Positions 1 to 40,298 of a stretch of 40,298 nucleotides of DNA are shown here, piece by piece (the stretch's first letter is position 1; every line of letters starts with the position of its first letter). The position numbers were made by a program, and so were the translations under genes. The stretch is taken from the NCBI GenBank assembly GCA_029250275.1, contig JAPFBP010000008.1:1-40298 (forward strand), in the 5' to 3' direction. This DNA is from Candidatus Nitrosopumilus sp. (lineage in GTDB: Archaea > Thermoproteota > Nitrososphaeria > Nitrososphaerales > Nitrosopumilaceae). Below the pieces are notes generated by a model, which made no database searches, was not told the DNA's origin, and worked only from the letters and a program-made list of their open reading frames with translations.

Positions 1-122
1 GATGGTTCTGATTTAATATATGTAGGTTTTCAACATAATTTGCACCTTAATTGTAATAATTTTAGTAAAAATATGTAATTTTTTAAAATAAACTATTAGC
101 AAAAAACTCAATCTCTAAACGA

Positions 123-131
123 TTTTAAGTA
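123..131 (+). promoter_or_regulatory. TATA-like box of rpl1
   Basis: TTTTAAGTA is centred about 28 nt before the ATG at 155. This is the spacing expected if transcription starts at or just before the start codon, giving a leaderless or nearly leaderless rpl1-rpl10 mRNA. Positions 1-122 contain no convincing gene. Reading frame 1 is open from 1 to 78 but shows no recognisable protein. Confidence 0.5.
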
Positions 132-154
132 GGTTTTCTAGAAAATGTTTCGTA

Positions 155-817
155 ATGATTGCAGATACTCAACTTGTTGAAATGGTAAAACAAGCAAGAG
201 CTGCAACAAAAGAGAGAAAATTTAAACAGTCTATAGAATTAATCATTACTTTCAAAGATATTGATGTAAAGAAAGGATTTGCAATTAACGAAGTTATTCA
301 ACTTCCAAAGACAAGCTCTCCAGCAACTGTTTGTATAATTGCCACAGGAGATATGAACCAAAAGGCAAAAGCAGCAAAAGCAGATACAGTTATCGGAACA
401 GAAGAATTAGAAAAATATGGAACTAATAAAAGAGAATCTAGAAAATTCATTAACAAACATGATTTCTTTTTAGCAGATACAAAAATTATGCCAGTTGTTG
501 GTAAAACTTTAGGTCAACTTTTAGGCCCAAGAGGAAAGATGCCAACGCCAGTTCCTTTTGATGCATCTATTGAAGCATTTTTAGAAAGATTTAGATCATG
601 TATCAAAGTAAGATCAAGAGCATCATTATCAGTTTCATCTAAAATTGGAGATGTATCTATGAAAGACTCAGATTTAGCAATTAATGCACTCACAGTTCTA
701 AATGCAATTGAAAAAAAATTACCAAACGGTGAGAAAAATATGAAAAAGATTTTAATTAAAACTACAATGGGTAAGCCAATAAAACAAGCACAAGAGGTTA
801 AGAAGAAATATGCATGA
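155..817 (+). CDS. rpl1: 50S ribosomal protein L1
   Basis: This is archaeal ribosomal protein L1 (220 aa), the 23S rRNA-binding protein that forms the mobile L1 stalk near the E site. The family signature LGPRGKMPTPV is present in the second half, and the Lys-rich C-terminus is typical. In archaea L1 is often also a translational autoregulator of its own mRNA; no L1-binding mimic was identified here. The ATG at 155 is supported by a TATA-like box about 28 nt upstream. The next gene, rpl10, starts 8 nt before the L1 stop, so the two are co-transcribed. No rpl11 or nusG is visible in the 154 nt before it. Confidence 0.97.
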   Translation: MIADTQLVEMVKQARAATKERKFKQSIELIITFKDIDVKKGFAINEVIQLPKTSSPATVCIIATGDMNQKAKAAKADTVIGTEELEKYGTNKRESRKFINKHDFFLADTKIMPVVGKTLGQLLGPRGKMPTPVPFDASIEAFLERFRSCIKVRSRASLSVSSKIGDVSMKDSDLAINALTVLNAIEKKLPNGEKNMKKILIKTTMGKPIKQAQEVKKKYA

Positions 818-1676
818 AAATAGAACAAGTTATCCTAAACGAAAAACCCAAATGTATCAGCAATTACAAGAACTACCAAAAAAATACAAAGTTCTAGCTG
901 TAATTAAAATGAAAAAAGTTAGATCTTCTCAAATTCTTCCATTAAGAAAAATATTTTCAGGTGAGGTATTATTTTTCAGTATCAAAGATAAAGTTACAAA
1001 AAAAGCATTTGAGAAACTCGATGTGCCAGGAGTCAAAGACATTGCAGACAAACTAACAGGGCAATGCATGTTTTTATTTACAAACATGTCACCATTCAAG
1101 CTAAACGTTCTTCTTGCTAAAAACAAAATAATGATGGCAGCAAGAGGTGGAGATGTGGCAAGTTTTGATATTGTTGTTCCTGCCAAAAATACAGGAATTG
1201 CACCAGGTCCAATGCTTACAGAATTCAAAGAAGCCAAAATTCCTACTAAAATTGATCAAGGAACTATTTGGATTGCAAAAGATACCACTCCAGTTCTAAA
1301 GGGAGAGGTAATTAATGAAAAATTAGCATCAATTCTTGGTAAATTAGATATCAAACCAGTAGAAGCAGGAATTTCACTATATTCAGCATTAGAAGAAGGA
1401 ATTGCATATGATGAAGAAGAACTGATAGTCGATGTTGAGAAAATTAGAAATGCATTCACTCAATTTCATCAAGAAGCAATGTCATTATCAATTGAAGCAG
1501 CATATGTTACTGCAGATAATATTTTACAGATTCTCAGCAAAGCATCTCAATCTGCACGTTCTGTATCTATAGAGTCAGGATTTATGACAGATGAAACAAA
1601 AGAGCAAATTTTACAAAAAGCATATTCCCAAGCAAAATCTGTTGCAGGACAAGCAAAAGATTACACTCCCGCTTAA
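810..1676 (+). CDS. rpl10: 50S ribosomal protein L10 (acidic stalk protein P0)
   Basis: This is archaeal L10/P0 (288 aa), the base of the ribosomal stalk that binds 23S rRNA and carries L12 dimers, recruiting translational GTPases. The N-terminal rRNA-binding domain (about 1-110) is followed by the archaeal/eukaryotic insertion domain, where motifs such as GDVASFDIVVPA and TGIAPGPMLTEF lie. The C-terminal helical spine (about 210-285) would bind L12. Unlike many archaeal P0 proteins, it ends without the acidic EEE...GLGALFG tail and stops at DYTPA. It overlaps rpl1 by 8 nt, and its end overlaps the convergent TRIC-family gene by 4 nt. The usual downstream partner rpl12 is on the opposite strand, 0.7 kb away. 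Confidence 0.95.
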   Translation: MHENRTSYPKRKTQMYQQLQELPKKYKVLAVIKMKKVRSSQILPLRKIFSGEVLFFSIKDKVTKKAFEKLDVPGVKDIADKLTGQCMFLFTNMSPFKLNVLLAKNKIMMAARGGDVASFDIVVPAKNTGIAPGPMLTEFKEAKIPTKIDQGTIWIAKDTTPVLKGEVINEKLASILGKLDIKPVEAGISLYSALEEGIAYDEEELIVDVEKIRNAFTQFHQEAMSLSIEAAYVTADNILQILSKASQSARSVSIESGFMTDETKEQILQKAYSQAKSVAGQAKDYTPA

Positions 1677-2305
1677 GTTTCTCTAACTTTAGGAAGATTC
1701 CAATTATACTTCATTGCAAGTAATCTCATTCCAGTTGCCGTAATAATTCCTAGAATTGATGCAATTTGTACATCCACTCCAAATGTTAGAACAGCGTAAA
1801 AAATTATAATGCCAATAAAGCTTGCGACTGCATATACTTCTTTGACAAAAACTATCGGAATTTCTCTGACAAACACATCTCTGAGAATACCACCACCAAT
1901 TGCAGTAATCATACCTCCAAAGAGCATTGGAAGAAAATTCAACCCAACTATTTGATATGCAATTGATGCACCTAAAATTGAAAAGACCCCAAGTCCTACT
2001 GCGTCAAATATTATCCAGACATTCATTTTCTTTTTAAGTCGTGTAAAAAAGAAAAACATCAAAATTCCAGTAGATATAGTTAATCCAACATAGATAGGGT
2101 CAGAGAATGCTGTAGGAAATCTGCCAAAAATTACATCACGTGTTACTCCACCTCCCACTCCAACTACAGTAGCTAGAACTATAATTCCAAAAATATCTGC
2201 CTTGTATGCAATTGCTTTTGATGCACCAGTTACTGCAAAAGCTATCGTACCCAAATAATCCATAATGCTAATGAATCCATCAATTGGAAATGAAAAATCT
2301 ACCAT
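1673..2305 (-). CDS. TRIC/UPF0126 family membrane protein (YadS-like)
   Basis: This 210-aa polytopic membrane protein belongs to the UPF0126/TRIC family. Members are either trimeric intracellular cation-type channels or, for some bacterial homologues, glycine transporters. It has the family's internal duplication: a GVGGGVTRD motif near residue 50 and a matching GGGILRDVFVREIP motif near residue 140, each followed by hydrophobic segments (about seven membrane spans in total). The substrate cannot be read from sequence. A TATA-like TCTTAATTAG (2332-2341 on the minus strand) lies about 30 nt before the ATG. Its end overlaps rpl10 by 4 nt, so the two genes converge. It separates rpl10 from rpl12. 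Confidence 0.88.
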   Translation of the reverse strand: MVDFSFPIDGFISIMDYLGTIAFAVTGASKAIAYKADIFGIIVLATVVGVGGGVTRDVIFGRFPTAFSDPIYVGLTISTGILMFFFFTRLKKKMNVWIIFDAVGLGVFSILGASIAYQIVGLNFLPMLFGGMITAIGGGILRDVFVREIPIVFVKEVYAVASFIGIIIFYAVLTFGVDVQIASILGIITATGMRLLAMKYNWNLPKVRET

Positions 2306-2387
2306 TTAATGTAAATTCAGATCTATGGCTAATTAAGACTTGATAAAAAATAAAAATCAAAAGTAAATTTAGAAAATAAAAAGTTAC

Positions 2388-2672
2388 TTAGCCAAATAAG
2401 GAAGCCAATCCTTCCATGGCTGCTTCTTCGCTTTTAGGTTCTTCTTTCTTTTCTTCTGCTGCCGGGGCTGCTGCTGCAACTGGTGCTGCTGCGGCTACTG
2501 GGGCGGCTTTAATTGCCTCATCGATGTTAACACCGGCTAAGGCTGCAACTAGTGATTTAACTTGGGCTTCATTAACTTCAGCGCCAGATGCTTTCACAAC
2601 TGAACTGAGGTTTGCCTCGTTAACTTCTTTGTCTAGTTTGTGAAGAAGTAAAGCAGCGTAAACATATTCCAT
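2388..2672 (-). CDS. rpl12: 50S ribosomal protein L12 (P1)
   Basis: This is the archaeal P1-type stalk protein L12 (94 aa). The N-terminal helical dimerisation domain begins [19 protein letters not shown]. It is followed by an Ala-rich hinge (about residues 57-72), a charged [11 protein letters not shown] stretch and the terminal factor-binding peptide GLASLFG, which contacts elongation factors. Normally it directly follows rpl10. Here it sits alone on the other strand with its own TATA box, so its dosage (several copies per ribosome) can be set separately from P0. About 82 nt separate it from the TRIC-family gene start downstream. Confidence 0.97.
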
Positions 2673-2696
2673 TGTATCGAGATTTTCTTAGGGCAT

Positions 2697-2705
2697 AATA
2701 TAAAA
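2697..2705 (-). promoter_or_regulatory. TATA box of rpl12
   Basis: On the minus strand the box reads TTTTATATT, centred 29 nt before the rpl12 ATG. The spacing implies a leaderless transcript driven by rpl12's own promoter. Confidence 0.6.
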
Positions 2706-2737
2706 CTATGGAGAAGTTACGCCTAGAAATTAGAAAT

Positions 2738-3247
2738 CTAGTTTAAGATTTTAAGACTTCTACAAACAGCATATAATGTTCGTTTTAAAGTGGTATCAGT
2801 CAAAGTATCCATCCTGTGCTTCAAAACCCGTTTTGCTTCATCTCTTTCAGGACCTACGGGTAAAGATAAAACAGCATTAATGAATTCAGGTAGTGATTCA
2901 CGAATCCAGTTATCCAGCATTCCATAAATTTTTGGGGGAAGAATATCACATTTATCAACATCGAGATCTAATACTTCGGCATAATTTTCATGTTCAACTC
3001 TATACACTAAAGCCAAAACGACATTGTCTGGAGTTGGATGTTCAAGAATTTCTCTAGAACGTTCTCCAGTTTTTCCTTGAGCAATCTTATTTTTTAACCC
3101 TATTGGATTTACAATTATTCCATTAACACCAACTTTTCTTCCATCAACACCAGTAACTATACCAAAAATAAAATCATTAAATTCACCATTTTTTTTAATA
3201 GAGAAAATTGGAGTACCTTCTTTCAGAACTGGTTTCTTACCAAACAT
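2738..3247 (-). CDS. conserved thaumarchaeal protein of unknown function
   Basis: This is a soluble 169-aa protein with no signal peptide or membrane segment. The first half is rich in beta-prone segments (FDFIFGIV-like and VGVNGIIVNPIG-like) and resembles a small beta-barrel. The second half (about 105-165) is helical with charged residues (LPVGPERDEAKRVLKHRMD). I do not recognise the family and assign no function. A TATA-like TTAAATA box (3270-3276, minus strand) sits 26 nt before the ATG, so it is probably leaderless. It is divergent from alaS with 78 nt between the start codons. Confidence 0.75.
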   Translation of the reverse strand: MFGKKPVLKEGTPIFSIKKNGEFNDFIFGIVTGVDGRKVGVNGIIVNPIGLKNKIAQGKTGERSREILEHPTPDNVVLALVYRVEHENYAEVLDLDVDKCDILPPKIYGMLDNWIRESLPEFINAVLSLPVGPERDEAKRVLKHRMDTLTDTTLKRTLYAVCRSLKILN

Positions 3248-3297
3248 GAATGGATATTATCGTATAGTGTATTTAATGTATCATTAATCGACAATTC

Positions 3298-3306
3298 TTA
3301 ATATTA
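3298..3306 (+). promoter_or_regulatory. TATA-like box of alaS-leuS
   Basis: TTAATATTA is centred 24 nt before the TTG start codon at 3326. This supports transcription starting at the TTG itself, giving a leaderless mRNA for the alaS-leuS operon. Confidence 0.5.
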
Positions 3307-3325
3307 GAAAATAGCAGGCTCATCG

Positions 3326-6004
3326 TTGGATAAAAAAGAAATTCTAAAAGAATTTTCAGCAGATCCTGAGAAATACTATAATGTCAAATTATTCCAAGAA
3401 CAAGGATTTGTTAGAAAGTCTTGTAGTAAATGTAGTAGATTCTTTTGGACTCTAAATGCAGATAGAAATTTGTGTCCAGATGATGGAACAGACACATACT
3501 CTTTCATTGGTGATCCTCCAACAACTAAAAGATTTGATTATACACAAGCATGGAAACAAGTCGAAGAATTTTTTGTAAAAAATAATCACACTTCAATTAG
3601 TAGATATCCCGTAGTGTGTAGATGGCGAGATGATTTGTTTTTCACAATTGCATCAATTGTTGATTTTCAAAGAATAATGGGAAGCAAAGTAGTCTTTGAG
3701 TTTCCTGCCAACCCACTGGTAGTTCCACAAACTTGTTTGCGTTTCAAGGATTTAGAAAACGTCGGAGTTACAGGCAGACACTTTTCAAGTTTCTGCATGA
3801 TTGGGCAACACAGTGTTCCTGATTTGGGAGGATACTGGAAGGATGAATGTGTGGATTTGGATTTTAGATTGTTAACTGATCAGTTTGGAATTAAAAAAGA
3901 AGAAGTTGTATTTGTAGAAGATGTTTGGGCAGGCGGTGGCTCTTTTGGCCCATCTTTAGAATACTTTGTCAGGGGATTGGAATTAGGAAATGCAGTATTT
4001 ACTGAATTTCAGGGGGAACTAGGACAACATACCACACTTGATCAAAGAGTGATTGACATGGGTGCAGGGTTGGAGAGGTTTGCATGGATTACCATGGGAA
4101 CACCTACTGCATATGACTGCTGCTTTGGTCCAGTTAATCAAATATTATTTAAAAAGATTGGAATTGATTCTGATTCAGAAATGCTAAAAAAATACTTTAC
4201 AGAAATTGCAAAAGAGATTGATCATTTCGATGACCTAAACCAAGTAAGACGTCTTGCAGTAAAAAATGCCGGAATTACAGAGGATCAACTAAACAAAACA
4301 ATAACACCACTTGAAGGAATATATCTGATTGCAGATCATCTCAGGACATTAATTTTTGCAATTACAGATGGTGCATTGCCAAGTAATGTTGGTGGAGGAT
4401 ACAACCTCAGAATGATGTTGCGAAGAATTAATGGAACAATTAATCGATTGAATCTAAAATTAGACATTGATGAATTAATTGATGCGCATATTGATTATCT
4501 CAAAGATACCTATCCAGAACTAGATGAGAAAAGAGAAGATGTCAAGACAATTCTCAAGCTAGAATCTTCAAGATATGAGGAATCAAAGGTTCACATGAAG
4601 AAAAAGGCAGAAAAGATTCGTGAGAAAGGTGCGCCATCAGTGGATGAACTAATCACATTATACGAATCAGACGGCATTACACCTGAATACCTCAAAGAAA
4701 TCGATGCAATCTCTGAAATCCCATCACAATTTTACTCTAAACTATCTGATTTACACCAATCTGAAAAGAAAAAGGCAATCACAGAACTTCCACTAGAAAA
4801 ATTATCAGAAACTGAAACGCTATTTTACAAAGACGACCCAATGGAGTTTGAGGCCAAAGTAATCAAGGTCTTTGATGATCAAGTCGTGTTAGATAGAACT
4901 TCATTTTATGCAAGAGGTGGAGGACAAGAACCAGATTTAGGAACTATAGCAGGGTTTAATGTGATTAATGTAGATAAACATGCAAACATTATTGTTCACA
5001 AGCTAGAGGGCGGAGTTCCAAAAGAAGGTGAGACGGTACAATGTAAGGTAGATGAAACAAGACGGGCAAACATTACTAAAAACCACACCAGTACCCACAT
5101 CATCAATGCATCATCTAGAAAAATTTTAGGTTCTTGGATTTGGCAACACTCTGCGTTTAAAGACCATGATCATGCTAGGTTAGATATAACACACCATTCA
5201 TCATTAACTGATGAGCAAGTAAAACAAATTGAAGATGCAGCTAATCAAATGGTAAAAGAGAATTATTCTGTAAATATTGACTATTATGATAGAGGAACTG
5301 CAGAACAAAAATATGGTTTTAGAATTTATCAGGGCGGTGTAGTTCCAGTAAAGTCAGTTAGAATTGTATCAATTGAGGATAAAGACATTGAAGCATGTGG
5401 TGGAACACATGTAAAGAAAACTGGAGATATCGAGTTAATTAAAATTACAAAGACTAAAAGAATTCAAGACGGTGTAGTTCGTATAGAATTTGTCTCAGGA
5501 CCAACAGCTTTTCAATATGTAAAAGACCAAGAAGAAGAATCAAAGAAACAAGCTGCAGAGAATATTACTAAAGAGAAATTGGAAAAACAAAGAGAAGAAA
5601 ACAAAGAAAAAGCAAGAGAGCAGATTCCAATTTTACTAGAAAAGATTCTAGCTGGAGAATCAGGAGAACTAGATGAGATTACAGTGAAAAATAAAATCTG
5701 CTTTACTGCCAGTGCAAACTATGATGATTATTTCCATCAAAACTTTGGCAAGAAACTAGTTGCCAAAGATGGTACAGCTGCATTTTGTGGAATTTTCGAA
5801 TCAGGTCAAACTGTTAGAATTATGGTGTATGCAGGAGAGGAATCAGGCATAAATGCAGGGGAGATAGCCAAGGAAATAGCCTCAATTTTTGGGGGTTCTG
5901 GTGGAGGGGACGCTAAATTTGCTCAAGGTGGAGGAAAGGACACATCTAAAAAAGACGAGGCAATAGCCAAAGCAAAATCAATGATTTTAGGAACTACACT
6001 ATGA
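3326..6004 (+). CDS. alaS: alanine--tRNA ligase
   Basis: This is archaeal-type alanyl-tRNA synthetase (892 aa), which charges tRNA-Ala. An N-terminal Cys cluster (CSKCSRFF, then CPDD, about 33-51) is typical of archaeal AlaRS. The class II catalytic core follows (about 60-400). The editing domain carries the zinc-binding pairs HTSTH (587-591) and CGGTH (Cys691, His695), which hydrolyse mischarged Ser/Gly-tRNA. A Lys/Glu coiled coil (about 735-770) and the Gly-rich DHHA1 end (FGGSGGGDAKFAQGGG) follow. The start is TTG, supported by a TATA-like box 24 nt upstream; no ATG lies nearby in frame. It overlaps leuS by 4 nt (ATGA), so translation is probably coupled. Confidence 0.97.
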   Translation: MDKKEILKEFSADPEKYYNVKLFQEQGFVRKSCSKCSRFFWTLNADRNLCPDDGTDTYSFIGDPPTTKRFDYTQAWKQVEEFFVKNNHTSISRYPVVCRWRDDLFFTIASIVDFQRIMGSKVVFEFPANPLVVPQTCLRFKDLENVGVTGRHFSSFCMIGQHSVPDLGGYWKDECVDLDFRLLTDQFGIKKEEVVFVEDVWAGGGSFGPSLEYFVRGLELGNAVFTEFQGELGQHTTLDQRVIDMGAGLERFAWITMGTPTAYDCCFGPVNQILFKKIGIDSDSEMLKKYFTEIAKEIDHFDDLNQVRRLAVKNAGITEDQLNKTITPLEGIYLIADHLRTLIFAITDGALPSNVGGGYNLRMMLRRINGTINRLNLKLDIDELIDAHIDYLKDTYPELDEKREDVKTILKLESSRYEESKVHMKKKAEKIREKGAPSVDELITLYESDGITPEYLKEIDAISEIPSQFYSKLSDLHQSEKKKAITELPLEKLSETETLFYKDDPMEFEAKVIKVFDDQVVLDRTSFYARGGGQEPDLGTIAGFNVINVDKHANIIVHKLEGGVPKEGETVQCKVDETRRANITKNHTSTHIINASSRKILGSWIWQHSAFKDHDHARLDITHHSSLTDEQVKQIEDAANQMVKENYSVNIDYYDRGTAEQKYGFRIYQGGVVPVKSVRIVSIEDKDIEACGGTHVKKTGDIELIKITKTKRIQDGVVRIEFVSGPTAFQYVKDQEEESKKQAAENITKEKLEKQREENKEKAREQIPILLEKILAGESGELDEITVKNKICFTASANYDDYFHQNFGKKLVAKDGTAAFCGIFESGQTVRIMVYAGEESGINAGEIAKEIASIFGGSGGGDAKFAQGGGKDTSKKDEAIAKAKSMILGTTL

Positions 6005-8868
6005 CGATTAACTGGAATGAAATAGAAACAAAATGGCGAAACAAGTGGATTGAATCAAAAGACTTTGAGACAAATCCAAATGAGAAACCAAAAAAGTTCA
6101 TCACTGTAGCTTATCCGTATCCAAACTCTCCACAACATATCGGACATGGTAGAACATACACACTAGCTGATGTTCATGCAAGGTTTTACAGAATGCAGGG
6201 GTACAACGTATTATTCCCAATGGGATTTCATTATACTGGTACTCCTGTATTAGGAATGGCGAGGAGAATTCAAGCTGGAGAAAAAGAAATCTTAGATGGA
6301 TTACGAAATGTATATCATGTTCCAGAAGAAGACATCAAAACATTTGTAGAACCAATTAAAATTGCAGACTATTTCCATGAAGAGATAAAATCAGGAATGA
6401 TTGAGATGGGTTATTCCATTGATTGGAGACGAGAGTTCACCACTATCGTTCCAGGTTATCAAAAATTTATAGAGTGGCAAATTACAACACTGAAAGAGAA
6501 TGGTAAAATCATTCAGGGTAGTCATCCAGTTGGTTGGTGTCCTAAAGATCAGAATCCTGTATCCCAACATGATACAATGGGTGATGTTGAACCAAAAATT
6601 GATGATAAAAATTTCCTAGTCAAGTTTTCATTTGGTGAATTTGTTTTCCCAGTTACAACATTAAGACCTGAAACAATTTTTGGTGTAACTAATTTGTGGG
6701 TCAATCCAAATGTAACATACAAAAAAGTTACAGTTGATAATGAAACATGGATAGTATCTGAAGAATGTGCAAATAAAATAAAATTCTTTGAAAAAGAAGT
6801 CAAAATAATTGGCGACATGCCAGGTAGTGAAATTGTTGGAAAATACGCAACACTTTACGATGGACGAGAAATTCCAATATTACCTGCAGAGTTTGTAGAG
6901 CCTGGAATGGGCACGGGGCTAGTAATGTCAGTGCCAGCCCATGCTCCAAAGGATTACCAGGCATTGATGGATTTGAAGGCCAAAAATCATGAATTAGCGT
7001 CTAAAATCGAGCCTATTCCAATTATTGTTACTCCAGGATATGATGTATTTCCTGCAAAACAGATTTGTGAAAAATTAGGAGTTGCAAACCAAACAGATGA
7101 CAAACTAGAAGATGGTACAAAAGAATTGTATCTCAAAGAATTCACAGATGGAAAGTTAAATGAAAAATGTGCACAATTTAACAATGAAAAAGTCCAATTT
7201 GGACGAGACAAAGTAAGAGCATGGCTTCAAGAAAATAATCATCTAGAAAAATTTCCTGTACTTGAAAATGCTCCAGTACATTGTAGATGTGGTGCAGAAT
7301 GCGTTGTTAAAATATTGAACAATCAATGGTTTTTGAATTACGGAGATGAAGAATGGAAAGAACTAGCTCGCAATTGTTTTGATGAGATGAATATTCTACC
7401 AAGTAATATTAGAACAGAGTTCAAAGAGGTAATTGATTGGTTGCATGAGCGAGCATGTGCAAGACAGCAAGGGTTGGGAACAAAACTTCCATGGGATAAG
7501 GATTGGATTGTAGAGTCACTCTCCGATAGTGTAATTTACATGGCATATTATACAATTTCACGATTTGTAAATGATGGAACAGTTAATCCTGAGAATTTAA
7601 CTAGAGAATTCTTTGATTATATTTTATTAGATAAAGGAGATGTGAAACTAGCTGCTGATACATCAAAACTTTCTGAGGATGTAATTAATACAATGAAAAA
7701 AGAATTCCAATATTTCTATCCAGTTGATTCAAGACACTCCGGCAGAGATTTGGTGCAGAACCATCTGACATTTTTTGTCCTTAATCATGTTGCAATATTT
7801 GAGAAAAAATTATGGCCACAAGAAATTGTAGTTAATGGCAGTGTAATGATGGATGGTGCTAAGATGAGTAAGAGTATGGGAAATATCATCCCACTACGAA
7901 CTGCAATTAGAGAACATGGTGCAGACCCAATTAGGTTAGCTATTATTTCATCAGCTGAATTACTCCAAGATGCGGATTTTAACATGGAATCAGTGTATGG
8001 AATTCAAAACAAGATAGAATCATTATTAGAGGAGTGTTCTAGACTCAAAAAAGGCACCATTGGAGAGTTACAAGCTGAAGATAGATGGATTTTATCAAAA
8101 ACCCAGAGTATGATAGTACATGTTACAGAAGCTGTAGAGAAGATGAGATTACGTGAAGCACTACAGGCTATTTTATTTACATTTGAATCTGATTTGAGCT
8201 GGTATCACAAAAGGGTGCAATCTAAAGGTAGAGAGGACGTATCAGGAATATTACATCACATCAATTCTGTTCGTGTTGCAATGTTATCTCCATTTGCACC
8301 ACATGTAGCAGAAGAAATGTGGGAGAATCTTGGAAATGATAACCTAGTATCAAAATCAGCATGGCCAGAGTTTTCTAAAGAAAAACTAGATTCCACATCC
8401 ATTCAATCAGAAGAGTTGTTAAAATCAACTATTAATGATATTGCAAATATTTTAAAAGTTACAAAAATCACTCCGAAAAAAATCATAATCTATGTCAATT
8501 CAGATGATTTCAAATCCAAAGTGTATCATAAAATATTAGGAATTATGGTAGGCGGACAAAACAACATGGGAATTGTAATGAAGGAATTAATTGCAGATCC
8601 TGAAACTGCAGAATCTAAGAAAATGCCAGACTATATTCAAAAAGTAATCAAGGATTTGCATTCAGAATCTGAAGAAATCAAAACTATGAAATTAGAGTCT
8701 GATTCATTTGATGAAAAAGAATTTCTTTCAAAAGAATTATCATCCATTGGTAAGAAAGAGTTTGGTGTAGAGATATCAGTGTATTCAGAGTCTGATAGGG
8801 ATATTTACGATCCTAAAGGAAAAGCTAGACATGCAAGACCGTTTAAACCGGCAATATTGATTGAATAA
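6001..8868 (+). CDS. leuS: leucine--tRNA ligase
   Basis: This is archaeal/eukaryotic-type leucyl-tRNA synthetase (955 aa). It has the class I HIGH motif (His46-Ile-Gly-His49), the CP1 editing domain with its Thr-rich TTLRPETIFG motif (about 221-230), and a CRCGAEC cysteine cluster (about 429-435) before the core resumes. The KMSKS loop is at 621-625. An anticodon-binding helical domain and an archaeal C-terminal extension follow. Its ATG overlaps the alaS TGA, so both synthetases form one transcription unit. Downstream, T-tracts at 8925-8933 and 8977-8984 are plausible archaeal termination sites. Confidence 0.97.
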   Translation: MTINWNEIETKWRNKWIESKDFETNPNEKPKKFITVAYPYPNSPQHIGHGRTYTLADVHARFYRMQGYNVLFPMGFHYTGTPVLGMARRIQAGEKEILDGLRNVYHVPEEDIKTFVEPIKIADYFHEEIKSGMIEMGYSIDWRREFTTIVPGYQKFIEWQITTLKENGKIIQGSHPVGWCPKDQNPVSQHDTMGDVEPKIDDKNFLVKFSFGEFVFPVTTLRPETIFGVTNLWVNPNVTYKKVTVDNETWIVSEECANKIKFFEKEVKIIGDMPGSEIVGKYATLYDGREIPILPAEFVEPGMGTGLVMSVPAHAPKDYQALMDLKAKNHELASKIEPIPIIVTPGYDVFPAKQICEKLGVANQTDDKLEDGTKELYLKEFTDGKLNEKCAQFNNEKVQFGRDKVRAWLQENNHLEKFPVLENAPVHCRCGAECVVKILNNQWFLNYGDEEWKELARNCFDEMNILPSNIRTEFKEVIDWLHERACARQQGLGTKLPWDKDWIVESLSDSVIYMAYYTISRFVNDGTVNPENLTREFFDYILLDKGDVKLAADTSKLSEDVINTMKKEFQYFYPVDSRHSGRDLVQNHLTFFVLNHVAIFEKKLWPQEIVVNGSVMMDGAKMSKSMGNIIPLRTAIREHGADPIRLAIISSAELLQDADFNMESVYGIQNKIESLLEECSRLKKGTIGELQAEDRWILSKTQSMIVHVTEAVEKMRLREALQAILFTFESDLSWYHKRVQSKGREDVSGILHHINSVRVAMLSPFAPHVAEEMWENLGNDNLVSKSAWPEFSKEKLDSTSIQSEELLKSTINDIANILKVTKITPKKIIIYVNSDDFKSKVYHKILGIMVGGQNNMGIVMKELIADPETAESKKMPDYIQKVIKDLHSESEEIKTMKLESDSFDEKEFLSKELSSIGKKEFGVEISVYSESDRDIYDPKGKARHARPFKPAILIE

Positions 8869-9135
8869 AATCATGGTTTAAAATCAAACAGACCATGTAT
8901 TGGCAGGGTAATTCTCCTCAAAACTTTTTTTTTCACATATTTTATCAAGGAATACGGGTTTACGTTTATCCAAGTATTTTTTTTCAAAGTTTCAAAACTG
9001 ATCTATGCAATTTTTTACAACACCATTTTTTACCATTTAATTCGAGCCTGAGAGGATGAAATTAAATGGTATTTTTCCAAAGATCAATTAAAATCAATTA
9101 CACAAAATCAAAAATTTTGGCATAGTTTGGCATGG
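8869..9135. other. gene-free interval with inverted repeats and T-tracts
   Basis: These 267 nt lie between the convergent ends of leuS and a zinc-ribbon gene and contain no supported ORF. They hold a 6-bp inverted repeat CATGGT/ACCATG (8872-8877 and 8892-8897), T-runs at 8925-8933 and 8977-8984, and a perfect 11-bp inverted repeat at 9032-9070. Bidirectional termination is the simplest explanation. Confidence 0.5.
9032..9070. repeat. perfect 11-bp inverted repeat (hairpin)
   Basis: ACCATTTAATT (9032-9042) pairs perfectly with AATTAAATGGT (9060-9070) around a 17-nt loop that contains CTGA and GATGA. Position between convergent genes fits a 3'-end stabilising hairpin or terminator. The loop's resemblance to box D/C elements is too loose to call a C/D RNA. 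Confidence 0.55.
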
Positions 9136-9321
9136 TTATGATTCAAATTGTATCCAGCATTTTTTAGCACCACATAATGTGCATTTTGCCTTTTCATTCC
9201 ATTTCTCAAATGCTTTACCAGATGGGATTTTCACTACTGTAATTCTTTGACACCCAGTACATTTTACCTTGACTGAAACATTTCCAGTTTTGTCCCCAAC
9301 AAAGATATCATTGAATCCCAT
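9136..9321 (-). CDS. small zinc-ribbon protein
   Basis: This 61-aa protein has paired CxxC motifs (Cys21/Cys24 and Cys47/Cys50, with Cys55 close behind), so it is very likely a zinc ribbon. The intervening segment ITVVKIPSGKAFEKW has a beta-hairpin then helix pattern. Small zinc ribbons of this type often bind nucleic acid or are subunits of larger complexes; the actual role is not recognisable. Its ATG overlaps by 1 nt the TAA of the 65-aa gene upstream (TAATG), so the two are translated as a pair. Confidence 0.72.
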   Translation of the reverse strand: MGFNDIFVGDKTGNVSVKVKCTGCQRITVVKIPSGKAFEKWNEKAKCTLCGAKKCWIQFES

Positions 9322-9518
9322 TATTCAATTCCTTTTTCTTGCTTTATTTTTGCAATTACATCTTTTACTAGTTCTTCGTCTTTTACAACTAGTTTTTGTA
9401 ATTGCACTTTATACTCTTCATCTCCCCACTTGTTTTGATTAAACATTTCTTTGACTAGTTTAACAATCTCAGATTTATTTCTCTGATGGTCACGTTTTGC
9501 AAGTTCTGCGCCTTCCAT
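9321..9518 (-). CDS. small charged helical protein, unknown function
   Basis: This 65-aa protein is Lys/Glu-rich and almost entirely helix-forming (for example EIVKLVKEMF and LVKDVIAKIKQEKG). It has no cysteines and no membrane segment. Family unknown to me. A TTTAAG box (9541-9547, minus strand) is about 27 nt upstream of the ATG, indicating a leaderless mRNA. It forms a two-gene unit with the zinc-ribbon gene through a 1-nt stop/start overlap, suggesting the products act together. Confidence 0.65.
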   Translation of the reverse strand: MEGAELAKRDHQRNKSEIVKLVKEMFNQNKWGDEEYKVQLQKLVVKDEELVKDVIAKIKQEKGIE

Positions 9519-9595
9519 GATTAATTGACAATAATTTCAAACTTAAAGATATTGAAATCAAATGTTACAATGAGGAATAGTTTAACCCATAGATT

Positions 9596-10213
9596 CTACA
9601 TTCTGAAATGCGAGAAACTATTCGCAAATGCGACTTGCTTCAAACTTAATTGGCCTCCACGTGCAGATGCGTCTTCTGCTCTTTTTCCAACTACCACCAT
9701 CATTACAATCAGATGGTTCTCTGGCAATTTTATCAATTCAGCTAGTTCGTCATACTCAAAACCTACCATAGGACAAGAGTCAAGCCCCATCTGTCTTGCT
9801 GCAAGCATTATAGTTTGAGCAGCCATCCCGCAAGAACGAACTGCCTCATCGCGCAGGTTCTGAGGATTACCATCATATTTTCGCTCTAGTACTGCCTTTA
9901 CCATTTCTTGTTTTTCTGCAGGATGATTCTTCCAGTAACGTAGCGGATCAGTTCTCCATGCTGTCATATCTCCACACAATACTATAACCAAAGAGCCATC
10001 TCTTGGTTGGGCCTGACCTCTAGCTGCTGCTGAAATCTTTTCTTTTACATCCTAATTAGTAACATAGACAAATCTCCAATTCTGTTGGTTGTAGCTAGTT
10101 GGAGCCAAAATCACATGATTCATTAATTTTTGAACATCATCAGTACTCATTTTGTAACTACTATCAAACTTTTTAATTGCACGTCGAGTCTTTATTGCCT
10201 CAAAAACATCCAT
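9596..10213 (-). pseudogene. nitroreductase-family flavoprotein interrupted by one in-frame TAG
   Basis: Reading from the ATG at 10213 gives a nitroreductase-like protein in a single frame: it starts MDVFEAIKTRRAIKKF and includes the FMN-site region LAPTSYNQQNWRF. After a TAG at 10052-10054 (codon 54) it continues through to the normal C-terminus LSLKQVAFANSF. Full length would be 205 positions, about usual for the family (NAD(P)H:FMN-dependent reduction of nitro or quinone compounds). No frameshift is present, so only one codon disrupts it; CAG or AAG to TAG is a single change. Either it is a recent pseudogene, a sequencing error, or the UAG is read through. The downstream part alone (ATG at 9991) would lack the N-terminal FMN-binding region. 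Confidence 0.8.
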
Positions 10214-10222
10214 GGTACAACT

Positions 10223-10230
10223 AAAAAAAA
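10223..10230 (-). terminator. T8 tract just before the nitroreductase ATG
   Basis: On the minus strand eight T residues end about 10 nt before the ATG at 10213. U-rich tracts terminate archaeal RNA polymerase. In this position, after a structured leader, the tract could be a regulated premature terminator. This is inference from position only. Confidence 0.3.
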
Positions 10231-10254
10231 TATCTAAATTAAATGAAACGAAAA

Positions 10255-10374
10255 GACAGTAGAACTTAAGATCAACGCCCTATGGGTGTCGATGACAGCT
10301 CTTCGCTTAAGATCAGTAACCAAAGGTTTCTGATGACAGCTATTTTCTTAAGGCCTGAAACTTTTTGTAATCAG
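10255..10374. promoter_or_regulatory. 41-nt tandem structured element (candidate regulatory RNA)
   Basis: Two units of exactly 41 nt repeat the invariant blocks CTTAAGATCA and GATGACAGCT, with CTTAAG at 10265, 10306 and 10347. Between the blocks lie 16 nt that differ in sequence but fold alike. Hairpin 1 (10271-10293) and hairpin 2 (10312-10334) are each 10-bp stems with a 3-nt loop, and several pairs change in a compensatory way (A-U to G-C, C-G to A-U). Degenerate flanking copies are visible: GACAG...CTTAAG from 10255, and a weak CTGA/TCAG hairpin at 10355-10374. Strand is undecided. On the minus strand it would lie in a roughly 180-nt leader of the nitroreductase gene. I do not recognise it as a known RNA family. 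Confidence 0.6.
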
Positions 10375-10415
10375 ACGAAAGACTATCTTTTCTTATTATT
10401 ACTAATGTGATTTGG

Positions 10416-10423
10416 ATATTTAA
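10416..10423. promoter_or_regulatory. TATA-like box in the divergent intergenic region
   Basis: ATATTTAA (TTAAATAT on the minus strand) is usable in either direction. Read on the minus strand it would start transcription near 10390 and place the whole 41-nt repeat array in the nitroreductase 5' leader. Confidence 0.35.
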
Positions 10424-10478
10424 CTAACTCTACTATTTCATACTAATCAAAAAGAACTAGTCAATTTCCAGATAGTGT

Positions 10479-10486
10479 ATTTATTA
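10479..10486 (+). promoter_or_regulatory. TATA box of the FAD-dependent reductase gene
   Basis: TATTTATT lies 25-32 nt before the TTG at 10511, the spacing of an archaeal leaderless promoter. It makes the upstream GTG at 10475 unlikely as a start because that codon would sit upstream of the TATA box. Confidence 0.5.
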
Positions 10487-10510
10487 GGCAAACACAAATC
10501 GCAAAATATC

Positions 10511-11524
10511 TTGAAGATTGCAGTAATGGGTATGGGTGTAGCAGGCTCTTATCTTATGGCCAGATTAAAAAACTCTGAACATGATGTAACAGGATATGAA
10601 AGAATGGTGGAAGAAAAACATGATTCTATTTGTGCATGGGGTACAATAAAATCAGAACTAGTAGAATTTTGTAAAAAGACAGGTAGAAATTTTGATGACT
10701 TTTTAATTCATGACGGTAAAAAAATGCATGTCAAAATGAATGATGATGTAAAATTTGATATCGGATTAAAAGGATTATGCACGTATAACAAACTAGCACT
10801 GATTAAAGATTTCATTAAAGATTGTAATGTAATTTACGGTGAAGCACCAAAATTAGAAGAGTTGGAAAAACAGTATGATATGATTGTAGATTGTACAGGA
10901 TTTCATAGAGTATACTTGCCAAAATTAAAAGAAGATTTTTTCCTACCAACATATGAATACAAAGTAGAATATGAAGACAAGGTTCCATATGATGACTTTT
11001 ACATAGAGCCATTTCCTGGAATGTCAGGTTATTTTTGGTATTTCCCATTAGGTGAAAAATTGGCACACATTGGGGCAGGAGATTACAATAAACAACACAT
11101 GAAAGCAACTGATGCATTCCTAAAAAAACACGGAGGTAAAGTAATCCAAACAAAGGGGCGTCCAATCAGATTGGCAACACCGGATAGATGTAAGCCATAT
11201 TATTCAGGCAAAGTAGTTGGGGTTGGAGAATCAATTGGAACAGTGTATGCATTGTTAGGTGAAGGAATTATTCCATCCATGCAATGTGTCGAAATTTTCT
11301 TAAAAAATATGCATGATTTTAAAGCATATGAAAAAGCAGTAGAAAAACACTACAAAGTGTATGCCAAAGTGTTTAATTTTGTACATGCAAAGATTCAGAA
11401 AAACTTTAGTTTCCTAAAGGCATTGCCAGATTTTATTGCAATTTTCTTATACATGAAAAAACATGAAGACAGATTTGGAATGAATATTAAAATTGCAGAT
11501 TTGTTGAAAGTAGCTAAAGCCTAA
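10511..11524 (+). CDS. FAD-dependent oxidoreductase, geranylgeranyl reductase-like
   Basis: Starting at TTG 10511 the protein (337 aa) begins KIAVMGMGVAGSYLMARL, a dinucleotide-binding GxGxxG fold at the very N-terminus as in the geranylgeranyl reductase/flavin monooxygenase family. A second family feature is the late motif VVGVGESIGTVYALLGEGI, which resembles the FAD pyrophosphate-binding GD segment with Asp replaced by Glu. A PFPGMSGYFWYFPLG segment lies in the substrate domain. Archaeal relatives saturate isoprenoid lipid chains or respiratory quinones, so a membrane-lipid role is plausible but not proven. A frame-compatible GTG exists at 10475, but a TATA box lies between it and the TTG. 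The end overlaps the convergent cysteine-cluster gene by 4 nt. Confidence 0.78.
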   Translation: MKIAVMGMGVAGSYLMARLKNSEHDVTGYERMVEEKHDSICAWGTIKSELVEFCKKTGRNFDDFLIHDGKKMHVKMNDDVKFDIGLKGLCTYNKLALIKDFIKDCNVIYGEAPKLEELEKQYDMIVDCTGFHRVYLPKLKEDFFLPTYEYKVEYEDKVPYDDFYIEPFPGMSGYFWYFPLGEKLAHIGAGDYNKQHMKATDAFLKKHGGKVIQTKGRPIRLATPDRCKPYYSGKVVGVGESIGTVYALLGEGIIPSMQCVEIFLKNMHDFKAYEKAVEKHYKVYAKVFNFVHAKIQKNFSFLKALPDFIAIFLYMKKHEDRFGMNIKIADLLKVAKA

Positions 11525-12225
11525 CTAAAACTTACAGAACCAAACCCTTCTCGATTTGTTCTGTTTGATGCCATGTTGTAATCATAGATTGTAGTAGAGT
11601 ATGCTTTTAGCTCATCTTTCATTTGATCTAAATTTTCTGCCAAGTAAAAGCCAGGACAATCACCGGTGAATTGATAGGTTGCATGAACTCGAGCCTTTCC
11701 TTTTTCATTTTCTAACCAACTTGCAAATGGATAGAGATAGCAAACTCCAGGTCTATCAGGATGCATAGAACAGCCACCCTTGTCATCTAAGAATCTGCAT
11801 GAAATGTGGGTTCCATCATCTTCTGTAGTCTCATCTATCTTTCTTTTTAGATTAATTGTAGTCATGGTAGTCATTTCTCCTGACGGTCCAGGCTCCTGAT
11901 ATGTTACAATGAGAGTTTCTTTTTTAATAAAATCAGAAGTACTTTTGTATTTCAAACCTTTGCCAATAGTAATCAAATCATCTGAAGTCAACGGCAATCT
12001 GCCTTGTCTGTCACAGCAATTGTGACAGTCAGGCCAAAAGCATTTCCATAAAATATATTTTTTTTCAGAATTAAGATAAGGTACATGAAATATCACATCT
12101 TTAACTTTAATTGCATAATCAGACACATCAGTAATTTTTCCCAACATGAATTTACGTAAAATTGGATCAAGATCCCAATCTTTTTCTAACAAATCTAATG
12201 ATTCTTGAATTTCTTTTTGAGACAA
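11521..12225 (-). CDS. YkgJ-type cysteine-cluster (putative Fe-S/zinc-binding) protein
   Basis: This 234-aa protein matches the YkgJ/UPF0153 pattern of conserved cysteines: CFWPDCHNCCDR (about 62-73), CRFLDDKGGCSMHPDRPGVC followed by YLYPF (about 143-167), and a later GDCPGF. These clusters are thought to bind iron-sulfur or zinc; the biochemical role of the family is poorly defined. The start codon is TTG at 12225 (MSQKEIQESL), with no nearby ATG in frame. The gene is divergent from the 109-aa gene across only 26 nt that begin a perfect palindrome. It converges with the FAD reductase gene (4-nt overlap). Confidence 0.82.
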   Translation of the reverse strand: MSQKEIQESLDLLEKDWDLDPILRKFMLGKITDVSDYAIKVKDVIFHVPYLNSEKKYILWKCFWPDCHNCCDRQGRLPLTSDDLITIGKGLKYKSTSDFIKKETLIVTYQEPGPSGEMTTMTTINLKRKIDETTEDDGTHISCRFLDDKGGCSMHPDRPGVCYLYPFASWLENEKGKARVHATYQFTGDCPGFYLAENLDQMKDELKAYSTTIYDYNMASNRTNREGFGSVSFS

Positions 12226-12235
12226 CTATTAAGTT

Positions 12236-12258
12236 ATAACATCTTTTTCAGATGTTAT
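12236..12258. promoter_or_regulatory. perfect 9-bp palindrome between divergent genes
   Basis: ATAACATCT (12236-12244) and AGATGTTAT (12250-12258) are exact inverse complements around TTTTC. The element spans the gap between two divergent start codons and overlaps the first possible ATG (12252) of the plus-strand gene, so an operator bound by a dimeric regulator is plausible. Confidence 0.5.
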
Positions 12259-12260
12259 TA

Positions 12261-12581
12261 ATGTTGAGTGAAAAAGGGAAATATGCATCAGCTACTGAGA
12301 ACAGAAGATTTGTGTGGAGTGAAATCATATGGCCTTTAATTTTAGAAATTAATGGTGTTGCATTTTCATTAAAACAATTTCAACAAAAACGTGAAAAAGT
12401 GTGTAAAGAAAAAAATGTAACAATTACAATTCCTTCTAGAGGATTAGCATCATTATTGCAAAAAGGAATTTTGCGAAAAGAAGGAAACATCTATTCAATT
12501 CATTTTAGATTAATTCCATACATGCGATTAAGAGCCATATGTGATTATGCAACTGTAATTCGTGAAGTCAGACTAAAATAA
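12261..12581 (+). CDS. small unknown protein, possibly winged-helix-like
   Basis: The protein (106 aa from ATG 12261; 109 aa if ATG 12252 is used) is basic. Its alternating helices and the segment SRGLASLLQKGILRKEGNIYSIH look like a recognition helix followed by a beta wing, as in winged-helix DNA-binding proteins. This is a structural impression, not a family match. TTATAA at 12234-12239 is about 25 nt before 12261, favouring that ATG with a leaderless mRNA. If it does bind DNA, the palindrome at its own start suggests autoregulation. tRNA-Gln follows 45 nt downstream. Confidence 0.6.
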   Translation: MLSEKGKYASATENRRFVWSEIIWPLILEINGVAFSLKQFQQKREKVCKEKNVTITIPSRGLASLLQKGILRKEGNIYSIHFRLIPYMRLRAICDYATVIREVRLK

Positions 12582-12593
12582 TTACAACAAATG

Positions 12594-12602
12594 AATATAT
12601 TC
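12594..12602 (+). promoter_or_regulatory. TATA box of tRNA-Gln
   Basis: AATATATTC is centred about 29 nt before the first base of the tRNA, the spacing of an archaeal promoter. The tRNA therefore has its own transcription unit. Confidence 0.5.
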
Positions 12603-12626
12603 TAAAACATCAAAATTTCTTCAAGT

Positions 12627-12714
12627 AGCCCGATAGTCTAGTGGTCAAGGATTCTGCCCTCTGGATCTCAAGAGTGGATAGGCGGGGACGGCAGTTCGAA
12701 TCTGCCTCGGGCTA
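12627..12714 (+). tRNA. tRNA-Gln(CUG) with a 15-nt intron
   Basis: The cloverleaf is clear. The acceptor stem is AGCCCGA/TCGGGCT with discriminator A at 12714. The D arm is GTC/GAT with a T-G wobble and a TAGTGGTCAAG loop, and the T arm is GGCAG-TTCGAAT-CTGCC. The anticodon stem CTGCC (12654-12658) pairs with GGCGG (12681-12685) only if 15 nt (12665-12679) are removed after position 37, leaving loop CTCTGGA and anticodon CTG. Archaeal tRNA-Gln typically starts AGCCCG, as here. CTCT (12659-12662) can pair with AGAG in the intron to give a bulge-helix-bulge-like splice site with a GGA bulge. CCA is not encoded. Confidence 0.85.
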
Positions 12715-12744
12715 CTGGTAAAATATTAATAATTTTGTAAAGTT

Positions 12745-13344
12745 CTATCTTGATGCTTGTGCGATACGTTCCAACTCATGTCTCTTCTTTACAGAAGGTG
12801 CATTTTGATCATTGGATGCTGCAAGCATAAGTTGTTCAGCCATATGCTCTTCAATTGGTTTTGGATTTGAAAAAGTTGCTTCTTTTACAGCATCTGCAAT
12901 AAACTTTAGAGCCAAGTCAACTCTTCTGAGCGGAGCAACATCTACTGATACATGGTATGTGGTACCACCATAAACAATTCTAGTAGTATCTTCAGTTGGA
13001 GCAGAAAATTCTATTGCTCTAACTAAAACTTCAACAGGGTTTTGTCCTGTTTTCAATGCAATAATATCAAAAGCTGTTTTTACAGTATTGAGTAATTTAG
13101 TTTTCTTACCAGTCATTCTACCAGTGTTCTTTGCATATTTTTTGCCAAAGTGCATTGATTTGTTGATTAGTCTCTCAACAATGTTAACATCTGCTTTATT
13201 GAATCGCTTTAATGCTGAACGACCATAAGTGTAAGGTAAGATTTGTTTTCTCAAAGATATAGCAGTTTTTAATCCAGGATCTTTAATCTCGATATCAGAT
13301 AAATCCCATTTCCTAAATAATAGTAAATTTTTAGTTTCTGCCAT
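12745..13344 (-). CDS. rps7: 30S ribosomal protein S7
   Basis: This is archaeal S7 (199 aa), which nucleates folding of the 16S rRNA 3' major domain and contacts tRNA at the E site. Recognisable family segments are LPYTYGRSALKRFNKADVN, GKKTKLLNTVKTAFDII, GQNPVEVLVRAIE and the VDVAPLRRVDLALKFI block. It ends the rpoH-rpoB-rpoA...rpl30e-nusA-rps12-rps7 string and starts 2 nt after the rps12 stop. tRNA-Gln converges on it from the other strand. Confidence 0.97.
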   Translation of the reverse strand: MAETKNLLLFRKWDLSDIEIKDPGLKTAISLRKQILPYTYGRSALKRFNKADVNIVERLINKSMHFGKKYAKNTGRMTGKKTKLLNTVKTAFDIIALKTGQNPVEVLVRAIEFSAPTEDTTRIVYGGTTYHVSVDVAPLRRVDLALKFIADAVKEATFSNPKPIEEHMAEQLMLAASNDQNAPSVKKRHELERIAQASR

Positions 13345-13346
13345 TT

Positions 13347-13784
13347 CTATCTCCTTGGTTTCTCCTTCTTACCAATAACTAATTCATGTAAGGATGTACC
13401 GTTAACTTTGAAAACTTTGAATCTAACACCAGGAATATCTCCCATTGCACCACCTTGTGTTGCACCCATACCTTGGATGTGAACTTCATCGTGTTCATCA
13501 ATGAAATTCATAGCACCGTCTCGTGGTAAAAAGGCAGTTACAGTTTTTCCATTTTTAATTAATTGAACTCTTACACATTTTCTAATGGCAGAGTTTGGTT
13601 GTTTAGCTGCAATACCAACTTTTTCTAAAACAATACCACGTGCTTGTGGTGCTCCTCTAAGAGGATCAGATTTTACATCAATACCTAATTTTCTTCTTTT
13701 GTAAGTTGAGATTGACCATCTTTGTTTCTTCTTTTTAGATGTAAGAACTCTACCGGCAAATAATCCTAATGGTGATTTTCTCAT
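13347..13784 (-). CDS. rps12: 30S ribosomal protein S12
   Basis: This is archaeal S12 (145 aa, equivalent to eukaryotic uS12/S23), at the decoding centre. The universally conserved loop [20 protein letters not shown] and the segment DEVHIQGMG are present, as is the basic N-terminal extension typical of archaeal S12. It lies 3 nt downstream of nusA and 2 nt upstream of rps7, so it is clearly part of one operon. Confidence 0.97.
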
Positions 13785-13787
13785 ATC

Positions 13788-14252
13788 CTACATCTCCAAG
13801 GTTGCCCGTTCAGGGCTATTAATCAATACACTACTAATATCAAAATATCGTTTTGCAAGTAGTCTTGCCTTTTCTGCATTTCTACCTTCTCTTCCAACTA
13901 CAATTCCTTTCTTTCTTGGGTCTACCATAACTATTGCCTGTTTTGTACCATCAGGTCGTGTATTTATTTTTACTTCAGAAATTAGTTTTGAATTAAGCAA
14001 ATTAGACAAAAATTTTGCAGGATCTTCATCAAATTCTACCAATTCAACATTTCTCTTAACAATATTTTGTAATGATTTGATATGTACACCGCCCTTGCCA
14101 ATTGCAAGGCCCATTTTACCAGTATTAACTACAAAAATTACTCTATCTTGTTTTTCATCCTCTACACAATCACGTGCTGTTGCACCAGTAACATTTTGGA
14201 AAAGTGCCATCATTCGCATTTGATCAGTTGAGAGTTTAATTGATTGTGTCAT
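13788..14252 (-). CDS. nusA: NusA-like transcription factor (two KH domains)
   Basis: This short archaeal NusA homologue (154 aa) consists of two KH RNA-binding domains and lacks the S1 and N-terminal RNA polymerase-binding domains of bacterial NusA. The first KH GxxG-type loop is AIGKGGVHIKSLQ (about 52-64) and the second is VVGREGRNAEKARLLAKR (about 119-136). Archaeal NusA is implicated in termination/antitermination and rRNA handling. The position between rpl30e and rps12 is the conserved archaeal arrangement. Confidence 0.95.
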   Translation of the reverse strand: MTQSIKLSTDQMRMMALFQNVTGATARDCVEDEKQDRVIFVVNTGKMGLAIGKGGVHIKSLQNIVKRNVELVEFDEDPAKFLSNLLNSKLISEVKINTRPDGTKQAIVMVDPRKKGIVVGREGRNAEKARLLAKRYFDISSVLINSPERATLEM

Positions 14253-14316
14253 TAGAATTCCTTTTTATCTCCGAACAAAAAATGTCTCATTTAAACTTTC
14301 ATTAAGAAAATTATAG

Positions 14317-14640
14317 TTAAACAATTTTTTCCTCAGCTTCTGTATCTTTTAAAATTGATTTGATGCTTGCATCATCTAATGAAGTAAATGAAATTGTCGA
14401 AATTCTAAATTGTAAGCCACATAATCTACCTAATGCGACTGAAGTTCCTTGAAAGTTTACTAAAGGTATTTTTTCTTTTTTTGCATCGGATTCAATTTGC
14501 TCAAACATTTCTTTCTTAATTGATTGAGACAGTACAATCAGCTTGGAATTTTTTATAGAGTTCAAAACTTGTTTTGTGCCCATTGTTAGTTTATCTTCCT
14601 TTCTGGCATCTCGTAATGATTTTTCAAGTATCTTACTCAT
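14317..14640 (-). CDS. rpl30e: 50S ribosomal protein L30e
   Basis: L30e (107 aa) belongs to the L7Ae/L30e/S12e RNA-binding superfamily. Family segments are LTMGTKQVLNSIKNSKLIVLS near the N-terminus (read in parts) and VALGRLCG near residue 70, which corresponds to the kink-turn-binding region. On the minus strand an AAGGA Shine-Dalgarno-like sequence precedes the ATG, and CTATAAAG lies about 35 nt upstream. The rpl30e-nusA-rps12-rps7 block thus probably has its own promoter, separated from rpoA by the Lsm and secreted-protein genes. Confidence 0.93.
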   Translation of the reverse strand: MSKILEKSLRDARKEDKLTMGTKQVLNSIKNSKLIVLSQSIKKEMFEQIESDAKKEKIPLVNFQGTSVALGRLCGLQFRISTISFTSLDDASIKSILKDTEAEEKIV

Positions 14641-14822
14641 GTGATTTCCTTAAGTCGATCGTCTTGTCAGGGCTTTATAGGTTTATTGAAAAATTAAGCA
14701 TTGGATATAAGAGAATTAGTTTTGTAAACCAAATAAAGAACTCAAAGTGGAAAACAGATTACCTATTTCATTAAAAAAATTACTTGGATTTTGTTTTTCA
14801 GAATTTTCTAAAAAGATTTTTT

Positions 14823-16001
14823 TCAGGGAATAGTGATTAAAGTAGACATTAACGGAGACAGAGCTGTTGGATCATTAATTGATCTCCAAACAAAAGTTTC
14901 TATTTCATAAATTCCAGATTTTTTTGGAATCCAGGATTGAGAAATATCTTGACTTTGCTGAGAAGAAATTTCCCCCTGAATCCAGGATATAGATTCAACA
15001 ACATGTTTATCATTTTTTACTTGGAACATGTAAACAAATTTTTGTTTAAAATCATATTCATTTAAGATAGTCCCAACTATTTGCATTTGTGAATTTTGTG
15101 AAAACGATTGTAATACATTTCCAAGTCCATCAGAGAAAGTAATTTGAGAATTTTTAATTCGTTCAATTGGAGGAATAGATGAATCAATTCTTGCAGTAGT
15201 TTCAATTGCTAAATTATCTGATTTGGAGTAAGGTTTTGGTAAAGTATGGTCATCATATTTAGCAAAAATTTCATCTCCAGGAAGTGAATAGAGTCTATTA
15301 CCACTTGAATGTGAATTCTGAGATAATAAAATGGTTGCAATGAAAGACCCTGAATTTTCAGACGTCTCTATAGCATTAACCTCAATTCCTGCAACATCAG
15401 AATCAGAAAAAAATTGTATTGGTAAATGATCTATTGCTTCAGGATTTAAATTCATATCTACATCAATCACACGAACCATTGCAGATTTTTCCAAAAAGAA
15501 AAGATCTTCAATAAAATTAATTGTTCCAACATTCCAACGTACTGGAACTGATTCAACCAATACAACTGCATCAGCAAATTCAAATGAAATTGTTATTGCA
15601 GAATCTCTATCGACTTCTAAAAATCCACTAGTAGGACCGTTTCCAATAGTTCTAGGAGTTGTATCAAAATCCCCATCACCGTCAGCATCGTGAGTAAAAC
15701 CTGTAAGAGTTACTTCTGCAGTAAAAATCCCAGAATTTACATCAGTCTCAGTGAATCTATATTGGTCTAGAGAATGCTCAGATGTAGAAATTTTAATTGG
15801 ATGTTCATTTGTTTCTCCAATGGAATCAATTTGATGTCTATCAGAATTCCAACTAGGTGAAATAATAGTAATTTTCATTTTATCTGTCCAAGAATAAACT
15901 GGCTTGTCGGTAAATATTGGAGAATATGGTTCATTGTAGTTAGGTGCATTTTGTCCAAATGCTGAAAGCAGAATCAAAAAGAAAAGTAAAAACTGTAGCA
16001 C
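14823..16001 (-). CDS. secreted Ig-like/S-layer-related protein
   Basis: This 392-aa protein starts with a hydrophobic signal sequence (LQFLLFFLILLSAFG) lacking the usual positive charges, then is all beta-type. It has two 'NSGxF' modules: ETDVNSGIFTAEVTL (about 84-98) and ETSENSGSFIATILL (about 212-226), each after an acidic DxDxN-type segment that may bind calcium (HDADGDGDFD, DVDMNLNPE). The same modules occur in the 1064-aa S-layer-like protein of this window, so it is probably a cell-surface protein. A membrane anchor is not obvious. The start is GTG at 16001 with an ATTAAATTTAATA box about 24 nt upstream. Its position inside the transcription-translation gene string is unusual. Confidence 0.72.
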   Translation of the reverse strand: MLQFLLFFLILLSAFGQNAPNYNEPYSPIFTDKPVYSWTDKMKITIISPSWNSDRHQIDSIGETNEHPIKISTSEHSLDQYRFTETDVNSGIFTAEVTLTGFTHDADGDGDFDTTPRTIGNGPTSGFLEVDRDSAITISFEFADAVVLVESVPVRWNVGTINFIEDLFFLEKSAMVRVIDVDMNLNPEAIDHLPIQFFSDSDVAGIEVNAIETSENSGSFIATILLSQNSHSSGNRLYSLPGDEIFAKYDDHTLPKPYSKSDNLAIETTARIDSSIPPIERIKNSQITFSDGLGNVLQSFSQNSQMQIVGTILNEYDFKQKFVYMFQVKNDKHVVESISWIQGEISSQQSQDISQSWIPKKSGIYEIETFVWRSINDPTALSPLMSTLITIP

Positions 16002-16047
16002 GATAAAAATTAAAATGTATTAAATTTAATGTTTGATGAATAATTTT

Positions 16048-16278
16048 CTAAGATTCGTCGTCAGGAAAAGAAATGGCTAGGATATTATCTCCACGAAGTA
16101 ATATTTTTCCAAGTTTCTCATGCTTTTCTTCAGAAACATCTTCGGCATTATCTAATGAGAGATTCATATGAATATCAAAGTCTTTGAGAAAGCCCTGAAT
16201 AGTTTTAGTATTTCTCAATCTTAGTGAAACGACTTTATTTTTATTGTTACCCATTAATGTTGAAATCTCATCAGCCAT
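16048..16278 (-). CDS. Lsm/Sm-like RNA-binding protein
   Basis: This 76-aa protein has both Sm motifs. Sm1 is VSLRLRNTKTIQGFLKDFD through HMNLSLDNAEDV (about 17-48) and Sm2 is LGKILLRGDNILAISF (about 56-71), with the RGDNI signature. Archaeal Lsm proteins form ring heptamers that bind U-rich RNA and take part in RNA processing. The ATG is preceded by AAGTGAT, a Shine-Dalgarno-like match. The gene lies 26 nt after the rpoA stop on the same strand, so it probably shares the RNA polymerase transcript. Confidence 0.93.
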   Translation of the reverse strand: MADEISTLMGNNKNKVVSLRLRNTKTIQGFLKDFDIHMNLSLDNAEDVSEEKHEKLGKILLRGDNILAISFPDDES

Positions 16279-16304
16279 AATATCACTTAATTCTAACTTT
16301 ACTC

Positions 16305-19300
16305 CTATTTTTTCTTGCTTACTTGCATGTATAAGTCAACAGTACCACTTCCAATTGGAATGTTACTACCAACAATTACATTTTCAGTAATACCTTTGAG
16401 TTGTTCAACTTCGCCCATAAGTGCAGCACGTGCAATTGTTGGGACTGTAATTTCAAATGCTGCTCTTGCAAGAACACTATCTTTAGTACCAGCAATTCCA
16501 TGTCTACCAATTTGTTGCATGTATCCTCTGGAACACATCAAATCAGATACCAACATAATGTATCTATTATCAACTTCTAATCCTTGATCGCCCAAAGTAT
16601 GATTGAGTTCATTAATCAATGAATTTCTTGCAGCTTCAATTCCCAAAGTGCCTGCGATTTCAAAGACATTGTTTGTTCTGACATTCTTTTTATCAATACC
16701 TTTTACTTCAAGTACTTTAGCAATATTAGAACCAGTTGTTTGAATAACCCATTCATCATCTTTTTGAACTAATGTGACTCGTTCAATATCTGGAACTCCT
16801 TTAACAGTAGTGTTAAGAACTTTATTTCTAATTGCAATTGCAGTTGCAGTATCAGCTTCGTCTACCAAATTCAAAGTGATTAATTCGCCCGTAATTTCAA
16901 TTTTAAATTTCTTATTGGATGAAAGTGCTGCTTCTACTTCAGCAACAGAGCATCCTCTTTCTTTAAGTCTATTAGTACTCAAGATTAATTTGATATTTGT
17001 AGAATAATCTGTTTCGGTATCAGCAATCAATGCACTAACTTTAGTTTGTAATACATTGCGTGCAACTTCAATTGCCTTTTCTCGAGATTTCTTTGATTCT
17101 TCATCAAGGTAGATATCCATAGTTGGGGTAACAGGTTTCTTTCTAGCATCAACTAGTTCAATTAATCTTGGAAGACCCAATGTAACATTTCTTTCTTTAA
17201 TTCCTGCAAAGTGGAAAGTTCTCAAAGTCATCTGAGTGCCAGGTTCACCAATTGATTGTGCTGTAATTATTCCTACGGCTTGACCAGGTTCTACTTTGGC
17301 TTTATTATAAAGTGAAAGTCCTTTCTTACATACTGCTTCAACACCTTCTTTACTCAAGGTAGATTTGTGTAAGGCATCAATTAGAAGTTCAGTTAATCTT
17401 GGATTGAATGTCTTGGTGTATTTTTTAGTAAGAGTGTCCATTTCTTCTTTGGTTGCTTTCTTTCCAGAATCAGTCATTGTTTGTGATTCTGCTAATCTAG
17501 TTGCATTGAATGCTTCACCATGATCACTTTTTTGCACATCGATTCCATCTTCACCATATAGGAATTGAACAATGTGACCGTGTGGGTCTCTTACTGTTCC
17601 ATCATATTCTAATCTAATGTGTTCTAATGCGTTAATTAATCTACGTTGCATGTAACCACTTTGTTGTGTTCTAACTGCAGTATCTACTAGTCCTTCACGA
17701 CCACCCATTGCATGGAAGAAAAATTCTAAAGCAGTAAGACCTGTTCTATAATTTGATTTTACAAATCCATGTGCATCAGGATTACTATCATGTTCTGGAT
17801 AATGTGTTAATGCACGATTACTATAACCAAAACTCATTCTATTTCCTCTTCTTGATTGTTGCCCCAAAGCACCTGCCATCTGACCTACATTAAGAGCTGA
17901 ACCTCTGGCTCCAGTTGTAGCCATAATTTTACCAGCATTACTATCATCAAGAGAATCATTTGCAGTAGCTCCTGCTTTTTCTCTTGCTTTACCTAATTCA
18001 TTAACAATGTATGCCTCTAATGCTTCTTCAGCCTTCATACCTCTTGTTAGTTTTAGAGTTCCTTTTTCATATTGATCACTCAAATCAGATACAGTATCAT
18101 AAGTTGCTTGAATATCATCTAGAATTTGTTGTACATTCTTTTCTGGTACTTCAAGATCACCATATCCATAACTGAAACCATAATGGGTGATGAATTGTTT
18201 TACCATAATGAGAATAGAGTTTAAGAAACTTTTGCCAACTTCATTACCGTAATCTTTTGTAATTCTGTGCAAGACACTTTCTGGCTCTTCAGCACCAATG
18301 GATGTTTTGTCAATAACGCCGCTAATTAATTCACCATTTTTAATCACAACATCTTTTTCTGGACCTTTTGTTCCTTTTGACCATTTTGATGTAAGGACAT
18401 AGTTGAAGTCTTTTGGAAGGAATAATGAGAATAATTGTTTTCCAGTGTATGCAGGTCCATCTTTTGTTTTAGTTCCAGGTTTTGGAAGTGCATCAGTGTA
18501 ACCACCAAGCATTGCATAGTTTGAAAATTCTTGAACAGATAGAGTAGTATCATCTTTAGTTAGAAGATATGCACCAGTTACAAAGTCTCTTAGTGCTCCA
18601 ATAATTGGGCCCCCATATCTTGGAGAAATCAATTGGTCTTGAACTCTCATCAAAAGAATTGCTTCTGCTCTTGCCTCCTCACTTTGAGGAACGTGAAGAT
18701 TCATTTCATCACCATCAAAGTCTGCGTTGTATGGTGGACATACAGAAGGATGTAATCTGAAAGTTTTGCCTGGAAGTACCCTTACATAATGAGCCATGAT
18801 AGACATTTGGTGGAGTGATGGCTGTCTGTTAAACATGACAATATCACCATCTGAAAGATGTCTTTCAATCAAATATCCAACCTCAAGGGTTTCAGCAATT
18901 GTAGAACGATCTTCTACGAAATCTAATCTAATCTTTACACCATCTGGTCTTACAATATAGTTTACACCAGGATGATTTTCAGGTCCATTGATTACTAATT
19001 TTCTCATTCTGTCAATGTTCCAATCAGTAACAATTTCAGGAATAGTTAGTTTCATTGCAACTTGTTCAGGAACTCCAACTTCAGATAAATCCAAGTTAGG
19101 ATCTGGTGAAATTACAGTTCTACTAGAAAAGTCAACTCTCTTTCCAGATAATGAACCTCTAAATCTTCCTTCTTTTCCTTTTAGTCTTTGAGTTAATGTT
19201 TTGAGTGGACGTCCAGAACGATGATGTGCTTGAGGAATTCCAGAAACTTCGTTATCAAAGTATGTTGTAGCGTGATATTGTAACAAGTCAACTAAATCTT

Positions 19301-20096
19301 GAACAATTAATGGTGGAGTTCCGGCTTCTTTACTTTCCTTTAATCTTTGATTAACTCTAATGATATCTACCATTTTGTGTGTTAAATCATCTTCAGATCT
19401 AATTCCAGTTTCAAGAATAATTGAAGGTCTAACAGTTACAGGTGGAACAGGTAATGCTTGTAGAATGAACCATTCTGGTCTAGCAGTGATTGGATCATAA
19501 GATAACAGTGTTAAATCTTCATCAAGAATTTGTGTAAATCTTTCTCTAATTGTGATTGGTAATAATCTATGTTCACCAATTTCGGTTTTCTCTACAAAAA
19601 TTGTTGGTTTTGTAAAGACTAATTCGTATTGGGTTTTTCCACAGTGAGGACATTCTTTTGCTTTTTTAGCCTTTTCAATAATTTGTTCTGGAATACGCTT
19701 TTGTGAAATTACAGTATAAGCTGCATGTTTATCTTTAATTTTTTGAAATGAATTAAGATCTTCTTGAGGCACTTTAAGTCTGGCACATGAACGACATGTT
19801 GATTGTAATAATTTGTAAATATTGTCAATAAATGCAATGTGTAAAATTGGTTCTGCAAGTTCAATATGTCCAAAATGTCCAGGACATCTTGCGGCAGTAT
19901 TTCCACATGTAAGACATTTTTGTCCAGGCTCAAGTGTTCCAAGTCTACCATCCATAAGACCTCCTTGTACAGGCATTCCATCTTCATCATATGTTTCAGG
20001 AGCAGTGATTTCTGCTACAGAGTATTTTCTAATTTCAGTTGGTGACCATACTGAAAATCGAATTCCATCAATTGCTTTAATTGCTTGAACAGACAT
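16305..20096 (-). CDS. rpoA: DNA-directed RNA polymerase subunit A (fused A' and A'')
   Basis: This is the largest RNA polymerase subunit (1263 aa) as one uninterrupted chain; most other archaea encode A' and A'' in two genes. N-terminal zinc ligands are CLTCG...CPGHFGH (about 59-76) and CRSC/CPHCG. The catalytic magnesium loop NADFDGDEMNLH is near residues 455-466. The bridge-helix/trigger-loop region GQAVGIITAQSIGEPGTQM (about 935-953) lies in what would be A''. The A'' C-terminal region reaches SKKK at the end. The ATG overlaps the rpoB TAA by 1 nt and a GGAG sequence sits about 10 nt upstream, so translation is coupled. Confidence 0.98.
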   Translation of the reverse strand: MSVQAIKAIDGIRFSVWSPTEIRKYSVAEITAPETYDEDGMPVQGGLMDGRLGTLEPGQKCLTCGNTAARCPGHFGHIELAEPILHIAFIDNIYKLLQSTCRSCARLKVPQEDLNSFQKIKDKHAAYTVISQKRIPEQIIEKAKKAKECPHCGKTQYELVFTKPTIFVEKTEIGEHRLLPITIRERFTQILDEDLTLLSYDPITARPEWFILQALPVPPVTVRPSIILETGIRSEDDLTHKMVDIIRVNQRLKESKEAGTPPLIVQDLVDLLQYHATTYFDNEVSGIPQAHHRSGRPLKTLTQRLKGKEGRFRGSLSGKRVDFSSRTVISPDPNLDLSEVGVPEQVAMKLTIPEIVTDWNIDRMRKLVINGPENHPGVNYIVRPDGVKIRLDFVEDRSTIAETLEVGYLIERHLSDGDIVMFNRQPSLHQMSIMAHYVRVLPGKTFRLHPSVCPPYNADFDGDEMNLHVPQSEEARAEAILLMRVQDQLISPRYGGPIIGALRDFVTGAYLLTKDDTTLSVQEFSNYAMLGGYTDALPKPGTKTKDGPAYTGKQLFSLFLPKDFNYVLTSKWSKGTKGPEKDVVIKNGELISGVIDKTSIGAEEPESVLHRITKDYGNEVGKSFLNSILIMVKQFITHYGFSYGYGDLEVPEKNVQQILDDIQATYDTVSDLSDQYEKGTLKLTRGMKAEEALEAYIVNELGKAREKAGATANDSLDDSNAGKIMATTGARGSALNVGQMAGALGQQSRRGNRMSFGYSNRALTHYPEHDSNPDAHGFVKSNYRTGLTALEFFFHAMGGREGLVDTAVRTQQSGYMQRRLINALEHIRLEYDGTVRDPHGHIVQFLYGEDGIDVQKSDHGEAFNATRLAESQTMTDSGKKATKEEMDTLTKKYTKTFNPRLTELLIDALHKSTLSKEGVEAVCKKGLSLYNKAKVEPGQAVGIITAQSIGEPGTQMTLRTFHFAGIKERNVTLGLPRLIELVDARKKPVTPTMDIYLDEESKKSREKAIEVARNVLQTKVSALIADTETDYSTNIKLILSTNRLKERGCSVAEVEAALSSNKKFKIEITGELITLNLVDEADTATAIAIRNKVLNTTVKGVPDIERVTLVQKDDEWVIQTTGSNIAKVLEVKGIDKKNVRTNNVFEIAGTLGIEAARNSLINELNHTLGDQGLEVDNRYIMLVSDLMCSRGYMQQIGRHGIAGTKDSVLARAAFEITVPTIARAALMGEVEQLKGITENVIVGSNIPIGSGTVDLYMQVSKKK

Positions 20097-23000
20097 TAAA
20101 TTTTCTCCTTGATCAATAATCTTGGTGCAATGTTAAGACTTTGCATTTCTTGTAACAATAATTTGAATGCATAAGCAACAGACACAGAAGATACTTTGGC
20201 TTTATCACCACAAACTCTGCAAACGTATTTTCTTTGTTTAACATCATGATATGCAACTAGACCGCATCTTTCACATACAAAAATATCAGACTTGTCAGAC
20301 TCATCTAACAATCTATCTTTAAGAATCATTGAAGCACCATATGCAATTAAGCAATCTCTCTCCATTTCACCAAATCTTAATCCGCCACCTCTTGCTCTTC
20401 CTTCAGTTGGTTGTTTGGTTAACATTTGAACTTGTCCACGAGCTCTTGCATGGATTTTATCTGCAACCATGTGGTGTAGTTTTTGATAATATACAACTCC
20501 AATGAATACATCTACTGGAAATGCTTTTCCAGTTCTACCATCATACATTGTTTCTTTACCAGAATATTCAAAACCGTGTGCATCCATTACTTCTTTAACT
20601 TCAGGCATTTTTTCTCCCACAAATGCAGAACCGTCAAATCTTTTTCCACGTAATGCAGCTGCTTTACCACAGATAGATTCCATCATCATCCCAACTGTCA
20701 TTCTTGAAGGGAATGCATGGGGATTAATCAAAACATCTGGAGACATTCCTTCTGCAGTATAAGGCAAGTCTTCAGCTTTAGCTAAAATTCCAAGTACACC
20801 TTTTTGTCCATGTCTTGATGCAAATTTATCACCAATTTCAGGGATTCTCATGTCTCTTGCTCTAATTTTGTACATTTTTCCGCCTTCATTTGATTGAGTC
20901 ATAACTACAGTGTCGATTACTCCAGTTTCAGATGGTCTTACACCAATAGAAGTATCTCGTCTGTATGGACCAGAAGATTCGAATTCTCTATACTCTTCCA
21001 TAAATCTTGGAGGGCTAGTTTTTCCAATTAAAATATCTCCGCCTTTAACTGGAGATTCAGATGCAACTACACCATCATCTTCAAGTAATCTGTATGCACG
21101 TTCACCTTTGTAACCTCTTATGTTATCTTCAGCGTTTGGAATTTCAAATCTATCACGCATTCCGCCAGGATATTGTTTTGCTTCAGCATCATAAATTCTA
21201 AAGAAGAAAGTTCTACCTAATCCTCTATCAACTGATGATTGACTTAATACAATTGCATCTTCAATGTTGTAACCATCAAATGGTAATACTGCAACAATAC
21301 AATTCTGGCCGGCTGGTCTATCTTCCAATCCTAAAAGCTTCATTGCTTTTGTATTAACAATCGGAACTTGAGGATATAACATAAGGTGTTGTCTAACATA
21401 TGTACTGGTATTCATCATAGGTGTTGAAAATCCTAAACTTTGTTTTGCCATTGCAGATTCGTATGTGTTTCTTGGAGATTGATTGTGTTCAGGATATGGA
21501 ATGATGGAAGCTCCTGCACCCAATATTGATGGTGTGAATACTTCCAAATGAGTGTGTTTCTTTGTATCTTTTTCATCCAAAGCGACATAGCAATTTTCTT
21601 CTTCATTTGCATCAAGCACTTCCAAGATTCCCATTCTCAAAAGATCAGTCCAAGAAAGTAATTTCTTTGAAATTTTATCTAGTAATTCTGAAGTTAGTAA
21701 TGATTTGTTATCTTTGATAATAATTAATGGGCGTAGTACTCTACCTGCATTACAATTAACATATAGTCTTCTTGTTGAGCCTTCAATTTCTGATTTATGG
21801 AATGATATTCCAACATGAGGATGAATTTTTGAATTTCTTCTTAATTCTCTAAGGGATTGTGCTAATTCTCCGCCATCTTTGTAATATCCAATTAATCGTC
21901 CATCTACGAATACTCTAGTTCCATCTTTTTTCAAATCTTCTTTTGCATCAAAGAAATGTACAGTTCCAAGATCAAAGAGTTTTTCTACAATTTCTTCAGA
22001 TTGGACATTTACAGAAATAATTCCAGATAATGCCAAATTTTTCACCAAACCGCAGTTTGAACCTTCAGGAGTTTCACTTGGACAAATTCTTCCAAAATGA
22101 GTTGAATGTAAATCTCGAGCTTCAAAGTTTGGTTGAGTTCTACTTAATGGAGATTGAATTCGTCTGAGATGGCTAATTGTTGAAAGGTAATTAGTTCTAT
22201 CAAGTAGTTGCGTGACACCTACACGTCCTCGTCCCCAGTTTCCAGTTGCAATAGCATTGTTTAGTTTATCAGTGATAATTCCCGGACGAATTGCTGCAGC
22301 AACTGCATTAATTCCACGTTTTTGACCAGAACGTTCTAGTTGATATTTCATATCTCTAACCAAATTTCTAAATGCAGTTCTAAATAGATCTGCTAACATT
22401 TGTCCTGCAAATTTGATTACTTTATTTCCATAATGATCTTTATCGTCAGGAGTAATCCAACCAAGTTTTAATTCTAATAATTTACAAGCTGCTTCTCCCA
22501 AGAACTGGGCTTTTTCTTTTCTGTTTTCGGGATGTTTACCTAAGTGTGGTAAGAGTCCCCAATCAAGTAATGTCTCAGCACGTTTTATCTGAAATTCCTC
22601 TAACATTCCAGGTGCAATTCTTTTACTGATATAGACAATTGCATCTTTTGATGTTGGCACATCACCTGCTTTCTCAAATGAACCTTCTAATTCATTTTGA
22701 ATTTGATCAACTAATGAAACGACAGATGCAATTTCTCTATCAGATTCTAATCCAAGTGCTCTCATTAATGTGACAACTGGAATATCAACTGGAGAACCAG
22801 GAATTCTAGCAACAATCAATCCATCGTTTTTCATGACAAGTTCTAGTTTTGCACGATAACCTACAATTGAAGAATATACCTTGGCTTTGAAAATAATGTT
22901 TCCACCAATAGTTTCTCTATCCACAATTATTTTATTATAAGAAAGATCTTCTAATCCAACAATTACACGCTCTGAACCATTGATGATAAAGTAACCACCA

Positions 23001-23443
23001 GGATCACTTGGATCTTCTCCATGTTCAATTAATTTTTGAGTAGAAAAATTATTTAAGATACAAGCATTTGATTTTGCCATAACTGGTACATCTCCAATAT
23101 GTACAAATCTAGATTCTAAAATTTTCCCATCTTCTATAACACTTGCTTCCATCATAATTGGTGCAGAGTAAGAAACATTTCTCAATCTTGCCTCAGCTGG
23201 AGTGATGTGAGTGATTGAACCGTCAAGCTCCATCATTCTTGGCTGTTGAAGTTTTACTTTACCTAGTTGAATCTTGTAAGGATACTCTGCATTTTCAATA
23301 TCAATTTGTCCAACTTCATCAACAATACTTTGAAGTCCTCTTTCTAAAAATTCATCAAATGAGTTTAAATGTTGACGTGCTATACCTTCACGTTTTAAGA
23401 TATCTTGAATTATTGGCCATCTTTTAGTTGAAGGATCTGCCAT
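20096..23443 (-). CDS. rpoB: DNA-directed RNA polymerase subunit B (unsplit)
   Basis: This is the second-largest RNA polymerase subunit (1115 aa), in one piece rather than split into B' and B''. Conserved parts include SETPEGSNCGLVKNLA (fork region), KFASRHGQKGVLG (near 880) and GGGLRFGEMERDCLIAYGAS near the C-terminus. A C-terminal zinc ribbon has ligands CERCG (about 1056) and CRVCG (about 1074). It starts immediately after the rpoH stop (TAA-ATG) and overlaps rpoA by 1 nt, as expected for the rpoH-rpoB-rpoA operon. Confidence 0.98.
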   Translation of the reverse strand: MADPSTKRWPIIQDILKREGIARQHLNSFDEFLERGLQSIVDEVGQIDIENAEYPYKIQLGKVKLQQPRMMELDGSITHITPAEARLRNVSYSAPIMMEASVIEDGKILESRFVHIGDVPVMAKSNACILNNFSTQKLIEHGEDPSDPGGYFIINGSERVIVGLEDLSYNKIIVDRETIGGNIIFKAKVYSSIVGYRAKLELVMKNDGLIVARIPGSPVDIPVVTLMRALGLESDREIASVVSLVDQIQNELEGSFEKAGDVPTSKDAIVYISKRIAPGMLEEFQIKRAETLLDWGLLPHLGKHPENRKEKAQFLGEAACKLLELKLGWITPDDKDHYGNKVIKFAGQMLADLFRTAFRNLVRDMKYQLERSGQKRGINAVAAAIRPGIITDKLNNAIATGNWGRGRVGVTQLLDRTNYLSTISHLRRIQSPLSRTQPNFEARDLHSTHFGRICPSETPEGSNCGLVKNLALSGIISVNVQSEEIVEKLFDLGTVHFFDAKEDLKKDGTRVFVDGRLIGYYKDGGELAQSLRELRRNSKIHPHVGISFHKSEIEGSTRRLYVNCNAGRVLRPLIIIKDNKSLLTSELLDKISKKLLSWTDLLRMGILEVLDANEEENCYVALDEKDTKKHTHLEVFTPSILGAGASIIPYPEHNQSPRNTYESAMAKQSLGFSTPMMNTSTYVRQHLMLYPQVPIVNTKAMKLLGLEDRPAGQNCIVAVLPFDGYNIEDAIVLSQSSVDRGLGRTFFFRIYDAEAKQYPGGMRDRFEIPNAEDNIRGYKGERAYRLLEDDGVVASESPVKGGDILIGKTSPPRFMEEYREFESSGPYRRDTSIGVRPSETGVIDTVVMTQSNEGGKMYKIRARDMRIPEIGDKFASRHGQKGVLGILAKAEDLPYTAEGMSPDVLINPHAFPSRMTVGMMMESICGKAAALRGKRFDGSAFVGEKMPEVKEVMDAHGFEYSGKETMYDGRTGKAFPVDVFIGVVYYQKLHHMVADKIHARARGQVQMLTKQPTEGRARGGGLRFGEMERDCLIAYGASMILKDRLLDESDKSDIFVCERCGLVAYHDVKQRKYVCRVCGDKAKVSSVSVAYAFKLLLQEMQSLNIAPRLLIKEKI

Positions 23444-23695
23444 TTAGACTTCCACCACATATCGATAATACAGGCTTTCACCAGCAGTTGAACTTGTTCG
23501 AGTGATCTTAATCACATCTCCTGGTTTTACACCTAGTCCCAAAATTGCAGGATCATTGGCAAAAATTAATGGTAATTCAGTTGGCTTACAATTGTATTTT
23601 TTTAAAATTTCTTCACCTTCTTGTTTAGTCATAATTTCATGTTTTGGAACATAGATATGATCAGGTACTAGAACTTGATTTTTCTTAGTTGCCAT
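23444..23695 (-). CDS. rpoH: DNA-directed RNA polymerase subunit H
   Basis: Subunit H (83 aa) is the archaeal counterpart of eukaryotic Rpb5's C-terminal domain, in the lower jaw of RNA polymerase. Family landmarks are LVPDHIYVPKHEIMT near the N-terminus, LPLIFANDPAILGLGVKPGDVIKI (in two parts) in the centre and SLYYRYVVEV at the end. The ATG is preceded by a strong GGAGG Shine-Dalgarno sequence, unlike most genes here. An upstream TATA-like run (about 23772-23782, minus strand) would give a leader of about 60 nt. It is first in the polymerase operon. Confidence 0.97.
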   Translation of the reverse strand: MATKKNQVLVPDHIYVPKHEIMTKQEGEEILKKYNCKPTELPLIFANDPAILGLGVKPGDVIKITRTSSTAGESLYYRYVVEV

Positions 23696-23874
23696 TTACA
23701 AAGCCTCCATATTGAACATCAAATGTAACAAAAAATAATACACACAAACTGTCAAAAATTCGCTTTCTGGTTAATATATATGTAATTTCAACTTTATCAG
23801 AAAACACTATTTTTTCTATTTTGTCAATAAATTTTTTCGCAACCTTAAATAGTCCAAATTTAGGCGTAAAAATA
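23696..23874. promoter_or_regulatory. divergent promoter region rpoH / PEFG-CTERM gene 1
   Basis: The interval separates the minus-strand RNA polymerase operon from the plus-strand surface-protein cluster. TTAAATAG at 23845-23852 is 27 nt before the ATG at 23875, indicating a leaderless surface-protein gene. A TATA-like ATATATAT-rich stretch near 23772-23782 would serve rpoH in the other direction. Confidence 0.45.
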
Positions 23875-24696
23875 ATGAAATCACATTTGACGATGTTTGC
23901 CTTAACTGCAATTTTATTTGCAAGTATTGGTATGGCACCAGCATTTGGACAAATACAAAGCTCGATTGTTGTTACTACAGACAAATCTTCCTATTCAGAA
24001 GGTGAAACAATCTTAGTAACAGGTGAAGTAAGAGATCTATATTCAGGAACTCCAGTAAGTTTGATTGTAAAGAATGACAATGCAATTGTTGCTCTTGCTC
24101 AATTAACAATAGGTGCTGACAAAAAATTCAGTACCGAATTTATTGCGGGTGGAACAATGAGAACATCCGGAACTTATGTAGTTGAAGCAACATATGGAAA
24201 TCGTGTAGCTACAACATCATTTGAATTTGGAGGATCTATAATTGCACCAACTGACAAACCTTCCAGAGTAACTGATACAACAGTTTCAATTGAAGGTTCT
24301 AGTGATTTAATAGGATACAAGATCACAGGCGGAAAACTACTAAACATTATGCCTGATGTAGATGCAAAGTCACTGATCATATCTATTGATGCTACAAGCG
24401 ATGGTTCACTTACACTCACAATCCCTAGATCTATATTGGATGCAACAATGAACGGTGTAGATGACGACTTTTTCATCTTAATTGATGGAGAAGAAGTAGA
24501 CTTTGAAGAAACAACCTCTTCAACAGATAGAATACTCACCATAGCATTCCCAGCAGGTGCTGAAGAGATTGAAATAATTGGAACATTTGTAGTCCCAGAG
24601 TTTGGTACAATCGCAGCCATGATTCTAGCAGTAGCAATTATCTCAATAATTGCAGTATCTGCAAAATCAAAACTTAGTATTATACCAAGATACTAA
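23875..24696 (+). CDS. PEFG-CTERM surface protein 1
   Basis: This 273-aa secreted protein has a Sec-type signal peptide (MKSHLTMFALTAILFASIGM...APAFGQ). An Ig-like domain (about 30-120, SYSEGETILVTGEV ... TSGTYVVEATYG) is followed by a second beta domain ending FPAGAEEIEIIGTFV. The C-terminus is PEFG (241-244), a hydrophobic helix and a short basic tail, which is the thaumarchaeal PEFG-CTERM sorting signal processed by an archaeosortase. A longer frame begins at 23821, but the ATG at 23875 has a TATA box 27 nt upstream. Function is probably in the cell envelope. First of four tandem paralogues. Confidence 0.88.
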   Translation: MKSHLTMFALTAILFASIGMAPAFGQIQSSIVVTTDKSSYSEGETILVTGEVRDLYSGTPVSLIVKNDNAIVALAQLTIGADKKFSTEFIAGGTMRTSGTYVVEATYGNRVATTSFEFGGSIIAPTDKPSRVTDTTVSIEGSSDLIGYKITGGKLLNIMPDVDAKSLIISIDATSDGSLTLTIPRSILDATMNGVDDDFFILIDGEEVDFEETTSSTDRILTIAFPAGAEEIEIIGTFVVPEFGTIAAMILAVAIISIIAVSAKSKLSIIPRY

Positions 24697-24715
24697 ATTT
24701 CATCTTTTTTTCTCT

Positions 24716-24726
24716 TTTTAAATATA
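24716..24726 (+). promoter_or_regulatory. TATA box of PEFG-CTERM gene 2
   Basis: A TTTTTAAATATA-type box lies about 37 nt before the ATG at 24758, predicting a short leader containing GGGTGA, a good Shine-Dalgarno match, 7 nt before the ATG. The same promoter block recurs before gene 3 (25642-25653). Confidence 0.5.
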
Positions 24727-24757
24727 CATAAATAACAATAATGTTGGGTGAAAATAG

Positions 24758-25618
24758 ATGAATTTTAAACGTTCTACAACATCAATGGCAATAGCCCTCA
24801 TGGCACTGTCATTAGTTTCAATGACTTCAATTCAACAAGAAGCTTTTGCTCAAAATCAGGGAATGTCTATTACAGCAACAACTGAAAAAGTAGGAGACAC
24901 AATTACTGTCACAGGTAAAACGGTTTCAGATTATACAGATGTCACATTCACCGTAATATCTCCAAGTGGAAATAACGTAGTAGGTATTGATCAAATATCT
25001 CCTGATAATGATGGCAATTTTGCTATAACATTTACAATCAGTTCAGGTTGGAAAGAAAATGGATTTTATTCCATAAAAGCAAAACAAGGCACATCATCAT
25101 TGTATGAATTAGAAGTACTTGTTGAAGTAACAAACGGCATAACTCTAAGAAGCACTTCTGTAACTGAATCTAATTTAGAAACAGGGATTTTCACACCAAG
25201 TGAAAACAATGCTGCAAGAAATGCAGGAATCACCCTTGATGCAATAGTTATCGAGGATGGTTCTACAATGTTTGAAGTTACGGGAACAACTGACAGAATG
25301 AGTCAAGATATCACATTAAAGGTGGTTGCACCAAATGGTAATGTGGTAAAAGTGGCTCAAGTGTCACCAATGCTTAGTGGAGAATTCTCAGCTGAAATCA
25401 CAGTAGGTGGATCATTATGGAAACAAGATGGTTTTTACACTGTAACTGTACAACAATTTAACGATCCAAAATATACTGCTTCAACTGAAGTAGAGATCTT
25501 AGACGGAGTTGTAGTACCAGAATTTGGTACAATCGCAGCTATGATTCTAGCAGTAGCAATTATCTCAATAATTGCAGTCTCTGCAAAGTCAAGACTTAGC
25601 ATCATCCCAAGATACTAA
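24758..25618 (+). CDS. PEFG-CTERM surface protein 2 (two Ig-like domains)
   Basis: This 286-aa secreted protein has a signal peptide (to about residue 31, EAFAQ). It contains two copies of the Ig-like domain: about 35-125 (VGDTITVTGK ... GWKENGFYSIKAKQG) and about 160-245 (STMFEVTGTTDR ... LWKQDGFYTVTVQQ). In its sister genes the second position is a different beta domain, so domain exchange has occurred. It ends with the PEFG-CTERM anchor (PEFG at 254-257). The start ATG has a GGGTGA Shine-Dalgarno sequence 7 nt upstream. Probably exported, then trimmed and anchored at the membrane or S-layer by thaumarchaeosortase. Confidence 0.88.
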   Translation: MNFKRSTTSMAIALMALSLVSMTSIQQEAFAQNQGMSITATTEKVGDTITVTGKTVSDYTDVTFTVISPSGNNVVGIDQISPDNDGNFAITFTISSGWKENGFYSIKAKQGTSSLYELEVLVEVTNGITLRSTSVTESNLETGIFTPSENNAARNAGITLDAIVIEDGSTMFEVTGTTDRMSQDITLKVVAPNGNVVKVAQVSPMLSGEFSAEITVGGSLWKQDGFYTVTVQQFNDPKYTASTEVEILDGVVVPEFGTIAAMILAVAIISIIAVSAKSRLSIIPRY

Positions 25619-25645
25619 AAGTCACACAACTTTTTTCTATTTTTA
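25617..25645 (+). terminator. terminator after PEFG-CTERM gene 2
   Basis: AAAAGT/ACTTTT form a 6-bp stem around CACACA, followed by T6 and then another T5 run. The same 30-nt block is repeated after gene 3. Confidence 0.6.
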
Positions 25646-25683
25646 AGTATACATAAATAGAGATGGGTGTAAATCGCAACAAG

Positions 25684-26550
25684 ATGAACAATCGTACGAC
25701 GTTCGCGCTACTAGTCTTATTGACTGCAGTCAGTGCTTTAACCGTGTCATCAGCATATGCTCAAATAAATCCAGCATGTGTAGGTTGTACTCAAGAGGAT
25801 GCTAAAGTAATGGCATCAAAAGCACTCATGAATGCAATACCAATATCTGTTTGGACAGATAAAGCAGATTATGGACATAATGACATAATTAAGGTAAAAG
25901 GCCAAGTGGCAAATGAATCTGGATTTCCAGTTACAATTACTGTGATTAATCCTCTAAACTCTATTGTTACAATTGATCAAATCGATGTAGTAAATCATAG
26001 TTTTGAGACAACACTAAACACAGCAGGTGCAATGTGGAAACACGATGGTACCTACACCATTAAAGTAAACTATGGTACTGCTGAAAAAAATAACAGTGTT
26101 AAAGTTGAACTAACTGATGCAATTGCATATCCCCCAACCACAAACAAACAATGTGGTGTCAAGGAATTAACTGCAAGTGGTCAATGTGTACCATTTAGCA
26201 TTTCAGGTGGAACAGTAACAAGTGCAACCCTCAATACTAATGATAATTCAATTGTCATTATGATCAACGCTGAAGAAGATGGAACATTAACAGTATTACC
26301 ATCAACAACAGTACAAGAAGGAATCTTCATGGTACTAGTTGACGGAGAAGAATGTAATGAACCAGAATGTGAAATTGTTGGAAACAAAGTAACAGTAATG
26401 TTCCCAGCAGGCGCTGAAACAATCGAGATAATCGGTACTCACGTGATTCCAGAATTTGGTACAATCGCAGCCATGATTCTAGCAGTAGCAATTATCTCAA
26501 TAATTGCAGTCTCTGCAAAGTCAAGACTAAGCATTATACCAAGATACTAA
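25684..26550 (+). CDS. PEFG-CTERM surface protein 3
   Basis: This 288-aa secreted protein has a signal peptide (MNNRTTFALLVLLTAVSALT ... AYAQ). A CVGC motif near the mature N-terminus and further Cys in the second domain (CGVKELTASGQC, ECNEPEC) suggest disulfides, which its sisters lack. An Ig-like domain (about 55-140, AMWKHDGTYTIKVNYG near its end) precedes the same second beta domain as protein 1, then PEFG (256-259), a helix and a basic tail. An in-frame ATG at 25663 is possible, but it would lie about 15 nt after the TATA-like box (25642-25653), too close for a transcribed start. Confidence 0.87.
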   Translation: MNNRTTFALLVLLTAVSALTVSSAYAQINPACVGCTQEDAKVMASKALMNAIPISVWTDKADYGHNDIIKVKGQVANESGFPVTITVINPLNSIVTIDQIDVVNHSFETTLNTAGAMWKHDGTYTIKVNYGTAEKNNSVKVELTDAIAYPPTTNKQCGVKELTASGQCVPFSISGGTVTSATLNTNDNSIVIMINAEEDGTLTVLPSTTVQEGIFMVLVDGEECNEPECEIVGNKVTVMFPAGAETIEIIGTHVIPEFGTIAAMILAVAIISIIAVSAKSRLSIIPRY

Positions 26551-26577
26551 AAGTCACACAACTTTTTTCTATTTTTA
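26549..26577 (+). terminator. terminator after PEFG-CTERM gene 3
   Basis: This is identical to the element after gene 2: AAAAGT/ACTTTT stem, CACACA loop, T-runs. The last T-run, TTTTTAATA, also sits about 22-26 nt before the next ATG and could serve as its TATA element. Confidence 0.6.
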
Positions 26578-26597
26578 ATAGTAAAAGAAATATACAA

Positions 26598-27425
26598 ATG
26601 AGCATTGAAATATTTATGGATTCTAGAATATTTTACAGCCTTGTATTATTACTAGTAATTTCTACTGGAACAGTATTTGCAGAAGAATTTTTAGTTTTGG
26701 TTAAAACAAATGATAATAATTATGATGAAGGGGATACAATTATAATTTCAGGTCAAGTAAGCACTTCCATACCAGGAGTAGATGTTGTAATACAATTATT
26801 TTCAGGAGGTAATATGGTAGCAATTGCACAAAAACCAATTGCACAAGATGGCACATTTTTACATACAATACTTGCAGAAGGCCCATTATGGAAAAAATCA
26901 GGCACATATTTGGTAAGAGCTTCATATGAAGCAGGAGGAGTAAAAATTTCAGAAACAGAATTTACTTATTCATCTAAATCAGAAGTATCTGAAACTAGAA
27001 CTAATTTTGAAGTGAATACAGAAAATCATGGAACATTTGATGTTGAATATACAATCAAAGGCGGTACAGTCAAAAATATTGTGGTGGATTCAAAAAATTT
27101 TGCAATAATAGTGCAAATTGATGCAACAGATAAAGGAAAAATAACATTAGAACTCCCCAGAGAATTCATAGGGGCAGAAAAACAAGATGGTAAAGATGAT
27201 ACTTTCATCATCCTGATAGACGGTATAGAAGTTGCAGGTCAAGAATCAGCAATTCATTCAGAATCAAGAATCATAACAATTAATTTTGAACAGGGAGATT
27301 CAGATATTGAAATAATTGGAACTTATGTTATTCCAGAATTTGGCACAATTGTAATGATGATGTTAATTGTTGGAATTATGGTGACAATTTTAGTTACTAG
27401 AAATAAATTCCAAATTAACGTTTAA
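26598..27425 (+). CDS. PEFG-CTERM surface protein 4 (divergent)
   Basis: This 275-aa secreted protein has a signal peptide (about 1-28, LVLLLVISTGTVFAEE), an Ig-like domain (about 35-125, YDEGDTIIISGQV ... LWKKSGTYLVRASYE) and the second beta domain (VEYTIKGGTVKNI ... FIILIDGIEV). The C-terminal PEFG begins at residue 246 and is followed by a Met-rich helix and a basic end (TRNKFQ). Its DNA in the anchor region has diverged from genes 1-3, so it escaped the sequence homogenisation seen there. ATG 26598 has a T-rich TATA-like element about 22 nt upstream; ATG 26616 is an alternative. It converges on the cysteine desulfurase gene (4-nt overlap). Confidence 0.86.
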   Translation: MSIEIFMDSRIFYSLVLLLVISTGTVFAEEFLVLVKTNDNNYDEGDTIIISGQVSTSIPGVDVVIQLFSGGNMVAIAQKPIAQDGTFLHTILAEGPLWKKSGTYLVRASYEAGGVKISETEFTYSSKSEVSETRTNFEVNTENHGTFDVEYTIKGGTVKNIVVDSKNFAIIVQIDATDKGKITLELPREFIGAEKQDGKDDTFIILIDGIEVAGQESAIHSESRIITINFEQGDSDIEIIGTYVIPEFGTIVMMMLIVGIMVTILVTRNKFQINV

Positions 27426-28591
27426 GTTTTAGAACCAAAAGAATATTTTTCTTTGAAAGGTGAAAAAGCCCTCAGTTCTTCAACTATTTTTTTTAGAGAT
27501 GTCACTGTTTGCTCAATATCTTTTTCATTGTTAAACACACCCATAGTCAATCTAAGAGATCCAGTTATTTGTTCATGTGAAAATCCCATTGCATGTAAAA
27601 CATGTGATGCTCTTTGAGTATTAACAGAGCATGCCGAACCTGTAGAAGCAGCAATCCCATATTCATCAAGTTTGATTATAAGGTCCTCACCATTAACACC
27701 AAGGAATGTAAAATGAGCATTGTTAGGCAATCGAGATTTAGGATCACCATTCAAAGTTACTTCTGGAATTTCACTCAATACTTTTTCAATTAACATATCT
27801 CGAAGGGCAGTAACATATTGCATATTGTCATTCAAATTATTTTTGGCAATTTCACATGCTTTGCCAAACCCAACAATGTTAGCAACATTTTCAGTACCAG
27901 AACGTAATCCATGTTCTTGACCACCACCTAAAATTACAGGATCAATTTTGATGCCATTTTTAATGTATAATGCACCTATTCCTTTTGGACCATGGAGTTT
28001 ATGAGAAGAAATTGATAGTAAATCTATACCTAATTCTTTAACATTAATTGGAATTTTGCCAACTGCTTGTACTGCATCTGTATGAAATGGGATTTTTCGT
28101 TCATTGCATATTTTAGCAATTTGCGAAATTTTTTGAACTGTTCCAACTTCATTATTTCCAAACATTATCGAAACAAGACAAGTATTATCAGAAAGATGAT
28201 TTTTCAATTCTAATGGATCCACAGTTCCAAATTTGTCAACAGGTAAATAATCAACATGGAATCCATTTTGAGTTAGTTTTTTACAAGGTTCTAAAATTGC
28301 ATCATGTTCTATTGAAGATGTGACAATATGCTTAGAATTATCATCTTTAAATATTCCCATTAGAACAGTATTGTTTGATTCAGTACCACCAGAAGTAATT
28401 AAAATTTCAGAAGAATCAGCATTGATTAATAATGCAATTTGTTTTCTAGCTTTTTCAATAGCCTTACGTGCTAATCTACCATATCTATGAATTGATGATG
28501 CATTACCATATTGTTCTTTAAGGTATGGCAACATTGACTCTAAAACATCTTCATGAATCTGAGTAGAGGCTGCATTATCGAGATAAATCAA
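27422..28591 (-). CDS. cysteine desulfurase (NifS/IscS family)
   Basis: This 389-aa PLP-dependent class V aminotransferase-fold enzyme removes sulfur from cysteine to form a persulfide. The cofactor lysine is in SSHKLHGPKG (Lys198), the PLP-stacking His in SIEHDA (His96) and the catalytic Cys in TGSACSV (Cys321). The long SACS loop resembles group I IscS/NifS enzymes. The start is TTG at 28591, overlapping the larE stop by 4 nt, so it is translationally coupled to larE. The context suggests it supplies sulfur for LarE's sacrificial thiolation, though it may also serve Fe-S cluster or tRNA thiolation. Confidence 0.95.
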   Translation of the reverse strand: MIYLDNAASTQIHEDVLESMLPYLKEQYGNASSIHRYGRLARKAIEKARKQIALLINADSSEILITSGGTESNNTVLMGIFKDDNSKHIVTSSIEHDAILEPCKKLTQNGFHVDYLPVDKFGTVDPLELKNHLSDNTCLVSIMFGNNEVGTVQKISQIAKICNERKIPFHTDAVQAVGKIPINVKELGIDLLSISSHKLHGPKGIGALYIKNGIKIDPVILGGGQEHGLRSGTENVANIVGFGKACEIAKNNLNDNMQYVTALRDMLIEKVLSEIPEVTLNGDPKSRLPNNAHFTFLGVNGEDLIIKLDEYGIAASTGSACSVNTQRASHVLHAMGFSHEQITGSLRLTMGVFNNEKDIEQTVTSLKKIVEELRAFSPFKEKYSFGSKT

Positions 28592-29388
28592 TCTGTAATC
28601 ATATTAATTTTTCCTGGTTTATAGCCTTCCTGATCAACTTCAACAGAAGTAAATCCAATCATTTTTAATTTCTCAGTGATTTGTTTTAAAATAATTTCAT
28701 CAAATCTAGATATCATATGTTTTTCAACTTCAATTTTTGCAGAACCATTAATGTCACGAACTCTGACCTGTTTTACTTTTGTTAGTTGTTTAACAATAGT
28801 CTCACCAAATTCTATTCGAATTAATTTTTCAGCAGTTACTCTTTGACCCCAAGGAATTCTTGATGCCAGACATGAATTTGATGGTTTATCAAATACAGAC
28901 AATCCTATCATTTTAGCAACTTCTCGGATTTGGGATTTTGAAAAATTTGTCTCTACAAGTGGACTACGTATTCCATTTTGTTTTAATGCTTCAATTCCAG
29001 GCCTATAATCCCCTAAATCATCAAGATGAGTCCCATCAACAATAATCTCCACATTATGCTCTTTTGCCAACTTTGTCAGATGGTCTCCCAATTCCAGTCT
29101 ACAATGAAAACATCGATTTGAATCATTTTTTGTAAAATCTTCATTCTGAAGTTCATTATAATCCAAAAAGAGTTGAGTGATTCCAATCTCAGAACAAATC
29201 TGTTTGGCTGTTCCAAGTTCTTCTTGAGATAAAGTTTTGTAATCAGCAGTTACTGCAATAGCTGAATTCCCTAATTTTTGAAATGCAGCATATGCAACTA
29301 ATGCACTATCAACACCTCCAGAAAGTGCAATCATAACTTTATTTTTATCCTCAAACCAATTTACAAGATCATCAAGTTTTGTCATCAT
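28588..29388 (-). CDS. larE: LarE, sulfur transferase of NPN cofactor synthesis
   Basis: This PP-loop ATPase (266 aa from ATG 29388) adenylates the carboxylates of pyridinium-3,5-biscarboxylic acid mononucleotide and installs sulfur, giving the bis-thiocarboxylate. The P-loop is SGGVDS (23-28). Three cysteines are placed as in LarE enzymes thought to carry a [4Fe-4S] cluster: CFHC (Cys93, Cys96) and the conserved PSNSCLASR (Cys173). Cluster-type enzymes are proposed to take sulfur from an external donor rather than sacrificing their own Cys, which fits the adjacent desulfurase. A GGAGAT ribosome site precedes ATG 29388; an in-frame TTG at 29406 is less likely. The 5' end overlaps larC. Confidence 0.93.
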   Translation of the reverse strand: MMTKLDDLVNWFEDKNKVMIALSGGVDSALVAYAAFQKLGNSAIAVTADYKTLSQEELGTAKQICSEIGITQLFLDYNELQNEDFTKNDSNRCFHCRLELGDHLTKLAKEHNVEIIVDGTHLDDLGDYRPGIEALKQNGIRSPLVETNFSKSQIREVAKMIGLSVFDKPSNSCLASRIPWGQRVTAEKLIRIEFGETIVKQLTKVKQVRVRDINGSAKIEVEKHMISRFDEIILKQITEKLKMIGFTSVEVDQEGYKPGKINMITD

Positions 29389-30607
29389 TAATCTCCAATT
29401 TTTCAATTTCTTTTCTTAATAATATTTCTGTTTCTTTAATCGATTTATCTACAGCATTAGAAATTTTTTTCAAATCATCAAACTCTATTTTAAAATTAGT
29501 TTTTCCTTTAAATGAAGATTTTTTATATTGCACAAGAAAAGATTGATCATTCAAAGTTATAGAAATATCGTGGTTTGTTCTAGGAACGATTAATCTATTA
29601 GAATCTGAAATTCGAATTCCCAAGGTTCCTGTTTCCAATACTAGAGTGTCTATAATTTTATCAACAGTTTCATCAGAACACATAACAGATACAAGATTTG
29701 TTGGTCTACCTTTCTTTGTGATTCCATGATAAATAGAAACATCCAGTGCTCCGTATTTCATAATTTTCTCAATTAAATGTCCCAAAATTTCTCCTGAAAC
29801 ATCATCAACATTTGTTTCAAGAATTTTTATAGAATCTGTTTCAAGATTTTTATCAGAACCTCTAACAATTTTTAAAACATTAGAAAAAGTTTCAAAATCT
29901 TTTTGACCAGCACCATAACCAATTGATGTAACTATCATTGAAGGATAATACTTAGCAGATTCATGAGCCAAATTTACTAAAATACAGGCTCCAGTAGGAG
30001 TTGAAAGTTCTTCATTTGCATCATTTCCTTTAATGATTAAATTTGAATTTTTAAAAATCTCAAGAATTGCACTTGCTGGATTTGACATAGTTCCATGTGA
30101 AAAGGTTACAGAACCGCTACCAACTGCAACAGGTAAACAAATGATTTTTTCATCAAATAATCCTAAATCCTCCAATGCAATTGTAATCCCAATAATATCG
30201 ACCAAAGTATCAATACTTGATGCTTCGTGAAAATGAACTGATTCTTTAGGAATTCCATGAATTTTGGATTCTGAAGAGATTAGTGTGTCAATGCACGATT
30301 TGGCAAAAGATGTAGCTTTGAGGGATAATTTGATTTCTTGAGCAGATTTGATAATTGCATTTTTAATTTCAGAACCTTTTCTTTCATGAATATTTTCATC
30401 AATTTCTAAAACTAAATGAATGGATTGAACTCCATGTTTTTGGATTTTTTCAAAATCTATTTTTTTTATCGTGGAATTTGAAAGGAATTTTTCTGATTGT
30501 TTTATTCCAGATATAATTTTATTTTTATCAGCACCAAGATCCACTAATGAGCAAAGGAGCATATCCCCAGATATGCCTGCTATCTGAGGATCAATTACAA
30601 GAACCAT
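29372..30607 (-). CDS. larC: LarC, nickel insertion protein of NPN cofactor synthesis
   Basis: LarC (411 aa, DUF111 family) inserts nickel into pyridinium-3,5-bisthiocarboxylic acid mononucleotide in a CTP-dependent reaction to make the nickel-pincer nucleotide. Family motifs are GISGDM (11-16), HFHEASSIDTLVDI (125-138), SHGTMSNPA, STPTGA (202-207) and the C-terminal ETNVDDVSGE with GRPTNLVSV. In some lactobacilli LarC is made by frameshifting of two frames; here it is one continuous frame. A TTTATAA box (30630-30636) 26 nt before the ATG predicts a leaderless mRNA. It is first in the larC-larE-desulfurase operon. Confidence 0.94.
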   Translation of the reverse strand: MVLVIDPQIAGISGDMLLCSLVDLGADKNKIISGIKQSEKFLSNSTIKKIDFEKIQKHGVQSIHLVLEIDENIHERKGSEIKNAIIKSAQEIKLSLKATSFAKSCIDTLISSESKIHGIPKESVHFHEASSIDTLVDIIGITIALEDLGLFDEKIICLPVAVGSGSVTFSHGTMSNPASAILEIFKNSNLIIKGNDANEELSTPTGACILVNLAHESAKYYPSMIVTSIGYGAGQKDFETFSNVLKIVRGSDKNLETDSIKILETNVDDVSGEILGHLIEKIMKYGALDVSIYHGITKKGRPTNLVSVMCSDETVDKIIDTLVLETGTLGIRISDSNRLIVPRTNHDISITLNDQSFLVQYKKSSFKGKTNFKIEFDDLKKISNAVDKSIKETEILLRKEIEKLEINDDKT

Positions 30608-30629
30608 GATTAAAAATTATTAAAAACGC

Positions 30630-30676
30630 TTATAAATTCGACTAATGTTTCACAAATTTCATTAGATTTAATTATT
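30630..30676. promoter_or_regulatory. divergent promoters of larC and malate dehydrogenase
   Basis: Two TATA boxes face away from each other in an 89-bp gap. TTTATAA on the minus strand (30630-30636) is 26 nt before the larC ATG, and TTTAATTA on the plus strand (30667-30674) is 27 nt before the malate dehydrogenase ATG. The boxes are only 30 bp apart, so a single regulator could co-control both arms. Confidence 0.6.
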
Positions 30677-30696
30677 CAAAATGAACACTAATTTTT

Positions 30697-31611
30697 ATGA
30701 TTACAATAATTGGTTCTGGTAAAGTAGGCGGAGATGCAGCATTATTCTCAGCTTTAAAACGATTAGATGATCAGATATTATTGCTTGATGTAGCAGAAGG
30801 ACTTCCTCAAGGTGAAGCAATGGATATCAATCACATGTTATCTGAGCAAGGAATTGATGTTGAAGTAAAAGGTTCAAATAATTTTGCAGACATGAAGGGA
30901 TCAAATATAGTTGTAGTAGTTGCAGGTTCTGGAAGAAAACCAGGAATGACTAGAATGGATCTTTTGAAAATAAATGCATCAATTGTAAAGAGCGTTGTAG
31001 AAAATGTAAAAAAATATGCAGATGACTCGATGATAATTCCAGTAACAAATCCACTGGATCCTATGACTTACATTACATACAAGGTTTCAGGGTTTGATAG
31101 AAGTAGAGTATTTGGCATGGGAGGAATGTTAGATTTATCAAGATTTAGACAATTTATTCATGAAGCAACTGGACATTCGCGTGATTCTATCAGAGCATTA
31201 GTAATTGGTGAACATGGAGAAAATATGTTACCATTACCAAGATTTTCATCAGTATCAGGAATTCCCCTATCATCTTTTCTTCCAAAAGAAAAATTGGATG
31301 AATTGGTTCTAAATACAAAACAAGTAGCAGCCAAAGTAATAGAATTGAAAGGAGCTACAGTTCATGCCCCAGGAAATGCAATTTCTGCAATTATTGAATC
31401 AGTTGTAAGAGATAGAAAACAAGTCATTCCAGTTGCAACTTATCTTAATGGAGAATACGGTCATTCAGATGTCACCATTGGAGTTCCAGCAATTATCGGA
31501 AAGAAAGGTGTAGAAAAAATTATTGAATTAGACCTAAATGATGAAGAAAGACAAGTATTTGATAAAGCAGTTGAAAGTGTCAAAAGCGCTATATCAGGTA
31601 TTGAGATCTAA
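30697..31611 (+). CDS. mdh: malate dehydrogenase (lactate/malate dehydrogenase family)
   Basis: This NAD-dependent enzyme (304 aa) interconverts L-malate and oxaloacetate. The Rossmann motif is GSGKVG (6-11), and Asp31 at the end of the second strand favours NAD over NADP. The active-site loop [12 protein letters not shown] carries Arg80 and Arg86; Arg80 corresponds to the residue that selects malate over lactate. Asp146/Arg149 and His173 (GEHGEN) complete the catalytic set. A leaderless ATG lies 27 nt after a TATA box. larB follows after 33 nt, so they are probably co-transcribed; a T7 run at 31615-31621 may attenuate read-through. Confidence 0.93.
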
Positions 31612-31644
31612 GCCTTTTTTTAGACTAACAAAGAGAAAACATTA

Positions 31645-32427
31645 ATGGAAATTCATGAAATTTTAGAGTCATTAAAAAAAGGAAAAATTTCACTAACTAA
31701 TGCAAAAAAGCTTTTGTCCCTCTATTCAATTGAAGAAGTAGAAGGATTTGCTAAAATTGACATAAACAGACGATATAGAAGAGGAATTCCAGAAGTAATT
31801 TTTGCAGAAACAAAAGAATTAGATGAAATTAAAAAAATTGCAAAAAAAACTCTAGAAAAGACAAATTCAGTAATAATATCAAGAATTAAGAAAGAAGATT
31901 ATCAAAAAATATTATCTTTTTCTAAGAAATTAAAAGTAAAAATTAAAACTGGAAAAAATTCATCATCATTGTTATTATTTAAAAAACCAATTAAATTTCA
32001 TGGAGGAAAAGTAGGAATTATGACTGCAGGTACATCAGATATTGGAATTGCAGAAGAATCAAGATTAATGTGTGAAGCAATGAATTGTAAATGCATAACA
32101 AGTTATGATGTAGGAGTAGCTGGGATTCAAAGAGTATTTCCAATTTTAAAAAAAATGATAAATGAAGATGTGGATTGTATCATAGTTGCAGCAGGAATGG
32201 AAGGTGCATTAGCTACGCTTGTATCAACATTAGTAGATATTCCAATCATAGGAATTCCAACTTCTGTAGGATATGGGTATGGGGGGAAAGGAATAGCTGC
32301 TCTTGCATCAATGCTTCAAAGTTGCTCACTTGGATTATCAGTTGTAAATATCGATAACGGGATAGCTGCTGGAGGGATAGCTGCAAATATTGCAAATAGG
32401 GCAATCAGAAAAAAGTATTCTGATTAG
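31645..32427 (+). CDS. larB: LarB, carboxylase/hydrolase of NPN cofactor synthesis
   Basis: LarB (260 aa) carboxylates nicotinic acid adenine dinucleotide at C5 and hydrolyses it, giving pyridinium-3,5-biscarboxylic acid mononucleotide, the first NPN step. The N-terminal helical region contains NRRYRRGIPEVIFAE (41-55). The C-terminal PurE/AIR-carboxylase-like Rossmann domain contains TAGTSDIGIAEE (127-138), a Gly-rich SVGYGYGGKGIAAL and NIDNGIAAGGIAAN. With larC and larE 1.0-3.1 kb away on the other strand, the complete pathway is present. Confidence 0.95.
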   Translation: MEIHEILESLKKGKISLTNAKKLLSLYSIEEVEGFAKIDINRRYRRGIPEVIFAETKELDEIKKIAKKTLEKTNSVIISRIKKEDYQKILSFSKKLKVKIKTGKNSSSLLLFKKPIKFHGGKVGIMTAGTSDIGIAEESRLMCEAMNCKCITSYDVGVAGIQRVFPILKKMINEDVDCIIVAAGMEGALATLVSTLVDIPIIGIPTSVGYGYGGKGIAALASMLQSCSLGLSVVNIDNGIAAGGIAANIANRAIRKKYSD

Positions 32428-32454
32428 AATGTTAGACTAGCCAACCTCGTAAAT

Positions 32455-32469
32455 GATATATAATATATC
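32455..32469 (+). promoter_or_regulatory. palindromic TATA box of the radical SAM gene
   Basis: GATATATAATATATC is a perfect 15-bp palindrome centred 25 nt before the TTG start at 32487. It fits a leaderless start. However, GGTGAG at 32479-32484 is also well placed as a ribosome site, which needs a slightly longer mRNA. Confidence 0.5.
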
Positions 32470-32486
32470 AAAAAGAAGGTGAGTAA

Positions 32487-34067
32487 TTGGCGGGCAAACG
32501 TATTGTACTTACTGCTGATCGCAGTTTAATGACAAATTATAGAGGAAATTTTCTTTATGGATTTATTGCATGTGGGCCATATGAGGTTCTACCAGAATGG
32601 GTTTTTGATAAAGTATTTTGTCCTTCAGTTGAAACTGACCCAATTACAGGAGAGGTCAAAGTTGCACAAGTGGGATTAAGAAGAATTGAGAGTTCATTGA
32701 TTCAAGGAGGATACAAAAGAGAAGAGGTATTCATTGCTCATCCTGAAATGCTTAGTAAATCAATAGGGCCAGATACCAAAGTTGTGGGAATTAATGTTAT
32801 GGATCCATTAGGAATGGCTCCAGTTACGACAACAATGTCTCCAGAAAAATTATCTTACGTTTCAATGAAATTCAAAAAAATGTGTGCAGATATTATTCAG
32901 CTAAAAAAGAAATATGATTTTAAAGTTGTAGTAGGAGGTAATGGCGCATGGGAATTAGCAAAATCAGACAGAATGAAAATACATGGGATTGACACAGTTG
33001 TTGTTGGAGAAGCAGATGAACTAGCAGTTGATTTATTCCAAGATTTAGAAAAAAATGACGCACCAGAACTAATGCATTGTTTTGTAAGAAATCTTGAAAA
33101 TATTCCAGTAATTGAAGGCCCAACAATTAATTCATTAATTGAAGCAATGCGCGGTTGTGGAAGAGGATGTGACTTTTGTGATGTAAACAAAAGATCAAAA
33201 AAAGATCTTCCATTAGAAAGATTACAACATGAGGCTAAAGTTAATTTAGATTATGGATTTGATTCTATCTGGTTACATTCTGATGAAATGCTACTTTATG
33301 GATGTGATAATAGAGACTTTGTTCCAAATAGAGACGCCATTGTTGATTTGTGGAAAGGACTCAAAGGGTTAGGTGCAAATTTTATTGGAACCACACATAT
33401 GACATTTTCAGGAGTTGCAGCAGACCCTACATTGATGCAACAAATTTCTCACATTAATGAACAAGATAGAACTGGAAGATGGCTTGCAACTAACCTTGGA
33501 ATTGAAACAGTATCACCAGCAATGGTAAAGAAGCACCTCGGAGTTAAAACAAAACCATTTGCACCTGAAGAATGGGGCAGTGTTGTAAGAGAAGGAGCAA
33601 AAATTCTTAATGAGAATCATTGGTTCCCAGCTGCGACAATCATTATTGGTTGGCCTGATGAAACACCAGATGATGTTCAATTTACCATAGATATGATGAG
33701 TGATTTTAGAGAAATGAACTTTAGAGGTTTGGTTGCACCTTTACTTTACCAAGACTTTAGTGAAAAAAATTCAATGCATTTTGGAAACTTGAATGAAGCA
33801 CAGTTCACACTATTTTGGAAATGCTGGGAAAATAACTTACGTGTAATTAATGATATTATTCCAATTATTCTTAGAAACAAAACATATGGTGGACCAATGA
33901 AAGTATTCATGTATGGAATTCTTAAAGCAGGAACTTGGGCAATAATGAGATATTTACGTGGATTGTGTAAAGATCTTTTTAACGGAAGAACTCCAGATGA
34001 AATTATTGACAAATATGCAAGGAGTAGATCTGTAACTGCACCTAGAATTCAAACAAAGAAATTATAG
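32487..34067 (+). CDS. B12-binding-type radical SAM protein
   Basis: This 526-aa protein has a Rossmann-like N-terminal region (about 60-210, VVGINVMDPLGM and KVVVGGNGAWELA) resembling the B12-binding domain seen in many radical SAM enzymes. It lacks an obvious DxHxxG cobalamin lower-ligand motif. The radical SAM [4Fe-4S] motif is CGRGCDFC (Cys224, Cys228, Cys231). A C-terminal region (about 430-500) with a hydrophobic segment follows. The TTG start is supported by GGTGAG 3 nt upstream and a TATA box. Archaeal relatives include lipid-modifying GDGT ring synthases and tetraether synthase. Thaumarchaea make ringed GDGTs, so a lipid role is attractive but unproven; methylthiolase-type functions are alternatives. 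The end overlaps the next convergent gene by 6 nt. Confidence 0.8.
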   Translation: MAGKRIVLTADRSLMTNYRGNFLYGFIACGPYEVLPEWVFDKVFCPSVETDPITGEVKVAQVGLRRIESSLIQGGYKREEVFIAHPEMLSKSIGPDTKVVGINVMDPLGMAPVTTTMSPEKLSYVSMKFKKMCADIIQLKKKYDFKVVVGGNGAWELAKSDRMKIHGIDTVVVGEADELAVDLFQDLEKNDAPELMHCFVRNLENIPVIEGPTINSLIEAMRGCGRGCDFCDVNKRSKKDLPLERLQHEAKVNLDYGFDSIWLHSDEMLLYGCDNRDFVPNRDAIVDLWKGLKGLGANFIGTTHMTFSGVAADPTLMQQISHINEQDRTGRWLATNLGIETVSPAMVKKHLGVKTKPFAPEEWGSVVREGAKILNENHWFPAATIIIGWPDETPDDVQFTIDMMSDFREMNFRGLVAPLLYQDFSEKNSMHFGNLNEAQFTLFWKCWENNLRVINDIIPIILRNKTYGGPMKVFMYGILKAGTWAIMRYLRGLCKDLFNGRTPDEIIDKYARSRSVTAPRIQTKKL

Positions 34068-34385
34068 ACTTTCAATAGCAAAATCAGCTATAGTATTTCG
34101 GATTGGGGTTATAGAAATAAAGTAAACTTTGTCTGCCCGCTCTATAGATACAACTTTTTTGAAGGACTTTGATGATACGTCAAATTCATAAATTCCAGAT
34201 TCAAGTGAACCCTTTGCATAAAGCATAAGATATGTTTCTCCAGTAGCAGAACCGAGTGGAATAAATGACATTACATTACCCTTGTAAGAATTAATCGGCA
34301 TTGTATTTTTCATTGGAGGGGCAGCTGATGCCATATACATAAGAAGATCTTCAACTGATTCAAATTCTTCATATTCAATATGCAT
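34062..34385 (-). CDS. small soluble protein of unknown function
   Basis: This 107-aa protein has a short acidic helical N-terminus (EYEEFESVEDLLMYMAS), then a beta-rich domain (GNVMSFIPLGSATGETYLML, DVSSKSFKKVVSIE). No signal peptide, cysteines or membrane span are present. I do not recognise the family. A TTATTATA box about 28 nt before the ATG suggests a leaderless transcript of its own. The tail overlaps the radical SAM gene. Confidence 0.65.
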   Translation of the reverse strand: MHIEYEEFESVEDLLMYMASAAPPMKNTMPINSYKGNVMSFIPLGSATGETYLMLYAKGSLESGIYEFDVSSKSFKKVVSIERADKVYFISITPIRNTIADFAIESL

Positions 34386-34432
34386 GAAATATCATAACGG
34401 GTTTCAGTATAATAACCTAGAGTGAAATTAGA

Positions 34433-35407
34433 TTATTTTCTAGATTTGATAATCTTGTTAACTTTGAATCCAATCAATGCTGGTGCTGCAATATACATTC
34501 CCAAGTTCAAAGCAATTACAGAAATTCCTAGTCCTAAAACTTCAACTTCTGAACCATCATTAGCCAAAGTCATTATAGATAATGTTGAAATCATTGGAGT
34601 GATAAATGCTCTAACTGCTTCTTGGAACATTGGATTTTCTCTTTGCATATCAGCAATTGTTGGTGAGAATGAATAGTATAATTGGTTAAATCCAGACATG
34701 AATGCTGCACCAGATGAAGTACTCATTACAGTGTTATCTCGAATTTCTCTAAGGAATTGAACTTGTGGTGCTAATTCAGAGCCATATGCTGCTGTTGCAA
34801 TTAAACAACCACCACCTTTTGGTTCTTCAGTTTTTACAACTTGACAAATTCCATTAACTAATGTAGTTCCAGATCCACATGTTGGTTCAGTTGGTTCTAC
34901 TGGTTCAACAGGTAGAGTTGGTTCTACTGGTTCAACAGGTAGAGTTGGTTCTACTGGTTCAACAGGTAGAGTTGGTTCTACTGGTTCAACAGGTTTGTCA
35001 CTGATTACTTGTTCTCCACCAACATAATTTACCATAATTTCAGAATCATCTGGACCATATTTTACTTGAATTTTATAATCACCGTTTGTTTTCCATAATG
35101 GACCACCTGCTATAAAATCAAAGTTAAAAGAACCATCAGAATTTGGAATCAATTGTCCAATTTTCACAAAACTATCTGTTGGAGATAGGACTATGTAAGT
35201 AACTGCACCAGCAAATAGTGATGAAGAATCATAATTTTTGACAGTTCCAGAAACAGTTACAGATGCACCATTTGCATAAAGTTCATTGTCAGAAGATATT
35301 GGCAATGCAGGATTAGGATCAATTGTTGCAAAAGCAGCGCCACTAACACCATAAGAGAGAATTGAAATAGATAATAATGTAAATGCTAAGAATCCAGACA
35401 GCCTCAT
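34433..35407 (-). CDS. secreted CFI-box-type protein with Ig-like domain and PVEP repeats
   Basis: This 324-aa protein starts at ATG 35407 (an in-frame TTG lies 6 nt upstream). Order: signal peptide (RLSGFLAFTLLSISILSYGV, ending near AAFA); an Ig-like domain like that of the PEFG proteins (about 38-125, LWKTNGDYKIQVKYG near its end); and a proline-rich linker of exact PVEPVEPTL repeats (about 140-175). A CGSGTTLVNGICQ segment leads to the CFI-box-like block GGGCLIATAAYGSELAPQVQ, then LREIRDNTV. The C-terminal hydrophobic helix and basic tail (KVNKIIKSRK) probably anchor it in the membrane. The CFI-box is a recurrent surface-protein module of unknown biochemistry. Confidence 0.78.
   Translation of the reverse strand: MRLSGFLAFTLLSISILSYGVSGAAFATIDPNPALPISSDNELYANGASVTVSGTVKNYDSSSLFAGAVTYIVLSPTDSFVKIGQLIPNSDGSFNFDFIAGGPLWKTNGDYKIQVKYGPDDSEIMVNYVGGEQVISDKPVEPVEPTLPVEPVEPTLPVEPVEPTLPVEPVEPTEPTCGSGTTLVNGICQVVKTEEPKGGGCLIATAAYGSELAPQVQFLREIRDNTVMSTSSGAAFMSGFNQLYYSFSPTIADMQRENPMFQEAVRAFITPMISTLSIMTLANDGSEVEVLGLGISVIALNLGMYIAAPALIGFKVNKIIKSRK
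34893..34994 (-). repeat. 27-bp perfect tandem repeat (3.8 copies)
   Basis: Three identical 27-bp units (34893-34919, 34920-34946, 34947-34973) and a 21-bp partial unit encode the PVEPVEPTL linker of the CFI-box protein. Identity includes third codon positions, pointing to recent slippage or recombination rather than selection on the protein alone. The 27-bp unit keeps the frame, so copy number can vary without breaking the gene. Confidence 0.95.
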
Positions 35408-35467
35408 TTTCAATTTAATTCATGATGTGAGGTATTTATATTTTCAATGAAATAAAAATTGACCAGA

Positions 35468-38400
35468 TTATATTCTAATGATGCCTTTTTTGACCAAGTA
35501 TTGAATTAATTTTACAAAGTCTTCATCAGTAATTTGATTATTTGACCACCATTTTGCAGTGTTTTTAATCCATTCAGGTATTTTTTGCTCAAATTGTGAA
35601 ACGGATTCATTAGGTATGATAATGAGTCCTTTTTCAACAAAATATTCAATTCCATCAATAAATTCAGAATCAGAAACAGTGTCAGAAGACCATGATCGTG
35701 CATTGTCTTTAATCCATCCAGGAATTGCAGGATTAGAAACTGTAAATGAAATTGTCTTTACAAAAGAATTATTGTAAGATAACTCAATTTCATAAATACC
35801 GGATAAAGAATTTTCATTAATTGAAATTACAGATTTGTAGATTCCATTACTAGATAGTGTTGCAGCAAAATTTTGAATTTTTCCATCAGGGGAGATAATA
35901 ACTACGGATAATGGAATTCCTCTTCTATGATTATCAATACTTCCAGTAAGAATAATTTCTTTAACTTTTCCTGAATCTGGTTTTATTACATCATATGCAC
36001 TAAGTTGTGTAAGACTGTAAAATGAAGTAGATGTGTCCCTCAATAAACTAAAAACATTAGGATTCCCAAAACTATCTCTAGAATCATAATATTTTGCATC
36101 AAGACTCCCACCTGCTGTAGAAATCAACTCAGTTCCAGATTTGTTGCATATTTTTGAGGGCATTTTAAAAACCCCTTCAAAAATTCCTGTACTAGGTCCA
36201 GTTTCAACTAGAGTGAATCCAGTAGCACCTAAACCGCCATAGTCAACACCATTTATTGTACAACGTTTGTAACGAATGTCTTTAAGTTTTATCTCTAACA
36301 GAATTTCACCATCTTTTCCTACAGTATCAACATTAGCAGAGTTCGGATCATTAATTGTTTGATAACTTTCTATGGTATCACTTTTCAAATTAAGATCAAA
36401 GTCTTTTAAAACGAGAGTAACAGGTTGACCAAATCTAAAAGTTGTTGAAGTACTAGAAACAATTCCAGAATTTGTAGCAAGATCAGATTTTATAGAAGTT
36501 GTAGTTGATACACCTACTTTATCTAAATCCGAATATGATATTGCAATTCCTTCCTCATCAATTAGTTTGTTTGTGATGATAATTTTTATTTTATCATCAA
36601 TAGTTTGTATAGTTTGAATGAAGTTAGGATCTAATATATTTAGTTGATTAGTTACAGCATATTCAAAAGTACCATCAAAAACAGATGAATTGTCTTGAGT
36701 TTCTTTTAATTCAAAGCGATAGATTGAATTGTTTATGCTATTATTATTTTGTAATCCGAAAGAAAAGAAATCAAAAACAATTGGTTGATTGTTAATTTCA
36801 TTAGAAATAGTAATCACGCCAGAGTTATTATTAGATGAGTCAAAATCAATTACAAGAAATGCGTTACCACTATTAGCTGCTATCGCTTTTACATCAGAGT
36901 CATCAATTTGAATAAATCCTTGTGATGATGAAATATCACCAGCATCAATTATTGTTATAGAAGAAGACCCAAGAGTATCAAAAGAAAGAGAAAATGAAGT
37001 ATCACTAAAATTAGAAACTCCCAAATCTCTTTCAAATGATCTTAAATCATAATTTATCCAATTTGTTCCATTTGTATTAGATTTAGAAGAATCAAGTAGT
37101 ATTGAAGATAAAGATGAGGCAGAAAATCCCAAATTTATTGAAAATACCTCGTATGAGCCGTCGGTGACCGTATCAATTATCAGTCTGTCAGAATTAGAAT
37201 CAGGTACAGATGAAGTTACAGCAACTCCTGCAGTAAGAGGAGGAGAGGAGGAGTGAAATTGGGCATTCTTAGCGTTTTTCAAGGTGATAGGATTTCCAAT
37301 GGTAATTGTTGGAATGATGGCTGTTGCCCTAAATACATCCAAATCATCGCGAGCACCGGTGTTTAGATTTTGATCAGGATCATTCAAAATTACAGGATAT
37401 TTTGTTCCAGGACGTAACATATCGCCATTTCCAATAGTCAGTATAGGTTCACCAGATGAAATAGAAGCAGTTGAGAATCCTGTCAAAACTGAAACAGATT
37501 CTTTATTGTAAGTAATTTTTCCAGTTAATCCACGAGGAGCATCAGTGAGAATTCCAATAACGGATTGATCACTGGAATCATAGCTTTCAAAAATTCCAGA
37601 ATTTGGTCCTTGTTCAACTAGTGTAACAATATTTGAAAAAGTGTTAGCACCTCCATCACTAACTGAAGAATTAGGTTGATCACTATTTGTTTTTAGTCTC
37701 ATAATATTCCCAAGTTCCAAAGTAAGTTTACCGTTATTTTCAAAACCTAAATTTGAAAGAGTTGGAATCAAATTTACCAAACCTACACTTCCATTTGCAT
37801 CATTATTTCCAGAGTTATCAAATGCTTGATAAAATGATGAAGGGTTTGAATCAATATCAAATGTCCAAGAATCTTCATCGGTTGGATCCTGGTTTAGTTG
37901 AAAATCATTTACAGTTAAAAAAACTTCAGCATTTTTAGGATAAAGATCTCTATCAACATTCAAAGAGATGTTTTGAATATCATCATATTCGAGTAAAACC
38001 TGTTGTAATGGGCCTCCAGGATTGTATTGAATGTTAACACCATCAAATGAATAAAGTTGAATTAATGGCCAAGCATCAGAATCCAATCCAATTTGTCCCG
38101 TAGGAATATTTGAATGGGTGTTGATTGATTTTGCATTTCTAACTACATTGTTCAAATTTGTTGAACCTGTTGGGGAACCAGTACATTGACTTAGTGAAGA
38201 AACACCATTGGTAAAACCAGTCAAACCAGTAGATTTTGGTACTGCAATTCCATCAGTTTCAGAAAACGAAACTCCAAAGACAGAAGATACAGTATCTCTA
38301 CTGCAGAAAACTCCAAAGTCTAAACCTTTACCAGAAGTGGCAGATTGAGTAGAGTCTGCAATTTTTGCCTTGTCAACATTAGCAAAATAAGCATACCAAT

Positions 38401-38662
38401 TACCATCAGTGGTCTGAACCATTCGTAATGATTTTCCATTAATTGTAACATCAGGTTCGCCTTTCCCCTGATCAGTATCATGCAGATTAGAATCACGGAT
38501 TACAACTTCAATCACCATTGAACCTGAGAAATAATTGTCAAATTGTGAATTTTCAGCAGATACAAACAAGTTAGGATTACTTGATACCTCAGCGTCAATA
38601 GTAGGAATTAGTAATATTATTGAAAAAGTTACCACTAAAGTAAAATATTTCCAATCCAACAT
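35468..38662 (-). CDS. large S-layer-like secreted protein
   Basis: This 1064-aa protein (from ATG 38662; an in-frame GTG at 38686 would add 8 aa) has a signal peptide (YFTLVVTFSIILLIP, about 5-25) and a very long Ser/Asn/Asp-rich beta structure with few Lys or Arg. Repeated modules follow the pattern LVEQGPNSGIFESY, LKETQDNSSVFDGTF and LVETGPSTGIFEGVF, with DPDQNLN/DFDLNL acidic segments likely to bind calcium; this resembles thaumarchaeal S-layer proteins. The last 95 residues hold two copies of an IPxWIKxxAxxWSxxxxxDxxF...GIEYFVEKGLI domain. No PEFG tail or membrane helix is present, so attachment may use this duplicated domain. It could be the main S-layer protein or a minor surface protein. 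Confidence 0.82.
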   Translation of the reverse strand: MLDWKYFTLVVTFSIILLIPTIDAEVSSNPNLFVSAENSQFDNYFSGSMVIEVVIRDSNLHDTDQGKGEPDVTINGKSLRMVQTTDGNWYAYFANVDKAKIADSTQSATSGKGLDFGVFCSRDTVSSVFGVSFSETDGIAVPKSTGLTGFTNGVSSLSQCTGSPTGSTNLNNVVRNAKSINTHSNIPTGQIGLDSDAWPLIQLYSFDGVNIQYNPGGPLQQVLLEYDDIQNISLNVDRDLYPKNAEVFLTVNDFQLNQDPTDEDSWTFDIDSNPSSFYQAFDNSGNNDANGSVGLVNLIPTLSNLGFENNGKLTLELGNIMRLKTNSDQPNSSVSDGGANTFSNIVTLVEQGPNSGIFESYDSSDQSVIGILTDAPRGLTGKITYNKESVSVLTGFSTASISSGEPILTIGNGDMLRPGTKYPVILNDPDQNLNTGARDDLDVFRATAIIPTITIGNPITLKNAKNAQFHSSSPPLTAGVAVTSSVPDSNSDRLIIDTVTDGSYEVFSINLGFSASSLSSILLDSSKSNTNGTNWINYDLRSFERDLGVSNFSDTSFSLSFDTLGSSSITIIDAGDISSSQGFIQIDDSDVKAIAANSGNAFLVIDFDSSNNNSGVITISNEINNQPIVFDFFSFGLQNNNSINNSIYRFELKETQDNSSVFDGTFEYAVTNQLNILDPNFIQTIQTIDDKIKIIITNKLIDEEGIAISYSDLDKVGVSTTTSIKSDLATNSGIVSSTSTTFRFGQPVTLVLKDFDLNLKSDTIESYQTINDPNSANVDTVGKDGEILLEIKLKDIRYKRCTINGVDYGGLGATGFTLVETGPSTGIFEGVFKMPSKICNKSGTELISTAGGSLDAKYYDSRDSFGNPNVFSLLRDTSTSFYSLTQLSAYDVIKPDSGKVKEIILTGSIDNHRRGIPLSVVIISPDGKIQNFAATLSSNGIYKSVISINENSLSGIYEIELSYNNSFVKTISFTVSNPAIPGWIKDNARSWSSDTVSDSEFIDGIEYFVEKGLIIIPNESVSQFEQKIPEWIKNTAKWWSNNQITDEDFVKLIQYLVKKGIIRI

Positions 38663-38753
38663 ATTTCTAAAATCCCTTTTTCTCACAAATAACTTTGTCG
38701 TATGAGTTCTTAGAAAACTGTAATACAGGATTAAATTATTAAAAAGAAGGAAA

Positions 38754-40106
38754 ATGTTTGTTCAAAGGACCAAAGTTTTACAGATTTCACTTTTAGCTAT
38801 ATTTTCAGCATTTGTAGTAGAACTAATTTTTGGTTTAATCTCAAACAGTCTAGCACTCATTACTGATAGTATTCATGCATTATTGGATAGTGTAGTTACT
38901 CTTGTTTTACTTTTAGCAGCAAGATTAGCAATCAAACCAGCAGATGCTGAACATACCTATGGACATGGAAAAATTGAATCGTTGGGGGGATTAATTGGAG
39001 GAATAGCAATTTTTCTAATTGCATGTTTTTTCATCTACGAATCCATCAATAGATTACAAAGTCCCCCACCAAATATTTTGCCAGGATTGTTTGCAATAAT
39101 TGGTGGACTATATACAATCGGTATTGACTTTTTCAGAATAATTATTCTTAGAAGATCTATTAAAAAAATTGGCGGTGTTACTCTAAAAGCAGATTTTTAT
39201 CATGCATTTATGGATCTTGGCTCCACAATAGTTGCAATAGTAGGAATTGTTCTAGTATCATATGGATTGTATTTTGGAGACTTTGTTGCAGCACTAATTT
39301 TAGGCGTATTATTAGCAGTGCTAAGTGTAAAACTAGTATACAAAACAGCATTGGATTTAACTGACGTAATATCACCAGAACTTGTAAAAAATGTTAGAGA
39401 AATTTCAATATTAACAGAAGGAGTAATTGATGCAGGACCAATACTTATGCGAAGATCAGGAGAAATTATTTTTGCAGATGTTACCATTTCATTGAGGGGA
39501 GATACAAGTTTTAAAAAAGCGCATGAAATTAGTGACAATGTTGAGAAAAATATCAAAAAGAAAATACCAAATGCCTCAACAATAATACATTTTGAACCAA
39601 ATTGGAAAGATGTGCCACTAGATGCAAAAATCTCAGAAATAGCAAAAGGAGTAAAAGGGGTTAAGGGAGTTCATAATGTCATCACACATAAAACAAAAGG
39701 AAAAATATATTCTAATTTGCATGTGATGGTAAATAGAGAAATTAATTTAGAAACAGCCCATAAAATTTCTGAAATAATTGAACAAAAAATTCAAGAACAT
39801 ATTCCAGACATTACACATTCCACAATCCATCTAGAACCATTTATTACAGTTCCAAAAAATTTCAATGTAGAAGATATTGAAACAGAAGAAAAAATTAAGA
39901 CAATATTAGAAAAATATCCAGACATTAAAAAAATTGGTCGAATATTATCTTTAAAGTTTGAAAATATTCTCAAGATAGATATTGATTGTTCATTTGACAA
40001 GGATTTGTCAATAGAAAAAGTTCATGATTTGACATCAGAAATCGAACATATCATTAGAGCCGAGATTAAAAATTCAGTTATTACGATTCATCCTGAACCA
40101 AATTAA
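38754..40106 (+). CDS. cation diffusion facilitator with three tandem C-terminal domains
   Basis: This is a CDF metal/proton antiporter of 450 aa; most family members are about 300 aa. Six membrane helices occupy about 1-200. The metal site is built from HxxxD in TM2 (His41/Asp45 in DSIHALLDS) and HxxxD in TM5 (His150/Asp154 in ADFYHAFMD), a combination typical of zinc transporters. It is then followed by three copies of the ferredoxin-like dimerisation domain: about 210-285 (ending TIIHFEPNW), about 286-362 (ending TIHLEPF) and about 370-450 (ending ITIHPEPN). Each contains a KxHxLxxxIE-type helix. The terminal His-x-Glu-Pro is a usual metal-sensing site. It is divergent from the S-layer-like gene. 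Confidence 0.9.
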   Translation: MFVQRTKVLQISLLAIFSAFVVELIFGLISNSLALITDSIHALLDSVVTLVLLLAARLAIKPADAEHTYGHGKIESLGGLIGGIAIFLIACFFIYESINRLQSPPPNILPGLFAIIGGLYTIGIDFFRIIILRRSIKKIGGVTLKADFYHAFMDLGSTIVAIVGIVLVSYGLYFGDFVAALILGVLLAVLSVKLVYKTALDLTDVISPELVKNVREISILTEGVIDAGPILMRRSGEIIFADVTISLRGDTSFKKAHEISDNVEKNIKKKIPNASTIIHFEPNWKDVPLDAKISEIAKGVKGVKGVHNVITHKTKGKIYSNLHVMVNREINLETAHKISEIIEQKIQEHIPDITHSTIHLEPFITVPKNFNVEDIETEEKIKTILEKYPDIKKIGRILSLKFENILKIDIDCSFDKDLSIEKVHDLTSEIEHIIRAEIKNSVITIHPEPN

Positions 40107-40183
40107 ACGAATATGCTAGTCAGGTACATTACTAACATTCCAACTACAAGAAGTGGTTTGGCAGCATCTACTATCAACTCATC
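40103..40183 (-). pseudogene. C-terminal remnant of a membrane-protein gene
   Basis: On the minus strand a 26-codon frame ending in TAA (40103-40105) encodes DELIVDAAKPLLVVGMLVMY and then TSIFV, which looks like the last membrane span of a protein. It converges on the CDF gene with overlapping stop codons, as other neighbouring pairs in this window do. Upstream it meets an in-frame TGA (40184-40186) exactly where mobile-element sequence seems to begin. The rest of the gene is not in the window. A chance frame cannot be excluded. Confidence 0.35.
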
Positions 40184-40206
40184 TCAAAACTGATCATTTA
40201 GTAAAA

Positions 40207-40231
40207 AAATAGAGATCATTTGGATCTATTT
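40207..40231. repeat. inverted repeat upstream of the putative transposase
   Basis: AAATAGA (40207-40213) and TCTATTT (40225-40231) are exact inverse complements, and GATCATTT occurs twice (40192-40199 and 40214-40221, approximately). These lie 23-60 nt before the transposase-like ATG and may be part of the element's left end. Confidence 0.35.
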
Positions 40232-40253
40232 GTATTGATGCAAAATCCATTCC

Positions 40254-40298
40254 ATGAAATATCAAGAATTATCAGACAAACAATGGAATATGATAGAA
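40254..40298 (+). CDS. N-terminus of an IS5-type transposase (partial)
   Basis: The last 45 nt encode MKYQELSDKQWNMIE, closely resembling the start of IS5-family transposases (consensus form MxYxELTDEQWELIxP; the N-terminal DUF4096 domain). The gene runs off the window end, so the DDE catalytic region cannot be seen and intactness is unknown. The call rests on 15 residues only. Confidence 0.55.
   Translation, partial: MKYQELSDKQWNMIE

Follow-up and report, generated by a model that had tools for sequence, protein, structure and literature searches.

CsrB and RsmZ are multi-site sponge RNAs of bacteria with repeated GGA loops, and the RNA reported here resembles them in that one hairpin occurs several times per RNA and in having sibling RNAs elsewhere. 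However, the constant part of those RNAs is the GGA loop, whereas here it is an asymmetric internal loop of the form NUC/CUUA, for which we predict protein binding. The Qrr and OmrA/B systems offer a parallel of another kind, namely paralogous small RNAs with a shared type of promoter; what is shared in the present case is a covarying structural module as opposed to a seed sequence. Among archaeal RNAs, the box C/D and H/ACA guides are likewise short, structured and present in multiple copies, but the boxes that define them are rare here. Similarly, the kink-turn bound by L7Ae has an asymmetric internal loop between two stems, as does our hairpin, which differs in lacking tandem G.A pairs and in having NUC and CUUA as the strands of its loop.

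The ammonia-oxidizing archaea to which this locus belongs are among the most abundant cells of the ocean. From another group of marine archaea, the group II Euryarchaeota, comes Tan1, an abundant and structured non-coding RNA of 229 nt without known function (PMC5069720). Going by the description in the accessible part of that paper, both Tan1 and the present RNA are structured and come from marine archaea, but they differ in archaeal group and in length; the same part of the paper describes no RNA like the present family beside Tan1. Nor did our literature search, which covered few subscription papers, return an account of such a family.

The window analyzed here is a stretch of 40,298 nt from Candidatus Nitrosopumilus sp. 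(assembly GCA_029250275.1, contig JAPFBP010000008.1, positions 1 to 40,298). A locus within it led us to what is apparently an undescribed, large family of hairpin RNAs, predicted from sequence and scattered through the genomes of Nitrosopumilus-related ammonia-oxidizing archaea.

Three Hairpin Units and a Closing Helix

The initial annotation of the window had marked 10255–10374 as a tandem array of two 41-nt units with invariant blocks and with inner letters that differ between the units and yet pair. The spacing stands, with a single-unit model (R2, described below) matching at 10261–10302 and 10302–10343, and the blocks CTTAAGATCA and GATGACAGCT are indeed common to both units in the letters of the window. 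The inner letters do differ and pair, but not as the perfect stems drawn on the plus strand: in plus letters, A and C stand opposite each other at one position of the unit 1 stem (G.U when read on the minus strand), and the stem of unit 2 has a T.T mismatch. The limits and the count had to be enlarged. With a cutoff of E up to 0.01, the window element had matches in 58 of the 95 genus genomes; homologous loci were fetched from the genus genomes, and the alignment of 59 of them revealed both a third unit to the right of the first two (10343–10385; R2 E 1.4e-7) and complementary flanking ends. The element thus occupies 10250–10393, inclusive of the third unit and a closing helix. Three GACAG…CTTAAG junctions are present as annotated, although the GACAG at 10255–10259 is part of the closing helix and not a repeat junction. 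The 41-nt array is absent from the output of Tandem Repeats Finder, even at a score of 30; the constant letters of one unit were found in four public contigs titled Nitrosopumilus.

Each unit follows one plan, in which a lower stem leads to a constant internal loop, and a second stem beyond this loop carries a short apical part. On the minus strand, 10250–10393 would form a cloverleaf of about 144 nt with a closing helix and three arms, as given by its minimum free energy (MFE) fold, and we infer a 5′ end near 10393 and a 3′ end near 10250. In this fold the 5′ strand of the closing helix P0 (GAAAAGAUAG; 10383–10392) pairs over 10 bp with its U-rich 3′ strand (CUGUCUUUUC; 10250–10259), for which the helix-score test given below also speaks. 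Arm 1, the unit missing from the initial annotation, lies at 10343–10385 on the minus strand, and its loop in the window letters is UUC (10377–10379) opposite CUUA (10349–10352). It is followed by arm 2 (10302–10343, minus; R2 E 1.7e-10), i.e., the second unit as annotated, with the loop GUC (10335–10337) and CUUA (10308–10311), and by arm 3 (10261–10302, minus; R2 E 2.9e-7), the first unit as annotated, with GUC (10294–10296) and CUUA (10267–10270).

This cloverleaf is the unconstrained MFE structure of the minus strand of 10250–10393 (−46.4 kcal/mol; z −5.02; none of 200 shuffles reaching it), as against −37.1 kcal/mol and z −2.77 for the plus strand. The boundaries of the fold, which were picked after the alignment, matter because earlier cuts without P0 (plus strand of 10245–10380, z −2.80; minus strand of 10215–10380, z −2.57) gave no cloverleaf and left the two strands alike. 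In four relatives (L013, L024, L042 and L055) the identical four-way junction emerges without constraint, and the minus strand has the more stable fold in 49 of the 59 orthologous loci. Across these loci P0 has a mean best-helix score of 8.15. Shuffling the partners lowers this to 7.27 (7.60 at most in 50 shuffles), and plus-strand wobble gives 7.46; in at least 8 of the 59 rows the best-scoring helix lies elsewhere than P0. The letters of P0 change pairwise from locus to locus, as in GGU/ACC, GAC/GUC, GGC/GCC and AAGACC/GGUCUU.

Compensatory Changes and the Choice of Strand

The initial annotation had read the stems as those of a structured RNA because they appeared to covary, and this is strongly upheld: 21 of 39 pairs have changed on both sides in alignment A1. 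The latter comprises 56 of the 59 orthologous rows, in plus letters; L054 was omitted for its divergent first unit, L056 as a repeat of L055 from one genome and L065 for the degeneracy of its units 1 and 2. Compensatory changes stand far above both kinds of control, with 135 double-change cells versus 48.2 upon shuffling (0 of 500 shuffles reach 135) and 10–31 in the slid controls. RNAalifold alone, however, predicts only eight pairs on the plus strand of A1.

The wobble pairs bear on the strand. In plus letters, the non-Watson–Crick cells of A1 include 138 A.C and 21 G.T, where within-column shuffles of the 3′ letters lead one to expect 186.5 and 79.1, respectively; thus, fractions of 0.74 and 0.27 are kept, and A.C is in excess in 25 pair columns as against four for G.T. 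The set of single units, A3, also has more A.C (64) than G.T (26) in plus letters, although its selection filter admitted G.T and not A.C. The balance is reversed in the 80 single-hairpin copies introduced below when these are read on the RNA strand (77 G.T versus 40 A.C; 10 versus 2 columns). Since A.C on the plus strand is G.U on the minus strand, the plus-strand excess of A.C places the RNA on the minus strand. On the strength of the wobble pairs and the fold z-scores, we accordingly depart from the plus strand drawn in the initial annotation, and consider the proposed structure and strand almost certain to be right. The preference of the folds is slighter in the single copies, with the RNA strand folding better in just 47 of the 80.

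An early view of a plus-strand RNA with a T-run after unit 3 was abandoned on the wobble count, the P0 folds and the promoter spacing, and a resemblance to the UAA/GAN motif on the plus strand was considered and dropped along with that strand. The alignments A1 and A3 and the search models R1 and R2 had all been built on plus letters, and their G.U scoring fits the opposite strand; the models still detect the loci because the stems are nearly symmetric.

The same features bear on a DNA-level explanation, namely a protein-bound operator or a cruciform. Inverted repeats between divergent genes, which are seen in many cases, are what such an explanation would lead one to expect, but it sits poorly with stems that covary as their letters drift and with a wobble that is strand-asymmetric, and we regard it as extremely improbable.

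The Hairpin Module across Archaeal Genomes

The triple-unit model R1 matched 80 of the 95 genus genomes at E up to 0.1, with 71 of the 95 at 1e-6 or better by table count; in the family, 120 of 250 genomes from 11 of 22 genera were matched at E up to 0.01, many of them weakly. A single unit was modeled because strong extra matches stood elsewhere in the same genomes. The underlying set A3 consists of 136 units: from 137 passing a filter, a chance match in L082 was removed and one unit of L011 inadvertently left out, and the third unit of the window, which the filter had missed, was added. As the filter fixes TTAAG and GA-A and demands most of the pairs, it accounts in part for how constant the loop is in A3, and hence in the model R2 built from it (43 positions, 11 pairs), and for some of the pairing in A3.

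R2, whose matches count units and not genes, detected 158 of the 250 family genomes at E up to 0.01, with 1 to 20 matches per genome. In the richest (G073), 21 matches at E up to 0.1 reduce to about 17 places, inclusive of the cloverleaf and one double element and exclusive of one weak match. In the genome of the window, R2 matches seven times at E up to 1; the cloverleaf accounts for three of these, contigs C9, C17 and C87 for one each, and C66 for a weak one. In a sample of the order, 151 of 400 genomes were matched, one of which (G368) lies outside the family; in a sample of the phylum, there were 52 of 398, all in the family, and hence 0 of 335 genomes outside it (63 family genomes having been sampled, as read from the table order). 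At E up to 0.01, the model therefore matches genomes outside the family rarely, not never.

Six further loci of the genus (L066–L069, L071 and L072) hold paralogous elements in which units 1 and 3 align while the middle is no longer unit-like. One incomplete genome, G044, has two remnants (L070 on C54 and L065 on C118) whose sole recognizable unit is the third. Certain copies are close to a contig end, at about 550 bp or less (G000 C9:155 and C17:182; G109 C79:7568 and C114:4508; G073 C14:12132; G140 C162:3157), and their loci may adjoin repeats or variable regions.

For closer study, 80 single copies were taken, i.e., 80 places from 84 matches in 80 loci after dropping L087 and L089 (repeats) and two matches of the double element L154; these include orthologues and are not independent of each other. 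On the RNA strand, the commonest form is near GGAAC-U-GUC-ACCAA-nnAACnnnnCGUUn-UUGGU-CUUA-A-GUUCC. The internal loop has CUUA as its 3′ strand in 79 of the 80, and as its 5′ strand GUC in 55, CUC in 20 and UUC in 5. The core is 43 nt long in 52 copies, and outward of it the lower stem continues for a mean of 3.0 extra pairs versus 2.0 with shuffled partners (maximum of 300 shuffles 2.36). The apical parts are short and limited in their variation, with ACUAAUCGU and its close variants recurring, and the sequences 3′ of the hairpin vary among paralogues.

A dispersed mobile or repeat element of the MITE or REP kind, in which the hairpin would serve DNA mobility, could account for the number of unit matches per genome and for the nearness of several copies to a contig end, at most a few hundred bases away (G000 C9 and C17; G109 C79 and C114). 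However, the paralogues differ in their letters and yet pair, many loci are orthologous between species, and a wobble asymmetry confined to one strand is needless for a DNA element. Further, two exact patterns yielded 0 matches each in viral contigs, which is weak evidence as the patterns were strict. Taken together, these points make a mobile element an unlikely explanation.

Comparison with Known RNA Classes

The initial annotation had also held that the element is not a CRISPR, a clean C/D or H/ACA RNA or a known riboswitch, and this holds as far as tested, no Rfam family reaching its threshold. At the gathering thresholds of Rfam 15, the window gives solely a tRNA and 12 further loci nothing but a tRNA elsewhere in L082. 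The stretch 10100–10500, searched at E up to 10, yields five matches, all below threshold, the best being snoU105B with 18.1 bits against a threshold of 49, and the C/D matches for the element are far below their gathering scores. On their RNA strand, 2 of the 80 single copies contain TGATGA and 10 contain CTGA, and in 10 the core is followed by an ACA within 8 nt, versus 4 of 80 in a control stretch; this fits neither box C/D nor H/ACA sRNAs. The units depart from CRISPR arrays in that their inner letters are covarying stems and in that they align across species. ARAGORN and Rfam concur in finding the tRNA-Gln at 12627 as the only tRNA in the window. Readings of the loop as a kink-turn, C/D or H/ACA motif were tried by hand and discarded, the variable G-C and A-U pairs excluding a tandem G.A register.

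Promoter-Like Elements and the Predicted Ends of the RNAs

A minus-strand TATA-like box, TTAAATATC, stands at 10415–10423, 31 nt before the start of P0, and might serve as the promoter of the RNA. As the initial annotation had proposed such a box, it is of note that it recurs 28–33 nt before P0 in 47 of the 59 orthologous loci; a crude pattern left it undetected in the remaining 12. Upstream of it on the same strand (10424–10451) is a promoter-like element of the form GTAG-AAA---TAGT, which is akin to an element of the single copies and divergent in the window, where the single-copy promoter pattern does not match it. The cloverleaf of a relative (L046) carries GTAGAAATTATCAGTA, as the single copies do.

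Many of the single copies have a TATA-like box, CTAAATAC, with CGTAnnAATnATCAG ahead of it on the RNA strand (47 rows with a loose pattern). With a stricter pattern, which detects the box in 44 rows and leaves it undetected in 36 of the 80, those of type B among them, the distance from the start of the box to the base of the helix is 25–33 nt in 38 of the 44. The type B copies have a different conserved upstream block. A second RNA domain had been considered for the second conserved block of the single copies and was dropped upon inspection; we read this block as a promoter because covariation is lacking among its possible pairs. In the window's genome, the combined pattern of element and box has three matches at 0–1 mismatch, each adjoining a copy (C17, C66 and C87), and at this stringency misses the cloverleaf's own promoter and C9; at up to three mismatches there are 31 matches versus 30 in the reversed control.

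At the other end, 24 of the 80 single copies have a run of T5 no more than 20 nt beyond the hairpin, as against 6 copies in either of the two bins that follow, with counts by bin of 9, 0, 0 and 8 of 80 on the opposite strand; runs of T6 are few (7 of 80 versus 3 and 3). The spacing of the box and the T runs fit transcription that would begin at the base of the helix and often end soon after it, and it is from such conserved sequence that we infer promoters and RNA ends.

The copies of type D (L114, L131, L156, L186 and L188) have an apparent second hairpin of varying sequence, followed in some by a T-rich run; in L131, which was folded, a T8 run follows the second hairpin. Three of them (L114, L131 and L156) come after a gene that we take to code for elongation factor 2. 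In two copies of type C (L132 and L143, around 1501–1543), a few dozen bases separate the end of the copy from the 3′ terminus of a convergent gene, presumably one for a phasin.

What follows the hairpin is pertinent to the possibility that the copies are sibling antisense RNAs acting in trans, with the hairpin serving as scaffold or for stability, and with variable apical loops or 3′ tails as the parts that pair with messages. The divergence of the post-hairpin sequences among paralogues would agree with this, as would the differing second hairpins of type D and the T8 run beyond that of L131. Against it, the apical parts are short and constrained, with ACUAAUCGU and variants recurring, and where T5 lies within 20 nt of the hairpin, as in the 24 copies above, little tail is left. 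Message pairing ranks next after the protein docking proposed below, and we deem it rather unlikely.

Gene Neighborhoods and the Question of a Leader

The initial annotation had offered two readings: a riboswitch with a terminator in the leader of a nitroreductase gene, or a free-standing small RNA. The gene neighborhoods speak to both. A gene for an FAD enzyme with weak likeness to geranylgeranyl reductase lies to the right of the RNA in 57 of the 59 orthologous loci, and a nitroreductase gene lies to its left in 45, i.e., next on the RNA strand, behind the U-rich stretch that would end the RNA. The position of the nitroreductase and the U-rich stretch, together with certain single copies placed 40–100 nt ahead of a codirectional frame, would favor a leader acting in cis, whether riboswitch or attenuator, for the nitroreductase and for other genes downstream. 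However, the nitroreductase is missing from 14 of the 59 loci, with at least 600 bases of DNA available on that side, and as 12 of these 14 keep the FAD gene, the RNA stays where the nitroreductase does not. Moreover, the nitroreductase has a TATA-like box of its own in the window letters (10234–10243), about 25 nt before the ATG at 10213.

The genes that follow the hairpin, which it had been suggested to record, reveal no general leader relation among the single copies: using mechanical open frames of at least 70 aa as neighbors, the first frame met downstream along the RNA strand runs in the same direction in 40 copies and is convergent in 37, with a contig end in 3. Upstream, the frame is divergent in 52, codirectional in 24 and absent in 4, and four copies (L075, L103, L118 and L205) lie inside a mechanical open frame. 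Copies in other genera have different neighbors, such as a methyltransferase and a SnoaL-like protein (L082), PAC2 and VWA-like proteins (L085) or a universal stress protein (L086). The 188 frames within 700 nt of copies form 129 clusters, of which the larger follow apparently orthologous loci and none accompanies all the copies; from their letters, we presume some to be cupredoxin, citrate synthase, phasin-like and EF-2-like proteins. The leader half of the initial interpretation hence finds no support, and a cis-acting leader appears to us an improbable account of the family.

Certain copies keep a fixed short gap before a codirectional frame of one protein cluster (96 nt in L123, L126 and L129; 47–50 nt in L141, L170 and L204), and a cis role is possible for some of those 40–100 nt upstream of such a frame. 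The other half of that interpretation, a free-standing small RNA, is the supported one, to be read on the minus strand, and we hold it very probable that these are free-standing RNA genes.

A Proposed Role in Protein Docking

While the structure, strand, modularity and distribution of the RNA are supported by sequence, its function is a matter of prediction. The best reading, in our opinion, and one we hold tentatively at somewhat under even chances, is that these are free-standing small RNAs whose arms bind a common protein. Briefly, we advance the following mechanism. A minus-strand gene from about 10393 down to 10250 would specify a free-standing small RNA, with its start predicted about 30 nt after the TATA-like box and its end on reaching the U-rich 3′ strand of P0 or shortly beyond it. 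The transcript would fold into a four-way junction of P0 and three arms, each arm being a modular hairpin with a freely covarying lower stem, the asymmetric NUC/CUUA loop, a covarying stem of about 5 bp and an apical part of near-fixed length. The same module occurs singly or in tandem elsewhere in genomes of the family, in many cases with the shared promoter-like element. Since the hairpin stands at many places, often with that element, these genomes would carry a set of sibling RNAs.

The constant loop of every arm is a putative docking site for one common RNA-binding protein, because it stays constant while both stems drift, is present one to three times per RNA and recurs in several sibling genes. 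We predict such docking with less than even confidence, since no family of neighboring genes goes with all the copies and some of the loop's constancy stems from the filter behind A3 and R2. The single-hairpin siblings would bind one copy of the protein and the cloverleaf up to three, and the set would act in trans by holding or delivering the protein, in the manner of the bacterial multi-site sponge RNAs.

Beyond docking as such, the wider picture is one that we put forward as a possibility of a more speculative kind: an undescribed modular class of RNA, near-exclusive to one family of ammonia-oxidizing archaea, in which an RNA comprises one, two or three NUC/CUUA hairpins and a genome has up to about 17 places with such hairpins, with co-expression from a dedicated promoter element, and which might constitute a ribonucleoprotein system without known counterpart. 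If transcribed, these RNAs would provide a handle on post-transcriptional control in marine nitrifiers. Since the copies, their ends and a diagnostic covariance signal are predicted, existing RNA-seq could test for the RNAs, and the constant loop could serve as bait for the putative RNA-binding protein.

Other Features of the Window

The nitroreductase-family gene beside the RNA (9596–10213, minus) has an in-frame stop at codon 54 (10052–10054), where its counterpart in L074 is open; this reflects either a pseudogene or an assembly error. Elsewhere in the window, a 27-bp tandem repeat of 3.9 copies with 100% match (34889–34994) lies within an open frame on the minus strand (34433–35413). The tRNA-Gln occupies 12627–12715, and its length of 89 nt suggests a short intron.
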